A stretch of 64,000 nucleotides of DNA. It comes from an uncultured Rhodospirillaceae bacterium (lineage in GTDB: Bacteria; Pseudomonadota; Alphaproteobacteria; Rhodospirillales; Magnetospirillaceae). The position numbers and the translations under genes were made by a program. The notes below the pieces were generated by a model. It was given only the letters and a program-made list of their open reading frames with translations. It did no database searches and was not told the origin of the DNA. Positions within the stretch are counted from its first letter, which is position 1. Each line of letters starts with the position of its first letter. Location of the stretch: contig CAJANL010000235.1 in NCBI GenBank assembly GCA_903941105.1, positions 25,787 to 89,786 of the forward strand. Reading direction: 5' to 3'. Positions 1 through 64,000 of this stretch are shown piece after piece.

Positions 1-388
1 AGCGCAAGGTATCGTGGTCCGACGGCGGCGCGAAGGCGCTCAGTGCGGCGACGGCGACGAACGGCGCGGCGATGACGCAGATGACCCCGGCCAGCGGCTG
101 GCGCGGCAGGCTCAGCCGCCAGCCCGGCCGCTCGACGGCCAGCAGTGCCGCGGCCAGGCACATGGCCGCCACGAGCAAGGCCGCCATACTGTCCGGCGTG
201 TAGCTGCGGTTGCCGATGGCCAGGATCGCGGCCGCCAGCGGCAGGGCTCCCACCAGCGGCGCCGCCAGCCATTGCTCGACGGCGGAGAGGCGCGCGCCCA
301 CTCTGCGGACCAGCGGCAGGCCCAGTCCGGTCAGCGTGAACAGGGTGCCGAGCACGGCCGCCGGGGCGGTGATCACATCCCCGGCCAT
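1..388 (-). CDS. Membrane protein, N-terminal part (3' end outside window)
   Basis: On the minus strand an open frame of 129 codons begins at an ATG (386-388) and runs off the left edge with no stop. The product begins MAGDVITAPAAVLGTLFTL and consists of alternating hydrophobic stretches and short basic loops, giving at least four predicted membrane segments, so it is an integral inner-membrane protein. The start overlaps the end of the tiny upstream gene by 16 bases, which suggests translational coupling. It could be a glycosyltransferase-type or transport membrane protein, but the visible part has no diagnostic motif, so no function is assigned. Confidence 0.6.
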   Translation of the reverse strand, partial: MAGDVITAPAAVLGTLFTLTGLGLPLVRRVGARLSAVEQWLAAPLVGALPLAAAILAIGNRSYTPDSMAALLVAAMCLAAALLAVERPGWRLSLPRQPLAGVICVIAAPFVAVAALSAFAPPSDHDTLR

Positions 389-513
389 CGCGCCGCCAAT
401 TTTTCCAGCAGATATTCGAGATTGACGAACAGAAACATCGCCACCACCGCACCGCTCCAGAGGACGAAGGCAGGGAAGCGCCAGCGGTCGGGTGGATCGA
501 GGTCCGGGGTCAT
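373..513 (-). CDS. Small single-pass membrane protein, 46 aa
   Basis: This short frame starts at ATG 511-513 (MTPDLDPPDRWRF) and stops at TGA 373-375. A polar, proline-rich N-terminus is followed by one hydrophobic helix (about residues 14-32) and a short basic amphipathic tail, so a single-pass inner-membrane peptide is predicted. Its 3' end overlaps the start of the next membrane-protein gene by 16 bases, and it lies about 55 bases downstream of cobD on the same strand. It may be an accessory subunit or leader for the downstream gene. No family was recognised. The overlap and plausible composition support a real gene. Confidence 0.5.
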   Translation of the reverse strand: MTPDLDPPDRWRFPAFVLWSGAVVAMFLFVNLEYLLEKLAARWPGM

Positions 514-568
514 GGCGGGGATATTTGCACCAAATGTTCGGGGCCGGCAACCCCGTGCCGGTCGCCGG

Positions 569-1564
569 TCATGCGCCGGCCCACAGGACCAGCACCACCA
601 GCCCGGCGTTGATGACGCAGGCGACGGTGAACAGGTGCAGCGCCCGGTCCATGTCGGCCACGGTGGCGCGGGCGCGGCCCTTGCCAATCCATTTCTCGTC
701 CACCACCAGCCCGGGATAGCGGCGCGGCCCGCCCAGGGCGAGGTCGAGAGCTCCCGCCGCCGCCGCCTCGGGCCAGCCGGAATTGGGCGAGCGGTGGTGG
801 CGGGCATCACGCAGCATGGTGGCCAGGGCGGCGACGGGGCGGCCCTTGGGCACGAAGGGGGCGGCGACGCACAGCATCAGCGCCGCAAGCCGGGCCGGCA
901 CCAGATTCAACACGTCGTCGAGCCGGGCCGCGGCCCAGCCGAAGGCGCGGTAGCGGTCATTGCGGTAGCCCACCATGCTGTCCAGGGTGTTCACCGTCTT
1001 GTAGACCAGGATGCCGGGCAGGCCGAACAGCAGGTACCAGAACACCGGCGCCACCACCCCGTCGGAGAAGTTCTCGGCCAGGCTTTCGATGGCCGCCCGC
1101 GCCACGCCGTGCGCGTCCAGCGACTGCGGGTCGCGGCCGACGATGCGCGACACGGCATAGCGCCCGGCCTCCAGTCCGTTATCGTCGAGGGCGCGGGCGA
1201 CGTCGTTGACGTGTTCGAACAGGCCGCGCTGGGCCAGCAGGGTGGCGGCGAGGAACACCTCGGCCACCCAGGCATGCGGGAAGCTGCGCAGCAGAACCGC
1301 CGCCACCGTGCCCGCCGCCGCCGCCGCGAGGCATAGTCCCAGCACCATCAGCACGCCGCGCAGCCGCCGCGCCCGCTCGCTGCGCTCCGCCTTGTTGAGG
1401 CGGCGCTCCAGCGCCCCGATGGCGCGGCCGATGGCCACCACCGGGTGGGGGATGTGGCGGAACAGCCACGGCATCTCGCCCAGCACGCCGTCGAGACCGA
1501 GGGCGAGCACCAGCATGAACAACGGATCGGGCGCGGTGCCGAAATGCCAGCCGATGGGAAACAT
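569..1564 (-). CDS. cobD: Adenosylcobinamide-phosphate synthase CobD/CbiB
   Basis: CobD/CbiB attaches the aminopropanol (phosphate) arm to adenosylcobyric acid in the inner membrane during cobalamin biosynthesis. The roughly 331-residue length fits the family, and family-type blocks are present: HPVVAIGRAIGALERRLN near the N-terminus, RIVGRDPQSLD, AAIESLAENFSDG, VNTLDSMVGYRN and RLDDVLNLVPARL. Several hydrophobic helices lie between them. Starts possible are ATG 1564 (MFPIGW, used here) or an upstream TTG at 1600; neither has a strong Shine-Dalgarno. A perfect 10-base palindrome GACGCGCGTC lies at 1601-1610, just upstream. Cobalamin supply is relevant because two B12-binding radical SAM proteins are encoded further along. 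Confidence 0.9.
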   Translation of the reverse strand: MFPIGWHFGTAPDPLFMLVLALGLDGVLGEMPWLFRHIPHPVVAIGRAIGALERRLNKAERSERARRLRGVLMVLGLCLAAAAAGTVAAVLLRSFPHAWVAEVFLAATLLAQRGLFEHVNDVARALDDNGLEAGRYAVSRIVGRDPQSLDAHGVARAAIESLAENFSDGVVAPVFWYLLFGLPGILVYKTVNTLDSMVGYRNDRYRAFGWAAARLDDVLNLVPARLAALMLCVAAPFVPKGRPVAALATMLRDARHHRSPNSGWPEAAAAGALDLALGGPRRYPGLVVDEKWIGKGRARATVADMDRALHLFTVACVINAGLVVLVLWAGA

Positions 1565-1718
1565 GGCGGCGAGGATGCGGGGCCGGCCGATGCGCGTCAA
1601 GACGCGCGTCTCGGCCCGCCAGTCCGGAACAGTGTGGCGTCCATGCGAGGCTGAATGTATATTTCGGCTATCAGCGGTTCCAAGATGATGGTCGCCAACC
1701 GGATTAATAGTTGACGAA

Positions 1719-4265
1719 ATGTCGATGGTAAATCAGACGAATAAGCCGAGATATCGCCAGCCGGCCTCGCCATCGTGGTTCGTTGCAGCGTCAACAGTGT
1801 CTCTGTTTTTTGGGGCAATTGCGCTTTATGGTGCAGTCAGCTTTTTTATGGGACAGCCCGGAAGAGATTTCAGCCTTTACATTATTATTGGCTTATCCCG
1901 TGCGAACACGGTGGCTCTGTTTGCACTGTCAGTAGCCGCTACCCTTGTGGTGGCGATGTTCAAATATCCGAATTCGATATTTGCTCGGACGCTGTGGCCC
2001 CATCGGGATGATATCACGCCGGAAGTGGCGGCAGAGACCGGCCCCGCCCCCCTGTCGCGGACGATTTACGCCGTCGCCGCTTTGGCCATTGTCGCGGCGG
2101 CGCTGCTGTCCATGGCCCGCTTTTGGCTCTTCGACGAATCTATCTACCACATGAGTTCGCTGGCCAGCAGCCCCATTGCCTTCCAGTTGATGCAGGTGGC
2201 GAAGCTCCGCGCCGGCGAGCTTATGCCGATGCAATGGCTGGCGTCATGGTTGGCGGGTGGGCCGGCACATGCTGGAGTGCCGGTGTTCAACCCCTTGATG
2301 TTGATGCTGGCACCACTGAACACGTTCGGCCAGATGATGGCCGGGTACGAAATTCTGCTGAAGGTCATCGGCGGTGCCGGTGTGTTTCTGCTGCTGTGCC
2401 GTTTCGACTGGCGGGCGGCGACGATCGCCGCCATGTGGATGTCCTTTAACGGCGTGCATCTCGCCGCCGGTCAGGACAACTGCTATTCGCAGCCCCTTTT
2501 CCTTTTGCCCTGGGCGCTGCTGGCGATTGATCGCCTGATCCTCAGGCTCGACGGCGTATCTCTCGCCGTCACCGCTATTGTCATGACGGTGATTTGCCTG
2601 ATGGCGGCGACGGTCTCCTACCTCGCTTTCTGTTTCATGTTCATGCTGCCGATCCTGGCGGTCCGATTCCTGCCGCCGGGTGACTGGAAGCGAGCGCTGC
2701 CGGTGCTGATGGCAGCGGGGGCGCTGCACGCCGGCATGGTCGCCTTCGAGATGGTTCCCCAATACCTCACGCTGAGCGGCGGCATCCGAAATGCGGAAGG
2801 CAACTCCACCGTCCGGCAATTCATACTGCTGGGCCTCGGGTTGGCTGCGGCCTCGGTGGCCCTGGCCTGGGCCATGACGCAGGCCCGCCCGTGGCCGCGA
2901 CGAATAGCCGCCGCCCTCTGGCTGGGGTCACTTGTGTTGTGGCAACCCGCCACTTTCCATAATGTCGCCATACCGACGGCGCCCCTGATGATGGTCTGGG
3001 AGGCCTATATGGGGCCGGCGGTGGGGCCGGCGGACCTGATCTCCTATCAGCAGCCGTTGCGATATCTCGTTTCGGCGAGCGGAGTGTTGCTGCTGCTGTT
3101 GGCCATGCGGCGCATATCTTGCCATCGGCTGCCTTTGAGTATCGTTGCCCCCCTGGCATTGTCGGCGGCATTTTTCCTGGTACCGACGTTGTCAGGCTTT
3201 TCCCAGACCTATTACGACCGGGTGATGATGATCCCGATGATCGGTATCGTCCTTGCCCTGGGCCTTGGCGCGGTGGACCTTTTCGCCTGGCTGGACCGGA
3301 GGCTCTCGGTGTCCGGAGCGGCGGTGGCGGCGACGGCGATTGCCTTGGTGGTCATCGGCGACGTCGGCTTTGTCGCCTTCAAGCGCACTATATACTCCGA
3401 CGGGCTGAAATTCCTCGATGCCCGACGGACACCGGAGACACGCTTTCTGGCCGAACTCGGGCTCGCCCATAGGACCATGGACGTGCACCAGGATGGCGAC
3501 TATTCCGACTGGCGCCGCGAATTATCGCGGCCATCCTACATTCGCCACATCATGCCGATGTATTACGGTGCATCCACGTTCAGTATCGTCGGGATGTCGT
3601 CGATCCCATCCTATGCCTCGGCTTATTATTACCGGGCGGTTCCCCAATTCTACGGGCCGCCGCCTGCGGCCCCCCGCAATCCGTTGCTCGACCTGGCGGC
3701 TGTCGAGTACATCCTTTCGGTTCCGCCGCTCACCGATCCGGCGCTTGAGCTGGTGCTGTCCGGCGAGGGCTCTCACATCTATCGCAATACCCTGGCGATG
3801 CCGCGGGTCTGGGTGACCGGGCAGGTCCGGACCGTGCCCGACGAGGTTGCCCTGGCCGCCATGGAAGCGGGCGAGGGGAGACGCGTCGCCTATGTGCCGC
3901 CAGGAACCTACGGGTTGCCCGAGGAGGCGACGGGCCAGGTCGGCAGCGCCCGGATCTCGGCGCTCTCCGACGAGGAAATCGTCATCGACTGCGACCTCCG
4001 ACAGGCCGGCCTGCTCGTGGTGGCGGACCTGTTTACGCCCAACTGGAAGGCGACGGTCGATGGCGTGCCGGCCACCATCCTTCGGACCGACGTCACTTTC
4101 CGCGGCCTCGCCCTGCCAGCTGGCAGGCATCATGTCGTCATGCGCCACCAGCCGCCCTGGCGGTGGCCGGTTCTGGCCGTATCCATGGCGGCATTCGTCC
4201 TGACCCTGGGATTGGCGTTCCGGCGAGTGCCCCTTTCCCTTGACACTGCGGGCGGCGCGCGATGA
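1719..4265 (+). CDS. YfhO-like large membrane protein, 848 aa
   Basis: The N-terminal two thirds hold about a dozen hydrophobic helices, typical of GT-C-like or YfhO-type membrane proteins. The C-terminal soluble part (about residues 550-810) ends in a beta-rich block with LFTPNWKATVDGVPA and RGLALPAGRHHV. This is the signature 'NW.A.VDG....' region of bacterial YfhO-family proteins, which are linked to glycosylation of cell-envelope polymers such as lipoteichoic acid in Gram-positives. The precise substrate is unknown here. The gene opens the polysaccharide locus and overlaps the carbamoyltransferase by 4 bases (ATGA), so they are probably co-translated. Starts: ATG 1719 or ATG 1725; the first is used. 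Confidence 0.7.
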   Translation: MSMVNQTNKPRYRQPASPSWFVAASTVSLFFGAIALYGAVSFFMGQPGRDFSLYIIIGLSRANTVALFALSVAATLVVAMFKYPNSIFARTLWPHRDDITPEVAAETGPAPLSRTIYAVAALAIVAAALLSMARFWLFDESIYHMSSLASSPIAFQLMQVAKLRAGELMPMQWLASWLAGGPAHAGVPVFNPLMLMLAPLNTFGQMMAGYEILLKVIGGAGVFLLLCRFDWRAATIAAMWMSFNGVHLAAGQDNCYSQPLFLLPWALLAIDRLILRLDGVSLAVTAIVMTVICLMAATVSYLAFCFMFMLPILAVRFLPPGDWKRALPVLMAAGALHAGMVAFEMVPQYLTLSGGIRNAEGNSTVRQFILLGLGLAAASVALAWAMTQARPWPRRIAAALWLGSLVLWQPATFHNVAIPTAPLMMVWEAYMGPAVGPADLISYQQPLRYLVSASGVLLLLLAMRRISCHRLPLSIVAPLALSAAFFLVPTLSGFSQTYYDRVMMIPMIGIVLALGLGAVDLFAWLDRRLSVSGAAVAATAIALVVIGDVGFVAFKRTIYSDGLKFLDARRTPETRFLAELGLAHRTMDVHQDGDYSDWRRELSRPSYIRHIMPMYYGASTFSIVGMSSIPSYASAYYYRAVPQFYGPPPAAPRNPLLDLAAVEYILSVPPLTDPALELVLSGEGSHIYRNTLAMPRVWVTGQVRTVPDEVALAAMEAGEGRRVAYVPPGTYGLPEEATGQVGSARISALSDEEIVIDCDLRQAGLLVVADLFTPNWKATVDGVPATILRTDVTFRGLALPAGRHHVVMRHQPPWRWPVLAVSMAAFVLTLGLAFRRVPLSLDTAGGAR

Positions 4266-5983
4266 ACATTCTTGGCATTGTCGCGCACACGTTGGGCTAT
4301 GGCGACGCGGGCGCGGCCTTGATGACCGGGGGACGTGTGGCCGGCGTCGTCGAGGAGGAGCGGTTCTCCCGCATCCGTTACGACGACGGATTCCCCTGGC
4401 GATCCATCGCATGGCTTCTCGACCAGGGCCGGCTTGAGGCCGGCGACATCGACGAAATCGCCATCCATGTCGATCCGTGGCGGAACCTGCCAAACCGGCT
4501 GTTCTGGCTACTCCGTCACCCCATCGATACTGCGTTGAACATCGGCGAACAGCTGGACTATGCCCGGCGATGCGGCGACCTGGGCCGCACCTTCGCCTCT
4601 GTCTTCAACGGCGCCATGCCGCCCATCCGCCATTACGAGCACCACCTGTGCCACGCGGCGGCGGCATTCTACACCTCTCAATTCGAGCGCGCCGCCTACC
4701 TTACCCTGGATGGAACCGGCGAAGGCGTGACGGGCACCATCGGCGTCGTCGATGCCGCCGCCGGGCCACGCACCCTGGTCAAGTCTTCATTCCCCCACTC
4801 ACTGGGCTTCGTCTATTCGGCCATTGGCGATTTCATCGGGTTCACTCCGCCCGAGGGACCTGGCAAAGTCATGGGCCTCGCTGGTTACGGTGACGCCGCC
4901 AGGTTCAGGGGGCTCATGCGCCAGGCGGTGGGGGTGCGGGACGACCGGTTGTGGGTCAATCTCGACGATTTCCTCTTTCATCGCAACCTCGCCACGCCGC
5001 TGTCCCGCAAACCTTGGGTCTCGCCGGCCTTTGCCCGCAAGGCGGGGTTCGCGCGTCGCTCGAAGGACCAGGAATTGACGCAGATCCACATTGATCTGGC
5101 TGCGGCACTCCAGGAGAGAACCAACGAGATCGGCGTCGAACTGGCGCGGCGGGCCGTGGAATTGACCGGCGAATCCAATCTGTGCATCGCCGGCGGCGTC
5201 GCATTGAATAGCGTCATGAACGGGAAGATTCACGACGCCGGCGTGTGCGAGGCATTGCATATCCAACCGGCCGCCGGCGATGCCGGCAACGCCCTGGGAG
5301 CCGTATTCCTGTCGTCACTGGCACGCGGGCGGGTGCCCGACCGCTTCGCCGATCTGCCTTACAGCGGACCCGGCTTTGGTCAGGACGAGATCGAGTCGGT
5401 GTTGCGGAGCCGGGGCATTCCGTTCGTGATTTCCGACACGGTCGCTCGGGACGCCGCGGAGGCGGTATCTCAGGGAAAGGTGGTGGGCTGGTTCCAGGGC
5501 AGGATGGAATACGGCCCGCGGGCCCTCGGTTGCCGCAGCATCCTCGCCGACCCGCGCAATCCGCAAATCAGGGACGTCATCAACAGTAAGGTGAAGCACC
5601 GCGAATGGTTCCGGCCGTTCGCCCCCTCGATTGCCGAGGAGGCTTTGTCCCGGTATTTCGGCGGCCCGACGTCAAACCCCTATATGCTGATTGTCGCCGA
5701 GGTCCGCGAGCAATGGCGGGCGGTATTCCCCGCCGTCACTCATGTGGACGGCTCCGCCCGGGTCCAGTCGGTGAGCGCGAGTTCCAATGCGCGCTACCAC
5801 GAACTGCTGCGTCACATGGAAACCTTGACGGGCCATCCCATCGTTCTCAACACGTCGTTCAATGATCGCGAGCCGATTGTCTGCACGCCGGAAGACGCCG
5901 CCCGATGTTTCCTCGGAACCAACATCGACATGCTGTTCATGGGCGACTGCGTGGTCGACAAGGAAATGCTCGATCCGTCATGA
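4262..5983 (+). CDS. Carbamoyltransferase, NodU/CmcH family
   Basis: Enzymes of this family transfer a carbamoyl group from carbamoyl phosphate (through carbamoyl-AMP) onto hydroxyls of sugars or antibiotics. The 573-residue length is normal. The N-terminal Kae1-like half carries the metal-binding motif HHLCHAAAAFY (about residues 127-137), EGPGKVMGLAGYG and the GGVALNSVMNGKI block. The C-terminal half has MEYGPRALGCRSI, KVKHREWFRPFAP and VLNTSFNDREPIVCTPEDA, all family signatures. It overlaps the YfhO-like gene upstream and the methyltransferase downstream (ATGA on both sides). In this locus it most likely decorates an exported polysaccharide or its lipid-linked precursor. Confidence 0.9.
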   Translation: MNILGIVAHTLGYGDAGAALMTGGRVAGVVEEERFSRIRYDDGFPWRSIAWLLDQGRLEAGDIDEIAIHVDPWRNLPNRLFWLLRHPIDTALNIGEQLDYARRCGDLGRTFASVFNGAMPPIRHYEHHLCHAAAAFYTSQFERAAYLTLDGTGEGVTGTIGVVDAAAGPRTLVKSSFPHSLGFVYSAIGDFIGFTPPEGPGKVMGLAGYGDAARFRGLMRQAVGVRDDRLWVNLDDFLFHRNLATPLSRKPWVSPAFARKAGFARRSKDQELTQIHIDLAAALQERTNEIGVELARRAVELTGESNLCIAGGVALNSVMNGKIHDAGVCEALHIQPAAGDAGNALGAVFLSSLARGRVPDRFADLPYSGPGFGQDEIESVLRSRGIPFVISDTVARDAAEAVSQGKVVGWFQGRMEYGPRALGCRSILADPRNPQIRDVINSKVKHREWFRPFAPSIAEEALSRYFGGPTSNPYMLIVAEVREQWRAVFPAVTHVDGSARVQSVSASSNARYHELLRHMETLTGHPIVLNTSFNDREPIVCTPEDAARCFLGTNIDMLFMGDCVVDKEMLDPS

Positions 5984-6861
5984 GGTCAGATCGTGCCGCC
6001 GATATCTTCGTATGCCCGCGCTGCCGAGGACGGCTGACGGCCGGTGAATCTGGATTTGACTGCGCGGATCACGGCCATTTTCCTTTGTGGAACGCCACCC
6101 CCTGCTTCGCCGGTGCGACCGAGTTCGACAATCATTGGCTGAGTAACGGGCCAGCCGAAATCCCCCACGCCAAAAAGGTAGTGGCGCGCGCGTTTCTCGA
6201 ACCCGCCCGCCAAATGCTTGCCGACGTGCCCTCGGTGCGAATTCTCGACTGCGGGTGCGGCGACGGCGTTCATGCCAGCGTCCTGATGGAGGGGGGCGGC
6301 CTCGATGTTGCAGCCTCGTACGGGGTCGACTTGGCGCGGGAGGCCGTATTTCTGGCGAGCCGGAGGGCGATCCCCGGCTGGCGCTTTTTTCAGGGTGACT
6401 TGCAGGGATTGCCGCTTCCCGAGTGCCACTTCGATCTGGCCTTCGCGTTTGGAGTGGTGGAATACACCTCCGACCCGGCCCAGGCGGTCGCCGAGCTTTG
6501 CCGCGTCGTCAGGCCGGGGGGGGTGGTGGGGCTGTGGATGCTGCCGAAGCCATCCGGAGTGACGGGAGTTGCGCTCTCGGTGTTGCGGCGGCTGGCACAG
6601 CTGAGCGGGGCTTGGGGGGCTCGTCTGATCGCCGACGGAGTGGTGCCATTCCTGTCCTTCGTTCCGAACAAGAGCGGACTGTCGTTACGCAATGCCAGTT
6701 GGCAACAATGCCGGGAAGCTGTCCTGGTCAACCTGTCGCCGCGACATCTATATTTCGGGGAGACTGAAACGGTCATTGGCTGGCTGCGACGCAACGGCGT
6801 GACCCCGGTTCATATCGACCGGGCTAACCCGGTTACGGTGTGGGGACGCCGCGACTCCTGA
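5980..6861 (+). CDS. SAM-dependent methyltransferase with N-terminal CxxC zinc knuckle
   Basis: The 293-residue product begins MRSDRAADIFVCPRCRG. The CPRC pair near the N-terminus, followed by a further Cys-containing turn (FDCADHG), resembles the small zinc-ribbon of UbiE/Trm112-like methyltransferases. A class I SAM-binding loop follows (ILDCGCGDGVHAS, about residues 85-97), then DLQGLPLPECHFDLAFAFGV and VVRPGGVVGLWML. It starts inside the stop of the carbamoyltransferase (ATGA, 5980-5983), so it belongs to that operon and probably methylates a sugar or lipid-linked sugar. The 3' end overlaps the convergent Wzy-like gene by 29 bases. The exact acceptor cannot be read from the sequence. Confidence 0.8.
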   Translation: MRSDRAADIFVCPRCRGRLTAGESGFDCADHGHFPLWNATPCFAGATEFDNHWLSNGPAEIPHAKKVVARAFLEPARQMLADVPSVRILDCGCGDGVHASVLMEGGGLDVAASYGVDLAREAVFLASRRAIPGWRFFQGDLQGLPLPECHFDLAFAFGVVEYTSDPAQAVAELCRVVRPGGVVGLWMLPKPSGVTGVALSVLRRLAQLSGAWGARLIADGVVPFLSFVPNKSGLSLRNASWQQCREAVLVNLSPRHLYFGETETVIGWLRRNGVTPVHIDRANPVTVWGRRDS

Positions 6862-8272
6862 CCGCCCCGACCCGCAGGCCCAGCCAGAAATAGGCCAGCA
6901 GGGTCAGTGCCAGAAGCGGCACGCTGCCGGTCATCAGCGAGAAATTGGACTCCTGGAACGCCAGCGGAAACAGAATGCCGACGCCGACGGCCGCCTCTTC
7001 GCGGCGCATGGCACCCGCGTTGAACAGTTGGTCGAGCAGGGCGAGGACCAGCCCGAACACCGCCATCCCCATCGTCACGCCTCCGGGGCCGAAATTGATG
7101 TAGAGCTCGGTCAGCCAGGGCACGTTGATGGTGGTGGGGTCCTGCTGCCAGGTGAAGCCGTAGCGGCGGGCGAATTCGGTGCCGAACCGCTCCTCGGGCT
7201 TGTTGGGATAAAGGACGCGCGGAATCATCGCGGTCAACAGCGGGCGGTAGGTCTCGCCCTGTAGATACGGGTACTCCGCCGGGATGATCCGGGCAGCCTG
7301 GCTCAGGATCGGCACCTGGCCGGCGCGGGAGGTGAACACCTCCAGCAGGTGACCGCCCAGGCCGAGCATCCCCTCGCGTGCGATGTCGCGATACTGCCCG
7401 GCCGTTGCCTGGACGAATGACGACATCCCCCGATCGCTGACCTGCTCGACCCGCATCAGGGCGCCCCAGGTCAGGCTGCGATAGGCACCGATGACGGGAT
7501 AGATCAACACCACCGCCAGCGCGCCCACCGCCAGACTCTTCCACGGCAGCCTCGACGTGGCCCGGGTCGCGACCAGGAACGCCACCAGGAAGAAATAGAC
7601 CAGCGGGGTCAGCGTTCCAATGGACAGGCGAACGACCATGATCGCCGGAATCACAGCCGCGAAAAGCGCCACCGCCTGCCAGCGGGGAAGGCGGCCGTCG
7701 CACCACAGGGCATACAGCACGGCGAACCCGACATAGCCGCCGGGCTGCAGCACTTGCCCCACCGACGACAGGTTCGAGATGCCGGGAATCAGGAAATAGG
7801 CCAGGTGACCGGCGATCAGCAGCCAAGCCAGCGCCTCGACCCGACGCGGCGAATATGCCGCCGGCAGGCGCCAATAAAGGCCGCTGCCACGAAAGAGGCG
7901 CTGCCCCACCGCCAGGGCGAGCGCCAGCATCAGCACCCCGCCGGCGGCGAGGAACAGTGCCCGCTCGTCCAGCATCGTGCCGGGTCCGTCGAAGACGTAG
8001 CGGTAGACCACGTATTCCGAGTCATAGTGCTTGTGGAAGCCGGCCAGGAAGACCGTCAATCCAAAACTGATGCCATAGAAGCTGATGGTCACCGGCACGA
8101 AGGGGGCGCCGGGGCGCCGCCGCCAGAAATAGTCGGCCCAGGCGGCACAGGCCAGCGCAACCGGAACCGCCGCCGCCAGTGCCCAGGTCAGCGGCATCCA
8201 GGCAGGCTTGCCGAGGACAAGGAGGGCCGGCAGTCCGAGGACCATCAGGAGGGGCACGGCAGGGCTGCTCAT
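6833..8272 (-). CDS. Wzy-like O-antigen / oligosaccharide repeat-unit polymerase
   Basis: The 479-residue product is almost entirely hydrophobic, with about eleven membrane helices and a larger polar loop in the middle to C-terminal part (containing YRDIAREGMLG and IIPAEYPYLQGETYRP). That architecture is typical of Wzy-type polymerases, which join lipid-linked repeat units at the periplasmic face of the inner membrane. The start ATG (8270-8272) overlaps the stop of the upstream cytidylyltransferase gene (ATGA). A longer reading from 8296 exists but is less likely because of this coupling. Families with this architecture diverge strongly in sequence, so the call rests on topology and context. 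Confidence 0.7.
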   Translation of the reverse strand: MSSPAVPLLMVLGLPALLVLGKPAWMPLTWALAAAVPVALACAAWADYFWRRRPGAPFVPVTISFYGISFGLTVFLAGFHKHYDSEYVVYRYVFDGPGTMLDERALFLAAGGVLMLALALAVGQRLFRGSGLYWRLPAAYSPRRVEALAWLLIAGHLAYFLIPGISNLSSVGQVLQPGGYVGFAVLYALWCDGRLPRWQAVALFAAVIPAIMVVRLSIGTLTPLVYFFLVAFLVATRATSRLPWKSLAVGALAVVLIYPVIGAYRSLTWGALMRVEQVSDRGMSSFVQATAGQYRDIAREGMLGLGGHLLEVFTSRAGQVPILSQAARIIPAEYPYLQGETYRPLLTAMIPRVLYPNKPEERFGTEFARRYGFTWQQDPTTINVPWLTELYINFGPGGVTMGMAVFGLVLALLDQLFNAGAMRREEAAVGVGILFPLAFQESNFSLMTGSVPLLALTLLAYFWLGLRVGAVRSRGVPTP

Positions 8273-9018
8273 GCTTCCCCGCGGAACTGCTTCCATCGCC
8301 GGGGCACCAGGCTGTTGGCGGCGGCGAGGCTGGGACGGTCATCGAGGAAGGCGATGATCTCGGCCAGGGTGAAGTCCCGCCGTGGCGCGAAATGGCCAAG
8401 GATCGCCTCGACGATGCGGAAGTCCTCGGGTGCGTCGACCTCGACGCTGAGGTCGGGACGGTGGTGGGCTGCGGGCGCCTCGACGTTGCGGATGCGGTAC
8501 AGCTCGGGGTGCTGGCGGATGAACAGGGTGCCGTGCTCGCGGATGGCTGCGTCGCGGCAGCGATCGCCCGCATCCGCCAGGGCCGCCACGCGAAACACCT
8601 CGACCTCCATGCCCGGGGGGTAGGTGGTCGCCAGGTCGTTGCCCAGCCAATCGAGTTCGCCGTTCGCCACGAAGGCGTCGATCATCTCATCGACCAGCCG
8701 CGGGTCGATCAAGGGACAGTCGCCGAAGATCTCGATGCCCAGCCCGGCATCGACCGAGCGTAGCGCGCCCAGCATGCGCCCAAGCACGTCGTCCTCGTCG
8801 CCACGGAAACACGGTACCGCCTCGGCGCGGCAGAAATTCGCGATGACATCGTTCTCGGGCAGGGTCGAAGTGGCGACGACGATCCCGGTCAGCGACCGGC
8901 TGCAACGCAGGCGGTCGAGCAGCACGCCCAGCAGCGGGCGTCCACCGAGATCCAGCATGACCTTGCCCGGCAGCCGGCTCGACCCCATGCGAACCTGGAC
9001 GGCCGCAAAGGCTCGCAC
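8269..9018 (-). CDS. SpsF-like nucleotidyltransferase (CMP-sugar synthetase family)
   Basis: The protein opens with the sugar-nucleotide cytidylyltransferase signature VQVRMGSSRLPGKVMLDLGGRPLL (quoted in parts: VRMGSSRLPGKV, then LGGRPLL). Later blocks are IVVATSTLPENDVIANF and EIFGDCPLIDPRLVDEM. SpsF/NeuA-type enzymes activate acidic or unusual sugars as CMP-sugars. The 249-residue length fits. The GTG start at 9018 lies 2 bases after the stop of the radical SAM gene and is preferred over the longer reading, which would overlap that gene by 44 bases. It is co-translated with the Wzy-like gene downstream. The sugar activated is unknown. Confidence 0.8.
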   Translation of the reverse strand: MRAFAAVQVRMGSSRLPGKVMLDLGGRPLLGVLLDRLRCSRSLTGIVVATSTLPENDVIANFCRAEAVPCFRGDEDDVLGRMLGALRSVDAGLGIEIFGDCPLIDPRLVDEMIDAFVANGELDWLGNDLATTYPPGMEVEVFRVAALADAGDRCRDAAIREHGTLFIRQHPELYRIRNVEAPAAHHRPDLSVEVDAPEDFRIVEAILGHFAPRRDFTLAEIIAFLDDRPSLAAANSLVPRRWKQFRGEA

Positions 9019-9019
9019 G

Positions 9020-10468
9020 TCAGCTCCGCCGCAGCTGGCGGAACAGGGGCCTAAGGCTGGCAACCACCTTGTGCAGCTTGCCCAGCTCGAAGGACAGCCC
9101 CAGTCGGACCGTCCGCCAGAGGTTCCGCTCGTTGTAGTAGTAGAACGTGTAGACGTGGCCGAGCCGATGAATCATCGTGTATATGGGATTTGGCGGCAGC
9201 TTGATCAGCAATCGCACCGCCGGGATAATCCAGGGCATGACCACGCAGAACAGCGCGAATTTGTGCAGATTGGCAAGCTGTCGGGCATCATCGGTCTTGA
9301 TCAGCGATTGGCTGTGGCAGTCGGCCTGGAACTGTTCCGGATCGACCTGGGGGACGCCCAGCATGGACCGGCTGAGATCCTCCAACGAGGTGCTGGGGTA
9401 GGGCTGGAACACCGAGAACCATGGCATCTTCACCCCCATCCGGATGTTCATGCGGATGGTCTGAAAGCCCTCCTCCACCGTTTCACCGGGCAGGGCCAAC
9501 ATGTTGCAGGTGCCGATGGGGATGCCAGCCTTCTTCAATGAATCGGCTGAGTTCAGGTACTGTTGATTGGTGACGTTCTTCTTGAGGATCATGCCTCGGC
9601 GATTTTCGTCGCCGCACTCCAGGCCGGTGCCGAGAAACACGCAGCCGGCGTCCTTGAACAGCATGGCCAGATCGTCATCCATCAGCTCGGCCCGGAACGA
9701 CGCGGCGAAAGGAAGTCCGATTTTTTCTTTATAGATCGGCAGGAACTCGCGAAGGAGCTTTCGGTTCAGCGCGAAAGTATCGTCGCCAAATTTTATATAT
9801 TTAAGGCCGCCAATCTCCACTCCGCGCTGAATTTCACTTATGACACGGTCTGTGGAGCGGTATCTGGTATATTTTACCTTGCCGAACTGTTCCTTCGACT
9901 TGACGTTGAAGCAGAATGCGCAGTCGAATGGACATCCGCGACCGAGAAAGAACTGATTGGAATAGGCCCCCGTGTACTTAAGGTACAGCTCCCGGTCACA
10001 ATCGGGGAGCTCATCGAGACTGGAGACGAACATGCCCGGCGCATTCTCATGGATGCCGGATTCGTCCTTGGCCCAAATGCCGGGAATATTGTTGGTGACG
10101 CCCCCTTCCGACAGCCGGCGCATCAGCACGGTGAGCGGCAGGTCGCACTCGTTGATGCCGACGAAATCGATGCCCGGCCTGTCGATGATCCGGGGGAAAA
10201 AGGTGGCATGCGGGCCGCCGAGAATGGTGCGCACCTGCGGCAACCTGCTCTTGATGGCCTGACAGGCCTCGACCGCGAAGGTCTGTTGGCCGGTGATGGT
10301 GTGGAAACCGACCAGGGCCGGCGCGTATTTCTCGACCGCGTCAACGATCTCCGTCACGTCCGGCGAGCAGACGATATCGACCTCGAAGCCCTCTCGCTTT
10401 AAAATGGCGGAAAGTGCACTCACGCCGTGCCACTCGAAGTTGTTCTCCTGAGCGAACAGCATCTTCAT
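9020..10468 (-). CDS. B12-binding-domain radical SAM protein (first copy)
   Basis: The N-terminal 120 residues form a cobalamin-binding-like Rossmann domain (LVGFHTITGQQTF, TILGGPHATFFP). The radical SAM core follows with the Cx3Cx2C cluster motif CPFDCAFC (C179, C183, C186). Later blocks include IKFGDDTFALNRK, FLGTGLECGDENRR and GTCNMLALPGETVEEGF. Members of this class catalyse methyl transfers and other radical reactions on unactivated carbons, for example in lipids, antibiotics and sugars. The lack of the N-terminal DxHxxG motif is common in the class and says little about B12 binding. It sits in the minus-strand operon with the cytidylyltransferase and polymerase. Start: ATG 10468, with an alternative TTG at 10471. 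The substrate is unknown. Confidence 0.85.
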   Translation of the reverse strand: MKMLFAQENNFEWHGVSALSAILKREGFEVDIVCSPDVTEIVDAVEKYAPALVGFHTITGQQTFAVEACQAIKSRLPQVRTILGGPHATFFPRIIDRPGIDFVGINECDLPLTVLMRRLSEGGVTNNIPGIWAKDESGIHENAPGMFVSSLDELPDCDRELYLKYTGAYSNQFFLGRGCPFDCAFCFNVKSKEQFGKVKYTRYRSTDRVISEIQRGVEIGGLKYIKFGDDTFALNRKLLREFLPIYKEKIGLPFAASFRAELMDDDLAMLFKDAGCVFLGTGLECGDENRRGMILKKNVTNQQYLNSADSLKKAGIPIGTCNMLALPGETVEEGFQTIRMNIRMGVKMPWFSVFQPYPSTSLEDLSRSMLGVPQVDPEQFQADCHSQSLIKTDDARQLANLHKFALFCVVMPWIIPAVRLLIKLPPNPIYTMIHRLGHVYTFYYYNERNLWRTVRLGLSFELGKLHKVVASLRPLFRQLRRS

Positions 10469-10498
10469 CAAGGGAGGCTCCGATTACGTGCAGGGGTG

Positions 10499-12757
10499 TC
10501 ATGGACCGGGAAGATGATAGACGATGAAAGTTTCATTTTCATAGAGAATTGGCAGCGGCAGCGCGTGGCCCCGCTCGGTGAGAAGCGTGGTGTAGCCGGG
10601 AAATTCCGTCCGGAGGAGTGCCAATTGCTCAACCGTCATCGACAGGAAGTGCTGGCGGCCCTCAGGCCCGACATCGCCGAAGCGGAACCCTGGCGCCGTC
10701 ATGAGGGCATCCGCGCCGGCAACGAGATCGAGGCGGCGGTAGCCTTTTTTGTAATATGCTGGCCGGTGATACATCATATGGTTGTCGATCTTGCCGTCCC
10801 AGAACCCGGCCCGCTGGGACAGCGACGTGAAACCGGGGAGGTAGGGTGGGGCGATGACGCCGTCGCGCTCGGGGACGTTCCTCTTGATCCAGCGAGTGGC
10901 GTCCCGATAGGCCGCCATGGGGATTTCCAGGCTGCGCCATCGTACGGCCGGCACCGTCGGCGGGTCGCACCGAAGCACCATGTCGCCCATCCATTGCCCC
11001 GCCAATTCGGGGGCGCCCTTCCAGCCCGCGGCCAGCCGTCGTTGCGCGCCGAGCATTCGGCTGTAGGCGGTGCCGTAATGCCCCTCGGCCATGTCCACCA
11101 GGGCATGGGCATTGGCGGCATGGGGCAGGGGGTCGATGACGCCCGGGGCAAGGGCGCCGGCGGCGTGCTCGAGCTCGCTGGCCGCCGCCCGTGCCGCGAC
11201 AAGATCAAGACGCCGGATGTTGTCGATCACCGCATTCCGAGCGGCCAGGAAGCGGTCCGCCTCTGGGGAACAGACCTCGGCGTAGGCGTAACTCTGCGCC
11301 GGCCCGATCGTTCCGTCGGGTGCAAAAAGCCGACCTTCGAGCAGGGCGCTCGCCGTGGGTGAGACCACCGCGGCGACAATCGCCACCGCCAGGATCCGCG
11401 GCCACCATCGCAGTGTCCGCAAGGCGCCGGTCGCCAGGATGATGCCGGGCAGGGATACCGCCGCCACCGGTATCCACTCGCCCCCCCACGGCCGGACCAG
11501 CAGCAGCAGGATCACCAGGCGATGCGGCGGCAGGTCGATCAGCAGGTGCTCGAACAGGTGGCTCCACCCGAGCGCCACGACCGCCAGGCCGTTGGCCACG
11601 AAAAGAGCCCATCCCAGCAGCCGCAGCCGGGAATCGCTCCCTTTGATCGCGAGTAATCCCGAGGCCAGCGCCCCGGCGGCGGCCGTCGCGAGGAATTGTG
11701 GCACGAAGGCGGCGGGGTCGCGAAAGGAGACAAACCAATCGTCCGGTTCATTTTTGATCAGCCATCCCAGCATGTGGACCAGCGGCTCGGCCTCGGGGGC
11801 GCGCAGGGCGGCCAGGATCGGCTCGATGCTGCTGTTGAGAAGCAGCATGGGGAGACAGGCTATCGTCGCCCCCAGTATCAGCATGAGGACCATATGGCCG
11901 AACCGTCCCATCCGGGGCCGGGTCGCCGGGATGGCATGGAGGACTGCCGCCGTCATTCCCACATAGGCGATGGCGCGCAGTCCGAACTTGAGGTGAAGGA
12001 GGCCGAGTACCCCCAGGGCAAGCCCGGACCACAGCCATCGATTGGCGGTCAGGGCGATGGCCACCGCCGCAACCGCCCCGGCCAGGAATACGCGCGGGGC
12101 GAACACCAGATTCAGCACCCAGGGATTGGTGCCCTCCAGGGCGTAGGGAATGGCTTTCGGAACCAACAACAGCAGGGTGATGGCCGCAACGACAGCTTCG
12201 GCGGGGGCCAGGCCACAGCGGGTGAAGAAGACGGTGCACAGCGTCATCGCCAGTAGGAAGCCGCCGGCAATATGGATCGCCATGACCTTTGTACTGAGAT
12301 AATAATCGACCGGAAAAATATTGTAATACAGCATGAGGCTCTTCGATGATGCCTCGCTGAACAGCGGGTGGAGATGTCCGACATCGAACAGCCGGGGAAA
12401 CAGGGCCATGCTGTAGCCCTGCGACAGGTGCAGCGGATAGGGATCGAGATCCATCCCGCTGCGAAACACCGTCGCCAGCGCGACGATGGCGGCGACCGCG
12501 ACCGCCCCGGCCAGTGAGATACGGCCGAACGCCAGGCCAAGCCGCCACTCCGGCCGCGTCATCAGGATCGCCGCGAAAATCCCCACCAGCGAATTGACGA
12601 ACGCCGCGAGAAGGTCGCCGCGTGACAATCCGAGGTGGACATAGGGGGGAAACGCCGCGCCAGCACCTCCCTGCACCAGATCGGCGACGGCGTAGGCCGC
12701 CAGACCGGCAAGGAGGGCCGAGGTGCAAATCGACGCCAAGATGAGGGGATTTCGCAT
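10499..12757 (-). CDS. Large polytopic membrane protein with C-terminal soluble domain, 752 aa
   Basis: About a dozen hydrophobic helices fill residues 1-480. A soluble region follows, ending with blocks such as GVIAPPYLPGFTSLSQRAGF and FPGYTTLLTERGHALPLP. The order (many helices, then a domain sensing or binding something in the periplasm) recalls uncharacterised membrane proteins found in exopolysaccharide loci, which may be GT-C-type glycosyltransferases. No catalytic motif was recognised. It lies between the Gfo/Idh oxidoreductase (44 bases upstream) and the radical SAM gene (30 bases downstream), all on the minus strand, so it is probably part of the same operon. The start ATG 12757 is preferred to GTG 12763 because of the GGTGAG upstream. 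Confidence 0.65.
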   Translation of the reverse strand: MRNPLILASICTSALLAGLAAYAVADLVQGGAGAAFPPYVHLGLSRGDLLAAFVNSLVGIFAAILMTRPEWRLGLAFGRISLAGAVAVAAIVALATVFRSGMDLDPYPLHLSQGYSMALFPRLFDVGHLHPLFSEASSKSLMLYYNIFPVDYYLSTKVMAIHIAGGFLLAMTLCTVFFTRCGLAPAEAVVAAITLLLLVPKAIPYALEGTNPWVLNLVFAPRVFLAGAVAAVAIALTANRWLWSGLALGVLGLLHLKFGLRAIAYVGMTAAVLHAIPATRPRMGRFGHMVLMLILGATIACLPMLLLNSSIEPILAALRAPEAEPLVHMLGWLIKNEPDDWFVSFRDPAAFVPQFLATAAAGALASGLLAIKGSDSRLRLLGWALFVANGLAVVALGWSHLFEHLLIDLPPHRLVILLLLVRPWGGEWIPVAAVSLPGIILATGALRTLRWWPRILAVAIVAAVVSPTASALLEGRLFAPDGTIGPAQSYAYAEVCSPEADRFLAARNAVIDNIRRLDLVAARAAASELEHAAGALAPGVIDPLPHAANAHALVDMAEGHYGTAYSRMLGAQRRLAAGWKGAPELAGQWMGDMVLRCDPPTVPAVRWRSLEIPMAAYRDATRWIKRNVPERDGVIAPPYLPGFTSLSQRAGFWDGKIDNHMMYHRPAYYKKGYRRLDLVAGADALMTAPGFRFGDVGPEGRQHFLSMTVEQLALLRTEFPGYTTLLTERGHALPLPILYENETFIVYHLPGP

Positions 12758-12801
12758 TCTCACCAGGGGTATGGGTTGAGTCTCCGCGCCGGCGTCAGCC
12801 C

Positions 12802-13824
12802 TTACTGCAACGAGATCTCGGCTCCCCCGCGGCGCATGGACTTCGACATTTCCTCAAGCACCCGCGTCACCTCAAGGCCATGTCGCCCATCGGTGCGAGG
12901 TGTCCTGCCGGTCTTGATGCAGTCGACGAAGTGCTGCATTTCGACGCCCAGGGGCTCTTTGAGTGCGATGTGGGGCATGACGATGTCCCCGCTTCGGATC
13001 CGCAACGAGAAATCGAAGGCGTCGACCGTGGGGCGCGTGTAGTCGAGCTCGGCGCCCTTGTCGTAGATCTGGATGTAGTGGCCGGGCGCGGTGTCGTCAT
13101 AGAGCAACATTTTCCGGCTGCCGACCACCACCATCTGGCGGATTTTCTGCGGCGCCAGCCACGACATGTGGATATTGGCGGCCCTGCCGCCGGAATACGA
13201 CGCATTTGCGAAGCAGACTTCGGCATGGTCTGGATCGCGGCCGGCGAAGGTCAGGCCGCGCGCACTGACCGAGACCGGGGTGCTTCCCATCCAGTAGTTC
13301 AGGATGGAGACGTCGTGCGGCGCCAGGGTCCACAGGACATCGCTGTCGCTTCTGAACTGCCCGAGGTTCAGTCGCTGGCTATACACATAATAAATGTCGC
13401 CAAGATCGCCGGAATCGATGATGTCCTTAATCCGGGAAACGACGTTGTTATACAAAAACGTGTGGCCGATCATCAGTGTCAGGCACTTTTCCTCGGCGAG
13501 AGAGACCATTTGAAGGGCATCCGCCGCCGAATCGGCCATCGGCTTCTCGACAAAGACATGCTTGCCGGCGCGCAACGCAGCCATGACGTGGGCGAAGTGC
13601 TGCCCGGATGGAGTGGCAATGACCACGGCATCCACTTCGGAGTCGCCGAGCAATGCATCAAGATCAGAGTAGGGCCTGGCATTGAACTCGTCGCCGAGCG
13701 TCTTCACTTTGGCGACATCCGCGTCGCAAACGGCAAACAGTTCCGCACCGGATGTCTTCCGGATGTTTCGGAGAAGATTCATGCCCCAACGGCCGACACC
13801 TATCTGAGCAATTCTCACCGTCAT
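12802..13824 (-). CDS. Gfo/Idh/MocA oxidoreductase, WbpB/WlbA-like
   Basis: The product starts MTVRIAQIGVGRWGMNLL, a clear N-terminal NAD(P)-binding Rossmann fold (GxGxxG-like). VVIATPSGQHFAHV and the family-specific lysine motif HVFVEKPMA follow, and the C-terminal half matches a Gfo/Idh substrate domain. About 340 residues is the usual length. In the WbpA-B-E-D-I pathway, WbpB/WlbA oxidises C3 of UDP-GlcNAcA so that WbpE can aminate it. The divergent neighbours encode WbpE-, WbpD- and WbpI-like proteins, which makes this assignment likely. A GnnA-like role on UDP-GlcNAc is an alternative. Start: ATG 13824 with GAGTGGA upstream; a GTG at 13833 is possible. Confidence 0.8.
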   Translation of the reverse strand: MTVRIAQIGVGRWGMNLLRNIRKTSGAELFAVCDADVAKVKTLGDEFNARPYSDLDALLGDSEVDAVVIATPSGQHFAHVMAALRAGKHVFVEKPMADSAADALQMVSLAEEKCLTLMIGHTFLYNNVVSRIKDIIDSGDLGDIYYVYSQRLNLGQFRSDSDVLWTLAPHDVSILNYWMGSTPVSVSARGLTFAGRDPDHAEVCFANASYSGGRAANIHMSWLAPQKIRQMVVVGSRKMLLYDDTAPGHYIQIYDKGAELDYTRPTVDAFDFSLRIRSGDIVMPHIALKEPLGVEMQHFVDCIKTGRTPRTDGRHGLEVTRVLEEMSKSMRRGGAEISLQ

Positions 13825-14150
13825 TTTTTCCACTCGACGTGTCTGTTGCCGGGCAATATCCCGAGGCGACGCGCCAAAATCTAGCCAAATTGGGCGTCAT
13901 GTCCAGATTTATCTCCGCGCGCGCGATAGCCATGTCCGGCCGCCCCGCCCTTGGCTGCCGCCTTTTGCCGGCGAACCTGACAACAGCGGAAGTATTAAGG
14001 TATTCTTTAGGCATTGACTTGCGAAAGGCGGTTGCCTATTCATGCGCGTCAACCGCAATCTCGGCTTGATGCTTCAAGAAGAGCTCGCTCCAGAGGCGGC
14101 AATGGCTGCGGCCATCTCCGCAACCGAAATCGTAACGCGAGGGCCGGAGC
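13825..14150. promoter_or_regulatory. Divergent intergenic region between the two sugar-biosynthesis operons
   Basis: These 326 bases separate the minus-strand oxidoreductase operon from the plus-strand aminotransferase operon and must carry the promoters for both. Apart from the promoter-like element at 14014-14042 the region holds no gene that I can support. It contains an AT-richer stretch at about 13990-14045 in otherwise GC-rich DNA. Confidence 0.5.
14014..14042 (+). promoter_or_regulatory. Candidate sigma70-type promoter for the WbpE/D/I operon
   Basis: TTGACT at 14014-14019 and TATTCA at 14037-14042 are separated by 17 bases, the ideal spacing for a housekeeping promoter. Transcription would start near 14049, about 100 bases before the GTG start of the aminotransferase gene. 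The match is by eye. The minus-10 box is not perfect. Confidence 0.5.
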
Positions 14151-15260
14151 GTGATTCCTCTTGTCGATCTGAAGGCTCAATATCAAGCGCACAAGGATGA
14201 ATTCGACCGGGCACTGTTCGATTGCATCGGGAATACCCGCTTCATCGGCGGGGCCGATCATGCCGGGTTCGAAACCGAGTTGGCCGAATTCCTCGGTGGC
14301 GGCCATGTGGCGCTGACCAGTTGCGGCACCCACGCGTTGGCCTTGACCTTGAGCGAGCTGCTCGGCCCGGGCAACGGCACCGAGGAGGTCATCACCGTCT
14401 CGCATACCTTCATCGCGACAGTCGAGGCTATTGTCCTGGCCGGCTACAAGCCGGTCTTCGTCGACATCGATCCGGTGACCTATTGCATGGACGTGGGTGC
14501 CCTGGCCGCCGCGGTGACCGCGCGCACGCGGGCGATCATGCCGGTCCACCTTTACGGCCAGATGGCCGACATGGACGGCATCATGGCCGTCGCACAACGC
14601 CATGGACTGGTGGTGGTGGAAGACGCGGCGCAGGCCCATGGTGCCGCGTGGAACGGTAAACAGGCCGGTCTCACCAGCCACGCAGCCTGCGTCAGCTTTT
14701 CCCCGGCGAAGAACCTGGGCGCCTGGGGTGATGGCGGTGCCGTCTTTACCCGCGACGGCGACCTTGCCGCCAAGCTGCGGAAGACCGTCGATCACGCCCG
14801 CCTGTCCAAGTACGAACACGGCTATCTCGCCACCAATTCCCGCCTCGACGGCCTCCAGGCCGCCATTTTGCGCGTCAAGCTCCGGCACCTTCCGGTGTGG
14901 ACCAGGGCGCGCCAGGAGAGGGCAGACTGGTATCGCGACCTGCTGGCCGATTGTGACGGCGTACAGTTGCCGGTTTGCGCCGAAGCCGCCGTCCACGTCT
15001 ATCATCTGTTCGTCATCCAGGTGGACCGGCGGGATGAGGTGCTGAAGACGCTCAACCATAACGGTGTCGGGGCAGGCATCCATTACCCCATCCCGGCGCA
15101 TGAGCAACCGGCCTGCCGCCATCTCGGCTACGCAGCGGGGGACTTGCCGGTAACGCATGAGGTGTCCCAGAGAATCATCTCCCTGCCGTTGTTCCCCGAA
15201 CTCAGCCGCGATCAGGCGGAGACGGTGGCGCGCGCCGTTCGCAGCGCGGTGACGGCGTGA
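14151..15260 (+). CDS. DegT/DnrJ/EryC1/StrS aminotransferase, WbpE/WlbC-like
   Basis: This PLP enzyme begins MIPLVDLKAQYQAH, the standard WbpE/WlbC opening. The family blocks are VALTSCGTHALAL, GTEEVITVSHTFIATVEAI, PVHLYGQMADMD, VVEDAAQAHGA and SFSPAKNLGAWGDGG, with the PLP lysine at K187. In the pathway it transaminates the 3-keto sugar nucleotide made by the Gfo/Idh enzyme, using glutamate, to give UDP-2-acetamido-3-amino sugar. The start is GTG 14151. The acetyltransferase gene follows after 9 bases. The 369-residue length is normal. Confidence 0.88.
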   Translation: MIPLVDLKAQYQAHKDEFDRALFDCIGNTRFIGGADHAGFETELAEFLGGGHVALTSCGTHALALTLSELLGPGNGTEEVITVSHTFIATVEAIVLAGYKPVFVDIDPVTYCMDVGALAAAVTARTRAIMPVHLYGQMADMDGIMAVAQRHGLVVVEDAAQAHGAAWNGKQAGLTSHAACVSFSPAKNLGAWGDGGAVFTRDGDLAAKLRKTVDHARLSKYEHGYLATNSRLDGLQAAILRVKLRHLPVWTRARQERADWYRDLLADCDGVQLPVCAEAAVHVYHLFVIQVDRRDEVLKTLNHNGVGAGIHYPIPAHEQPACRHLGYAAGDLPVTHEVSQRIISLPLFPELSRDQAETVARAVRSAVTA

Positions 15261-15269
15261 GTAACCGCC

Positions 15270-15884
15270 ATGAGTGAATGGGTCCGGGTCTATCCCAATG
15301 TAGAGATGGCCGGCGATGCCCGCCTCGGCGACTTCGTCGTCATCGGGTTGCCCCGGGACGACGCCGATCCGCCTTCCCTCCGCACGGTGATCGGTGCCGG
15401 GGCGGTGATTCGCTCGCACGCGGTGATCTATGCCGGAAGTTCCATCGGCGCCCGCTTCCACGCCGGCCACGGCACGCTGGTGCGGCACGACTGCACCATC
15501 GGCGACAATGTCAGCCTCGGCAGTCACACCGAGATCGCCTTCCGAGTGTCGTTGGGCGACGGGGTGCGAATTCATTCCGGCGTCTTCGTGCCTGAATTCT
15601 GCATCATCGAGACGGGCGCCTGGGTCGGCCCCCGGGTCGTGCTCACCAACGCGAAATATCCCGCCAGCCCCGCCGCGAAGGACAATCTCACTGGCGTGGT
15701 GATCCGGGAAGGCGCAAGAATTGGCGCCAACGCCACTTTGCTGCCGGGGGTCGTCATCGGACGGAATGCGCTGGTCGGAGCCGGGGCCGTCGTCACCAGG
15801 GACGTCCCGGAAGGAGCCGTCGTTCATGGCAATCCCGCCCGCGTCGCCGGGCAGGTCAGCGACTTTGGCGCCTATGCGGACTGA
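15270..15884 (+). CDS. N-acetyltransferase with left-handed beta-helix, WbpD/WlbB-like
   Basis: The 204-residue protein is built from hexapeptide repeats (GDFVVIG, GAVIRSHAVIYAGSSIGA, IGDNVSLGSHTEI, IGANATLLPGVVIG, ALVGAGAVVTRDVPEGA), the signature of trimeric acyltransferases. WbpD/WlbB acetylates the 3-amino group of the UDP-sugar made by the aminotransferase, with acetyl-CoA as donor. Its position directly between the WbpE-like and WbpI-like genes supports that role. The 3' end overlaps the start of the 2-epimerase gene by 11 bases. The start is ATG 15270. Confidence 0.85.
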   Translation: MSEWVRVYPNVEMAGDARLGDFVVIGLPRDDADPPSLRTVIGAGAVIRSHAVIYAGSSIGARFHAGHGTLVRHDCTIGDNVSLGSHTEIAFRVSLGDGVRIHSGVFVPEFCIIETGAWVGPRVVLTNAKYPASPAAKDNLTGVVIREGARIGANATLLPGVVIGRNALVGAGAVVTRDVPEGAVVHGNPARVAGQVSDFGAYAD

Positions 15885-17811
15885 TACGCTGAAGATCGTC
15901 GTCGTCGTCGGGACGCGGCCCAATTTCACCAAGCACTTCGCTCTGGAACACGCGTGCCGGAAGTTCGGGGTCGAGTGCGTCGTCGCCCACACCGGGCAGC
16001 ACTACGACGACAACATGTCGGACGTGTTCTTCGACGAACTCGGTCTGACCCGGCCGGCCCATTCGAACCGCATCGAAAAGGGGACGCCGGCGCAGGTCCT
16101 GGGTCAGATCATGACCTTTCTGGAAAATGTCCTCTACACCGAGCGGCCTGACGTCACCGTCGTCTACGGCGATGTCACCTCGACCATGGCGGGGGCGCTC
16201 GCCTCGGCACGGCTGGGCATTCCGGTCGCTCACATCGAGGCCGGCGTCCGGGCGGGCAACATCTACAATCCCGAGGAGCTGAACCGGCGCGTCACCGAGG
16301 TGAGTTCGTGCCTGCTGTTCGCCCATATCGAGGACGCCTACCAGAACCTGCTCCAGGCGGGTTTTCCGCGCAACCAGATCGTCCTGGCCGGGGACATCGT
16401 CCATGACTCGCTACTGCTGGCCATGGAGCGGTTCAACATCGCGGTGACCGACGAAGGCTATGCCGTCGTCACCTTCCACCGGGCGGAGAACACCGACGAT
16501 CCGGTCCGGCTGGCCCAGATTTGCCGGGCGTTGGTCAATTCGCGGCGGGAGATCCGGTTCCCGGTGCACCCCCGCACCCGCGACGCCCTTCGCCGGGAAG
16601 GGTTGTGGGATGGCCTCGCGGCCTGCGGCCACATCCGGCTGATGGAGCCTCTGGGGTTCATCGACAACGTCCGGCTTCTAGCCGGGGCCAACCGGGTCGT
16701 TTCGGATTCCGGCGGGCTTCGGCGCGAGGGCTATATCCTCGGCAAGCCGGTGGTTTCGCTGACCAGCATGGTCTGGGTGCCGGCCATGGTGGCGGCGGGC
16801 TGGGAACTGGTGGCCGATGTGGATGGCGACAAGATCCTGTTCGGCCTGCATGACTTCACCCCGCCGGCCAGCCGGCCCGCCATCTTCGGTGACGGAACGG
16901 CGGCAGAACGGGTGGTGCGTGTGCTGACCGGCCGTTTCGGCCGGGCCGGCCAGACCGCGCCGGTGATGACCGGCCTCGCCAACCAGAACAGCTTGGTATC
17001 GCGCGCCTTCCTGCCTCCGGCCGCGGATATGGCGGCGGCATCGGACGGGCGCGAAAGCGTGAGCGTCGTCATCCCCTGCTACAACGAGGAAGAGAGCCTT
17101 CCGACGTTGTTCGAGCGGCTTGATGCGCTGCGACACATTCTCGACAACAATACCCACCGGTTGGAATACATCCTGGTCGACGACGGCTCCACCGATGCGA
17201 CGTGGCAGAAGCTGCAGGCCACGTATGGCGGATCGTCGCTGGTCAAGCTGATCAGGACCCCCCGCAACATGGGCTATGGTGGCGCGTTGAAGGTGGGGAT
17301 GGTGGCGGCCGAGACCGACATCGTCGTCACCGCCGACGCCGACACCAACTACGACGTCCGTGAAATTCCCAAGCTGCTGGCGGCGCTGACGCCCGGTGTG
17401 GACATCACCACTGCGTCGCCCTTCCTGCACGAGGGCGACTGGCATTATCCGGCGCATCGCTTCATCCTCAGCCGCGGCGTGGTGGTGCTCTACCGGCTCG
17501 CCCTAGGTCGCGCCGCGGGCGATCTGGTGACATTCACCGCCGGCTTCCGGGCCTACCGTCGGAATGTCGTCGCCGCCGTCCTCCCCGATGCCGACGACTT
17601 TCTGGCCAATGCTGAGATCATCTCGCGCGCTCTGCTGGCGGGGATGACCGTCGCCCAGATTCCGGCGACCATCTACGACCGCAAGTTCGGCCAGTCGAAG
17701 ATGAAGACCTTCCGCATGATCTTCAGGCACCTGGACTTCATCGCCAGGCTGGCCTTGGGCCGCGTCAAGCCGCGCCCGGGTGGTTCGGTCCCGGGTGGCT
17801 CGGCCACGTGA
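15874..17811 (+). CDS. UDP-N-acetylglucosamine 2-epimerase (WbpI-like) fused to a GT2 glycosyltransferase
   Basis: Residues about 1-365 are a WecB/WbpI-type non-hydrolysing 2-epimerase: VVVVGTRPNFTKH, VAHTGQHYDDNMSD, VVYGDVTSTMAGAL, IAHIEAGVRAGN-like AHIEAGVRAGN, PEELNRRVTE, VTFHRAENTDD and VSDSGGLRREG. After a short linker, residues about 393-640 form a GT2/DPM1-like glycosyltransferase: SVVIPCYNEEESLP, ILVDDGSTDATW, RNMGYGGALKVG and TADADTNYDV, ending in RKFGQSKM. The two activities are continuous in one frame with no stop. The epimerase would complete UDP-ManNAc3NAcA synthesis. The GT2 part may transfer a sugar to a polyprenyl or growing glycan. ATG 15874 is the natural start; a longer reading exists but would bury the acetyltransferase end. 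Confidence 0.85.
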   Translation: MRTDTLKIVVVVGTRPNFTKHFALEHACRKFGVECVVAHTGQHYDDNMSDVFFDELGLTRPAHSNRIEKGTPAQVLGQIMTFLENVLYTERPDVTVVYGDVTSTMAGALASARLGIPVAHIEAGVRAGNIYNPEELNRRVTEVSSCLLFAHIEDAYQNLLQAGFPRNQIVLAGDIVHDSLLLAMERFNIAVTDEGYAVVTFHRAENTDDPVRLAQICRALVNSRREIRFPVHPRTRDALRREGLWDGLAACGHIRLMEPLGFIDNVRLLAGANRVVSDSGGLRREGYILGKPVVSLTSMVWVPAMVAAGWELVADVDGDKILFGLHDFTPPASRPAIFGDGTAAERVVRVLTGRFGRAGQTAPVMTGLANQNSLVSRAFLPPAADMAAASDGRESVSVVIPCYNEEESLPTLFERLDALRHILDNNTHRLEYILVDDGSTDATWQKLQATYGGSSLVKLIRTPRNMGYGGALKVGMVAAETDIVVTADADTNYDVREIPKLLAALTPGVDITTASPFLHEGDWHYPAHRFILSRGVVVLYRLALGRAAGDLVTFTAGFRAYRRNVVAAVLPDADDFLANAEIISRALLAGMTVAQIPATIYDRKFGQSKMKTFRMIFRHLDFIARLALGRVKPRPGGSVPGGSAT

Positions 17812-19013
17812 TCCCCCGGATCTCCCCGCCTTTCGAACTGGACGACGTCCTGGCCCTGGCGGGGGGCGCCCTCGGGCGGGGCGGCGGCGTGGCCGCGTTC
17901 GAAGCCGCGCTGGCCGCCCATGGCGGAACCGGCCATGCCGTCGTCTTTCCCTATGGGCGAAGTGGGCTGTTCGCCCTGGCCAAGGTCCTGGGCTGGGAGG
18001 GACGGGAGATCATTCTGCCGGCCTATTCCTGCGCCGTGGTGCCTAATGCGCTGGTGACCGCCGGGGTCTGCCTGCGGTTCGTCGACGTGACCGCCGATGA
18101 CTTCGCCATGGACCCGTTGTCGGTTCAAGCCGCTCTTGGGCCGGCCACCGCCGCCGTGCTCGCCACCCACATGCACGGCCTGCCGATGGATGTGGCGGGC
18201 CTGGAACGGGCGCTGGTGGGGCGGCCAGATGTCACGGTCGTCCATGATTGCGCCCTGGCCTTCGCGGCCGAGTTCGACGGCCGGCCGTTGGCGGCCATGG
18301 GCGCGGCCGGCCTGTTGTCGTTCAGCTTCGGCAAGCACCTGTCCACCGTCGAGGGCGGCGCCGTGGTAACGGGGGACGCGGGTCTCGCCCGCGACCTGCG
18401 CGACTACCGGGACCGCATGTTCCGAGCGCCGGGAGCCGCCAAGGCGTGGCGGCAATCGATCATGTTCCTTGCTGGCTGGATCGGGTTGACGCCCTGGCTC
18501 TATGGCATGGTCCACCGCCTTGCCACGCAGACGCGCCTGCTCTCGTTTCTGACCGAATACTACGATCGCGGTGTCATCGTCGTTCCCGACGACCTGACCG
18601 GGCGACTGCCCGAGTGCCTGGGGTCGCTGGGGGTGTCCCAGGTCGTCAAGGCGGCGCGGCTGGTCGGGCGCCGGGTGGGCTACGCCCGCTACTATCGTCG
18701 AGAATTGGGGGATTGCCCCCAACTGCGCTGGCCATCGGCACGTCCCGGCGCCACCTTTTCCCACTGCGCCTGCCTGGTCGAAGACCGCGACTCCCTGCTG
18801 CACCATTTGCTGCGGCGCGGTATCCACGCCGGCAAGGAAGTGTTCGACTACGCCCTGACCGACTTCCCCGCCTATGGCGTCGAAAGCCCCGAGGCGTTCC
18901 CCGTCGCCCGCGCCATCGCCCGCGAGGTGGTGCTGCTGCCCAACCATTCCCGGCTGGAGCACCGCGACGCGCACCGGGTCGTCCAGGCGGTCAGGGAATG
19001 GTGCGGACGATGA
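17808..19013 (+). CDS. DegT/DnrJ/EryC1/StrS-family PLP protein (second copy)
   Basis: The 401-residue product shows the DegT fold blocks: FPYGRSGLFALAKVLGW, EIILPAYSCAVVPNAL, CLRFVDVTADDFAMD, VLATHMHGLPMDV, VVHDCALAFAAEFDG and SFSFGKHLSTVEGG. K176 is the probable PLP lysine. It is far from the WbpE-like enzyme and closer to the subgroup found next to polysaccharide deacetylases in exopolysaccharide loci. It would aminate a keto-sugar or related compound, but the substrate is unknown. The GTG start overlaps the stop of the epimerase-GT2 gene (GTGA), and the next gene starts within its own stop (ATGA). Confidence 0.75.
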   Translation: MIPRISPPFELDDVLALAGGALGRGGGVAAFEAALAAHGGTGHAVVFPYGRSGLFALAKVLGWEGREIILPAYSCAVVPNALVTAGVCLRFVDVTADDFAMDPLSVQAALGPATAAVLATHMHGLPMDVAGLERALVGRPDVTVVHDCALAFAAEFDGRPLAAMGAAGLLSFSFGKHLSTVEGGAVVTGDAGLARDLRDYRDRMFRAPGAAKAWRQSIMFLAGWIGLTPWLYGMVHRLATQTRLLSFLTEYYDRGVIVVPDDLTGRLPECLGSLGVSQVVKAARLVGRRVGYARYYRRELGDCPQLRWPSARPGATFSHCACLVEDRDSLLHHLLRRGIHAGKEVFDYALTDFPAYGVESPEAFPVARAIAREVVLLPNHSRLEHRDAHRVVQAVREWCGR

Positions 19014-20431
19014 CCGCCCTGCGTCTGGTCATCCCGACCCTGCCGGCGCCGCCCTGGTTGGTCTACACGGCGAATCTCGCATCCGATCTTCTCGGCCTGC
19101 CGCAGCCGATGGTGATCGTCGGCGCCGATGATGGCGGCCGCGCCGAGGGGCCGAGGATCGGCTACGGCGTTGCCACCCTCGATCAAGCCCCCCGGATTCC
19201 CCGGCTTCCCTGCGCCGCCGACGGGGCCATGGTTGGGGTCGATCTGGATTGCCTCGGGCTGGGGCGGCGCAGTGTCCTTGTCCTCCGCGACACCATCGAG
19301 GCCGGATCGGGCCGCGTCGACCTGCTGTTCAACCTGTTCTCGTATGTGTCCTGTCTGGCCGAGTGGGAGCACGAGCGGGCGAGCGGCTCGCGGCAGTCCT
19401 ATGCCTGTCGCGTGCGCGGGGATGCGGCGCGGTACGATCGGCCGTGGGCCAACTATCTGCTGCTTGCCCTTGCCGAAGAAATCGAACGGGCGTTTCCCGG
19501 CAGCGTCGATTCCAGCCGCAAGCAAGCGCGTGTCTACCTTACCCACGATGTGGACGTGCTCGACAAGAAGTTGCCGACGCGCGCCAAGGATACCGCCCGC
19601 CATCTATTCAACGCGGCACGCGACCTGACGCGGGGGCGCATGGGCGATGCCGCCGGGTCCCTGGTGCAGGCCTGGCGGATGGTGGTCGATGACAACGACT
19701 ATTTCGCCTTGCGCCACATCGCGGCCGTGGAAGAGGCGCGCCGGGTCAAGTCGGCCTTCAACGTGTTCACCGCGTGCCGGCCGAGCGGGTTCGGCGAGGC
19801 CTGGGTCAGCCGGCTGCTGGACCCGACCTATGATTCGGGCGACGACGCCAGGCTCAGGCCGGTGCTCGACGATCTCGTGGCCGGCGGATGGGAGGTGGGG
19901 AGCCACTTCGCCTTCCACAGCTGGCGTGATCCAGCCCGGATGACGGCCGAGATCGACGGCATGCGGCGCCGCTTCGGCCTGGAGCGGGTGCGGTCCTGCC
20001 GCCAGCACTGGCTGCGGTTCTCCCTCGGCGAGACCTGGGCGGCGCAGACGCAGGCCGGCATCGAGGTGGACACGACGCTCGGCTTCAACGACCGCCCCGG
20101 CTTCCGCGCCGGACTCGCCGCCGCCTTCCGCCCCTACGACCACCAGCGGCAAGCGGCGCATGAGATCCTCGCCATTCCGACCATGCTGATGGACACCCAG
20201 CTCTATTACAGCCGCAAGATGTCGACTGCCGCCCGGCATGAGCGGATCGCCACGCTGCTCGACCAGTTGATCGAGGTCGGTGGCGAGGCCTGCGTGATCT
20301 GGCATACGCATGTGTTCTCGCCCGACCACGGTTGGGGCCAGGATTACGAGACGTTGCTCGACCTGATCGTCGCCAAGGGACTCGCCACGGCGCTGCCCGC
20401 CGACGTCTGTTCAGCCACCGGGAGGCGATGA
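19010..20431 (+). CDS. Polysaccharide-deacetylase-like protein
   Basis: The 473-residue protein has an N-terminal domain of unknown function (residues 1-170, including LLFNLFSYVSCLAEWEHER). A NodB-like deacetylase domain follows, opening with VYLTHDVDVLD near residue 177. The THDVD block supplies the catalytic aspartate and a metal ligand. Further blocks are EVGSHFAFHSW and IWHTHVFSPDHGW, with histidines in places typical of the fold. Such proteins remove N-acetyl groups from exopolysaccharides or modify precursors. There is no signal peptide, so it probably acts in the cytoplasm. It starts within the stop of the DegT-type gene and abuts the asparagine synthetase gene. Confidence 0.7.
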   Translation: MTALRLVIPTLPAPPWLVYTANLASDLLGLPQPMVIVGADDGGRAEGPRIGYGVATLDQAPRIPRLPCAADGAMVGVDLDCLGLGRRSVLVLRDTIEAGSGRVDLLFNLFSYVSCLAEWEHERASGSRQSYACRVRGDAARYDRPWANYLLLALAEEIERAFPGSVDSSRKQARVYLTHDVDVLDKKLPTRAKDTARHLFNAARDLTRGRMGDAAGSLVQAWRMVVDDNDYFALRHIAAVEEARRVKSAFNVFTACRPSGFGEAWVSRLLDPTYDSGDDARLRPVLDDLVAGGWEVGSHFAFHSWRDPARMTAEIDGMRRRFGLERVRSCRQHWLRFSLGETWAAQTQAGIEVDTTLGFNDRPGFRAGLAAAFRPYDHQRQAAHEILAIPTMLMDTQLYYSRKMSTAARHERIATLLDQLIEVGGEACVIWHTHVFSPDHGWGQDYETLLDLIVAKGLATALPADVCSATGRR

Positions 20432-22368
20432 TGTGCGGCATTTGCGGCATGCGGCTGTCGGAGGCCAAGGTCGAGGTCCGCGACCTCGCCGCCATGACGG
20501 CCCGCCTCCGCCATCGGGGGCCGGATGACGAGGGCTATTTTCTCGACCGTGAGTTCGGCGCTGGCCACACCCGCCTCAGCATCATTGACCTGTCCCGCAG
20601 CGGTGCCCAGCCGATGGTCGACCCCTCCGGGCGCTATTGCATGGTCTTCAACGGCGAAATCTACAATGCGCCCGCCTTGCGCGCCCGGCTGGAGACGGAG
20701 GGCGAGCGGTTCCGGGGCCACAGCGACACCGAGGTGTTGCTCCGCCTGTTCGCGAGAGACGGGGCGGCTTGCCTTGCCCAGTTGAACGGCATGTTCGCCT
20801 TCGCGGTGTGGGATCGTCGCGAGCGGTCGCTATTCCTGGCCCGTGACCCGTTCGGCATCAAGCCGCTTTATGTAGCGGAAACCCGGCATGGCGTCGCCTT
20901 CGCCTCGGAGATCAAGGCGCTGCTGACCTTCGACGGCCTGGAGGCGGCGCTGAACCCGGCGGGGCTCGCCGATTACCTCACCTTCCAGTATGCCCTTGGC
21001 GACAAGACCCTGTTCCAGGTTGTGCGGAAGCTTCTGCCCGGTCGGTGGCTGAAATTCGGGCCGGACGGTATGCGCCAGGAAGGCCGGTTCTGGTGCATCC
21101 GCTTCGACAGGCGCGACATGGCCCCCGAAGCCGCCGTGACCGAGTTGCACGCCCTTTTGGACGATTCGGTGCGAAGCCAGCTGCGCAGCGACGTGCCGGT
21201 TGGGTGCCACCTCAGCGGCGGCATCGACACCGGCACCATCACCGCCCTGGCGCGCCGGCATCACCCCGGCCGGATCGAGGCGTTCACTGCCCGGTTCGCG
21301 GGCGGCGGTCAGTTCGACGACAGCCACTTCGCCCGGATCAGCGCCGCTCACATCGGCTGCGATCTCCACGAGATCGTTCCCGATGCCGAGGATTTCCGGC
21401 GCGAGTTCGACCGGCTGATCTGGGCTTTGGATGAGCCGGTCGCCGCGCCGGGGTCGTTCGCCCAATACTTCGTCTCGAAGCTGGCCGCCACACGGGTCAA
21501 GGTGGTTCTCGGCGGCCAGGGTGCCGATGAGCTGGCGGGTGGCTATGCCCGATACCTGATATTCGCGCTCGACATGGCCCTCAAGGCAGACATTCACCAG
21601 AAAGACCAGGGTCTCGGGCTCGACCTCGCGGCGATCCGTCCCGGGCTGCCCCAACTGGCCAACTATTTCCCCCTGATGCAGCAATCCTTCGGCAGGGGGC
21701 TGTCGGAACGCCCGGCCGAGCGCTTCCTGTCGCTGATCCGCCGCCAGGACGATACCTGCGATCTGCTGAGGCCGGGGCTGGTTGACCCCCGCGACACCGT
21801 CGCCGAGTATGAGGCGCTGTTCGACGCGCCCGGCCCACAGGTGTCGCTGCTGGACAAGGTGCTGCATTTCGAGACGACCCAGTGGCTGCCGGCCCTTCTT
21901 CAGGTGGAGGACCGCACCTCCATGGCATGGTCGCTGGAGTCGCGGGTGCCATTCCTCGATACCCGCATCGCCGAACTGCTGTTTTCGTTGCCACCTGCCA
22001 CCAAGCTGCGCGACGGGCGCCTGAAACACCTCGTCCGCGCCGCGGCGGCGGATCTGCTGGCTCCAGAGATCGCCTCGCGCCGCGACAAGGTGGGGTTTCC
22101 TGTGCCGGTCAACCAATGGCTTGGCGGGCCGCTGTCGGGATGGCTGCGCGAGCGCCTCCTCGAGACGCCTGGGGGAAGCTTCGCCGGGTTCTTCCAGCGG
22201 CGGCAGGTCGAGACGCAGGTGTCGGCCGGCAGCAAGTTTGGCCGCGAGGTCTGGGGGCTGTTGTGCCTTGAAAGCTGGTCGCGGCAGTTCCTCGATCAGC
22301 CCGCCGCCGGCTATGGGGACTCCGTCGACCCGGCCAGGGTCGTCGATGTCGGCGGGACCGTCATTTGA
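20431..22368 (+). CDS. Asparagine synthetase (glutamine-hydrolysing) family, glycan-locus type
   Basis: The ATG at 20431 gives MCGICGMRLS, placing the catalytic nucleophile Cys at position 2 of the glutaminase (Ntn) domain. An ATG three bases earlier would add a methionine and is less suitable. Glutaminase blocks follow: RHRGPDDEGYF, HTRLSIIDLS, VFNGEIYN, DPFGIKPLYVA and FASEIKALL. The synthetase domain has HLSGGIDTGTITAL (residues about 260-273), then VVLGGQGADELAGGY and SLESRVPFLDTRIAEL. The PP-loop reads SGGIDTG rather than the usual SGGxDSS. Length (645) and context fit the AsnB subgroup found in polysaccharide loci, which may amidate a uronic acid. Confidence 0.82.
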   Translation: MCGICGMRLSEAKVEVRDLAAMTARLRHRGPDDEGYFLDREFGAGHTRLSIIDLSRSGAQPMVDPSGRYCMVFNGEIYNAPALRARLETEGERFRGHSDTEVLLRLFARDGAACLAQLNGMFAFAVWDRRERSLFLARDPFGIKPLYVAETRHGVAFASEIKALLTFDGLEAALNPAGLADYLTFQYALGDKTLFQVVRKLLPGRWLKFGPDGMRQEGRFWCIRFDRRDMAPEAAVTELHALLDDSVRSQLRSDVPVGCHLSGGIDTGTITALARRHHPGRIEAFTARFAGGGQFDDSHFARISAAHIGCDLHEIVPDAEDFRREFDRLIWALDEPVAAPGSFAQYFVSKLAATRVKVVLGGQGADELAGGYARYLIFALDMALKADIHQKDQGLGLDLAAIRPGLPQLANYFPLMQQSFGRGLSERPAERFLSLIRRQDDTCDLLRPGLVDPRDTVAEYEALFDAPGPQVSLLDKVLHFETTQWLPALLQVEDRTSMAWSLESRVPFLDTRIAELLFSLPPATKLRDGRLKHLVRAAAADLLAPEIASRRDKVGFPVPVNQWLGGPLSGWLRERLLETPGGSFAGFFQRRQVETQVSAGSKFGREVWGLLCLESWSRQFLDQPAAGYGDSVDPARVVDVGGTVI

Positions 22369-23881
22369 GCTTCAGCAGGCTCTGCTTGAACAGGTGCATG
22401 CCGATGCGTGCCTTGCGCACGAACTCGGTGGGGCTTTTCAGCTTCATCACTTCCCGCACCAGGTATTTTGGCCGGAAATAGAACGACCGCACCGCCTTCT
22501 GCTGCAATTGGCGAAGGGTGTCGAGCGAGACGTGGGTCTCGATGACTTCCTGTTGTAGGCTCTCCACCGGGTCGATGGCATGGTCGCGCCAATAGTCGCG
22601 CCGGATCAGGCCGCTGCCCAGAGCCTCCAGGTACATTTCGGTGCCGGCATAGGGAATGGTGATGGAGAACTCGGCGTAGTCGGCATTGATTGACAATGCA
22701 AAGGCGATCGTCTCCTCCATGTCCTCGCGGCTTTCGCCGTGGTTGCCGAACATGAAATAGGACAGCACCGTCAGCCCATTGCGCTTGGCCAGGTCGACCG
22801 CGGTTCGTGCCTGCTCGACGGTGATGCGCTTCTTCATCAACTCGATGACCCGTTGAACTCCGGATTCGATGCCGTAGTGAATGCGGCGGCAGCCGGCGCG
22901 ATGCATCAGGGCCAGCAGTTCGTCTTCGACCGAACTGACCCGGTCGCGCACCGACCACGTCACCTCGCGATGCAGCCCGCTGTCTATCAAGCCGTGGCAG
23001 ATTTCGCGGAGGCGGGTCTTCGACCAGGTGAAGGTATCGTCGTAGATCTCGACTTCCTTGATTCCCATCTGGTGGATCTGGCGGAATTCGGCGACGACGC
23101 TGGCGGCGCTGCGCGACAGGGTCTTCTGGAAGTTCAGCTTGCAGAAGGTGCAGCGGTGGGGACAGCCGCGGCTGGTGATCATCGTCGTCACGAACGCTTC
23201 CGAACTCAGCACCGACTTGTAGTGCTTGTGCGGCAACAAGGTGCGGTCGGGGATGGGAAGCGAATCCAGATCGGCATGGATGTGGAACAGGTCATCGCCG
23301 GTCTTGAGCCCGCCTGCAACCTTGATGTGCAGGCCGGGGAAGTCGTTGTCCAACCGGTCGTTGGCGACCATGTTGCACAGATACAGGAACGGCACCTCTC
23401 CGTCGCCGACGACGACTGAATCTACAAAGGGGTGGTCCAGGGTCTCGCCGGGGAAGATGCTGACATGGGGGCCGCCATAGGTGAGGTGTGCGTGGGGCAG
23501 CCTTTCCTTGATCAGCCGGCCGGTCTTGTGGGCGGGGAACCAGAAGTCGGTCCAGGCCGATATCCCCACCACGTCCGGGGCGAACGCAGCCACCTGTTCG
23601 ACCACGGCGGCGAAGTCGAGCCGCTCGGCGATGGCGTCGATGACGAGCACCGTATGGGGGGAGTGGGTCTTGACCATGGTGGCGACATAGAGCACCCCCA
23701 GGGGCGGCTTGTAGCCCAGTTCCTCCATGCCGTTTTCGTAATGGGGCAGCAGGGTCTTGACGCCGCCCGATTCAGGCGGCTGGATGACGCAGACCCGCAG
23801 CGGCCGCTGGGCGTCGGTCATATGGGCCGGGGCGCTTTCGGCGCTGGCGCGGCTTCGAAGCAGGAAATCCTTGGTACTCAT
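22361..23881 (-). CDS. B12-binding-domain radical SAM protein (second copy)
   Basis: This 506-residue protein has a cobalamin-binding-type domain in its first half (YKPPLGVLYVATMV, DVVGISAWTDFWF, LTYGGPHVSIFPGE). The radical SAM cluster motif CPHRCTFC follows at C240, C244 and C247, then EIYDDTFTWSK, HRAGCRRIHYGIESG and TVLSYFMFGNHGESREDM. It resembles the first radical SAM gene at 9020 in architecture but differs in sequence. The start ATG 23881 overlaps the stop of the upstream (truncated) gene. A longer reading from 23926 is possible but starts inside that gene. The 3' end overlaps the convergent asparagine synthetase gene by 8 bases. The product likely modifies a glycan, lipid or aglycone. 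Confidence 0.83.
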   Translation of the reverse strand: MSTKDFLLRSRASAESAPAHMTDAQRPLRVCVIQPPESGGVKTLLPHYENGMEELGYKPPLGVLYVATMVKTHSPHTVLVIDAIAERLDFAAVVEQVAAFAPDVVGISAWTDFWFPAHKTGRLIKERLPHAHLTYGGPHVSIFPGETLDHPFVDSVVVGDGEVPFLYLCNMVANDRLDNDFPGLHIKVAGGLKTGDDLFHIHADLDSLPIPDRTLLPHKHYKSVLSSEAFVTTMITSRGCPHRCTFCKLNFQKTLSRSAASVVAEFRQIHQMGIKEVEIYDDTFTWSKTRLREICHGLIDSGLHREVTWSVRDRVSSVEDELLALMHRAGCRRIHYGIESGVQRVIELMKKRITVEQARTAVDLAKRNGLTVLSYFMFGNHGESREDMEETIAFALSINADYAEFSITIPYAGTEMYLEALGSGLIRRDYWRDHAIDPVESLQQEVIETHVSLDTLRQLQQKAVRSFYFRPKYLVREVMKLKSPTEFVRKARIGMHLFKQSLLKLK

Positions 23882-24420
23882 CGGTTGACCAGCCCCCGGA
23901 TGGCGGCAAAGGCGTTCATCGTACACTCACTGCCGTCACCATCCCGCCGCATGTAGGACAGCATGGGGCGGCGATCGTGGTCGACGGTGCCATAGAGAAC
24001 GCCCCCCACGCCGGCCGTCAGCCGGTCGGTCCACGCCGTGTCCTGGTAGGATGCCTTGATCACCACACAGCCGCGGCGGAACAGTTCAACGCATTTCGGT
24101 AAATGCCGGATGAAGCCGAAGTCCACATACACGCAGGGCACTCCCGCCGTCAGGCAATCCATGAAGCCGAAACCGAACAAGTCACTGACCACAATGTCGG
24201 CCGTGGGCAGGACTTCGGCAAGGGGCGCGGACGACATCGTCGCCCCCGGACATTCCAGATGTTCGATCTGCTGCGGCCGCAGGGGAAGCTTTCCCATCTC
24301 TCCCCGGTCGTTGGGGTGGCATTTGTATAGGACCTCGGCACCGGGTATCCGCGTCAGCGCTCCGACCTGTAGCAGGTGGCCGTGCCATTCGGCAAGATCG
24401 TCAGATCGGCGACCACTTCC
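23878..24420 (-). pseudogene. 5'-truncated CDP-glycerol/teichoic-transferase-like gene
   Basis: In this frame about 175 codons read as a convincing C-terminal half of a surface-carbohydrate transferase: RIPGAEVLYKCHPNDR, LPTADIVVSDLFGFGF and AGVPCVYVDFGFIRHL resemble the nucleotide-binding half of CDP-glycerol glycerophosphotransferases and related GT-B enzymes. Upstream of about 24420 the frame loses its coherence and a transposase-like fragment begins, so the N-terminal half is missing. No good start codon lies before the conserved part, although the open frame itself extends to 24726. The gene is probably inactive unless a fusion protein is made. It ends within the start of the second radical SAM gene. 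Confidence 0.55.
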
Positions 24421-24497
24421 TTCAAGTCGCGCATCTCGCGGCGCAGCTCCCTGACCTCGCAGGTGCTGGCCTGATCGGCTGCGGATTTCGGCGCCAT
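24354..24497 (-). mobile_element. IS3-type transposase OrfA remnant
   Basis: A short minus-strand frame beginning at ATG 24497 reads MAPKSAADQAS, then EVRELRREMRDLKEVVADLT. This is the kind of leucine-zipper segment that precedes ENRLLKKS at the end of IS3-family OrfA proteins. The similarity stops abruptly after VADLT, where the sequence switches to the truncated transferase gene, and the frame ends at 24354. No OrfB or terminal repeats were found, so this is a scar left by deletion. The 244 bases from 24498 to 24741 hold nothing else that I can support. Confidence 0.4.
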
Positions 24498-24741
24498 GGA
24501 TTTCTGTCTCATCTTCGCTTTCTTCGGTCATTACGATGAGCCAGAAATTTGCCGTTACGCAAATGCCCCGATTTGTCCCACGGGTGCTGACGTCAGACAA
24601 TCGCGCATACGTGTCCAGAGGCGGCGCTCGATTAGGTTGGGTCGAACGCTGTTTATTCTGCTGACATTGAATGGGGTCATCACCGGAGAAACCCCTAAGT
24701 AGGGCACCCGCAAGGGCGCAGCCCAACAGGAAGCTGGCGCC

Positions 24742-25572
24742 TCATCCGCAGCCCGGGACTTGGCTTAGCAATTCTCGCCAGCGTTCCTTCCACCCCGTCT
24801 CGTGGGTTGCACCGGGCACCGTTCTGGCCGTGACACAGGCCGATCCGGCGGCTTGCCGGAACCGTTCGGCGATGGCCGGGGGCACGGTCCTGTCCGCCAT
24901 GCCGCTCCAGTGTATTTGCGGTATGCGGGCAACCTGTGAGGCAACGTCGACGGCATTAAGCGACCCGGACAGGGGCGAGACCTTGTTGAGGCGATTGACC
25001 TCCGCATGATCCAGGTTTCCCGCCACGGTCCGAATGGAGGCCACATCCTTGCGGCTGGCCGCGACCAGCACCGCCACGGCCCCGCCGCCGGAATAGCCGA
25101 CGAGATTGATCTTCTGGCCGGGGGCCTGGGTCAGGACCTGGTCGATCGCTTGCCCCATCGACGCGATGACTTCCGGCGCGAACCGCTTGCCGGTCCAATA
25201 GGGGGTGCCACAAGTGGGATTCTTTGCCCTGGCGGTGAACTGGCAGGGCCGGGCGAGATAGACGACGTTCGCCCCCTGATCGACCGAGGCCAGTGCCAAC
25301 CCCAGTGCTTCCCTCGGAGTCGGGTCGAGCGAGACCTCGGTACGCGACAGCCATGCCAGCCCGTCGCCCTCGATATAGATGGTGACGGGCTGCCCCGGAT
25401 CGCGGATGCGGGCAAACGTGGTCAGCGCGAACGGATCGGTCTTGATCAACATCCGCTGGAGGCCAGCCGGTCTCGCCAGCGCGTCGGCATTCGCATCACG
25501 GTCGATGGCGGCGCACCCGGCGAGCCCCGGGAATGCTGCGGCCAATAGCGTAAACAGCCGTGTCTTTTGCAT
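24742..25572 (-). CDS. Lipoprotein alpha/beta hydrolase (first copy)
   Basis: The N-terminus MQKTRLFTLLAAAFPGLAGC is a lipoprotein signal with lipobox LAGC, so the protein is anchored in the envelope. The mature part (about 257 residues) is an alpha/beta hydrolase: VTIYIEGDGLAWL, VVYLARPCQFT, the nucleophile elbow GYSGGGAVA with its serine, and GATHETGW near the C-terminus for a possible catalytic histidine. Its substrate is unknown; esterase or peptidase activity is possible. The start overlaps the stop of the autotransporter gene (TGATG), so it belongs to the autotransporter operon. A paralogue lies at 38090-39013. Confidence 0.75.
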   Translation of the reverse strand: MQKTRLFTLLAAAFPGLAGCAAIDRDANADALARPAGLQRMLIKTDPFALTTFARIRDPGQPVTIYIEGDGLAWLSRTEVSLDPTPREALGLALASVDQGANVVYLARPCQFTARAKNPTCGTPYWTGKRFAPEVIASMGQAIDQVLTQAPGQKINLVGYSGGGAVAVLVAASRKDVASIRTVAGNLDHAEVNRLNKVSPLSGSLNAVDVASQVARIPQIHWSGMADRTVPPAIAERFRQAAGSACVTARTVPGATHETGWKERWRELLSQVPGCG

Positions 25573-27659
25573 CAGAAGCCCTGCTTTATCGTTAGCAATC
25601 CGGTATGACTGGTGTAGCCGGTCCGTAGGTCACCCTGGTATTCGAGCCGCAGGGACAGATCATCGCTACGTTGCAGGGTGCCGCCAAGCACTACCTCCGC
25701 ACCGTTGGATGGAAGACGGGCAGTATTCAGTACATAGCCTGCGCCGCTGAGATTGGCGACGGTGACGATGGGGCTATGGACATAGTCATGGTGCCAGCCA
25801 GCCTGGGCATCGCCGGTCAGCGGCCCCCAAGCCGTGTCGATGCGGCGTGCCAGCTTGACGCCCAGCACATTCTCGACATTGTTGAAGCTCTGCCCCTCCA
25901 CGTTCTGGTTCACCGAGCTGCCGGTCTCGGTATAGCCCTGGTTCCATACCCGAGAGGCGCGGAGGCTGCCCATGGGGGTGACGGTGAGGGCCTCGTTCAT
26001 CGCGAGGTCATATCCGGCGGTCAGCTTTGCCTGCCCCTGCCAGCCGTGATACTCGGCGTTCGCCGTCTCGCCCAGAAAGCTGATGCCGCGCTTCTGGTCG
26101 TAATGATTGAACCCAACCGAGGTCAGTCCCTGCAGCCATAGCGCCTCTGCCGAGGGGCGCCAGGTGGCGTAGAGGTTCAGTTGGTAAGTGTCGGTGACGC
26201 TGGAATTGCCCGAGGCGCTGTCGCGGCCCTTGGCGGCGTTGCGCAGCCAATTGACGGTGGCGCCGGCCACCACGTTGTCGGAGGCATGCACGTCGGCACC
26301 GAACAGCAGGCCATAGGCGTTGGATGAAAAGCCGCTGCCCGCCGACGAGGTGTCCAGATTGGTGTGGTTGCCCAGCACCTGTCCCCACAGCGCCCCCTTG
26401 TTATAGCCGTTACCGGTCGAGACGCCCGTGGTGGTGCCCTGGCCGTCGGAATTTCGGCTCATGCGGCCGCTCAGATGGTTGCCGATTGCGGCATTGCTGG
26501 GAGTGGTGGTCGAGCCGCTGGCCGCTACCGAAGCGGACAGGCTGGTGGCGCCCAACTGGCTCATGGCGCGCTGCTGCTCCGATCCCGACAGGACGGCCAA
26601 GCCCGACAACTGGTTGGCCAGGCCGCCCTGGGCGGCGATCTGGTCGAGGGTCTGACCGAGGGCGATGCCGTTTCCCCCCATCGGCCGGCCAACCACGGCC
26701 CAGGCGGAAGACCTGATGGTTAGGTTGTAGCAGTAGGTCGAAACGCCACAACTGCCGCTCAGCCCCAAGGCGTAGGTCATGCCGCCCACCGTCACATAGC
26801 TGAAGGTCAGCGGCGAACTGGAGGCGATGACGTCGGCATAGGTGCTGGCGGCATAATTGACGCCGCTGGCCTTGGCGAGGCCGTAGGTCAGGTTGGTGTC
26901 GGTGGTGGTGAAGACCACCGTGCCGGGGGAGGCGGCGCTGCTGAAATAGGTGTTGTAGGTACCGGGCAGAGTTCCATTAAAGGTAAGGCCGCGCTGGGCG
27001 TTGGTCAGGGTGCCGATGGTGCCGGTGTTGTCGATGCCGTATGAACCGCCACCGCCGGTGATGGTGCCGGTATTGGTCAGGGTGCTGATGCCAAGTTCGA
27101 CGTTTAAAATGGCGCTGCCGTTGCTGCTGGTGATGATGCCGGAATTGATTAGAGCATCAGTGGAAAATATATATACAGCTTGGCCCCAATTGCCGGTGTT
27201 GGAGATGGTCCCGGTGTTAGTCAGGGTGCCCATGAAACCGGTGTGTATGGTGTAGGTCGTAAAATTGGCACCGCTGATGATGGTGCCGCCATTGCTCAGG
27301 GAGGTAATGTTGCCTTTATTGTCGACCGCAGTATCGTGACCGCTAATTGTACCGGTGTTGATAAGGGTGCCTATAGTGGCAAGTGGGTCATTATAGATGC
27401 CGCGTGTGTTTGATCCGCTGCCAATGATGGTGCCATCGTTAGTCAATGCACCGATATTCTAAAAATTTATTATGGCGTGGCCGTGGTTATTCGTGTTCTC
27501 CACCCTCACTCCGCTGGCGACACTGAAATCCCCATCCGCAGGAATGGTGTAGGCGGTGTTGGTGCTCGGGATTGCCGTCTCGGCCCAGGCGGCACTTGCC
27601 GCCATCAAGGCCGGGAACGCCACGGCGGAGCACAGGAGGACGCGAAGGCGCACGATCAA
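25572..27659 (-). pseudogene. Autotransporter gene split by an in-frame TAG stop
   Basis: A TTG start at 27659 gives a signal peptide (MIVRLRVLLCSAVAFPAL, cleaved after AWA) and the start of a passenger, ending at TAG 27459-27461 after GHAIINF. The same frame continues without a shift through NIGALTNDGTIIGSG and many TLTNTGTI-type repeats. It then reaches a C-terminal autotransporter beta-domain of about 280 residues (GFNHYDQKRGISF, TAGYDLAMNEALTVTPMGSL, ending LLTIKQGF). One nonsense codon therefore separates the signal from the barrel. If TAG is not read through, no barrel is exported. It overlaps both neighbours (4 bases upstream, 1 base downstream) in a three-gene operon. Confidence 0.75.
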
Positions 27660-30427
27660 AATTCCATGCGGGCCTGTAACGATCCGGTATGGCTGACAAA
27701 GCGGTCGCTCAGGCCCGCGTCGTACTTGGCCGAGATCGTCATGTTGCGGACGGAGGCCATGTCGACGCCGATACCCAGGGTGAAGGATTCGCGAGCAACC
27801 TCTGAGGCTGCGGTGGTGAAGGACGAACCACCATCGACATAGCTCGAGGTCTGATTCTGGGCTGAGGTGTTGAACTCGTGCTGCCAGATGGCCCGCGCGT
27901 TCGGCTTGATATCCCAGTCGCCGATCTTGGCCATGGTGGTTGAAACCTTGGCCCCCAGGCCGGATTTGATCGAGTCGGTCTCCGAACTTCCGACCGACAG
28001 GGCAGCAGCCGCCCCGGTTTCGGTATAGGCGTCCTGACTAAGGTGGTTGTAGGCCAGTGACAGCAGCGGTGTGACGGTGGTCTTGCCGACCGGCAGGGGC
28101 ACGCCCAATTCCGCCTTGGCGCCGTACTGCTGTCCCGCATACGAGGACTTGGCGGTCTGCCGGCTGGCCCCCGAGATGTTGATCACGCGGGTGCCGTCAT
28201 AGTCGTGCACGCCGTAGGTGAGCGCTCCGTCCACATGCCAGCGCTCGGCGGAATAGGTGCCATAGAGGCTGGCGATATAGGAGCTGATGTCCTGGCCCGA
28301 ACCGTCGCGCGAACCCGAATCGGCGACGTTGGTCCGGGCATAGGCAAGCGACAGCCCCAGGCGCACCGCGTCCAGCACCTTGGCATCGGCGCCAAAGGCG
28401 AGGCCGTAGGTGTCGGCCGAATAGCCGTCTACGTCCTGGCGACGATCCTGGGTGGCGGTCGAGCCGAAGCCCTGCCCCCACACCCCCAGCCCACGCAGCA
28501 TTTCACCCGACGAGACGCCGGTGCCGCCGGTGTCGGCCGAGGCGGCCCGCACGCTGTCGGTGCGGATCGAGATGGTGTTGACGGCCTGCCCGACCGCGCC
28601 CAGCGCCGCCTGGGTGGTGCCGCCGTTGGTCGAGGGGCGCAACTGGGCCGCCGCCTTCTCGATATCCTTGCTGTCGGTCAGGTTGTTGACCGCGCTGGAC
28701 AACGACATCATGGCGGCGTTGGAGCCGGAATAGGTCGCCAGGGTGCTGAGGCCCTTGCTGTTTACCGCCGTCGTGGCGGCGGCGGCGTTGGCCCCGGCCG
28801 AAGTCAGAATCACGTTGGTGTAGCCGGTGCCATAGGAAACGCCATCGGTGTCGGTCTCACCGGCGCCGGTGACCGAACTGACCGTCCAGCGGACGCCTCC
28901 GGAATTGACCACGGTGGGCATATTGACGATGGTGCGGCCCACAGTGTCCTGAACGATCACGTATTTTGCCCCGGTCGCCACTGATCCGACAATGGTAGGC
29001 GTAATGACGGGGACACCACTATTCAACATCGTGCCCGCCGGCATGTCGTTGAAAACCCAATATCCATGTCCACCGGAAGTCGTGTTGATGGTGGTCTTCA
29101 GAATATATGTTTGGCTCAGATTTTCGCTTCCACCGGCAACATAATTCCAGGTCAGCTTTGATGTCCCAAGGTCAAATGTACTGTTGCTGTAGAGCGTTAT
29201 GCCTTGCGAATATATCTGTGAGTCGCCACCGAGAGTGAGAGTTGATCCATTGGCAATAGTTACGGACTGGCTTTCCGTAATGTTTCCGGTAAAGGTAGTC
29301 GTTCCACCTTGGAATCTAATGGAAGAGGATGTTCCCGACCCTTCACCGGTAATATTGCCGGTTGCCGTGTTTCCGCCCTGACTTCCATCAAATATGAAGG
29401 TGTCGCCAAAAGCAGACGCCTTGATCCTGCCGGTGATGGTTCCGTAGTTGGTTAACGTCGAGGCGCCAGTGCCAGAGTGATAGGAGACGGCGGTATCGTT
29501 TGTTCCGTTCGTCGATTTCGAAATAGTACCGTAGTTGACAATCGACGTTCCGGTTCCACTGCTCTTTATTGTTGGTGTGTCATTCTGTGACGTGGCGGAT
29601 GAGATTGTTCCGTAGTTAGTGATGGTGGTGGAGGCAATTCCACTCCCAATCTCGATGGCTGGATAGGCATTGCCGGAAGTGGCTATTGTTCCCCGGTTAG
29701 TAATGCTCGCGTTGGCAGCCCCAACAGCGATACCAATTCCACCAGCTCCGATGATCTGGCCGGTACTGTAGTTGTTTATCGTTGCGCCGGTAGCCGCGCT
29801 GCCAATAGCAACTGCCGCATTGTTGATATTGTAGGTGGCTGGTGTGCCCCCATTGGCGCTTCCGTTCGTTCCTCTCGTACCGGATTGAACTGTTCCCGCA
29901 TTGGTCAGCGTTGCGTTGGCGCTTCGAATGTCCACGCCGGAAGCACCGCCATTTACACCCGCCGTGCCTCCGGTGCCACCAGCCGCTCCACCATTGCCGC
30001 CCGTGCCTCCCTGAACAGTCGCCCCTTGTGAAATGGAAATAGTCGCGGGATTAACGCCATAGTTCACATAAATACCTGCGCTGTCGCCGCCATCCCCACC
30101 ATTAAAGGCTCCTGCACTCCCGTCACCGCCATTGCCGCCGGTGCCACCGGTAACCGTGCCACCAGTGACGTTCACGACCGTGCTGCTGGCATTCATATTG
30201 ATGCCGGCACTATTGTTGCCGTTACTGCCGTTGCCAGGAGATCCGTTGCTGCCGTTGGAAGCTGTCGGCCCTGTGACTGTTCCAGAACTGGTATAGGGTG
30301 TATTTCCACCGTTCACAGTCACGTTCGCGTCTGCGGCGAATTGCGCCCACGCAGACCCCGCCGTCATGACCAAGATCGCCAGGGGGGACACGCTCGCCAA
30401 CAACGCACGATTAATCGACCACTTCAT
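27656..30427 (-). CDS. Autotransporter with Gly/Ala/Thr-rich passenger
   Basis: ATG 30427 gives a long signal peptide (MKWSINRALLASVSPL, then AILVMTAGSAWAQ). The passenger (about residues 30-640) begins with Gly/Asn-rich repeats (GNGSNGNNSAG, GGTGGNGGDGS) and continues as LTNAGTV, ITNRGTI and ITNYGTI units, typical of a beta-helix. The C-terminal 280 residues form an autotransporter beta-barrel (GVWGQGFGS, AFGADAKVLDAVRLG, ending GSLQARMEF with the aromatic last residue). The protein would be displayed on the outer membrane. It is the first gene of an operon with the split autotransporter and a lipoprotein hydrolase. A longer start at 30445 is possible. Confidence 0.85.
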   Translation of the reverse strand: MKWSINRALLASVSPLAILVMTAGSAWAQFAADANVTVNGGNTPYTSSGTVTGPTASNGSNGSPGNGSNGNNSAGINMNASSTVVNVTGGTVTGGTGGNGGDGSAGAFNGGDGGDSAGIYVNYGVNPATISISQGATVQGGTGGNGGAAGGTGGTAGVNGGASGVDIRSANATLTNAGTVQSGTRGTNGSANGGTPATYNINNAAVAIGSAATGATINNYSTGQIIGAGGIGIAVGAANASITNRGTIATSGNAYPAIEIGSGIASTTITNYGTISSATSQNDTPTIKSSGTGTSIVNYGTISKSTNGTNDTAVSYHSGTGASTLTNYGTITGRIKASAFGDTFIFDGSQGGNTATGNITGEGSGTSSSIRFQGGTTTFTGNITESQSVTIANGSTLTLGGDSQIYSQGITLYSNSTFDLGTSKLTWNYVAGGSENLSQTYILKTTINTTSGGHGYWVFNDMPAGTMLNSGVPVITPTIVGSVATGAKYVIVQDTVGRTIVNMPTVVNSGGVRWTVSSVTGAGETDTDGVSYGTGYTNVILTSAGANAAAATTAVNSKGLSTLATYSGSNAAMMSLSSAVNNLTDSKDIEKAAAQLRPSTNGGTTQAALGAVGQAVNTISIRTDSVRAASADTGGTGVSSGEMLRGLGVWGQGFGSTATQDRRQDVDGYSADTYGLAFGADAKVLDAVRLGLSLAYARTNVADSGSRDGSGQDISSYIASLYGTYSAERWHVDGALTYGVHDYDGTRVINISGASRQTAKSSYAGQQYGAKAELGVPLPVGKTTVTPLLSLAYNHLSQDAYTETGAAAALSVGSSETDSIKSGLGAKVSTTMAKIGDWDIKPNARAIWQHEFNTSAQNQTSSYVDGGSSFTTAASEVARESFTLGIGVDMASVRNMTISAKYDAGLSDRFVSHTGSLQARMEF

Positions 30428-30829
30428 TGCATCCCCCAGTCCCACAGTGCGGGACGGCTAACTCGGTTTCTGATCGTCCCTGCGTTCCGTCGGGGACGGC
30501 CATTGGCGTGGGCCGGTTTCACTCTCACGGATAACTACGCGGCAGACTTGCAGCCCCGCGCGGCTATGCGCAATCAATGAGAAATGTTTCCAGAGAGTTC
30601 ATCGCGCTTAGCTAGGCTCTGTCTCGCGCTTGGACTCGTCCTCATAGATTTTCCTGGCGGATTCCTCTCCGCATGTCCCGCATCCAGAAGTGCGGCGCAA
30701 TGAGCGGGGCGAGAAGCGACAACTCCAACCTCACCGGCACGTTTTTCCACTTTCGCGTACGGTATCCGTCACCACATCGGCCGCAAGTTGGCATTTTTAC
30801 CCAGTGCGGTCGGGGCGCCCCCAGCCTCG
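30428..30829. promoter_or_regulatory. Upstream region of the autotransporter operon
   Basis: This gap of 402 bases lies between the start of the autotransporter operon and the end of the LuxR-type gene, both on the minus strand. It should hold the operon promoter. Besides the two GTCCC/GGGAC inverted repeats at 30439-30497, I see no gene. A frame in 30642-31067 only shadows the regulator gene. Confidence 0.4.
30439..30497. repeat. Two GTCCC...GGGAC inverted repeats
   Basis: GTCCC (30439-30443) pairs with GGGAC (30451-30455) across 7 bases. A second GTCCC (30476-30480) pairs with GGGAC (30493-30497) across 12 bases. They lie 12-70 bases upstream of the autotransporter start codon, where an operator or a leader hairpin would act. 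The same half-sites recur in the regulator's own upstream region. Confidence 0.45.
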
Positions 30830-31258
30830 TCATGCCTGGATAAGCCCAAGGTCCAGGGCCGTGGCGATTGCCTGGCTGCGGCCACGGGCCTTGAGTTGCC
30901 GGGCGGCGGCGGTGAAGTGGTGCTCCACCGTCCGCACCGACAGGCCCAAGCGGGCGGCGATTTCCTTCGAGCGCAACCCCTGGGCGGCGAGGCCCAAAAT
31001 CTCGCGCTGCCGCGGTGAAAGCGTCAGGGGCAGACCGCCCTTTTTCTTGGCCGCCACCTGTCGGCAAAGTTCCAGCGCCCGTGCCATGTGGGGGATCAGG
31101 AGCCTGAAGGCGGCCCGCGCCTCCTCGGTGAAGTGCGGTGCGTCATCGAACTGGACGGTCTCGATGCGCGTCACCACGTCGTGCTTCCCTTGAGTCACGG
31201 CGGCGTACAGTCGGGCGGTCAGATCCAGGACCTCTTGCAGATCGAACGGCCTGGTCAT
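30830..31258 (-). CDS. LuxR-type (GerE) DNA-binding regulator
   Basis: The 142-residue protein ends in a LuxR/GerE helix-turn-helix (residues about 78-138): LSPRQREILGLAAQGL, RSKEIAARLGLSVRTVEHH and ARGRSQAIATAL. This is a complete match to the family pattern. The N-terminal 75 residues are mostly helical (LTARLYAAVTQG, LIPHMARALELC) and carry no receiver domain, so the inducing signal is unknown. GAGGAA lies just upstream of ATG 31258. It is the only regulator beside the autotransporter operon and could control it and itself through the GGGAC/GTCCC repeats. Confidence 0.85.
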   Translation of the reverse strand: MTRPFDLQEVLDLTARLYAAVTQGKHDVVTRIETVQFDDAPHFTEEARAAFRLLIPHMARALELCRQVAAKKKGGLPLTLSPRQREILGLAAQGLRSKEIAARLGLSVRTVEHHFTAAARQLKARGRSQAIATALDLGLIQA

Positions 31259-31646
31259 TTCCTCGCTTCCGGTACATGGCGCCTTCGGGATTCACCATGC
31301 GCCCCCCAAGAATTTGTCCCACAACAATCGGATGGGACGCGTCCCAGCCGATGGGAGGGCACGCCACAGCCTCCCTTATCAACGCGCACAGTAGCGGGGG
31401 CGTCCCTCGCCACAAGTTGTCAATTTTTCCTAGGCAGACGCACAGAACCACTCTTTCGGGTGGGGAAAAAGCGACGGGTTGAGGTGGCGCCGCGGTATTG
31501 GCAGACTGCCAGCGCTAAACCGTGGCAATAGGAAGCGCCCAACCGCTGCGGTTGATCAGGGATTTGCGTTGCCGCGCTGCCCGTTATAGGGTCGTTGTCG
31601 AGGTTGAAACTCTGCCGCTATAGGTGGCCAAAGTACGGGGAATGGT
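31259..31646. promoter_or_regulatory. Divergent region between the regulator and the WD40-caspase gene
   Basis: These 388 bases carry the promoters of the minus-strand regulator and the plus-strand WD40-caspase gene. The notable content is a cluster of GGGAC/GTCCC motifs at about 31315-31355. TTGCGT (31565) and TATAGG (31586) could be a weak plus-strand promoter with a short 15-base spacer. No gene was found. Confidence 0.4.
31334..31345. repeat. Perfect palindrome GGGACGCGTCCC
   Basis: A 12-base perfect palindrome lies 76 bases upstream of the LuxR-type regulator start. It is flanked by further half-sites (TGTCCCA at about 31316 and a TGGGA at about 31351). It is a plausible operator for the neighbouring regulator, since the half-site also occurs upstream of the autotransporter operon. 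Binding is inferred. Confidence 0.45.
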
Positions 31647-33980
31647 ATGTTGCGACGGGTTTTAGGTTTTGCCGGCGCATTACTGACGGTCCTGTATGCG
31701 GCCAATTGCTACGCCCAGTTCGGTGGCGGCTTTTCGGGGGTTCAGACTCGCATCCTCGAACGCTCCATCAGCCGCAATCTCGACCGCATCTTCAAGCCGA
31801 AGCTGATCATTTCGAAAGGTGCAACCGGCCCGGTCACCGCCGTGGGGTTGAGTGACGATGAGCACTACCTGGTCTCGGCCGTCGGCGACAACACTGTCCG
31901 GGTCTGGGACCTGTGGGTTGGACGCGAGCTGGCGCGCCTTCCCGCCCATGGCGACCGGATTACAGCAGTTGCCGTCGGCCATCGGGGCAATTTCTTTGCG
32001 ACCGCCTCGCAGGACCGAACGGTGAAAATCTGGAGCCTCAGGCGTCTCGGGCCGCCCGTGACCCTCGGGGCGCCAAACGCCGAAATTACCAGCCTGACAT
32101 TTCTGGGCGATGACAGCCGATTGGCGACGGTTGGCGTCGATGGGGGGGTGAAGGTCTGGTCTTTGTCCGATAAGCGGGTCTTGTCCGACTTTCAGGCCCA
32201 TGGCGCCGGCCGGGCGGTGATCGCCGCGCCGCCGGATGGCACCCGGATCGTGAGCGCCGGGGCCGACGGCTTTGTTCGTGTGTGGAATTCCGCGTCGGGG
32301 GAACGGATGGCCGAGATCGGCTCCGGCGGGGCGGCGACGGCCCTGAGCCTCAATCGCGAAGACGGACGAATTGCGGCGGCCCTGCTTGATGGGTCGATCG
32401 TGCTGCTTCAGGCCGATGGGGCGCGGATCGGGCAGTTGGTCGGGCATGACGGCAAAGTCTCGTCGGTCGCCTTCGTCCCCAAGACCGGGCGGCTATTATC
32501 CGGCGGAATCGACGGGACGGTACGGCTGTGGGACGCGCAGGCGCCTGGGCGGGAACCACGGGTTTTCGGGCGGCACGATGGTCCGGTAACCGGCGTGGAA
32601 GTGAGCCATGACGGCGCCTTTGCCATGTCGGTGTCCGAGGATGGAACCACGCGCTTGTGGAATGTGGCAACCGGAGCCCAACTCCTGACGTTGATTTCCA
32701 CCACTTCGGGTTGGGCGGTGATTGACGCCAAGGGCCGTTATGACGGCAATGAGCCCGCTCTCTCGGGGATTGATTGGCGGTCCGATGATGCGGTGGCCAA
32801 TATCGACGATTTTGCGGAGACCCATTACCAATCGGCGCTGCTGCCCAGGACACTCAAGGACGGGGAGGCCATCGCCGATGCCAAGACCATCGTCGATGGC
32901 GTGGCCTATCCGCCGAAAATCCGGATTGTCTCCGAAACCGGGCGAGCAGAGACCAAGTCGGTGGTCGTCGAGATCACGGCCGAGGATAACGGTGGCGGCG
33001 GCGTCTCGGAAATCCGCCTGTATCGAAACGGCAAGCTGGTGCGCGCGAGCGCCGGCCAGATGCGACGGGACGACCCGAAGCGGCTGGTGGGGCGGTATGA
33101 GTTGGATGTCGAGAGTGGGCAGACGGTCGTTTCCGCCACCGCAATCAACAATGAACGCCTGGAGAGCCGTCCCGAGACTATCACCGTGGCGAGCGGGCGG
33201 CCGCAGCGCCGGGGCAAAATCCATCTTCTTACCGTCGGCATTAACAAATATCGGGACCGCAGCCTCGATCTTTTTTACGCGAAACCCGACGCTCAGAGCA
33301 TCGATGGCTATTTCGCTGCCGGCAAGGCGGCCTTGCCCGTGGCGGCCCAGGTCGCACTACGCGACGGACAGGCCACCCGGGACAATATCCTGGCCGCGAT
33401 ACGCACGTTCCGGGACGTGCCGCAGGAGGATATGGTTGTCGTTTACCTCGCTGGCCACGGGGTGAGTGCGGGCGACCAATGGTATTTCATCAGCCATGAC
33501 GCCCAGCTTTCGGGTGACGTCCAAGATGGCGCCATCGGCGTTCTCTCGTCGTCGGAGATCAAGGCTGAAGTTGAAGCGCTGAATGCCGATCGAATCCTGC
33601 TTTTGATCGACACCTGCCATTCAGGGTCTCTGGTGGAGCCGATCAAGGATTACCGCGGAATGAAGGCGTTGCGGCTGTTGGCCCGAACCGTCGGAACTCA
33701 TGTGCTTGCGGCCACCGATCGCACCCAGTCTGCGATCGAACTGCAAAAGCTTGGCCATGGGATATTTACCTACGCGCTCCTCGATGGCCTGAAGGGCAAT
33801 GCCGATTACATCGGTAATGGCGTCGTCTCCGCAACCGGCTTGGTTCGCTATGTCGAAGAGGCGGTCCCGCTTCTGGCAAAGCAATACGCCGAGGATGATC
33901 AGTACCCAACGGGCCTCTCGCGAGGAATTGACTTTCCCGTTTCAGTTGCTGAGCAGTCCAGAGTCTTAACAGGTCGCTAA
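31647..33980 (+). CDS. Exported WD40-repeat protein with caspase (peptidase C14) domain
   Basis: Residues 1-23 (MLRRVLGFAGALLTVLYAANCYA) form a signal peptide, so the protein is predicted to be periplasmic. Residues about 55-350 are WD40 repeats (NTVRVWDLWVG, RTVKIWSLRR, GGVKVWSLSD, GFVRVWNSAS, GTVRLWDAQ, GTTRLWNVAT). After a beta-rich linker, a caspase-fold domain spans about residues 520-760: IHLLTVGINKYRD, YLAGHGVSAGDQWYF with H604, and LLLIDTCHSGSLVEP with C657, the catalytic His/Cys dyad. Prokaryotic caspases of this layout are known. Export to the periplasm and the nearby outer-membrane barrel are notable. The cleavage target is unknown. Confidence 0.88.
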   Translation: MLRRVLGFAGALLTVLYAANCYAQFGGGFSGVQTRILERSISRNLDRIFKPKLIISKGATGPVTAVGLSDDEHYLVSAVGDNTVRVWDLWVGRELARLPAHGDRITAVAVGHRGNFFATASQDRTVKIWSLRRLGPPVTLGAPNAEITSLTFLGDDSRLATVGVDGGVKVWSLSDKRVLSDFQAHGAGRAVIAAPPDGTRIVSAGADGFVRVWNSASGERMAEIGSGGAATALSLNREDGRIAAALLDGSIVLLQADGARIGQLVGHDGKVSSVAFVPKTGRLLSGGIDGTVRLWDAQAPGREPRVFGRHDGPVTGVEVSHDGAFAMSVSEDGTTRLWNVATGAQLLTLISTTSGWAVIDAKGRYDGNEPALSGIDWRSDDAVANIDDFAETHYQSALLPRTLKDGEAIADAKTIVDGVAYPPKIRIVSETGRAETKSVVVEITAEDNGGGGVSEIRLYRNGKLVRASAGQMRRDDPKRLVGRYELDVESGQTVVSATAINNERLESRPETITVASGRPQRRGKIHLLTVGINKYRDRSLDLFYAKPDAQSIDGYFAAGKAALPVAAQVALRDGQATRDNILAAIRTFRDVPQEDMVVVYLAGHGVSAGDQWYFISHDAQLSGDVQDGAIGVLSSSEIKAEVEALNADRILLLIDTCHSGSLVEPIKDYRGMKALRLLARTVGTHVLAATDRTQSAIELQKLGHGIFTYALLDGLKGNADYIGNGVVSATGLVRYVEEAVPLLAKQYAEDDQYPTGLSRGIDFPVSVAEQSRVLTGR

Positions 33981-33997
33981 TGTCGTTGATCCGGCAC

Positions 33998-34024
33998 ATG
34001 ATACCCCTTATCATAGAGATATGA
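33998..34024. repeat. AT-rich inverted repeats between caspase and barrel genes
   Basis: ATGATA (33998-34003) and TATCAT (34009-34014) form a 6-base stem. An overlapping TCATA (34011-34015) pairs with TATGA (34020-34024). They lie about 75-100 bases upstream of the outer-membrane barrel start, in AT-rich DNA. They could be an operator or alternative hairpins. There is no T-run, so a terminator is not called. Confidence 0.3.
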
Positions 34025-34097
34025 ATTCAGATATTATCCCATCTATAGATGGCCGTTAGGCTGCTTCCAGATGCGGACTAGAGAGGGGGCGGGTTTA

Positions 34098-35144
34098 ATG
34101 CGGTATGGATATGCAGTGTTCGCGGGGGCAATGATGCTTGCCTCCCCATTTGGCGCGGCTTATGCCGCAAGCAGCAGCGAGACAGTTCCTACCGCAGTGG
34201 CGACGACGACCGCAGTCTCGCAGACCTCCACACAAAACGTCGTCCGCACGATCTCAAACGCCATCAGTGGCAGCTTGGCGCGTGTGTTCAATTCAGGAGG
34301 CATGTTCAAGTCCGGTCCCTCCAACAAGCGTACCAGCATGGCGGATGGGGAGACCGGAATCTCGGCGGGCGAGGGTGGAGCAACGATCGGCACATGGGGT
34401 AGCCTCGATTACACCTATCTCCGCGTCGTTCCTGATGGGAACTCGGATCAACGCCGATTGACCGACATCTACACCGGGGTCGCGGGGGCGGATTACGCCT
34501 TCGATGATCATTTGCTTGGGGGGGTGGCGGTGAGCTATGCCAGAGCAAACACAGACGGGCGCAAGACAAAGACAAATGGCGCCAAACTTAATCAGGAATC
34601 AGACTCAATAACCGTGTCGCCGTATTTAGGCTATTCTCCATTGGAGAATCTAACCATTGACAGCATGATCGGATACACCCATTCTTTTATTCGGACTCAC
34701 GATTACAGCTCGTCAACCGTGGCAACCGGCAGTAATGATTCTGATACATATTTCGCTGCGGTCAATGCAGGTTATGTATTTGGGCTGACGGACCATTTGG
34801 CCTTTAAAGTTTTTGCCGGCTTCAGCGCCCAACATGCCGAGGTAGACAGCTATCGCGACAGCCAGAATAATGACATTCAGGGGGATACTTCCGAGCATTG
34901 GCAGGCTCGGGTTGGAGGAAAACTGATGACTGCCTTGGCAGACACCTCCCAGGGTTACCTCTCCGCTGCCTACGAGCGCGATAAGTCCATGGTTGCGATC
35001 TCCGAGAGTTCGCTCCGGCTTTCTGCTGGAACAGCGACGGACATATCCTCGGCTCTGAACTTTAACCTCGAGGCGACGGCAAACGTTGGTCGTGAGACCC
35101 AGCAGGAGTATGGCCTCGCCGCCAACCTCCGCCTGGCGTTCTGA
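34098..35144 (+). CDS. Outer-membrane autotransporter-type beta-barrel, 348 aa
   Basis: ATG 34098 (after GAGAGGGGG) gives a signal peptide MRYGYAVFAGAMMLASPF ending in AYA. A short Thr/Ser-rich segment follows, then about 270 residues of alternating beta strands with aromatic girdles (GTWGSLDYTYLRV, GVAGADYAFDDHLLGG, SYLAAA-like GYLSAAYERD), and the C-terminal residue is Phe (AANLRLAF), as in BamA-inserted barrels. It matches the barrel part of autotransporters but has almost no passenger, so it may be a stand-alone porin-like barrel. It follows the WD40-caspase gene by 117 bases and precedes a small periplasmic protein. Confidence 0.75.
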   Translation: MRYGYAVFAGAMMLASPFGAAYAASSSETVPTAVATTTAVSQTSTQNVVRTISNAISGSLARVFNSGGMFKSGPSNKRTSMADGETGISAGEGGATIGTWGSLDYTYLRVVPDGNSDQRRLTDIYTGVAGADYAFDDHLLGGVAVSYARANTDGRKTKTNGAKLNQESDSITVSPYLGYSPLENLTIDSMIGYTHSFIRTHDYSSSTVATGSNDSDTYFAAVNAGYVFGLTDHLAFKVFAGFSAQHAEVDSYRDSQNNDIQGDTSEHWQARVGGKLMTALADTSQGYLSAAYERDKSMVAISESSLRLSAGTATDISSALNFNLEATANVGRETQQEYGLAANLRLAF

Positions 35145-35244
35145 CGCAAAGCTGCTGTGGCTGGCGTTCGAACTCGGCTATTGACGCCCCGGTTCGCGTC
35201 CACTCATCCTATTTATAGTTGGGCTATCTGACGGGGGCGTGAGC

Positions 35245-35685
35245 ATGAACATTCGCACCGGACTGGTGATTTTTGCCGTGGCGTTGATCCAGGGGGGGGT
35301 GCCGGCCATCGCGGACCCCTTAATCACGGACGAAGAGGCGATGCTGCCGACACCGTCGGCCGTCAAAAATGCCCGTGGCATCTCGCGCGGGCCATCCATT
35401 CGCTATGAGATGCCAGAACCTGTTGCTGCCCACAAACCCTTCACCTTCAAAATAGAATTCGAGCCGCATGGCAAGGCAACGATTGATCCGGCGAAGGTGC
35501 AGGTCACCTATCTCAAGCTTCCCAGCATCGACCTGACAACGCGCATCCGGCCGTTCATTACGCACAAAGGTATTGATTTCCCAATGGCCGAGGTGCCGGC
35601 TGGGCGTCACCCGCTAAGGATCGACATTGAAGACAGCAGTGGCAGAACTAGCCAGGCGACCCTTGTCTTGGTCGCCGAAAAGTAG
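35245..35685 (+). CDS. Small periplasmic protein of unknown function
   Basis: The product (146 residues from ATG 35245) begins with a signal peptide MNIRTGLVIFAVALIQGG, cleaved near AIA. The mature part looks like one immunoglobulin-like or beta-sandwich domain (FTFKIEFEPHGKATIDP, VQVTYLKLPSIDLT, GRHPLRIDIEDSSG). GGGGG 8-12 bases upstream decides for this ATG over the GTG at 35239. It follows the barrel gene by 100 bases in the same direction and probably works in the same compartment. I do not recognise its family. Confidence 0.6.
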   Translation: MNIRTGLVIFAVALIQGGVPAIADPLITDEEAMLPTPSAVKNARGISRGPSIRYEMPEPVAAHKPFTFKIEFEPHGKATIDPAKVQVTYLKLPSIDLTTRIRPFITHKGIDFPMAEVPAGRHPLRIDIEDSSGRTSQATLVLVAEK

Positions 35686-35698
35686 CTTCCGTTGGATG

Positions 35699-36463
35699 TC
35701 AGCTGTAGAATTTTGACAACGCGGCACCAACGGCAGCCATTGCTGTTGTCCCGGTCATGACGGCGTAAATCCACCCGGCAATCGTGGCGATACGACGGTG
35801 GATGTCTGCCCGGCTTTCAAGGGGGCCCGCCGAACTGTTGGCAAGAATGGTAGCCAACTCGCGGGTGAGCGATCCCATGGCTTTGGATGGATGCTGGCGC
35901 ATCTTGATGCGCCGGCCAATCATGCCGCTTGCCAGGTAAGCTAGGGCAATACTGGCGAAGTATTGAATCGTCTCCACCCATTCGCGGCTCCCCTGCGGCA
36001 TGAACGGAACATGGTCGATCAGGGCGGTGGTTGCCAACATTCCAGACACGCTCGCGACGCCAATCAGAATGCCTGTCCAGAGTATCGCTGTCAGGGAATG
36101 TGTATATCGGAGGCCGAATGCCAGGGGGATAGCAATGGATATTGCGCGAAGGGCGCGGGTATCCATGTCGAGTAGTCCAACAATTGTCCAATGCGCGAAA
36201 ACAAGCAGAAGCACCGGCAGTGCCAACCAAGCAACCATTGCGCCCGCGGTCACCCACCTTTTCTGCGGCTTGGCCGCGTGCCCTGAAGCCTCGACATGGC
36301 TTCCCAACTCATGGATTGCCGCTTCAACGGCGGCCAGACGGGCGACTATACCTTCCTGCTGCGACAAAATTGCGCGCATGACCAGGAACGAGACGTCGCG
36401 ACCGCAGAAAGGGCAGGCGACCGCATGATTGCTGATCTCTTTAGTGCAAAATGGGCAGTCCAC
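35699..36463 (-). CDS. Zinc-ribbon membrane protein of unknown function
   Basis: The N-terminus MDCPFCTKEISNHAVACPFCGRDV has two CPFC knuckles forming a zinc ribbon. A short coiled-coil-like stretch follows (QQEGIVARLAAVEAAIHEL), then about five hydrophobic helices (residues 72-175 and 225-250). The protein would sit in the inner membrane with the ribbon facing the cytoplasm. It is the last gene of a three-gene minus-strand set with a small lipoprotein (18 bases upstream) and a 200-residue protein. Base composition looks less GC-rich than that of the flanking loci, which hints at recent acquisition. Confidence 0.6.
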   Translation of the reverse strand: MDCPFCTKEISNHAVACPFCGRDVSFLVMRAILSQQEGIVARLAAVEAAIHELGSHVEASGHAAKPQKRWVTAGAMVAWLALPVLLLVFAHWTIVGLLDMDTRALRAISIAIPLAFGLRYTHSLTAILWTGILIGVASVSGMLATTALIDHVPFMPQGSREWVETIQYFASIALAYLASGMIGRRIKMRQHPSKAMGSLTRELATILANSSAGPLESRADIHRRIATIAGWIYAVMTGTTAMAAVGAALSKFYS

Positions 36464-36481
36464 GAGGTGCTCCGCGCTTGG

Positions 36482-36703
36482 CTATTGCTTCACAGGTCCG
36501 CAGCAGTTTTTCATGCGCTCGATTAAAGCCTTTTGGGCATCTGGGTCGATGGTCCGGTCGCGCCGCCCAACCACCGTCCCATCGATTGCGATTGGTGCGA
36601 TGTCCTGCTCGATCGGCGACGCGTTATCGATGGGGCCTGTTGGGGGTGTTGAACATCCAGCGAGTACAAATGCAAATAAAACGGCCAAGGAAATTCCGTT
36701 CAC
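36482..36703 (-). CDS. Small lipoprotein, 73 aa
   Basis: From GTG 36703 the product is a lipoprotein precursor: a short N-terminus, the hydrophobic core ISLAVLFAFV and lipobox LAGC followed by STPPTGP. The mature peptide is only about 55 residues and contains a vicinal cysteine pair (KNCCGPVK) near its C-terminus. A longer reading from 36745 lacks the compact signal. It lies between the 200-residue gene (22 bases upstream) and the zinc-ribbon gene (18 bases downstream). Its function is unknown. Confidence 0.55.
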   Translation of the reverse strand: MNGISLAVLFAFVLAGCSTPPTGPIDNASPIEQDIAPIAIDGTVVGRRDRTIDPDAQKALIERMKNCCGPVKQ

Positions 36704-36725
36704 GCCCCCTCCCTTCCGGCCAGCT

Positions 36726-37328
36726 TCATCCAGCCATAACGGCATTTGTGATGTGCGCTAAATGTTGGCGATAGTAACCTTCAATCGCTCCAGTGGACAC
36801 TATTATTACTTGCCCGACGTTTATGCGTTCAAAAAGGCCACCATTAGCTACGGCAACAAGGGTCTTACGGCAAGTCTCCGGGGAGATAAGTGGGGCGAGG
36901 AAGCGCCCAATGTCCGATTGATCAAGACGTAACCGCCCGCCGACGGTGTTTTCAACTACTTTCGCCTTCTGTTCGGATGAGAACATTGCCTCAATCAAAC
37001 GTGCCCGTTGAACCCCCTGAAGTTGCATTTTGTCAGGGGTGTTTAACAAGGCATCCATATCTTGGTTGTGCTTGTCAATGAAACTGGCGATGCGCTCTGG
37101 GGTATTTAACCGGAATTCATCCACCAAATAATAGAATTCCGCCACCTGAAAGGCATTGTCGCTCCGCAGCAAGGCCACAGGGGCGTCCTGTGCGATTTTT
37201 CCCGTGGCGGCAAGGGATTTTTTGTGCCGTTCAGCATGGGACACAATCGCGTCGAAAAACATCGACCGCGCCGTCCGGATGGCGTCGAGGCAGGCAAGTT
37301 CACGCCCCCCGGAACACGTATGAGCCAT
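36726..37328 (-). CDS. Hypothetical protein, 200 aa
   Basis: From ATG 37328 (MAHTCSGGRELACLDAIR) the product is mostly helical and soluble, with blocks such as FQVAEFYYLVDEFRLN and ERIASFIDKHNQDMDA. No membrane segment or catalytic motif is recognised. The open frame extends to 37472 but that part overlaps the IS256-type fragment on the other strand and is not typical coding sequence. It is the first gene of the set with the small lipoprotein and the zinc-ribbon membrane protein. The neighbouring transposase fragment suggests an accessory region. Confidence 0.5.
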   Translation of the reverse strand: MAHTCSGGRELACLDAIRTARSMFFDAIVSHAERHKKSLAATGKIAQDAPVALLRSDNAFQVAEFYYLVDEFRLNTPERIASFIDKHNQDMDALLNTPDKMQLQGVQRARLIEAMFSSEQKAKVVENTVGGRLRLDQSDIGRFLAPLISPETCRKTLVAVANGGLFERINVGQVIIVSTGAIEGYYRQHLAHITNAVMAG

Positions 37329-37422
37329 CCCGACACTCCCCCAGGACGTTGAAGTGCGACTATAGCGGGCGGAAGGCAAGCCGCCAACCCACAGCAGCCG
37401 GTCGTGTCCCGCCGAGCGGCGG

Positions 37423-37842
37423 ATGGAGTTGGAGGTGGCGACGCTGACCGGCGCCGGCCACGGCGAGCGCAAGCCGGATCAGCGCCTCACTCACCGTAAC
37501 GGATACCGCGAGCGAGACTGGGAGACCCGGGCCGGCACGGTGGAGTTGCGCATCCCGAAACTCCGGACCGGCAGCTTCAAGAGCCAGGTCTCGCGCCTAT
37601 GCGGCAAGATCGCCACCTTCCTTGACAGCCCGCTGGAAGCCGACTGGCCCTATGTCTGGCTCGACGCCACCTATGTGATGGTGCGCCGGGGTCTGCGCGG
37701 CGTCAGGCTGGTGATCTCCGACGCCCACGAGGGTATCAAGGCCGCCATCACCAGGCTGATCGGCGCCATCCTGCTCGAGCAGAACGATGAATGGACCGTA
37801 CAGCGCGCCCGCTACATCACCCGATCGAAACGTTGGGTCCCG
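37423..37842 (+). mobile_element. Internally deleted IS256-family transposase fragment
   Basis: The frame reads as segments of an IS256 (mutator-type) transposase with the pieces between them missing: [29 protein letters not shown] and [12 protein letters not shown] join directly to [28 protein letters not shown] then joins [19 protein letters not shown], which joins [22 protein letters not shown]. The joins keep the frame, although the family protein is about 400 residues long. Two catalytic aspartates (WLDATY, ISDAHEG) are present, but the block with the third acidic residue (NPIERLN-type) is gone. A frameshift follows near 37822 (ITPIETLGP lies in another frame). No terminal repeats were found, so it is a dead remnant. 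Confidence 0.75.
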
Positions 37843-38088
37843 CTATTTGGCGTCCTTGGGGCCCGGTGTCGGCGTTGTCGGTCTGGCGGCCTCGGCGGCA
37901 TTCTTGTCGGCCTTCCTGGCCTCCTCGACGGCCTGCTGGGCGGCCCGCTGGCTTGCCTCGGCGGCATTGCGCGACGCCTGCGTGCCCGCTTCCATCGAAG
38001 CAGACGAGCCGGTATTGGGGGAAGTCTGGGCCATGGCGGGGCCGCCCACGAGCAGGGCCAGGGCGGCTGCGGTGATGATTGTCTTCAA
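37843..38088 (-). CDS. Small exported Ala/Glu-rich protein, 81 aa
   Basis: The TTG start at 38088 gives [16 protein letters not shown] (signal peptide, cleaved after AMA). The mature part is a short Ala/Lys/Glu-rich helical stretch ([19 protein letters not shown]) followed by a Pro-rich tail. AGGAGG 5 bases upstream decides the start. The long reading from 38214 would run through the end of the hydrolase gene and is rejected. It follows the lipoprotein hydrolase by one base, so they form an operon. The helical part recalls Lpp-like envelope proteins, but the family is not recognised. The stop faces the IS256 fragment. Confidence 0.6.
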
Positions 38089-38089
38089 G

Positions 38090-39013
38090 TCATCCTCCTC
38101 TGTTTGATCCGGACCGGCCGTCCTTCGGCCAGCCGGGTATTCCCGCCAATGCGGGATGGTGTGAAAGATTCTTCCATTCGTCGGCCCAGCAACAGACGTG
38201 TCCGAAGCCAGCAATGCGGATCAGGCTGGGCCGCCCCCGATTGCCCGATCGACTAACATAAGACTCCGCGACCTTGCCGGGAACGACGCCGTCCCGGTCA
38301 CCCACGAAATGAACCTGGGGCGTCTCTGCAATAGCCTCAGCGACATCGGCCGGGTCCAGCGATCCCGATAGCCGTCCCAGTCCTTGCAGTTGCGTCCAGG
38401 TGGCCAGGTCCAGATTGGCGGCTATGGTGACGATGCCGGCCACGTCGGTGCGCCGCGACGCCAGCAGCACTGCGAGCGCCCCACCGCCCGAATAGCCGAC
38501 AAGGATGACCGCGGCGGCTCCGGCGCGGCGCTTCATATCGTCAACGGCCAGGTTCAGCCCGGCAACCACCTCCGCGGCATAGCGATGGGTGGTCCACCAG
38601 GCGGGAGCGCAGGAGTGCGACAGTACATACTGGCAAGGACGAGCCAGATAGGCCACCGGGCCGCCACCGTGGGCCAGGGCCAGCCGCAGGGCCACCGGAT
38701 CGTCAGGCGTCGGGTCCCCGGAGACCTTGCGCGGCGCCAGGTAGGCCATCCCGTCGCCCTCAAGGTATATGGTCAACGGAGCATCGGCCGACCGCACCGG
38801 TGACAGGGCGCCGGCGAGTACGAACGGCGGCGCATCGACTGTGCCATAGTCCCAGCCGGCCTGTGCAGAGAAATGACGGGCCTTCTGCTGGTGCGGTACC
38901 AATAGGCTCGAACACGCCGACAACAAAATTGTCGCCGTCAACAACACGGTCATACGGGCCCCGCTGCTGCGGACATTGGCCCTAAGAGAAGCGTTAATGA
39001 TCTCTTTACGCAT
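38090..39013 (-). CDS. Lipoprotein alpha/beta hydrolase (second copy)
   Basis: The product (307 residues from ATG 39013) has a basic N-terminal region and then [13 protein letters not shown], a lipobox-type signal. The hydrolase core matches that of the gene at 24742: [25 protein letters not shown], the nucleophile elbow [19 protein letters not shown] (serine), [12 protein letters not shown] and [13 protein letters not shown] with a probable histidine. The shared order and motifs make the two paralogues. It is co-transcribed with the small Ala/Glu-rich protein. A later start (38953) would give a signal without a basic region and is less likely. Confidence 0.75.
38094..38099 (-). promoter_or_regulatory. 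Shine-Dalgarno AGGAGG fixing a TTG start
   Basis: A perfect AGGAGG on the minus strand lies 5 bases before TTG 38088, inside the last codons of the upstream hydrolase gene. It supports a TTG start for the small exported protein. Confidence 0.7.
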
Positions 39014-39322
39014 TGCCAGCACTGGATGGTGTAGTGTTTCGACCAAAGAGCATCTGTCGCCGGACCTGCTAATTGCCTTGTAGTTCCAATCATGTGTCGA
39101 TATCGTGTCGCAATTCAGGTTGGCTTTCTTGCGTCACGCCATCCAGCACGAATAGACTTTTCAACTACCCGTTCATATTCAAGCATGATTTCCGCAATGT
39201 TTGAAGAAAAATTTTAGTAATTTAAGAACTGCTTTAGAATGGACCTAAAGAAGCGGAATGCACCCGTCGCTCTGGTCCTCTTTGTCGGTTTTCGATGCAA
39301 GAAGTGAAGTGGGGGATATACC
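39014..39322. promoter_or_regulatory. Divergent region before the Gly/Pro-rich barrel gene
   Basis: These 309 bases separate the second lipoprotein hydrolase (minus) from the barrel gene (plus). The stretch at about 39170-39245 is strikingly AT-rich (runs of A and T) compared with the surrounding DNA, which suits a promoter. No clear minus-35/minus-10 pair could be chosen, and no gene is supported. Confidence 0.4.
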
Positions 39323-40492
39323 TTGGTACTACATCGCCTGAGCTTTGCGGCCTTTGCGGCGGCCCTACTCGCCAGCTCGTCGGCTTTTGCCGCGTGCACG
39401 CCCCCTCCCGGACAGAGCCACTGCCCGCCGCCCCCCGGCGGCGGCGGCGGCATTGGTCCGCCGATGGCGCAGCAGGGCGGTTCGCAGGCTGCGGGCATGG
39501 TTGCCGGGCGCGTCGCCCAGGCCGTCGGCAACATTATCGGCAACGTTGCCGGTGGCCCGCGCGGTCCAGGCGGTCCGGGCGGCGGTAGCCCAGGGGGGTC
39601 GGGTGGCCCGGGCGGTTCAAGTGGCCCCGGTGGCGGCTCAGGCGGTGGTCAGGGCAAGTCCGACGGCCCCACCAGCATGATCGAAAGTGACGAACCCGGC
39701 ATGGCCGCGGGCAGCGTCCCGGCCAAGTGGGGCGTCTGGGGCAGCGGCAGCAACACATGGGTTGGGGGCGACCAGCTCAACAACGATTATTTCGGCCGTA
39801 TCCAGAACGGCCTGATCGGCGGCGACGTCACCATCGATGGCGTATACATCGTCGGCCTGTCGGTCGGTGCCGAGAAGGATTGGACCCGGATCAAATACTC
39901 GGGCGTCGGCATCGAGGGCGACGGGGCCATGATCTCGCCCTACGCTGCTTATATCATCGACCAGTATTTCTACGTCGATGCTTCGGCCGGCATGACCTGG
40001 ATGCGCTACCATGAGAGTTCCGACTCGCAGTCCGGTGACTACAACGGCAAGCGATGGTTCGCCGGCGCCAACCTGAATGCCTCCCGGACCTTCGATGCCT
40101 GGAGCGCCAGCACCAATATCGGCTACCTCTATACGGCGGAACGGCAGGACGCGTATCTCACGACCTCAAATTATGCCCAGCCGGAGTCCAAGTCGCGCAC
40201 CGGCCAGATTCGCAGCACGACCAAGTTGGGCCGCACTCACCTGACCGACTGGGGCTGGTTCTATCCCTACGCCTCGGCCCGGCTGGAATACGACGCCAAC
40301 AAGACGGGCGCGCTCTACGTCGACACCCAGGGGACCAAGGCCGCCAACAGTCGCTTCGGAACGACCTTCGGCGTCGGTTCAAGTGTCGGCCTCGGCTCGA
40401 ATTCGTCTCTGACGCTGGAGGGCACGTCCACCGAGTTCCGCGAGCACAGCAGCATTTACGGCATCAGCGGCACTGTTCGAGTGACCTTCTGA
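39323..40492 (+). CDS. Outer-membrane beta-barrel protein with Gly/Pro-rich linker
   Basis: A TTG start at 39323, preceded by GGGGGATATACC, gives signal peptide LVLHRLSFAAFAAALL, cleaved near AFA. A low-complexity stretch (residues about 30-115) is rich in Pro then Gly (PPPPGGGGGIG, GGPRGPGGPGGGS, GGSGGPGGSSGPGGG). The rest (about residues 130-389) is an autotransporter-like beta-barrel with many aromatic strand ends and a final Phe (SGTVRVTF). The whole would lie in the outer membrane with the Gly-rich part on either face. The gene directly precedes the PqqD-like/ATP-grasp cluster (113 bases away), so a link with that system is possible. No other start is available. Confidence 0.7.
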   Translation: MVLHRLSFAAFAAALLASSSAFAACTPPPGQSHCPPPPGGGGGIGPPMAQQGGSQAAGMVAGRVAQAVGNIIGNVAGGPRGPGGPGGGSPGGSGGPGGSSGPGGGSGGGQGKSDGPTSMIESDEPGMAAGSVPAKWGVWGSGSNTWVGGDQLNNDYFGRIQNGLIGGDVTIDGVYIVGLSVGAEKDWTRIKYSGVGIEGDGAMISPYAAYIIDQYFYVDASAGMTWMRYHESSDSQSGDYNGKRWFAGANLNASRTFDAWSASTNIGYLYTAERQDAYLTTSNYAQPESKSRTGQIRSTTKLGRTHLTDWGWFYPYASARLEYDANKTGALYVDTQGTKAANSRFGTTFGVGSSVGLGSNSSLTLEGTSTEFREHSSIYGISGTVRVTF

Positions 40493-40605
40493 ACGGATCG
40501 GCCGACTTTTCGGCGGGGAGGCCGGAAAGCCGGTGCCGAAGCTGGTTCGTCCGGTGGGGCGGGCCATTCCGTTTCGAATCTGCTGCTGAGCAACGAGGTC
40601 TGGAT

Positions 40606-40881
40606 ATGTCGGGCGATCTTCACAGCGTATTGCGCGACCTGCTTGGAAAGGGCAGGTTGCAGGCCCTGGCCATCAGTGCCAATGGCTTTGCCTTCGACCC
40701 GCGTTCCGGCCAGAGTTTCACCGTCAATCACACCGGCGTCGCCACAGTTGAAAAGCTGCTGGCCGGCAACGACGTCGACGCCACCGTTGCTGCTCTCACC
40801 GACGAATACGACGTGCCCGCCGAGGTGGTGCTGGGTGCTGTCGAGGTGTTCGTCCGCCAACTCGCGCGGTATCTGGCATGA
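40606..40881 (+). CDS. PqqD-like peptide-recognition protein, 91 aa
   Basis: The ATG at 40606 gives MSGDLHSVLRDLLGKG, and the core NHTGVATVEKLLAGN, VDATVAALTDEYDVPAEVV and VRQLARYLA follows the PqqD pattern (beta-hairpin, winged helix). PqqD domains act as RiPP recognition elements that bind the leader of a peptide or protein and hand it to modifying enzymes. The stop overlaps the ATG of the ATP-grasp gene by 4 bases. A Trp/aromatic anchor typical of PqqD is not obvious, so the domain is a distant member. It is the likely substrate-binding component of the cluster. Confidence 0.7.
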   Translation: MSGDLHSVLRDLLGKGRLQALAISANGFAFDPRSGQSFTVNHTGVATVEKLLAGNDVDATVAALTDEYDVPAEVVLGAVEVFVRQLARYLA

Positions 40882-41984
40882 ACGCCCAGTTCCCGTCCGG
40901 CGCAGACTGGCGGCGGTGGACTATTGCCGTCACCGGCATGAACGCGCGGCCGGACAATCCCGGCCCCGGCTTGGCGGTGGCCCGCTGCCTGCGCGAGGCG
41001 CCGGGGTTCTGCGGTCGCCTGATCGGCCTTGGCTACGAGGTGCTGGAGCCCGGGCTTTACTGCAGCGACATCTTCGATGCCACCTACATGCTGCCTTACC
41101 CTTCGGCGGGCAGCGAGGTACAGCTTGAGCGTCTGATGGAAATCCATGCGGGAGAGCGCATCGACGTCATCATTCCCTGCCTGGACGCGGAACTCAGCAC
41201 CTTCGCCCACAACCAGCCGCAGTTGGCCGCCCACGGCATCCGCATGCTTGTTCCGTCGCTGGAGCAACTGCGTATCCGCGCCAAGGACAACCTGGTGGAG
41301 CTGTGTCGTAAGCTTGGCTTCGACACGCCCGAAACCCGTACCGTCTCCGACCCCGGCTTTTTCGACCGCTGCTGCGACGAGGGGTGGCGCTATCCGCTGG
41401 TGGTGAAGGGCATCTACTACGACGCGATCGTGGCAGGCGATGCCGCCGACGCCAAGGCGGCATTCCAAAAAATCGCCAGCCAGTGGGGGTATCCAGTACT
41501 GGTGCAGGAGCATGTGCAGGGCTACGAGATCAATCTGACGGCGCTCGGCGACGGGCGTGGTGGCATGATCGGGCCGGTGATGATGCGCAAGCGGGCGCTG
41601 ACCGACAAGGGCAAGGCCTGGGCCGGCATCTCCATTTTCGACCAGACGCTGGAGGCGCTGGCGGAGGCGGTGATGGCCGAGTGCCACTGGTGCGGGCCGC
41701 TGGAAGTCGAGGCCCTGCGCGACGAGGGCGGCCGGCTGTACCTGATCGAGGTCAATCCGCGTTTTCCCGCCTGGGTCTACCTGACCCACGGGGTGGGGCG
41801 CAACCTGCCGCAAATCCTGTTGCAGACCCTCGCCGGATTGCCGCCGGCGGATCTGGCGCCGGCCCGGCTGGGAACGCTGTTCATCCGCTATGCCGAGGAG
41901 TTGATCGTGCCGCTGGAGCAGTTCCAGACCATGATGATCGACGGCGCACTTTCGCCCCCTGTCAACACCAGTCGCGTAGCGTGA
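40878..41984 (+). CDS. ATP-grasp ligase
   Basis: The 368-residue protein has a preATP-grasp N-terminal domain (TIAVTGMNARPDNPG, IDVIIPCLDAELS) and an ATP-grasp core: RAKDNLVELCRKLGFDTPET, YPLVVKGIYYDAI, VLVQEHVQGYEINL and the metal-binding LYLIEVNPRFPAWVYL. That layout is typical of amide-, peptide- or amino-acid-ligases that go through acyl-phosphate intermediates. It starts within the stop of the PqqD-like gene and lies 11 bases before the decarboxylase gene. It could conjugate an amino acid made by the decarboxylase to a peptide or protein. The acceptor is unknown. Confidence 0.8.
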   Translation: MNAQFPSGADWRRWTIAVTGMNARPDNPGPGLAVARCLREAPGFCGRLIGLGYEVLEPGLYCSDIFDATYMLPYPSAGSEVQLERLMEIHAGERIDVIIPCLDAELSTFAHNQPQLAAHGIRMLVPSLEQLRIRAKDNLVELCRKLGFDTPETRTVSDPGFFDRCCDEGWRYPLVVKGIYYDAIVAGDAADAKAAFQKIASQWGYPVLVQEHVQGYEINLTALGDGRGGMIGPVMMRKRALTDKGKAWAGISIFDQTLEALAEAVMAECHWCGPLEVEALRDEGGRLYLIEVNPRFPAWVYLTHGVGRNLPQILLQTLAGLPPADLAPARLGTLFIRYAEELIVPLEQFQTMMIDGALSPPVNTSRVA

Positions 41985-41995
41985 TGGTATAAATC

Positions 41996-43366
41996 ATGTC
42001 CAGGGATATCAAACGGGGCTGGGAACCGCCCTACATCACCCCGCACCGCCACGACAACAACAAGTTCGGACGCCGCGCCTCGCGCGACAACTGCTGCCAG
42101 CGCATCGACGGCATCGACGTCGACTACCTGATGGAGCGATACGGATCGCCGCTCTTCATCGCCTCCGAACGGCGCCTGCGGGAGAACGTGCGCCGTGTCC
42201 GCACGGCCTTCGAGCGGCACTACCAGCCGGTGGTGCACGGCTGGTCCTACAAGACCAACTACACCAGCGCCGTCTGCAGCATCCTGGCCCAGGAGGGATC
42301 GTGGGCCGAGGTGGTCTCGGCCTTCGAGTACGAGAAGGCGCGCGCCCTGGGGGTGCCGGGCGAACGCATCATCTTCAACGGCCCCTGCAAGAAGCGTCCG
42401 ATCCTTGAGCGCGCCATCGCCGAGCGGGCGAGGCTGCACGTCGATCACCTGGACGAGTTGGAGTTGATCGAGCGCATCGCCCGCGAACGTGGCGAGGTGG
42501 TGCCGGTGACGCTCAGGCTCAACTTCAACACCGGCTACACCGATCCCTGGAGCCGCTTCGGCTTCAACCTCGAATCGGGCCAGGCCCACAGTGCCGCCAC
42601 CCGAATCAAGCGCAGCCCCAACCTGCACCTCACCGGGCTGCACAGCCACATCGGCACCTTCATCCTGGAAACCCGGGCGTTTGCCGAGCAGGTCCGGTTG
42701 ATGTGCGGATTCATGAAGGCGGTCGAGGCCGATGGCGGGTGCCTGATCGACACCATCGACATCGGCGGCGGCTTGCCGTCCCGCAACGCGTTGCAGGGCA
42801 TCTACTTGCCGCCCGAGCAGGCGGTGCCGGCGGTCGAGGAGTTCGCCGCCGCCATCTGCGCGGCGCTGGAGGAGGGTCTGACCGACCGCGACCTGCCCCG
42901 TCCGACCCTGATCATCGAGAGCGGCCGGGCGGTGGTCGACGACGCCATCTCGCTGGCCACCACGGTGGTGGGAACCAAGCGCCTGCCCGATGGCCGGCCG
43001 GCGGCGGTGCTGGACGCCGGCATCAACGCCATGCTGACCGCGCTGTGGTACCATCACCCCGTCAAATTGACCAAGCCCAAGGAGGGCGACCGCGAGGATA
43101 CGGTGCTCTACGGCCCGATGTGCATGAACATCGACGTCATGCGCCACTCGGTCCAGCTGCCGCCGCTGAATGCCGGTGACACCCTGGTGTTCAATCCGGT
43201 TGGCGCCTACAACAACACCCAGTGGCTGCAGTTCATCGAGTACCGCCCGGCCATCGTGCTTGTCCATGCCGACGGCGACCACTCGGTGATCCGCGAGGCG
43301 GAGGTCCTGGCGGACATGAACCGCCACGACCGTCTGCCGCCGCACCTGCAATCGCTGACGCCCTAA
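41996..43366 (+). CDS. LysA-like PLP-dependent decarboxylase
   Basis: The 456-residue protein is a fold-type III decarboxylase of the diaminopimelate/ornithine type. HGWSYKTNYTSAV carries the PLP lysine K86. Other blocks are GSWAEVVSAFEYEKA, LRLNFNTGYTDPWSRF, LTGLHSHIGTFI, TIDIGGGLPSRN, IIESGRAVVDDA (EPGR-type phosphate loop) and GPMCMNIDVM (Cys plus Asp of the active site). The N-terminal 40 residues are extra. Family members decarboxylate D- or L-configured diamino acids, and this one may provide a modified amino acid for the neighbouring ATP-grasp ligase. It converges with the GNAT gene, overlapping it by 4 bases. Confidence 0.85.
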   Translation: MSRDIKRGWEPPYITPHRHDNNKFGRRASRDNCCQRIDGIDVDYLMERYGSPLFIASERRLRENVRRVRTAFERHYQPVVHGWSYKTNYTSAVCSILAQEGSWAEVVSAFEYEKARALGVPGERIIFNGPCKKRPILERAIAERARLHVDHLDELELIERIARERGEVVPVTLRLNFNTGYTDPWSRFGFNLESGQAHSAATRIKRSPNLHLTGLHSHIGTFILETRAFAEQVRLMCGFMKAVEADGGCLIDTIDIGGGLPSRNALQGIYLPPEQAVPAVEEFAAAICAALEEGLTDRDLPRPTLIIESGRAVVDDAISLATTVVGTKRLPDGRPAAVLDAGINAMLTALWYHHPVKLTKPKEGDREDTVLYGPMCMNIDVMRHSVQLPPLNAGDTLVFNPVGAYNNTQWLQFIEYRPAIVLVHADGDHSVIREAEVLADMNRHDRLPPHLQSLTP

Positions 43367-43896
43367 GCCGGTCGTTGCCCATGCTCCGCCGCCCGGAACT
43401 CCTCGGACAGGATCGACAGAAATACCCGGTCGACCCACTGGCCCCGGCGCCACCGGTCCTGGCGGGCTCGGCCTTCGACGGTGAAGCCGGCGCGATGGTG
43501 AATGATGCGCGAGCCTTTGTTGGACTCCAAGTAGTCCGACGTTACCTTGCGCAGCCCCAGGCGGTCGAAACCGTGGCTCAGGACGGCACGCAGCACCGCC
43601 AGACCCAGGCCCTTGCCCCATACGCTGCGCTCACCCAGCACGATGAAGAAGCGGGCGACGCCCCGTGTCGGGTCGTAATCCTCAAGGCCGGTGACACCGA
43701 CGAAGGCGCCGTCGCTCTCGATCGCCCATCGGCACCACGCATCGCCGACCAGGGAGGCCTGCGCCTGGGGCAACGCCAGCGGCCGCTGGCAGCGGTCCTC
43801 CAGCCACACGGTGACGTCGGGATCGGCGATGAAGGCGCAATAGGCCGACGCGTCTTCGTAGCGGGGCGGCCGAAGGAAGAAAGCAGGCGGTGCCAT
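43363..43896 (-). CDS. GNAT-family N-acetyltransferase (RimJ/RimL type)
   Basis: The product (177 residues from ATG 43896, alternative ATG 43935) reads FLRPPRYEDASAYCAFI, then DAWCRWAIESDGAFVGVTGL and GVARFFIVLGERSVWGKGLGLAVL, the acetyl-CoA-binding beta4-alpha3 loop. KVTSDYLESNKGSRIIHHRAGF follows. These are RimJ/RimL-type blocks. It is encoded on the opposite strand within the cluster. Its product could N-acetylate an amino sugar, an amino acid or a peptide N-terminus. It is the only gene of the cluster on this strand. Confidence 0.8.
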   Translation of the reverse strand: MAPPAFFLRPPRYEDASAYCAFIADPDVTVWLEDRCQRPLALPQAQASLVGDAWCRWAIESDGAFVGVTGLEDYDPTRGVARFFIVLGERSVWGKGLGLAVLRAVLSHGFDRLGLRKVTSDYLESNKGSRIIHHRAGFTVEGRARQDRWRRGQWVDRVFLSILSEEFRAAEHGQRPA

Positions 43897-43979
43897 GGGC
43901 AGATCCCATTTGATGGAACTGAGCACATGGTACATATAGGCTCAGTTATTTCAATACGGAAAATGGTGGCAGTGCAGTA

Positions 43980-46154
43980 ATGGTCGCTGGCAAGTACTTC
44001 GGCGGATGGCGCAAGTTTATCCATGACTTCGTCTATGGATACGGTTCATTTATGTTCTTTACCCGCCCGTCGGCGAACCTGTTGCTGCTTGCCTGCACCA
44101 TGATGCGGCCGTGGGTTGGTTTGCTGGGCATCATCGGTGGCGTTTCGACCCTGCTGTGCCGGCGCTGGCTAGGCTTGGTGATGGTGGCAGGCGGGCTGGA
44201 GGTGGCGAACGGCATTCTCGCGGGCCTGCTGGTGGGCTATTTTTTCGGTCCCGATTGGCGGACCGCGGTGCTGGCTGTCTGTGCCGGTCCGTTTGCCGTG
44301 TTGGTATCGGCGGCCATGGGGGCTGCGTTGCTCAAGCACCGGCTGCCGCTGCTGTCGGGTTCGTTCGTGGTGGTGGGAGGGCTGCTGCTGGCGGTCGGCC
44401 GCGCCCTGGCCCTGCCGTGGGGAGTGCCGGCGCCTCCCCCGCCGATCGAATGGCTGCCGATGCCGCTGGCCGAGTTCCTGAAGGCGCTTGGCGGCATCTA
44501 TCTTACACGGACGCCGGCCGGTGGAGCCTTGGTTCTGGCGGCCTTGGCGCTCTCGTCGCGCACCCTGGCGGTGCTGGCGGCGATGGGCTTCATCCTGGCC
44601 GAACTTGCCTTGGTGGTGCTGTTGGTGCCGGTGGACGAACTGGCGGGCAGTTCAGCGGCCAGCGCGGCAATCATGGCGGCGATCATGACCGGCGGCCTGT
44701 TCACCACTCCGAGCCTGCGGGCTTTCGGGGTGGCTGCCTTCAGCGCGGTCTGCGCCACCGTCGTCAGCCTGTCGCTGTTTAATGCACTGTGGTTCCTGGC
44801 GCTGCCGGCGTTGTCTTTGCCGTTTCTGCTGACAACCTGGCTGGTGATGTATGCGTTGCGCCCCGAGCGTGGGGCACAATGGCGGCATTACTGGGGATTT
44901 CCCGCTCTGCCGGAACGTAATCTGGAAGCCGCCCGTCAGGCGGAAGCACGCGGGCTGTCGCCCTTCAGCATTCCGCTCAAGGCGCCGTTCGCCGGTACCT
45001 GGACGGTTTACCAGGGCTACGATGGCGAGCACACCCACAAGGTGCCGTGGGAGCACGCGATCGATTTCCACCGTCTGGTCGACGGGCGTGCCTGCCGGGG
45101 GGGAGGAGAGCGGCTGGAGGACTATTTCTGCTTCGGCCTGTCGGTGCGCTCGCCGGCGGGAGGACGGGTGGTGGCGGCCTGCAGCGACCTGCCGGACAAC
45201 CCCCCGGGCGAGGTCGACGTGATCAACAATTGGGGCAATCACGTCTTGATCGCGATTGCCTCGGGCGACTACGTGCTGCTGGCCCATCTGCGCCGGGGCA
45301 GCGTGACGGTCAAGGTGGGTGACGACGTCGTGCCCGGCCAGCCACTGGGCCAGTGTGGCAATTCCGGCCGATCGCCGCACCCGCATCTCCATCTGCACGT
45401 GCAGTCCGGCTTTGCGCTCGGCAGTTCGACCCGGCCATTCCACCTGAGCGGGGTGTGCATCGAAGTCGCGGGCGGCCGCCGCTTCGACCTCAACGCGGTG
45501 CCGGCCGAGGGGGATCTGGTCTCGGCTCCCGTGGTCAGCGAGGCGCTGCGCCGTGGCCTGCACATGCCCATCGCCCGACGCCTGACCTATCGCGCTGCCG
45601 AGCCGGACGGGCGGGTTCGCGACGTGACGATCGAGGTCGACCTCGACCCCACCAACCAATTTCGTCTGGTGACGGAGGGTGGCGCCGCCGTGTCGCTGGC
45701 CGAAACCGACAGCCTGATCGCACTGTACAGCCGCAGCGGCCCCCCCGACGACTTCCTCGACGGCTTCGTGTTGGCAAACGGCTACATTCCGCTGATCGAC
45801 ATCGAGGCGGAGTGGCATGACGTGCCCCCCACCAGTCTGCTGCCGCTGCCGCGACTGCTGCGGGGCCTCGCCTGGCTGCTGCCCGCCCTGGTCAGCGCGC
45901 GCAGCCGCTACCGCAAGGAATGGGACACCGTCCACTTGGTCTGGCGCCATTCCGGCGAGCACAGCCTGTGCCTGGCCGGCACGCCGGTATGGCGCTGCCG
46001 CACCGACGCCATGGTGCCGGAAGGCGGCAGCATCAGCAGCTTCTCGCTGACGGTCGGCGACCGGGTGGTCTTGGCCGCCAATCTGGCCAGCGTCGGCATC
46101 AAGGGCGATACCGGCGTGCCGGGATGGGACGTCCCCATCGGCAAGGTCGTCTGA
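43980..46154 (+). CDS. Urea-transporter-like membrane domain fused to M23 (LytM) peptidase domain
   Basis: Residues about 1-300 hold some ten helices with features of the urea-transporter fold in two related halves (GYGSFMFFTRPSANLLLLA, PWVGLLGIIGGV, GGLEVANGILAGLLVG, then FLKALGGIYLTRTP). Residues about 325-500 form an M23 domain: WEHAIDF (H359 and D362) and HPHLHLHV (H469, H471), with GNHVLIAIASGDYVLLAHL. The usual HxxxD ligand pair reads H-A-I-D, one residue closer, and E358 sits where the ligand histidine is expected. The rest (to 724) is a beta-rich C-terminal region. It may cleave or sense a cell-wall or peptide substrate in the periplasm. Confidence 0.75.
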   Translation: MVAGKYFGGWRKFIHDFVYGYGSFMFFTRPSANLLLLACTMMRPWVGLLGIIGGVSTLLCRRWLGLVMVAGGLEVANGILAGLLVGYFFGPDWRTAVLAVCAGPFAVLVSAAMGAALLKHRLPLLSGSFVVVGGLLLAVGRALALPWGVPAPPPPIEWLPMPLAEFLKALGGIYLTRTPAGGALVLAALALSSRTLAVLAAMGFILAELALVVLLVPVDELAGSSAASAAIMAAIMTGGLFTTPSLRAFGVAAFSAVCATVVSLSLFNALWFLALPALSLPFLLTTWLVMYALRPERGAQWRHYWGFPALPERNLEAARQAEARGLSPFSIPLKAPFAGTWTVYQGYDGEHTHKVPWEHAIDFHRLVDGRACRGGGERLEDYFCFGLSVRSPAGGRVVAACSDLPDNPPGEVDVINNWGNHVLIAIASGDYVLLAHLRRGSVTVKVGDDVVPGQPLGQCGNSGRSPHPHLHLHVQSGFALGSSTRPFHLSGVCIEVAGGRRFDLNAVPAEGDLVSAPVVSEALRRGLHMPIARRLTYRAAEPDGRVRDVTIEVDLDPTNQFRLVTEGGAAVSLAETDSLIALYSRSGPPDDFLDGFVLANGYIPLIDIEAEWHDVPPTSLLPLPRLLRGLAWLLPALVSARSRYRKEWDTVHLVWRHSGEHSLCLAGTPVWRCRTDAMVPEGGSISSFSLTVGDRVVLAANLASVGIKGDTGVPGWDVPIGKVV

Positions 46155-46160
46155 GCGGCC

Positions 46161-47606
46161 ATGTGCGGTATCGCCGCAGCCATCGGGGTCCGCGATCCCA
46201 CCGTGTTCCACACCCTGTTCGAGGCGCTGGCCCATCGCGGCCCCGATGACCGAGGCGTGGCCGAAGTCGGCGACATCCGCATCGGCACGCACCGGCTGTC
46301 AATCGTCGGCGGGGACGGCGTCACCCTGCCGCTGCAAAGCGCCGACCAGAGGTATCTGCTGGCATTCAACGGCGAGATCTACAACCATCGCGAACTGCGG
46401 CGCCAGTTCGACGACTACCCGTGGCGCACCACCACCGACGGCGAGGTCGTCTTCCCGATCCTGGCCGCTGAAGGGCTGAAGGGACTTGACCGCCTGCGGG
46501 GCATGTTCGCCTTTGTTCTCGTCGAGGTCGCGACCGGGCGCTTCCTGGCGGTCCGCGATCCCCTCGGTATCAAGCCGCTGTATTACGCCCGCCTCGACGG
46601 CGGCGTGGTCTTCGCCTCCGAGCTGAAATCGCTGGCGGGCCTGCCCTGCATTCCGAACTTCTTGCCCCCCGGCCATGTGCTCGACCAGGACGGGCTGAAG
46701 CGCTGGTACCGGGTCCCCGGGCGCTTTTTCCGGCCACGGCGTCCGCCGCTCACCCAGTTGTTGGAGCAGGCGGTGCAATCTCATCTGCCGGAATCCGGCC
46801 CGTGCGGCGTCTTCCTGAGTGGCGGTGTCGACAGCAGCCTTGTCGCCGCCCTGGCGGCCCGCCTGCGGCCGGACATCGTAGCCTATACCGTGGTGCTGCC
46901 CGGTTCCGCCGACGAGGAGCCGGCCGCCGAGGTTGCCCGCTACCTTGGCATTCGCCACAAGGTGCTGCGTGCCACCGAGGAGGAGGCCCAGTCGATTGTC
47001 GGCGAGACGGTGGCGGCGTTGGAAAGCCACAACCCTGTGATGGTGCGCAATGCGGTGCCGCTCTATCTTCTGTCACGCTTTGTCGGAACCGACTGCAAGG
47101 TGGTGTTGGGCGGTGACGGCGCCGACGAGCTGTTCGCCGGATACGACTACTTGGCGACGCTGCCGCGGCGCAACTGGCAGGCGGCCATCGACATCGGCAT
47201 CAACAACCTCCATCGAACCGAGTTACAGCGGGTCGACCGCATGACCATGGCGCACGGCATCGAATTGCGGGTGCCGTTTCTCGATCGGGCAGTGGTCGAG
47301 GCGGCCGTTGACCTGCCGCTGTCGCACAAGGCCGGCCGGCACGACGGGCGTCCGGTCAATAAGCTCGCACTGCGCCAGGCGGCCGCCGGTCTGCTGCCTG
47401 ACCGACTGCGCTGGCGCCAGAAGCAACCGATGGTCGAGGGCAGCGGCTTCGCCCGATTGCGGCTGGAACCCGGCGATTTGTTCCGCTACTGGCGGCAGCG
47501 CTTCGCCAGCGTTGACCTCAACCGGCCGATCTGGGCCGACGCCGCCCGCTACGGGGACTTTCAGTGCCGACATGGCTGGCCGTTGCTGGAGCTGTTCCGT
47601 GGCTGA
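46161..47606 (+). CDS. Asparagine synthetase family protein (second copy)
   Basis: MCGIAAAIG places the glutaminase Cys at position 2. ALAHRGPDDRGV, GTHRLSIVGG, FNGEIYNHRELR and DPLGIKPLYYA follow. The synthetase half has the PP-loop LSGGVDSSLVAAL (S220-S226), VVLGGDGADELFAGYDY and HGIELRVPFLDRAV. All catalytic elements look intact. The 481-residue length is shorter than AsnB (about 550-640). In lasso peptide biosynthesis a homologue acts as cyclase, and other homologues amidate peptides or sugars. It lies 6 bases after the M23 fusion gene and overlaps the next gene by 8 bases. Confidence 0.85.
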   Translation: MCGIAAAIGVRDPTVFHTLFEALAHRGPDDRGVAEVGDIRIGTHRLSIVGGDGVTLPLQSADQRYLLAFNGEIYNHRELRRQFDDYPWRTTTDGEVVFPILAAEGLKGLDRLRGMFAFVLVEVATGRFLAVRDPLGIKPLYYARLDGGVVFASELKSLAGLPCIPNFLPPGHVLDQDGLKRWYRVPGRFFRPRRPPLTQLLEQAVQSHLPESGPCGVFLSGGVDSSLVAALAARLRPDIVAYTVVLPGSADEEPAAEVARYLGIRHKVLRATEEEAQSIVGETVAALESHNPVMVRNAVPLYLLSRFVGTDCKVVLGGDGADELFAGYDYLATLPRRNWQAAIDIGINNLHRTELQRVDRMTMAHGIELRVPFLDRAVVEAAVDLPLSHKAGRHDGRPVNKLALRQAAAGLLPDRLRWRQKQPMVEGSGFARLRLEPGDLFRYWRQRFASVDLNRPIWADAARYGDFQCRHGWPLLELFRG

Positions 47607-48936
47607 TCCGAGGCCTTTGCTGGACGCGGTGTTGACCGGCCTGGCGCAATTGGCGCTGTCGCGCTGCCGGCTCGTCGGGTTGGCCGTCGCGGCCGCGTTG
47701 CTGGCCTTCTCTCCTGCCGGCTTCGTCATGGGCATTTGGGGCGCCTTCGTGGCTACCGCCTGGCCCTATGTTCGCCAGCGCGACATTCGCCTGCTGGCCA
47801 CCGGTTGGTATGGCGCCAACGGGTTGCTGATCGGCCTTTGGCTGGCCTGGCTGATACCGCATTCGCCGCTACTGGCGGCAACCGTGACTTTGGCCGCCCT
47901 GGGCTCGGCACTGCTCGTCGACCTGACGGCGTACCGTCTGGGAGATGCCCCGCTTCGGATGCGTCCGCTGGCGATTCCGTGCATGGCCATCGCCATGTTG
48001 GCGGGGCCGGCTGTCCCTCTTCTGCATGACGGATATGAGCGGGGGATCAAGCCTGTGGCGGTCGAGGTGGCACCGACGGCGGAGAATGCCACCGCTTCCG
48101 GCTGGGCCGCCTACAAGGCCGGCAACCGGGCGACCGCTGCCGGCTGGCTGCGGCTGGCCATCGAGCGGGATCCAGACGACCGCTGGGCGGCCGACGGGCT
48201 GGGCTGGATTGCCTATGACGAATGTCGCTACGGCGAGGCGTCGGGATGGTTCGAACGCGCGGCGCCGTTGGCCGATGCCCGCGTCGGCCTGGGCTGGACC
48301 AGACTGATGCAGCGCCGACCCGGGGACGCGGCGGGCCTGTTTGACGCAGCACTGAACGACGGTCCTGGGCGCGCATTGGCCCAGGAGGGGCTGGCCTGGG
48401 CCTACCTGGCCACGCGGCGGCCCGCCGAGGCGGAGCACCTGTTCCTGGACCTGTTGCGCCGCGATTACCCTGGTGCCATTCAGGGTGTTGCAGATGCCCG
48501 CCGCGCGCTGGTGCGCCAGGGTTCGGCGCGGACGGGCGACGCGGCCGAGTGGCCCGCTCTGGCTCGCCTGTTCGGTTGGAAGATCGTCCTGCTGCCGCTG
48601 CTGCTGCTGGCGGTGCTGCGGGATAACCCACGCGCCGGCGGTGTTGCGGCGGCGGCGATCGCGGTGGGAGTGGCCGGCGGTCTGGCCGTCGCGGGTCCGG
48701 CCTCGCTGCTATGGATCGACCTGCACTTACAGACGATGGCGATGATCGCTCTCCTGGTGGGGCCGGCGGGTCGGTTCGGGGTGGGGACTGCCGCGGCCCT
48801 GTTGGCGGGCGTGGCCGCCTGGGCGATAGTCGGGAGCCCCGGCCTATGGCTGCCGCTGTTGCCGTTCAATCTGGTCGGCCTTGTCGTGCTGGCGCTGCGT
48901 CGAAACAGGCCGGCCGGCGCCCCGATCACTTGCTGA
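47599..48936 (+). CDS. Urea-transporter-like membrane protein with TPR insert
   Basis: From GTG 47599 (VADPRPLLDAVLTG) the product has about six helices in its first 150 residues (FSPAGFVMGIWGAFVATAWP, GWYGANGLLIGLWLAW). A soluble region with TPR-like repeats follows (ATASGWAAYKAGNRATAAG, ADGLGWIAYDECRYGEASGW, AQEGLAWAYLATRRPAEAE). The last 120 residues hold a second block of helices. The two helical blocks resemble the halves of a urea-transporter fold separated by the TPR insert. It overlaps the asparagine synthetase gene by 8 bases and the convergent CNB gene by 11 bases. It may form part of an export or sensing channel. Confidence 0.6.
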   Translation: MADPRPLLDAVLTGLAQLALSRCRLVGLAVAAALLAFSPAGFVMGIWGAFVATAWPYVRQRDIRLLATGWYGANGLLIGLWLAWLIPHSPLLAATVTLAALGSALLVDLTAYRLGDAPLRMRPLAIPCMAIAMLAGPAVPLLHDGYERGIKPVAVEVAPTAENATASGWAAYKAGNRATAAGWLRLAIERDPDDRWAADGLGWIAYDECRYGEASGWFERAAPLADARVGLGWTRLMQRRPGDAAGLFDAALNDGPGRALAQEGLAWAYLATRRPAEAEHLFLDLLRRDYPGAIQGVADARRALVRQGSARTGDAAEWPALARLFGWKIVLLPLLLLAVLRDNPRAGGVAAAAIAVGVAGGLAVAGPASLLWIDLHLQTMAMIALLVGPAGRFGVGTAAALLAGVAAWAIVGSPGLWLPLLPFNLVGLVVLALRRNRPAGAPITC

Positions 48937-50122
48937 TGCCGATCAACGCCTTGAGCCGGGTGACTTCGCGGGCCTGGTGGCGGAGGCGCGAGACCAGCAC
49001 TTTGAGCAGGCGGCGACTGGGCGGATCCATCTTCTTCAAGGTGGTGTCGAATTCAGCCAACGAGATTACCACCAATGTGCAGGGCTCCAGCGCACGGGCG
49101 GTGGCCATCCGCGGCTGGCGGTCGATCAGCGCCATGTCGCCGACGATGTCGCCCGGCGTTGAGACATCGAGATGGATGTCGCGGCCGTTGACGCCGGCCA
49201 TGGAAATCTGAATCAGGCCGCGCTCGATGATGAAGGCCTCGCCGTTGTGAAAATCCCCCTCGCGGAACAGGGTTTCGCCGGCTGCCAGCTTGCGGCGCTT
49301 GGTGCTGGGCGGAAAGGAGCGGTTGTTCGTGCTTAATCCTGCCCTGATCCTGTCATCAACCTCGGCCATGGCCGCCGTGACCTGATTGATCGAGAAATAC
49401 TCGCCACCGCACATTTTGGCGGCGATCTTCGACAGGGCGCCGCTCGCTTCATAGGCCACCGTGTCCTCGCGCGATATTTTGCCACCGTGCTTGGGCATCT
49501 CCGCGAGCAGCAGGGTCATCACTTCGCCGGCCAGGGTGATATCGGTATGTGCTGCATCGTCGCGGCGGTCGGTCATCCGCCGGGCGAGGGTTTCGTGGGA
49601 TTCGGTCAGGAACGACAGGCGGCAATCGAGAAAGCCATCGATCTGGCACTCGCCCATCGAGGAAAGCCGCACGTGCTGCGGCCTGATGAAACAGCCCTGA
49701 GTACCGCCGGAATGGTAATATTCGACGGCATAAACCACCTTCTGCATGGCCTGGACGAAGGCCAAGGGATCGGGACGCATCGTCCTGGCACCCAACTCCG
49801 AAATCGGTGGCAGGCCGGAATACTCCGACACCAAGTGGATGAAATCCTCGTCGTCGAACTGGTCATAGGCATGCAGGATGCCGGGATGGACCACCTTGAG
49901 GCTGAAGGCGGCGTCGGCCCGCATGCGCGATAGCGGATAGGGCGCGTTGGGAGCGGCGGCGCGGCGTTTGCTGATGGAGGTCACCGCCACCGCGCCGGTG
50001 GTCAGCAGGTCGACGGCGCCATAGGTGACGCTGATCCGGCCAGTGCCTTCGGTCCTCAGGATTTTATAGCGGTTACTGAGAACCGTGGTGTTCGCCGTGG
50101 CCGTTTTCACAATGCGGGTCAT
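48926..50122 (-). CDS. Degenerate kinase domain fused to C-terminal cyclic-nucleotide-binding domain
   Basis: The 398-residue protein has a kinase-like N-terminal region (LSNRYKILRTEGTG, VVHPGILHAYDQF, FIHLVSEYSGLPPISEL, AVEYYHSGG). In the place of the catalytic HRD loop it has CFIRPQHVRLSS and in the place of DFG it has DGFLD, so it should be a pseudokinase. The C-terminal part (about residues 270-390) is a cNMP-binding fold: LAAGETLFREGD, EAFIIERGLIQI, GDIVGDMALIDRQPRMATARAL. It probably binds cAMP/cGMP made by the cyclase of the neighbouring locus. It converges with the membrane protein gene upstream and shares a divergent region with the secretion operon. Confidence 0.75.
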   Translation of the reverse strand: MTRIVKTATANTTVLSNRYKILRTEGTGRISVTYGAVDLLTTGAVAVTSISKRRAAAPNAPYPLSRMRADAAFSLKVVHPGILHAYDQFDDEDFIHLVSEYSGLPPISELGARTMRPDPLAFVQAMQKVVYAVEYYHSGGTQGCFIRPQHVRLSSMGECQIDGFLDCRLSFLTESHETLARRMTDRRDDAAHTDITLAGEVMTLLLAEMPKHGGKISREDTVAYEASGALSKIAAKMCGGEYFSINQVTAAMAEVDDRIRAGLSTNNRSFPPSTKRRKLAAGETLFREGDFHNGEAFIIERGLIQISMAGVNGRDIHLDVSTPGDIVGDMALIDRQPRMATARALEPCTLVVISLAEFDTTLKKMDPPSRRLLKVLVSRLRHQAREVTRLKALIGISK

Positions 50123-50202
50123 GGACCGCTCTCCTGTCTCAGTCCCCGAAGGGTGACCGAGACAAGAGGGATGTCAAGCCCGTTCACCACAAAACTCCGC
50201 TC

Positions 50203-50212
50203 CACAATTGTG
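50203..50212. repeat. Palindrome CACAATTGTG upstream of the secretion operon
   Basis: A perfect 10-base palindrome lies 80 bases upstream of the TpsB start and about 80 bases from the divergent pseudokinase gene. It resembles the centre of many operators. Since cyclic-nucleotide-binding proteins are encoded on both sides, a CRP-like regulator could use it, but it lacks the usual TGTGA-N6-TCACA spacing. It may be chance. Confidence 0.3.
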
Positions 50213-50291
50213 CTGGAAACTGAGATTATTAACCGGGGGACGCTGCAGACTTTCAAGTATGCGGCATCTCGAAGGTGGGGGGACTGGGATC

Positions 50292-51950
50292 GTGCGCTGG
50301 GTGGTGTGGGCGGGGCTGGCTGCGACGGTGTTCCTACCGTGCCTTGCGGCTGCACAGGGCCGCCTGCCCTCCACCGTCGAACCGGGCAGGGAGCGTGTGG
50401 CCCCGCCGGCCGTGCCCCAGGGCGAGTTCGACCTTTCCATCACCCAGCCCCGACGGGTGCCGCGCGACCGCGACGTCGACGCCTTGCGATTCACGGTGCG
50501 CGAAGTCGTCGTCGAGGGTGCCACCGTGTTGCGAGCCGATGAACTGGCGGCGCTGACCGGGCCCCTGATCGGACGCGAGGCGGCCCTGTCCGACGTCCTC
50601 GCGGTGGCCGAAGCCATCGAAGCCAGCTATCGCACCGCCGGCTACCTGATGACGCGCGCCTTCGTGCCGCCGCAGCGCAGCCGCAATGGCGTGTTCCGCA
50701 TCCTGGTGGTCGAGGGTTATGTCGGTTCGGTGGCGGTCGAGGGTGTCGATGCCGCCGAGGCCGGGCGGGTCAAGGCTTTCCTGGCGCCGGTGCTGGCCGA
50801 GCGGCCTTTGCGCAACGACACCATGGAACGGGCCCTACTGCTGCTGAACGACCAGCCCGGCCTGAAAGTATCGGGACTGCTGAAGCCGTCCAAGGATGAG
50901 ACCGGCGCCGCCGACATGGTGGTGTCGGCCAAATTGAAGCCCGCCGAGGTCACCGCCAGCCTCGACAACCGCTCGTCGCGCTATGAGGGGCCGTGGTCCG
51001 CCGGCTCGGACCTGGCGGTGATGTCGCCCACCGGCCACGGCGAGCGATTGTCGGCCGGCCTCTCGACGAGCCCCGAACTCGTGAAGAAGCGGGCGTTGCG
51101 GCTGGGCTACCTGCAGCCGCTTGGCAGCGACGGCCTGACGTCTGCCGTCTCGCTGGACTATTCCATGGGCCGGCCCGGCTACACTCTGGAAGACGCGGGA
51201 GCCCGCACCTTCAGCATGACCTTGGGCAGCCGGCTGGCCTATCCGCTGATTCGTGGCCGCGCCGAGAGCGTCATCCTCGACGGCGGCCTCAGCCTGCGCA
51301 CCGCCAGCAGCCATGTCGACGGCGCCAGCGTCGCGTTCGACCGCTGGCGCGTCGCAGACCTCAAGCTGGCCTGGACCCAGTCGGGCTGGCTGTCCGGCAT
51401 CGATACTGCAGCCCTGGGCGTGGCGCGCGGCCTGCCCATGCTGGGCGGCAGCCAGCGCGGCGACGCCAGCCTTTCGCGGCCCGGGATCAATACCGCCTTC
51501 ACCAAGCTCACCCTCGACCTCAGCCGGTTGCAGAGCCTGGCGCCGTCCTGGAGCCTCTATGTCGGCACCTCGGGACAGTATTCCTTCGACACCCTATTCG
51601 CCGGCGAGGAGTTCGCGCTGGGCAACTCCACTTTCGGCCACGGCTTCGACCCCAGCTCGCTGGTGGGCGACCATGGGATCGGTGGCACGGCGCAGTTGCG
51701 CTGGGACGTATCGTCGACAGCACCCCAGCTGCAGTCAGTGATGCTCTACACGTTCTACGATGCCGGCGTCACCTGGGTACGCACCACCGACACCCAGCAG
51801 GGGCTGGCATCGTTCGGCGGCGGCGTACGCATCGGGCTGACCGAATCGCACGACATCAATATCGAGGCAGCTCACCGGCTCTACGGCACTCAATCCACCG
51901 TAGGCGGACATTTCGCGCGCCTGATGCTGTCACTGACGGGGCGATTCTGA
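50292..51950 (+). CDS. Two-partner secretion transporter TpsB (ShlB/FhaC/HecB family)
   Basis: From GTG 50292 (after GGTGGGGGGACTGGG) the product has a signal peptide ending in AAA. Blocks typical of TpsB proteins follow: a first POTRA domain (FTVREVVVEGATVLRADELAAL, AEAIEASYRTAGYLMTRAFVP), a second POTRA (GVFRILVVEGYVGSV) and a C-terminal Omp85-type barrel (SRYEGPWSAGSDLAV, FYDAGVTWVRT, ending LMLSLTGRF). TpsB exports its partner TpsA across the outer membrane. Earlier starts (50208, 50259) are less likely because they delay the signal. The stop overlaps the TpsA start. Confidence 0.88.
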   Translation: MRWVVWAGLAATVFLPCLAAAQGRLPSTVEPGRERVAPPAVPQGEFDLSITQPRRVPRDRDVDALRFTVREVVVEGATVLRADELAALTGPLIGREAALSDVLAVAEAIEASYRTAGYLMTRAFVPPQRSRNGVFRILVVEGYVGSVAVEGVDAAEAGRVKAFLAPVLAERPLRNDTMERALLLLNDQPGLKVSGLLKPSKDETGAADMVVSAKLKPAEVTASLDNRSSRYEGPWSAGSDLAVMSPTGHGERLSAGLSTSPELVKKRALRLGYLQPLGSDGLTSAVSLDYSMGRPGYTLEDAGARTFSMTLGSRLAYPLIRGRAESVILDGGLSLRTASSHVDGASVAFDRWRVADLKLAWTQSGWLSGIDTAALGVARGLPMLGGSQRGDASLSRPGINTAFTKLTLDLSRLQSLAPSWSLYVGTSGQYSFDTLFAGEEFALGNSTFGHGFDPSSLVGDHGIGGTAQLRWDVSSTAPQLQSVMLYTFYDAGVTWVRTTDTQQGLASFGGGVRIGLTESHDINIEAAHRLYGTQSTVGGHFARLMLSLTGRF

Positions 51951-54094
51951 TGAAGAAGATTGTTCCGCTGGCTCTCCTCGGCTCCCTGGCGGCGGCTGCG
52001 GTCTCGGCCGCACCCGAGAACGGCAGCATTGTCAGCGGCCAGGCGGTCATCACCCAGACCGGCAACCGCATCGACGTGCTGCAGCAAAGCAGCAGTCTGG
52101 TCATCAACTGGAGCAGCTTTTCGATCGGCGCCGGCGAAACCGTGCAGTTCCGCCAGCCTGCGGCGTCGTCCACCGTGCTCAACCGGGTCATCGGCGGCAG
52201 CCTGTCCAGCCTCAACGGCCAGCTGCTGGCCAATGGCATCGTCCTCATCGTCAATCCGGCCGGTATCCAGGTGGGCTCCGCCGGCCGAGTCAACGTCGCC
52301 AGTTTCGTCGCCACCACCAACGCCATCGCCAATGCCGACTTCCTGGCCGGACGTTATGCCTTCGCCGCCGTGCCTGGCAGCGGCACGGTGGGCAATGCCG
52401 GCGTGATTTCGGTCCTGCCTGGCGGGACGGTGGTGCTGGCGGCCACCGAAGTTCGCAACGAGGGAACCATCGAGGCACCGCGCGGCGCGGTCGCATTGGG
52501 CGCCGCCAAGAGCTTTGCCGTCGACCTCGATGGCGACGGGCTGCTGCGTTACCAGGTGGGCGAGGCGGTGGCCGGCGCGCTGGTCGTCAACGGCGGTACC
52601 ATCACTGCCCTGGGCGGCCATGTCCTGGTGTCGGCCCGCTCGGTGGACGCCGTGTCGCGCGACGTCATCAATGTCGGCGGACTGATCGAGGCCAATACCG
52701 TCTCGGCGCAAGGTGGCGAGATCGTCTTTGACGGCGGCAGTCAGGGCATCGTCACCGTGGCGGGCCACGTGCGCGCGGTGGGCGACGATTCGCTGGAGAC
52801 GGGCGGCTCGATCAAGGTGTTGGGAGACATCGTGGCCGTGGCCGAGGGCGCCCGCATCGACGCCTCGGGTGCGGCGGGGGGCGGCATCATCCTGGCGGGC
52901 GGCGGCTTCCAGGGCGGCGGCCCGGAGCACCACGCCAGCGTCGCCTATGTCGCCGAGGGAGCCACGTTGGCCGCGGACGCCACCGATGCCGGCACCGGCG
53001 GCCAGGTGGTGGTATGGTCCGACCTCACCACCCGCTTCTACGGCAACACCAGCGTGCGCGGCGGTCCGCGCGGCGGCGACGGCGGCCTGGCGGAAGTGTC
53101 CAGCAAGGGCTGGCTGGACTTCCAGGGCCAGGCCGACCGGGCGGCGCCTCTGGGCCGGGCCGGCCTGCTGCTGCTCGATCCCCTGGACCTCACCATCGCC
53201 CAGGGTGCTAACCTAGGTCCCACCGCCATGAGCGGCGCCGGCACCAGCGGCGGCAATCCGCTGCAGCCCAGCGGCGGCGGCTCGTCCATCAATGACGGCA
53301 AGATCAATGCCCTGCTGGGCGGCGGCTCGCTGTACCTGTCGACTGGGTCGGGCGGCAACATCACCATGAATAACAACGTCGCCATCAACAGCGGTTCCGC
53401 CAACACGCTCGACATCCATTCCGGCGGAGGCTTCACCAGCCAGGTCGGCTCAACCGTCACCCTCAGCGGCGCGTTGCGCATCGTCGCCGACAACGCGCTC
53501 AACTACGGCAGCACCTCGACGGTCAGCGGCAACATCACCCTTTCGGGCCGCGACGTTTCACTGAGCGGCAGCGGCATCACCTCCTCCTCCGGCACCATCG
53601 ACGTCACCTCGACCGCCTCGTCGGTGGTCAGCAGCGCTACCTTGTCGGCGCCATTGGGCCAGGTGGTGATCCACAATCCCAGCAGCAGTATCGGTGCGCT
53701 GCCGCCACCGCCGCCGCCATCGCCGCCAGGGGCGGCATCGGCTCCCGCCTCCAACGGACCCGGCAACCGCGCCGGCGGCTCTGGGCCCGGAGACGCGCTC
53801 GCCGGCGGCCATCCGGGCGCCGGCATCGACGGGTCGGGCGGCGTGGCGGAGTCCGCGTTCGAACCGGGTCCCGGCGAGGCTCTGGGCGAGCAGGACGGTA
53901 GCGGCGGCCCCGGCGCACCGCCTCCGAGCGGTCCGGGGGGCGGTCCGCGCCGCCAGCCGCCATCCAAGCCGGCGGTGGCCCAGGTCATCCCCGGCCTGCT
54001 GGCCCGCGAGGTCGCAAGCGTTCCCGGCGACAGCCAGGGTGTTCCCGGCGTCTCGAACCGCTATTCCATCTTCGGGAACCCTGCTCTGTGGTAG
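51950..54094 (+). CDS. Two-partner secretion exoprotein TpsA (filamentous haemagglutinin type)
   Basis: ATG 51950 overlaps the TpsB stop (TGATG). The 714-residue product has a signal peptide (MKKIVPLALLGSLAAAAV). A TPS domain follows with GSIVSGQAVITQTGNR, LVINWSSFSIGAGETVQFRQ, VLNRVIGGSLSSLNGQLLAN and IVNPAGIQVGSAGRVNVASF (residues about 20-130), then repeats forming a beta-helix. The last 150 residues are Gly/Pro/Ser-rich (PPPPPPSPPGAAS, GPGGGPRRQPP). It is short for this class and has no obvious toxin domain. It could be an adhesin or matrix protein. Its stop overlaps the CHAT gene. Confidence 0.85.
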   Translation: MKKIVPLALLGSLAAAAVSAAPENGSIVSGQAVITQTGNRIDVLQQSSSLVINWSSFSIGAGETVQFRQPAASSTVLNRVIGGSLSSLNGQLLANGIVLIVNPAGIQVGSAGRVNVASFVATTNAIANADFLAGRYAFAAVPGSGTVGNAGVISVLPGGTVVLAATEVRNEGTIEAPRGAVALGAAKSFAVDLDGDGLLRYQVGEAVAGALVVNGGTITALGGHVLVSARSVDAVSRDVINVGGLIEANTVSAQGGEIVFDGGSQGIVTVAGHVRAVGDDSLETGGSIKVLGDIVAVAEGARIDASGAAGGGIILAGGGFQGGGPEHHASVAYVAEGATLAADATDAGTGGQVVVWSDLTTRFYGNTSVRGGPRGGDGGLAEVSSKGWLDFQGQADRAAPLGRAGLLLLDPLDLTIAQGANLGPTAMSGAGTSGGNPLQPSGGGSSINDGKINALLGGGSLYLSTGSGGNITMNNNVAINSGSANTLDIHSGGGFTSQVGSTVTLSGALRIVADNALNYGSTSTVSGNITLSGRDVSLSGSGITSSSGTIDVTSTASSVVSSATLSAPLGQVVIHNPSSSIGALPPPPPPSPPGAASAPASNGPGNRAGGSGPGDALAGGHPGAGIDGSGGVAESAFEPGPGEALGEQDGSGGPGAPPPSGPGGGPRRQPPSKPAVAQVIPGLLAREVASVPGDSQGVPGVSNRYSIFGNPALW

Positions 54095-56925
54095 GGCGCC
54101 GCATCCTTCCGGCGCTGCTCGCCGTTCTGCTGGGCCATGCCGCTGCGGCCGCCGAACTGGGCCGCGACCTGCTGGGCCAGCAGTGCCGCGACGAGACGGC
54201 AACAGCCACCTCGGCCGATCCCCGATTGCCGCCGCCGGTGGACATCTATTGCGGCGCTGGTGGGAAGCCGGTGGGACGGCTGCACGTGGACTGGGTGGGC
54301 GAGGCGCCGCCGAATCGTGACACGATAATCGCGGCCAGCCGGCCCGCCGCCGAGGTGGCGCTGCGGCTGGCCTGCTCACCGGGCCAGTGGAGCGGCGACG
54401 TGCTGGTGGCGGCCTGCACCGCGCGCGAGGGCGGCTGGCCGGCCCTGACCCTGGCGGCATGGCGCGGCCCGCTGCTGCTGCTGGCCGAAGGTGTGCCTGC
54501 CAACCGTCCCGCCCTGGTGGCGGCAATGAACCGCATGGCACCGCCGCCACCCGGGTCGGTGGCCGAGACGCCGGCGGCCGGCGATCTTGTCGACCCGGCG
54601 CTGGTGGCCGCCTATCGCGACCTCACCCAGCAGGCCCGGCTGGCCAATGCAGCCGGCAACCACGGTGGTGCCGAGCAGGCCTACCGCAAGGCGCTGGACC
54701 TGCAGCGCAAGGTGTTCGGCGAGGCCGATGCGGCCCTGGGCGACACGCTGATGCATCTGGCGTTGGAGGTCAGCAATCAGGGCCGCTTCGTCGAAGCCGC
54801 CGAGCTGTTCCGCCGCGCCGAGCCCCTGGTGCAGAAGTCGGTGGTGCCGCTCGACCTGCCGCGCCTGACGAGCTATCAGGCTTTGGACGCCGCCAATCGT
54901 CACAGCTACGCCGAGGCCCGTGAGCTGGCACGACAGGCCAACCGGGCGCGCCAGGGAATGCTCGCCCAGGATGTCGGCCATTATGTTCGCGGCGAACAGG
55001 TGCACGGCCTGCTGATCGAAGCCGCCATGTCGCTGAAACTCGACGATGTCGCCACCGCCTCCGTCGCCGCAGCCGAGGCGCTGGCGGTTACCGACGAGAC
55101 ACCCGGCTTGCCAGGCGGCTGGAAGATCCAGGCGCTGACGGTATTGGGCGAGGCGCTTGGCCGCCAGGGTCGCGGCCGCGAGGGCGAGTCGCTGCTGAAG
55201 GAAGCCGTGGCCGCAAGTCAGCGGCTGTTCGGCGACGGCATGCCCTCCATCATGACCCTGGCGGCGCTGGGGCGCTTTTATGCCGACCAGGGCCGCTACG
55301 CCGAAGCGATGGAGTCCTTTCGCCAGGAATTCGTCTTGCTGGCGCGTCGTTCGCCCGAGGGGCTCCGGTTGAGCTTCGAAGCGGTAGAGCCGTTCTTTGC
55401 GACGGCGCTGGAACTAGCCGAGCAGGGCGGTCCCGAGCGCGAGCGGATTCTCGACCGGGTGTTTTCGGTGCTTCAATTGGTTCAGGCCGGCACCCAGTCC
55501 GACACTGTTACGCACGCCGCCCTCAAATTCGCCTCAAGCGACCCGCGTATCGCCGCTCTGGTGGCCGAGCGCCAGGACAGCCAGCGCCGCCGCGACGAGG
55601 CCCGCCTCTCGGTGGCCAGCGCCGCCGCCCGGCCCGACGACCAGCGCGATTCCGAACGGGAGGCCTGGCTGGCCGACGAGTACCGCCGTACGGCGGCCCG
55701 CATGGCAGAACTCGACGCCACCTTGAAGACCGAGTTTCCTGACTATGCCGGTCTCGCCAGCCCACTGCCGGTCACCGTGGCCCGCCTGCGGGCCGTGCTG
55801 CAGCCGGGCGAGGCGGTGGTGGCCTTCGCCTTCGGTGACAAGTCCGGCCTGGGCATGGCAGTGACCGCTGGGGACATCCAGGCGGCACGGCTGCCGCTGG
55901 GCGAAGCGACGCTGGCCGCTGCCGTTGGCGAGCTGCGCCAGGGCATCCAGGTACAGGGTGGCCGGGTCGGGCACTACGATCTGGTGCTGGCTCATCGCCT
56001 GTATCGCGAGCTGGTGGCGCCGCTGGGGGTGGCGGCTGCGCGTTCACTGCTGGTGGTGCCGGCCGGCGCCCTGTCGAGCCTGCCGCTGGCGGCGCTGGTG
56101 GCCTCGCCGCCCAAAGGGGCGCAGCCGCAGGGCGCCGACTGGCTGGTGCATCACTCGGCCGTCAACCAGTGGCCCTCGGTGGGCGCCCTGGTGACCATGC
56201 GCCGCCACGCCAGGCGCTCGGCTGCGCCCCTGCCATTCCTCGGCATCGGCAATCCGCGCTTCACCGGCGGCGGCAAGGGGCTGGACGAGCATTGCCGTGA
56301 CGATGGGCCGCTGCCGGCCGGATTGCTTAGCCAACTGGCGCCACTGCCCGATACCGCCACCGAGCTGCACACCGTCGCCGCCAGCCTCGGGGCCGGCCGG
56401 GATGACCTGCTGCTGGACATCTCTGCCAGCGAGTCCGCCTTGCGGGCCAAGTCGCTGGACCGTTATCGCGTGCTGTATTTCGCCACCCACGGGCTGCTGC
56501 CGGCCGAGTTGCGCTGCCAGTCGGAGCCGGGCCTCGCCCTGACACCACCCGCCATCGCGTCCACCAAGGCCGAGGATGGACTGCTGGAGGCCAGTGAGAT
56601 TGCCGGTCTCAACCTCGACGCCGATCTGGTGGTGTTGTCGGCTTGCAACACCGCCTCGGCGGGCGGACGCTTTGGTGGCGAGGCGCTGTCCAGCCTGGCC
56701 GACGTGTTCTTCCATGCCGGCGCCCGCTCGGTGCTGGCGACCCACTGGCCGGTGCCCTCGGCCTCCACCAGCCGAATGATGATCGGGATGTTCCGGAATG
56801 GCGGTGACTATCCCCAGGCGCTGCAGCGGGCGCAGCTCGACATGCTGTCCGACGCGGCCACCGCCCATCCCGTCCATTGGGCCGGCTTCGCCTTGATCGG
56901 CGGCACGGCGGAGACGCGCCCATGA
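54088..56925 (+). CDS. Exported TPR-CHAT (caspase-fold) protein
   Basis: The GTG start at 54088 overlaps the TpsA stop by 7 bases. A signal peptide (LPALLAVLLGHAAAAA) precedes an N-terminal domain and TPR repeats (residues about 190-420: QARLANAAGNHGGAEQAYRK, GRFVEAAELFRRAEP, FYADQGRYAEAMES). The CHAT domain at about 620-945 contains LPLAALVA, FLGIGNPRFTG, YFATHGLLPAE (H801) and VLSACNTASAGG (C853), the caspase-like dyad. CHAT proteases are known partners in defence and cell-death systems and in cyanobacterial TPS loci. Here the periplasmic location points to cleavage of TpsA or another envelope protein. Confidence 0.85.
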   Translation: MVGRRILPALLAVLLGHAAAAAELGRDLLGQQCRDETATATSADPRLPPPVDIYCGAGGKPVGRLHVDWVGEAPPNRDTIIAASRPAAEVALRLACSPGQWSGDVLVAACTAREGGWPALTLAAWRGPLLLLAEGVPANRPALVAAMNRMAPPPPGSVAETPAAGDLVDPALVAAYRDLTQQARLANAAGNHGGAEQAYRKALDLQRKVFGEADAALGDTLMHLALEVSNQGRFVEAAELFRRAEPLVQKSVVPLDLPRLTSYQALDAANRHSYAEARELARQANRARQGMLAQDVGHYVRGEQVHGLLIEAAMSLKLDDVATASVAAAEALAVTDETPGLPGGWKIQALTVLGEALGRQGRGREGESLLKEAVAASQRLFGDGMPSIMTLAALGRFYADQGRYAEAMESFRQEFVLLARRSPEGLRLSFEAVEPFFATALELAEQGGPERERILDRVFSVLQLVQAGTQSDTVTHAALKFASSDPRIAALVAERQDSQRRRDEARLSVASAAARPDDQRDSEREAWLADEYRRTAARMAELDATLKTEFPDYAGLASPLPVTVARLRAVLQPGEAVVAFAFGDKSGLGMAVTAGDIQAARLPLGEATLAAAVGELRQGIQVQGGRVGHYDLVLAHRLYRELVAPLGVAAARSLLVVPAGALSSLPLAALVASPPKGAQPQGADWLVHHSAVNQWPSVGALVTMRRHARRSAAPLPFLGIGNPRFTGGGKGLDEHCRDDGPLPAGLLSQLAPLPDTATELHTVAASLGAGRDDLLLDISASESALRAKSLDRYRVLYFATHGLLPAELRCQSEPGLALTPPAIASTKAEDGLLEASEIAGLNLDADLVVLSACNTASAGGRFGGEALSSLADVFFHAGARSVLATHWPVPSASTSRMMIGMFRNGGDYPQALQRAQLDMLSDAATAHPVHWAGFALIGGTAETRP

Positions 56926-57617
56926 GGACTCTCGCTCTTGTCGCCGCCCTGTTCGCCGTCGCTCCCGCCCAAGCGGTGGATGTTTTCGTGGTGGACGCTA
57001 AAGGCATCGAGCTGGCTCCCGGCAAAGTGCTCGACGGGTCCAAGCCGCTGGTGCTGGCGGTGGGCCAGAAGGTCACCCTGGTCACCGCCGACGGCCGTAC
57101 CCTCAAGCTGAAGGGTCCGTCCGAGGCGCCGCCGTCGCCCGAGGCCGAGGCCGCCCAAGCCGATGTCGCGAAAGCGCTGAAGGGCTTGGTGGCGACGCGC
57201 GTCGCCGACACCTCCTCGGCCGGTGTGATCCGCAGCGGTGGGGAGCAGCCGGCGGTGCCCACGCCCTGGCTGGTGGAAATCCGTCACGCCGGCACCCGCT
57301 GCGCCCTCGACGGCGATCCGCTGGTGTTGTGGCGCGGGCCGGGTCCCGCCACTGAAGTCGAGCTGGAGATCGGCCCCACCGACCGTTCCTGGCGGGCCCA
57401 TGCCGTCTGGCCAGCCGGAAGTGACCGCCTGCAATTGCCGCCTTCGCTGCCGCTTCGGGGTGGCCACGCCTATGTGGTGACCCTCGACCACGTGCCGGTG
57501 ACCATCACCGTCCACACCTTGCCCAACAGCGTCGGTTCCGACGCCGCTCGCGCGGCCTGGCTGCTTGATACTGGCTGTACCGGCCAGGCGGCCGCCCTGA
57601 TTTCCGGAGGGTCGTGA
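56922..57617 (+). CDS. Periplasmic FecR-like domain protein
   Basis: ATG 56922 overlaps the CHAT stop (ATGA). The product has a signal peptide MRTLALVAALFAVAPAQA. A beta-rich segment follows (KVLDGSKPLVLAVGQKVTLV, TADGRTLKLKGPSEAPP) that reads like a FecR/Gly-rich 'VxL.DGr.l.L.GP' domain, often found near CHAT and CHASE2 cyclase genes. The C-terminal half (residues about 120-231) has no recognised motif but has two Cys residues. It is the gene just before the cyclase and probably interacts in the periplasm with the CHASE2 sensor domain. The match is by pattern, so confidence is moderate. Confidence 0.6.
   Translation: MRTLALVAALFAVAPAQAVDVFVVDAKGIELAPGKVLDGSKPLVLAVGQKVTLVTADGRTLKLKGPSEAPPSPEAEAAQADVAKALKGLVATRVADTSSAGVIRSGGEQPAVPTPWLVEIRHAGTRCALDGDPLVLWRGPGPATEVELEIGPTDRSWRAHAVWPAGSDRLQLPPSLPLRGGHAYVVTLDHVPVTITVHTLPNSVGSDAARAAWLLDTGCTGQAAALISGGS
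57606..57611 (+). promoter_or_regulatory. Shine-Dalgarno GGAGGG of the cyclase gene
   Basis: GGAGGG, 7 bases before ATG 57619, confirms that start although it lies within the last codons of the preceding gene. Confidence 0.7.
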
Positions 57618-57618
57618 C

Positions 57619-59544
57619 ATGGAGACATGGAAGCGCTGGCTCGGCCATGGCGCGGTGACGGCCTTCGCGGTGGCATTGGCGGTGCTGCTGTCGCACAATC
57701 TGCCATTCCTGCGCATGGTCGAGAACTGGGTGGCCGACTACCGCATCGCTTCGCTGCTGACGCCCGAGCCGCAGCATTCCGAGATCGTGGTGGCCGCCAT
57801 CACCGAGGACACTCTGCAGCTTTTCCCCTACCGCTCGCCGGTTGACCGCAAGTTCCTCGCCGAACTTCTGGAAGCCCTGGATGCCGCCGGCGTGCGGGCG
57901 GTGGGCCTCGACCTGCTGTTCGATCAGCCCACTGAACCGGCCAAGGACGATGCCCTGAAGCGGGCACTCGATGGCATGAAGGCGCCGGTGATAGTCAGCT
58001 ATGTCGGCACCGACGAAGGCCTCAACGAGGACCAGAAGGAATTCCTCGACGAATTTGTCGCCCCCGCCTTGCGAGGCTACGCCACCCTGAAGAAGGATGC
58101 CTTCGACTCGGCGGTACGCGAGATGTTCGAGGGCAGGGATGATGCTCGGAGCTTCCCGTTGGCGCTTGCCAGCAGGCTGGCTCCCGACCGCGCTTTCGTA
58201 GCCCAGCCCATTTCTTGGCACGGCAAGCCGTCCGCTGAAGTCCCCGCCTTCCGCCACTTCCCCGCCCATACCGTCAAGGTGATGCCCAAGGAATGGCTGA
58301 AGGGCAAGATCGTGCTGGTGGGCTCGGATCTGAGCCTCACCGACCGGCACCGCACGCCGTTCTCGGTCGCCGCGGTGGATTCGGCGCGGCTGATGCCGGG
58401 AGTCGACATCCACGCCCACGCGCTGGCGCACTTGCTCGACGATCGCCGACTTGGCCGGATGGACGAGCGACTGGAGCTGCTGCTGACGGCGCTGGTGGCG
58501 GCGCTGGCGGTGGCGGTGTCGCGGCTGCCCTTCGGCGTGGCGGTGAAGGTCGGGCTGGCCGGAGCGCTGCTGCTGGCGCTGTGGGTGGGCGGCTTTGCGG
58601 TGTTCGCCGCTCATGGTGTCGCCCTGCCGCTGCTGGGTCCCAGCCTGGCCCTGGCCAGCGCGCTGTGGCTATCAGAAACCCTGGGCGGCCGCGACGAGCG
58701 CCAGCAGAAGCAGTTCATCAAGAACGCCTTCGGCCTCTACATGTCGCCCACCATCGTCGACGAGCTGGTACGCGACCCGCGCAAGCTGTCGCTGGGCGGT
58801 GAACGGCGCGAGATGACCTTCGTCTTCACCGACGTGGCCGGCTTTACCACCGTTTCCGAGAAGACCGAGCCGGCGGTGCTGGGCGTCATGCTCAACCGCT
58901 ACTTCGACGGCGTCTGCACCATCATCATGGAGCAGGGCGGCGCCGTGGTGGACTTCATCGGCGATGCCGTGTTCTGCCTGTTCGGCGCGCCGGTGGCGCA
59001 ACCCGACCACGCCGAGCGCGGCATTGTCTGCGCCCGGCGCATCGAGGCGTTTTCGCGCGAGTTCCTGGCGGACGAGGCGGTGCGCCGCACCGGTTGGGGC
59101 ATCACCCGCATCGGCGTCCACACCGGCGCGGCCCTGGTGGGCAATTTCGGGTCAGGCAAGCGGTTCAAGTATTCGGCAGTGGGCGACGCTGTAAACACTG
59201 CATCCCGTATCGAGGGACTCAACAAGTATTTCGGCACCTCGGTCTGCATTTCGGAAACCACCATCGCCTCGTATGGCGGGAGCGAGGGCTTCCGCCCGCT
59301 GGGGCGCTTCACCCTGAAGGGCAAGGCCGTACCGGTGGCGGTGTTCGAGCCCATGGCGGCAGACTGGCAAGGCGAGGCCTATCTCACCGCCTACGCCCTG
59401 ATGGCGGAAGGCCGCAGGGACGAAGCGCTGAAGGCCTTCGCGGCGCTGGAGGCCGCCGGCCACGGCGATGACAGCGTCGCCTTCCACATCGCCCGCCTCA
59501 GGGACGGCGAGGAGAACGACGTGGTGGTGATGAAGGGGAAATAG
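57619..59544 (+). CDS. CHASE2-domain class III nucleotidyl cyclase
   Basis: The 641-residue protein starts with one helix (AVTAFAVALAVLLSHN), then a periplasmic CHASE2 sensor domain (residues about 25-270: VVAAITEDTLQLFPYRSPVDR, GVRAVGLDLLFDQPTE, LVGSDLSLTDRHRTPFSV). A group of three helices (about 280-355) follows, then a class III cyclase domain (about 385-560). The metal-binding Asp of VFTDVAGFTTVSEK and FIGDAVFCLFGAP, and GDAVNTASRIEG, are intact. The positions that normally read Lys and Asp for adenine selection read Asp and Lys instead (VVDFIGD and KRFKYSAVGD). Output is probably cAMP or another cyclic nucleotide, used by the adjacent CNB proteins. Confidence 0.85.
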   Translation: METWKRWLGHGAVTAFAVALAVLLSHNLPFLRMVENWVADYRIASLLTPEPQHSEIVVAAITEDTLQLFPYRSPVDRKFLAELLEALDAAGVRAVGLDLLFDQPTEPAKDDALKRALDGMKAPVIVSYVGTDEGLNEDQKEFLDEFVAPALRGYATLKKDAFDSAVREMFEGRDDARSFPLALASRLAPDRAFVAQPISWHGKPSAEVPAFRHFPAHTVKVMPKEWLKGKIVLVGSDLSLTDRHRTPFSVAAVDSARLMPGVDIHAHALAHLLDDRRLGRMDERLELLLTALVAALAVAVSRLPFGVAVKVGLAGALLLALWVGGFAVFAAHGVALPLLGPSLALASALWLSETLGGRDERQQKQFIKNAFGLYMSPTIVDELVRDPRKLSLGGERREMTFVFTDVAGFTTVSEKTEPAVLGVMLNRYFDGVCTIIMEQGGAVVDFIGDAVFCLFGAPVAQPDHAERGIVCARRIEAFSREFLADEAVRRTGWGITRIGVHTGAALVGNFGSGKRFKYSAVGDAVNTASRIEGLNKYFGTSVCISETTIASYGGSEGFRPLGRFTLKGKAVPVAVFEPMAADWQGEAYLTAYALMAEGRRDEALKAFAALEAAGHGDDSVAFHIARLRDGEENDVVVMKGK

Positions 59545-59553
59545 GGCGGCGGG

Positions 59554-59928
59554 CTATTCCTCGACCCGTCCGCTCAGGTCCAGGATGCGGTGCTTGAGGA
59601 ACAGCACCCAGTTCTTCATAAACGGGTCCATCCCGGTGATGCGGGCCTGGAACTTGTCGGCGGTGACCACCATCAGCTCGGTGGGCTCGGCGGCGATGGC
59701 GGTGGCGCTGCGCGGCGAATTATCGATCAGCGACAGCTCGCCGAACGCCTGGCTGGCCTTCAAGGTGGTCAGGACGATGTTCTCGGCCTGGGTTCGCTTG
59801 ACGATCTGGACCGAGCCGGTCTTGATGATGAAGGCAACGCCCGAGGGGTCGCCTTCCTCGAAGATGACCTCGCCAGCCGCGAAAACGCGGCGGTCCAGCC
59901 CCATCGCCTCGACGTTGACCTGGCTCAT
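59554..59928 (-). CDS. Single-domain cyclic-nucleotide-binding protein, 124 aa
   Basis: The product is little more than a CNB (cNMP-binding) fold: FAAGEVIFEEGDPSGVAFI, IIKTGSVQIVKRTQAEN, SQAFGELSLIDNSPRSATAIA with the phosphate-binding cassette, and a C-terminal helix. There is no DNA-binding domain or transmembrane part. It starts within the stop of the 523-residue CNB protein (ATGA), so they are co-translated. It faces the cyclase gene tail to tail, about 9 bases apart. It may act as a small effector or buffer for the second messenger. Confidence 0.75.
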   Translation of the reverse strand: MSQVNVEAMGLDRRVFAAGEVIFEEGDPSGVAFIIKTGSVQIVKRTQAENIVLTTLKASQAFGELSLIDNSPRSATAIAAEPTELMVVTADKFQARITGMDPFMKNWVLFLKHRILDLSGRVEE

Positions 59929-61496
59929 GACGCGTTCTCCTTGCTGCTGCTGGCTGCCACCCGCCCCGACAGGTCGGTGACCCGGCTGACCAGGTACTGC
60001 ACCCAGTAGCGGCAGAAGGGATCGAGCGCCTCGATCCGCTTGTCCATCTCAGGTTTGTCGATGATGCGAAGCTGGCAGCCACCCACGGTTATGGCGGTGG
60101 CGGTACGCCTGATCGCGCTGAACAGCGCCAGCTCACCAAAGATGGCGTCCGGACCGAGCTGGGCCAGCAGGACGTGCTTCTTGCGATGCACCGTGACGAT
60201 CTCCACCTGGCCGGACACCACCATGTAGGCGGAGTCTGGGGCCGCCCCCTCCTTGAACACCACGCTGCCGGCCGGATAGGTGGTCACCTTGGCACCCTCG
60301 GCGGCGAGGGCGGCCAGTTGGGCGGCGAGTTCGCGCTGGTCGACCGCGATCGCCTTGGCCGGTGGCTCGCTGGGCGGCATTCCCCCCGGACCGAATAGCG
60401 CGGCCTCGCGCCGGCCCAACGCCTCGGCGACGATATGGCCGCCAAGGGTCTTGTCACCGCGCCTCAGCCGGCCGGCGACGGCACGGAACGCTTCCCGCTC
60501 GCGGCCGGGGTCGAGCCGATCCAGCGGCTGAGTGCTGACCACCTGGCGGGCAACGCGATCGAGCAGTGCCTCGCGGGTCTGCGGCATACGGCCGGCGGCC
60601 AGCAGCGGCATGAACACCGCCAGCGACTCCTTGCTTTCCGTCCGGCTGCCGTCGAAGGAGCCGTCATGGATGTCGGCGATGGAGCACAGCAGCTGACCGA
60701 GGTTGCGCTGGAAGCCGACAATGTCGTCGAACGCTCCGGGCAGGTAGAAGAGGTCGGCGATGACGCCGTCAATCAGGGCCACCACGTCCTCTCGCGGTTC
60801 GGGTCCGGTCATCGCGGCCAGGCGCTCGAACTTGCCCAGCCAGCTGCGATGCTGCACCAGGTCGCGGCTGAGCACCACCAGAGCGTGGTAGTCCTCGCGG
60901 CCAGCCACGCCGTCCACCACCGCCGCAAAATCGTTGCCGTGCAGCGCCGGCAGTTGCAGGCTGTCGGCGGCGCGAACCCGCTGAATCATCCTGGTGGCAA
61001 CGTCGTAAAGGACCTCGCGCCGTGCCATCGCGGACTGCCCGGGCAGCTTTCCCTGCACCATGGCCACCCGCTCGACCCCCGCCTGCAGCAGGTTGCCGAA
61101 TGCTTGGATGTTCTGGAGGGCGCGGTAGTTGTGCAGGATCTCGGTCGGACTGAGGAAGACCCGCTCGACATACTTGCGGAACAGGCGGCTGGCGGACATG
61201 CGGCCTGCATGTCCGTAGAAATCGTAGAAGTCGCTGCACAGGTGCGGATCGTCGATGGCGACGATGGTGAGGTTGGCCTCGGGCGCCTCGCGGATTTCAC
61301 TGAACACCACCGTCTCGTCCGACTTGCCACCGGCACCCGGCCCTTCCTGGACGACACGCACGCCCGGGCAGGCGGGAGCGGCGAACAGTTTGGTGGCCGC
61401 AGCTTGTGCCGCAGCCAGGGTGGGATGCTGCGCCACCGAGGTCCAGTGCTCGTCGCCGAATACCTGCACGTCGAAAGTGATCCGCCCCTCGGCCAT
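59925..61496 (-). CDS. Protein with C-terminal cyclic-nucleotide-binding domain, 523 aa
   Basis: ATG 61496 (MAEGRITFDVQVFGD) is preferred to the in-frame start at 61577, which has a poor context. The large N-terminal region (residues 1-370) is helical with blocks such as FRKYVERVFLSPTEI and DYHALVVLSRDLVQHRSW, and I do not recognise its family. The C-terminal CNB domain (residues about 380-500) has TYPAGSVVFKEGAAPDSAYMV, VTVHRKKHVLLAQLGPDA and IFGELALFSAIRRTATAI. It forms an operon with the small CNB protein and probably responds to the cyclase product. Confidence 0.7.
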   Translation of the reverse strand: MAEGRITFDVQVFGDEHWTSVAQHPTLAAAQAAATKLFAAPACPGVRVVQEGPGAGGKSDETVVFSEIREAPEANLTIVAIDDPHLCSDFYDFYGHAGRMSASRLFRKYVERVFLSPTEILHNYRALQNIQAFGNLLQAGVERVAMVQGKLPGQSAMARREVLYDVATRMIQRVRAADSLQLPALHGNDFAAVVDGVAGREDYHALVVLSRDLVQHRSWLGKFERLAAMTGPEPREDVVALIDGVIADLFYLPGAFDDIVGFQRNLGQLLCSIADIHDGSFDGSRTESKESLAVFMPLLAAGRMPQTREALLDRVARQVVSTQPLDRLDPGREREAFRAVAGRLRRGDKTLGGHIVAEALGRREAALFGPGGMPPSEPPAKAIAVDQRELAAQLAALAAEGAKVTTYPAGSVVFKEGAAPDSAYMVVSGQVEIVTVHRKKHVLLAQLGPDAIFGELALFSAIRRTATAITVGGCQLRIIDKPEMDKRIEALDPFCRYWVQYLVSRVTDLSGRVAASSSKENAS

Positions 61497-61627
61497 CGCT
61501 CCGTTCCCCCTGGTTTCGAATAAAATAGCCGGGTGGCTTCTTGATTGAAGAGAAAATTCGACTGCACCCCTGTTCACCGCCGCCCGACGCGCATAATCTC
61601 ACAGCCAAGCTGATCCAAGGGGGGGTG

Positions 61628-62713
61628 ATGACCATTGCCAAGGGCATTCTCGACCGTTATCGCCTGTTGGCCGACCCGGTGCCCTTCCATGGCGGGCTGA
61701 TCCGTTCCGGCCATGACCCCTTCGCGGATTGCCCGATCACCGCGTTCGAGATTCCCAACGGCTTTCCCGGCTTTCAGTCGGGACTGCTGGTGGCCGATGT
61801 CCGCGAGGGCAACCGGGTCACCCATCCCAACCTTCTGCCGGCCCTGTCCGAAATGGCCTCGCCCGCCAACATCTCGTATCTGGTGACCGCGGCCTCCAAG
61901 GGCATGCGTCTCGACGAATTCCCGGAGGACAAGGGACTGACCCTGGCCGGCGGCATGCTGATCGCCCGCGTCCTCTGCAACGTGCTGGATTACTGCTGGA
62001 AGTCAGGCATCGAGGGATTGTGCATTGCGTCGGGCACCATCCTCGTCACGCCCAACGGCATCCGCATTGCCAGCATCGCCGAATGCCGCCTGCGGGCGCG
62101 GGCGACGGGGCAGCCGCCGAACGGGCAGACCAGCGACGTGGTGGGCTTCGGCGAGGTGTTGGGGCGGGTCATCGAGCTGTGCCGCAGTGCCGGCAACGCG
62201 TGCGTGCCCTTGGAGATGGCGTTGGCGACGCTCGGATCGCCGGGCGGCTTCGGCCGCGCCAGGTGCCTCATCCACGATTGGAGCCGCACGAGCAATGCCG
62301 ATGCCGCCGAGTCCCCCCCCGGCGGCATCTTGCAGAAGGAGTTGGAGGCCGGCGACTACCTGTTCCGCGAGGGAGACAGCTCGAACGACTGCTTCTTCGT
62401 GCTGCAGAAGGGCATGCTCCAGATCGTCAAGTCCGACGTCGACGACAACGAGGTGTTTCTCGACTTCACCAAGCCAGGTGAGCTCGTCGGGGAAATGGCG
62501 CTGATCGAACAGGAGCCCCGCATGGCCACCGCCCGCGCTCTCGAACCCAGCACCCTGTTGGTGATCGGCGGCGAGCAGTTCCGTAAGCGCTTGTCAAAAT
62601 TGGACAATGTGGCGATGAAGCTGATCGTAACCCTGTCCAACCGTTTGCGCGAGCGTGCGGCGGAAATCACCGAACTGAAGGCGACGATCGGCGGCGGCAG
62701 AGGCCACGGCTGA
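61628..62713 (+). CDS. Second degenerate-kinase/cyclic-nucleotide-binding protein
   Basis: ATG 61628 (MTIAKGILDRYRLLADP) is preceded by GGGGGGG at 61619-61625. A longer reading from 61541 is unlikely. Residues about 30-230 follow a kinase-like pattern (VTHPNLLPALSEMASPAN, ISYLVTAASKGMRLDEF, GGMLIARVLCNVLDYCW), but the catalytic loop reads LCIASGTILVTPNG and the DFG region reads SIAE, so catalysis is unlikely. The C-terminal CNB domain (about 240-350) has LEAGDYLFREGDSSNDCFFV, KPGELVGEMALIEQEPRM and EITELKATIG. It shares architecture with the protein at 48926 although the two are clearly diverged. Confidence 0.75.
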   Translation: MTIAKGILDRYRLLADPVPFHGGLIRSGHDPFADCPITAFEIPNGFPGFQSGLLVADVREGNRVTHPNLLPALSEMASPANISYLVTAASKGMRLDEFPEDKGLTLAGGMLIARVLCNVLDYCWKSGIEGLCIASGTILVTPNGIRIASIAECRLRARATGQPPNGQTSDVVGFGEVLGRVIELCRSAGNACVPLEMALATLGSPGGFGRARCLIHDWSRTSNADAAESPPGGILQKELEAGDYLFREGDSSNDCFFVLQKGMLQIVKSDVDDNEVFLDFTKPGELVGEMALIEQEPRMATARALEPSTLLVIGGEQFRKRLSKLDNVAMKLIVTLSNRLRERAAEITELKATIGGGRGHG

Positions 62714-63049
62714 TCGCCGTTCCAAGGGCGGTTCACCGCCTCTATGACGCCGGTGACCCCATTTCTCTCCGGCGTTGACAATTCCACGAATGTCATCCCC
62801 TGGCCTGCTCCGATGCTTTTCAACATCGCGTGATGGTGGCCATCACCAGGGTAGGGGGCAATTTTCGGCGCCGATCTCCCCGGTTAAGGGGGCAAAATTC
62901 CACGCAATCGGTTAAGTTCATGGCCCGCGCGTCGGCGATGACCGCACGGGCGCCGCCTGTCTGGCGGACAATATGGCGTAGGAAAGGGAACCGCCAACCA
63001 ACAATCTCTGCTGCGAAATCAATCACTTACGGCCAAACTCGGTAGCCCG
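62714..63049. other. Intergenic region with IS-like repeats
   Basis: No gene is supported in these 336 bases. GGCGG (62727-62731) and CCGCC (62736-62740) could form a short hairpin just after the CNB gene, but no T-run follows. Two copies of AGGGGGCAA[AT][AT]TTC (62853-62866 and 62887-62900) and two of CGGTTAAG (62881-62888 and 62909-62916) resemble terminal repeats of IS21-type elements. This suggests a scar. A short frame on the minus strand (62820-63026) is not called. Confidence 0.4.
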
Positions 63050-64000
63050 TCATTCCGGTTCCGGAGGTGACACGACATAACGTTGGTCCGGGTGATTTTC
63101 CATTTCCGGAATGGTGTACTGCAGCAGCCCTTCAGCGACCATGGGGCTGAGGTAGTCCCTGACCAGCGGCTTGGGATCCTGCCTTCCCAGGATGGTCGCA
63201 ATCTCACGGGCGCTGAGGGATCGCCAGAGGCACAGATCCTGAATTAGCGTCCTCAACGTCTCACGGCGGGGCTTACTGCCTTGGGCTGGAATGCGCTCCC
63301 GTAGGTCGGCCGGAATCGTCACCAGGAGCTGGTGACTATCTGGGGCGACCTGGTGACTATTATCGGCGACCTGGTGACTATCCGGGACGCGCCTGCCAAC
63401 GCTCTGGGCCGGCGGGCGTGCCATGGCCTCATGGAATCGAGGCCCGGGGACGTAGTAGGCTCGGCTTCCGCCCCCTTTCATCTCAAGCAACTGCAGATCG
63501 CGCAACCGCCGCAAGTGGCTCGAGGCATTGAGCGTGTCAGTGCGGTTGATCGCCCGGTAGGCCGCGTTGTCGATGGCGCCCAATTCGCGCACGAACACCA
63601 GGGCGCGGGCCTCCTCATCGCTGATGGCTTCGTTCGTCAGTTGCCCGAGCCAGGCGAGGTCGTCCGGCCCCAGGAAATGATGGAACAGGAAGGTGGCGAC
63701 GAACTGGTCCGGCCGCCGCGATGATTCGAAGGTCGGAGGCAGTAGACCGTGCGCCATCATCAGCTCGCGCATGGCACGGATGCCGCTTCCCTTGGTTTCG
63801 GCGATGTTCACCTCGTGCAGGACGGCGGCAAGGCGGGGGTTCCGGGTTTCGGAGCCGGGTTCGCCAAGCTGCTCTTCGGCCTTCAACGAATGTCCAGGAT
63901 TGCGAATTTCCAGGCGGTTGGCATACCGGATGATCTGAATGGCACCATGGATGCGGTAGCTGCGGTGCATCACCGCGTTTACGATGGCTTCGCGGATCAC
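63050..64000 (-). CDS. RecG/AlbA_2-like ATP-binding regulator (5' end outside window)
   Basis: The 316 residues visible begin in IREAIVNAVMHRSYRIHG, then LEIRNPGHSLKAEEQLGEPG, NPRLAAVLHEVNIAETKGSG, the HATPase-like C-terminal part of the AlbA_2/RecG-like transcriptional regulator family. A winged-helix segment follows (ISDEEARALVFVRELGAID, SHLRRLRDLQLLEMKGGG) and then a low-complexity stretch with DSHQVA-type repeats. These proteins act in stress or phage-related regulation. The frame is open to the right edge, so the N-terminal AlbA_2 domain lies outside. It is likely an accessory gene. Confidence 0.75.
   Translation of the reverse strand: MIREAIVNAVMHRSYRIHGAIQIIRYANRLEIRNPGHSLKAEEQLGEPGSETRNPRLAAVLHEVNIAETKGSGIRAMRELMMAHGLLPPTFESSRRPDQFVATFLFHHFLGPDDLAWLGQLTNEAISDEEARALVFVRELGAIDNAAYRAINRTDTLNASSHLRRLRDLQLLEMKGGGSRAYYVPGPRFHEAMARPPAQSVGRRVPDSHQVADNSHQVAPDSHQLLVTIPADLRERIPAQGSKPRRETLRTLIQDLCLWRSLSAREIATILGRQDPKPLVRDYLSPMVAEGLLQYTIPEMENHPDQRYVVSPPEPE
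63329..63381 (-). repeat. 21-base tandem repeat inside the RecG-like gene
   Basis: CTGGTGACTAT recurs at 63329, 63350 and 63371, a period of 21 bases that encodes repeats of DSHQVA, DNSHQVA and DSHQ on the minus strand. Seven-residue repeats of this kind often vary in number between strains through slippage. Its role in the linker is unknown. Confidence 0.7.

Follow-up and report, generated by a model that had tools for sequence, protein, structure and literature searches.

What could a bacterium do with an ATP-grasp ligase, an amino-acid decarboxylase, a PqqD-like protein and membrane proteins of the urea-transporter (UT) type, and how many of the genes packed around them belong to one system? 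The question is raised by seven genes at 40606..48936 of the window, the 64,000-nucleotide stretch of DNA from an uncultured Rhodospirillaceae bacterium that was analysed here. The first-pass annotation had described seven packed genes and named their domains, and profile searches recovered all of them at the same coordinates with the domains as named. Five of the junctions are indeed 4-11 bases long or overlaps; the GNAT and UT::M23 fusion genes start divergently, 44 bases apart, and the GTG start of the second UT protein at 47599 lies eight bases within the asparagine-synthetase gene. The seven genes, preceded by one upstream gene, are as follows.

39323..40492, + strand: outer-membrane beta-barrel protein of autotransporter type (PF03797, 4.1e-13; signal peptide by eye), upstream of the core
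40606..40881, + strand: PqqD-like protein of the RRE family, 91 aa (PF05402), predicted binder of a carrier or scaffold
40878..41984, + strand: 368-aa ATP-grasp ligase, amino-acid attachment predicted
41996..43366, + strand: PLP decarboxylase of alanine-racemase fold, 456 aa (PF02784 and PF00278), predicted to decarboxylate a conjugated amino acid
43363..43935, - strand: GNAT acetyltransferase (PF13302, 1.2e-20), a lineage-specific addition
43980..46154, + strand: UT::M23 fusion, with a UT membrane domain (residues ~5-320), an M23/LytM fold (~330-506) and a beta-rich C-terminal part to 724
46161..47606, + strand: glutamine-dependent asparagine-synthetase-like amidotransferase, 481 aa (TIGR01536, 339 bits, cut-off 267), lineage-specific
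47599..48936, + strand: second UT-like protein, GTG start, 445 aa (PF03253, 4.4e-10, and TPR_2), with the TPR between two membrane halves

Extent and conservation of the gene cluster

Relatives of the ligase are numerous (at least 2467 at E 0.001 or better, among 7997 candidates scored). Named genome contigs were scanned with the ligase, yielding at least 570 loci, the best 80 of which (L012-L091) were analysed with presence counts corrected for contig ends. In these best 80 loci, the PqqD-like gene and the LysA-like decarboxylase are each present in 78 of the 78 with room for them, and the UT::M23 fusion in 69 of 70, lying directly 3' of the decarboxylase on the same strand in 67 of those 69. 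The two deviating loci carry the fusion on the opposite strand (L014) or differ through an over-long reading frame (L075), and a single locus with room (L052) truly lacks it. Because the 80 loci had been selected by their ligase, a second test was made on one sample of 398 Pseudomonadota genomes, where the fusion, counted above 280 bits, was found in 36, the ligase in 37 (the sample contains related genomes; by genus, 16 of 213) and both in 32, with the same order and a distance of about 1.3-2.0 kb in 31 of these 32. Given the relatedness of the sampled genomes, the Fisher value for this co-occurrence should not be read as a true probability.

Judging by record titles, the hosts comprise alpha-, beta-, gamma- and zetaproteobacteria, Magnetococcales, Obscuribacterales/Melainabacteria, Eremiobacterota, Bacteroidetes, Geothrix and a Desulfobulbaceae MAG. 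Only three of 98 near relatives of the window's genome gave a strong match, so that its occurrence is patchy, in the manner expected of a mobile or frequently lost unit. The same order is kept across Pseudomonadota, Obscuribacterales/Melainabacteria, Eremiobacterota, Bacteroidetes and others, and the genes must therefore do something useful. The cassette is a conserved system that reaches far beyond the window, and its unit is four genes, coding for the PqqD-like protein, the ligase, the decarboxylase and the UT::M23 fusion. That the genes form one system had been proposed from the window; we looked for two outcomes running against this, a lack of co-occurrence and a lack of a PqqD family match, and the results favoured the system. 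Searches of open-licence papers found none describing this cluster.

The unit is smaller than the seven-gene block first envisaged: outside close kin, the cassette contains neither the GNAT nor the asparagine synthetase nor the second UT protein. The whole block was rejected as a unit on the position of the GNAT and amidotransferase genes. Among the fetched loci, L009 and L013 alone have the amidotransferase inside the cassette; they also harbor homologues of the second UT protein and of the GNAT (63% and 62% identity), the latter in forward orientation and thus inverted in the window, where no long inverted repeat flanks the gene. Four other loci (L019, L022, L078 and L089) have asparagine-synthetase-like genes 2-9 kb upstream, outside the cassette, whose products are longer (516-680 aa). 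A compatible-solute or nitrogen route of the N-acetylglutaminylglutamine-amide kind, built from a ligase, an acetyltransferase and an amidotransferase, could draw on the ligase, GNAT and asparagine-synthetase homologue of the window. It is very improbable, given that neither the GNAT nor the amidotransferase is found in the cassette beyond close kin and that the amidotransferase scores 212 bits against TIGR03104 for a cut-off of 570; on this score the N-acetylglutaminylglutamine amide pathway itself was rejected.

Some loci show particular arrangements. L052, on a contig labelled Legionella sp. MAG, has the PqqD-like, ligase and decarboxylase genes followed by other genes on the opposite strand. 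Genome G167 harbors two strong ligase copies (C60 and C182), the C182 copy being downstream and not upstream of the fusion. Just downstream of the window cluster, positions 50208-54094 hold a two-partner secretion pair, namely a ShlB/FhaC-type transporter with POTRA_2 and a TPS-domain protein. The reverse-strand gene at 48926-50122 codes for a protein with a cyclic-nucleotide-binding domain and a weak kinase match below cut-off, and genes with a related cNMP domain precede the cassette in L009.

The ligase, the decarboxylase and the PqqD-like protein

For the four core genes we favour, at a probability of roughly 0.4, a reading in which an amino acid is attached to a carrier and decarboxylated there to an amine, the product being exported via an inner-membrane channel. 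In the fold comparison, the structures closest to the ligase include PylC and L-amino acid ligase. The enzyme keeps the conserved ATP-grasp residues and would join to the carrier an amino acid that is probably basic. The source annotations, 'carbamoyl-phosphate synthase large subunit' for this protein and 'urea transporter' for the fusion, are both contradicted or weakened.

The nearest solved relative of the decarboxylase is the N-citrylornithine decarboxylase FslC (7kh2, 199 bits), compared with 160 bits for the best diaminopimelate decarboxylase and 82 and 80 bits for BtrK structures. For the profile alignments, short or weak hits (below 60 bits for PqqD-like proteins, below 600 bits for decarboxylases and fusions) were dropped, as were 11 loci that were duplicates or matched weakly, leaving 79, 73 and 67 rows with the window included, the 73 being the decarboxylase set and the 67 the fusion set. 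A Cys-Met-Asn-Ile loop is present in all 73 cassette decarboxylases, the window enzyme having CMNID as against CETGD in the LysA of the same genome and CDSAD in another of its decarboxylases. The acid that follows the loop cysteine in LysA is thus replaced by Met in 73/73 sequences, as it is in FslC (CMQHD), and a cysteine loop free of the acid of LysA/ODC is the mark of the group acting on conjugated amino acids. In the available part of PMC7857480, FigC, SbnH, AcsE, MccE and BtrK are grouped as such relatives, with FigC/FslC, MccE and BtrK decarboxylating amino acids on their conjugates and BtrK acting on the amino acid carried by BtrI. The window enzyme scores 227.9 bits against the LysA equivalog model (cut-off 297.9) and 222.2 bits against the NCBIfam FslC model (cut-off 500), and is, as far as sequence comparison can tell, a relative of FslC and not FslC itself. 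Its FslC-like active-site loop suggests that it would remove the alpha-carboxylate of the attached amino acid. Identity with the housekeeping LysA was rejected on the score below cut-off, the different cysteine loop and a separate lysA elsewhere in the genome (478.7 bits).

Each enzyme's chemistry has precedents, and what appears new, judged by the literature searched, is the combination of parts. At the start of the butirosin side chain (BtrJ/BtrK/BtrI), the ATP-grasp ligase BtrJ charges a small protein with an amino acid, which a PLP enzyme of alanine-racemase fold then decarboxylates in place. However, the small protein there is an acyl carrier protein, whereas that of the cassette is of RRE type and is accompanied by a channel fusion, and the cassette decarboxylase is nearer to FslC than to BtrK in the scores given above. 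The Francisella rhizoferrin route (FslA/FslC, also FigA/FigC), as presented in the same part of PMC7857480, shares the order of conjugation followed by decarboxylation and the Met in the cysteine loop, but uses a NIS synthetase in place of the ATP-grasp ligase and has neither PqqD-like protein nor channel fusion. The first-pass annotation had suggested that the decarboxylase and ligase could make and attach a non-standard amino acid; production and attachment of a non-standard group by these two enzymes is still the reading that fits best.

The PqqD-like protein, the sole PqqD match in this genome, scores 42.5 bits against PF05402 (cut-off 23.4), in line with its initial assignment to the PqqD type, and would hold the putative carrier or scaffold. 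Its nearest NCBIfam model is the lasso RRE NF033530 (40.7 bits, cut-off 70). A ribosomal peptide whose precursor is encoded elsewhere is the nearest of the alternatives, though unlikely: the RRE would bind a leader, the ligase and decarboxylase would modify the peptide end and the M23 fold would cut the leader before export. The PqqD match above the Pfam cut-off and the lasso RRE as nearest model are in favor of this, as is MccE, a relative in the FigC group, which acts on a ribosomal peptide according to the part of PMC7857480 cited above. On the other side, among 1974 small ORFs located between large genes, searched at the loci only, no family occurs in more than three loci bar PqqD itself and ORFs antisense to it; moreover, the core contains no ABC exporter, and a urea-type pore would be too narrow for a peptide (2-3 A in known pores, in the part of PMC10541013 available). 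The first-pass annotation had likewise noted no obvious precursor gene, and its wider proposal of a peptide- or protein-modifying pathway with export is left unproven, no precursor peptide family being found at the loci.

Known RiPP pathways guided by RRE/PqqD proteins (PQQ, lasso) resemble the cassette in having a free PqqD-family protein beside a modifying enzyme, but the cassette differs in that no precursor, transglutaminase-like protease or core cyclase-like gene was found. No transglutaminase-like B2 protease is present among the nine window proteins scanned (39323-50122), and the asparagine-synthetase homologue scores 114.8 against the lasso cyclase NF033535 (cut-off 525); this agrees with the absence of such a protease and of an ABC exporter remarked on before. 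Lasso peptide and PQQ were both rejected for want of a protease and a precursor and for the low cyclase score (pqqA, B, C and E lay outside the search). If the favoured reading of carrier-bound synthesis is true, the cassette is a new setting for an RRE domain without a nearby precursor. The available part of the RRE discovery paper (PMC12710340) does not mention decarboxylase, urea, M23 or TetR. One weak precursor lead is a 46-aa ORF with a hydrophobic stretch upstream of the cassette, near-identical in three Melainabacteria-type loci (L024 8513-8653, L032 4646-4786 and L073 8511-8651).

The channel fusion and its envelope partners

The fusion has both a UT fold and a LytM fold. In 66 of the 67 fusion sequences the loops predicted to lie inside contain more Lys and Arg, which places both ends of the channel domain inside and the M23-fold domain in the cytoplasm. 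The cytoplasmic location, predicted from known urea-transporter topology and these loop charges only, goes against the periplasmic peptidase domain first assumed. M23 zinc motifs are HxxxD and HxH. The HxH and the Asp are kept in 67/67, but HxxxD is not matched: four residues before the Asp, where the motif has its His, the window protein has Glu and most of the others have Gln, Arg or Lys. An invariant His nine before the Asp in the 67 sequences indicates that the first zinc-binding His is displaced. On the cytoplasmic face of the channel, the M23-fold domain may release or trim the product. The hydrophobic stretches of the second UT protein all lie before residue 143 or after residue 318, and known UT topology puts the stretch between the two membrane halves on the periplasmic side, so that by analogy the TPR stretch of the window protein is predicted to be periplasmic.

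Envelope partners were counted with home-made barrel and TPR rules in the 55 loci in which the fusion is followed by 2.5 kb or more of sequence. An outer-membrane-type barrel is present in 31 and a free TPR protein in 33 of them; 37 have one or the other, 27 both and 18 neither. By a home-made scoring rule, signal-peptide-like starts are found in 35/38 TPR proteins and 31/35 barrels (23/27 and 8/8), with ligase (1/80) and decarboxylase (1/74) as controls. From their predicted features, the secreted TPR proteins and outer-membrane barrels of other loci are thus export candidates, which the first-pass annotation did not count. The window barrel (39323-40492) has counterparts in the same place in L009 and L012 (57% and 54% identity), but the barrel profile of the other loci does not detect it, which makes it a positional analogue rather than a shown homologue.

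These partners, being envelope proteins, would also suit an attachment of the amine to peptidoglycan or another envelope polymer, with the M23 fold as a periplasmic hydrolase, and M23 enzymes are known as peptidoglycan hydrolases. Since the loop charges put this domain inside and the first zinc-binding His of its motif is displaced, such an envelope modification is improbable and stands fourth in our ranking, after amine synthesis on a carrier followed by export, a RiPP whose precursor lies elsewhere, and uptake or sensing.

The Thr pair of the urea filter is replaced by Ser126 and Ser279 in the window protein (mapped by alignment), and Thr occurs at the two sites in only 2/67 and 8/67 fusion sequences. 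In the available part of PMC4357013 the filter threonines of dvUT are T130 and T294, kept in UT-A2 and UT-B. The cassette fusion differs from these urea transporters (dvUT, UT-A, UT-B) by the mostly missing filter pair and by the fused M23-fold domain, and plain urea uptake was rejected on the missing pair. The product would cross an altered pore of the urea type.

The direction of transport allows another reading, as channels work both ways: the channel may admit a small amide or amine, which the cytoplasmic M23 fold and the enzymes would process and TetR fusions or a two-component pair would report. In keeping with this, a TetR-type N-terminal match (E 0.01 or better) was found in 10 of the 13 long PqqD proteins scanned, two of them over the curated cut-off, the profile scan revealing a PqqD domain fused behind a TetR-like regulator (L036 9171-9989, L056 9159-9977 and others), and histidine kinase and response regulator genes lie 3' of the cassette in several loci. 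An ATP-driven ligase nevertheless points to synthesis, and the kinase pairs are outside the constant core; uptake or sensing appears less likely than a RiPP. Directly 3' of the cassette, BaeS-like histidine kinases are encoded in L037 (6021-7583) and L073 (14664-16575 region), the latter locus also having a BaeR-like response regulator in the same region; all are below curated cut-offs.

Replacement of the enzyme pair and a possible route across the envelope

In the 398 genomes, the fusion occurs without the ligase in G143, G171, G269 and G270 (loci were fetched for the first two), and the ligase without the fusion in G274, whose contig shows a partial match to UT downstream, and G294, whose contig ends in the decarboxylase. 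Three genomes, two of them of one genus, have room yet no adjoining fusion (G159, G223 and G262); together with L052 they indicate that the first three genes can stand alone and that the channel is dispensable.

G143 and G171 have the fusion, the TPR protein and the same barrel family together with a PRK06524-like ATP-grasp ligase, a decarboxylase of the Orn/Lys/Arg (OKR) family and an AAT hydrolase. As in the cassette, an ATP-grasp ligase adjoins an amino-acid decarboxylase, but the OKR fold is unrelated to that of the cassette enzyme, and in eight further genomes of the 398 the ligase-OKR-AAT trio has no fusion within the 9-16 kb fetched. The two genomes belong to one genus, with ligases 96% identical, so the replacement counts as one evolutionary event; it lacks a PqqD-like gene, which puts PqqD outside the common logic. 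That one envelope port is served by two unrelated ligase-decarboxylase pairs gives the strongest hint of a shared theme, a decarboxylated basic amino acid conjugate.

Beyond the pore, a TPR protein in the periplasm and a barrel in the outer membrane would carry the product on. In the window, the TPR stretch of the second channel protein may stand in for the TPR protein, and the GNAT and amidotransferase would decorate the product. The reading of carrier-bound synthesis is weakened by the failure to find a precursor or carrier gene at the loci and by the absence of both barrel and free TPR protein from 18 of the 55 loci. If true, it describes a route to an exported amine and a new use of the urea-channel fold. 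The complete version, a trans-envelope amine factory in which the carrier-loaded and decarboxylated product is released by a cytoplasmic M23 fold and passes through a repurposed urea channel to the TPR protein and barrel, is rather doubtful; it would represent the first metabolite exporter in the urea-transporter family, the first M23-fold enzyme working in the cytoplasm, and exchangeable ligase-decarboxylase engines behind one envelope port.

The surroundings of the trio vary. A CN_hydrolase gene lies beside it in L102 and L103, with look-alikes recognised by eye in L104-L107. L100 has an M24/creatinase gene, and in L101 the trio is found among M24/creatinase, AstE/AspA, AsnC and aldehyde dehydrogenase genes, surroundings that resemble those of ectoine degradation.
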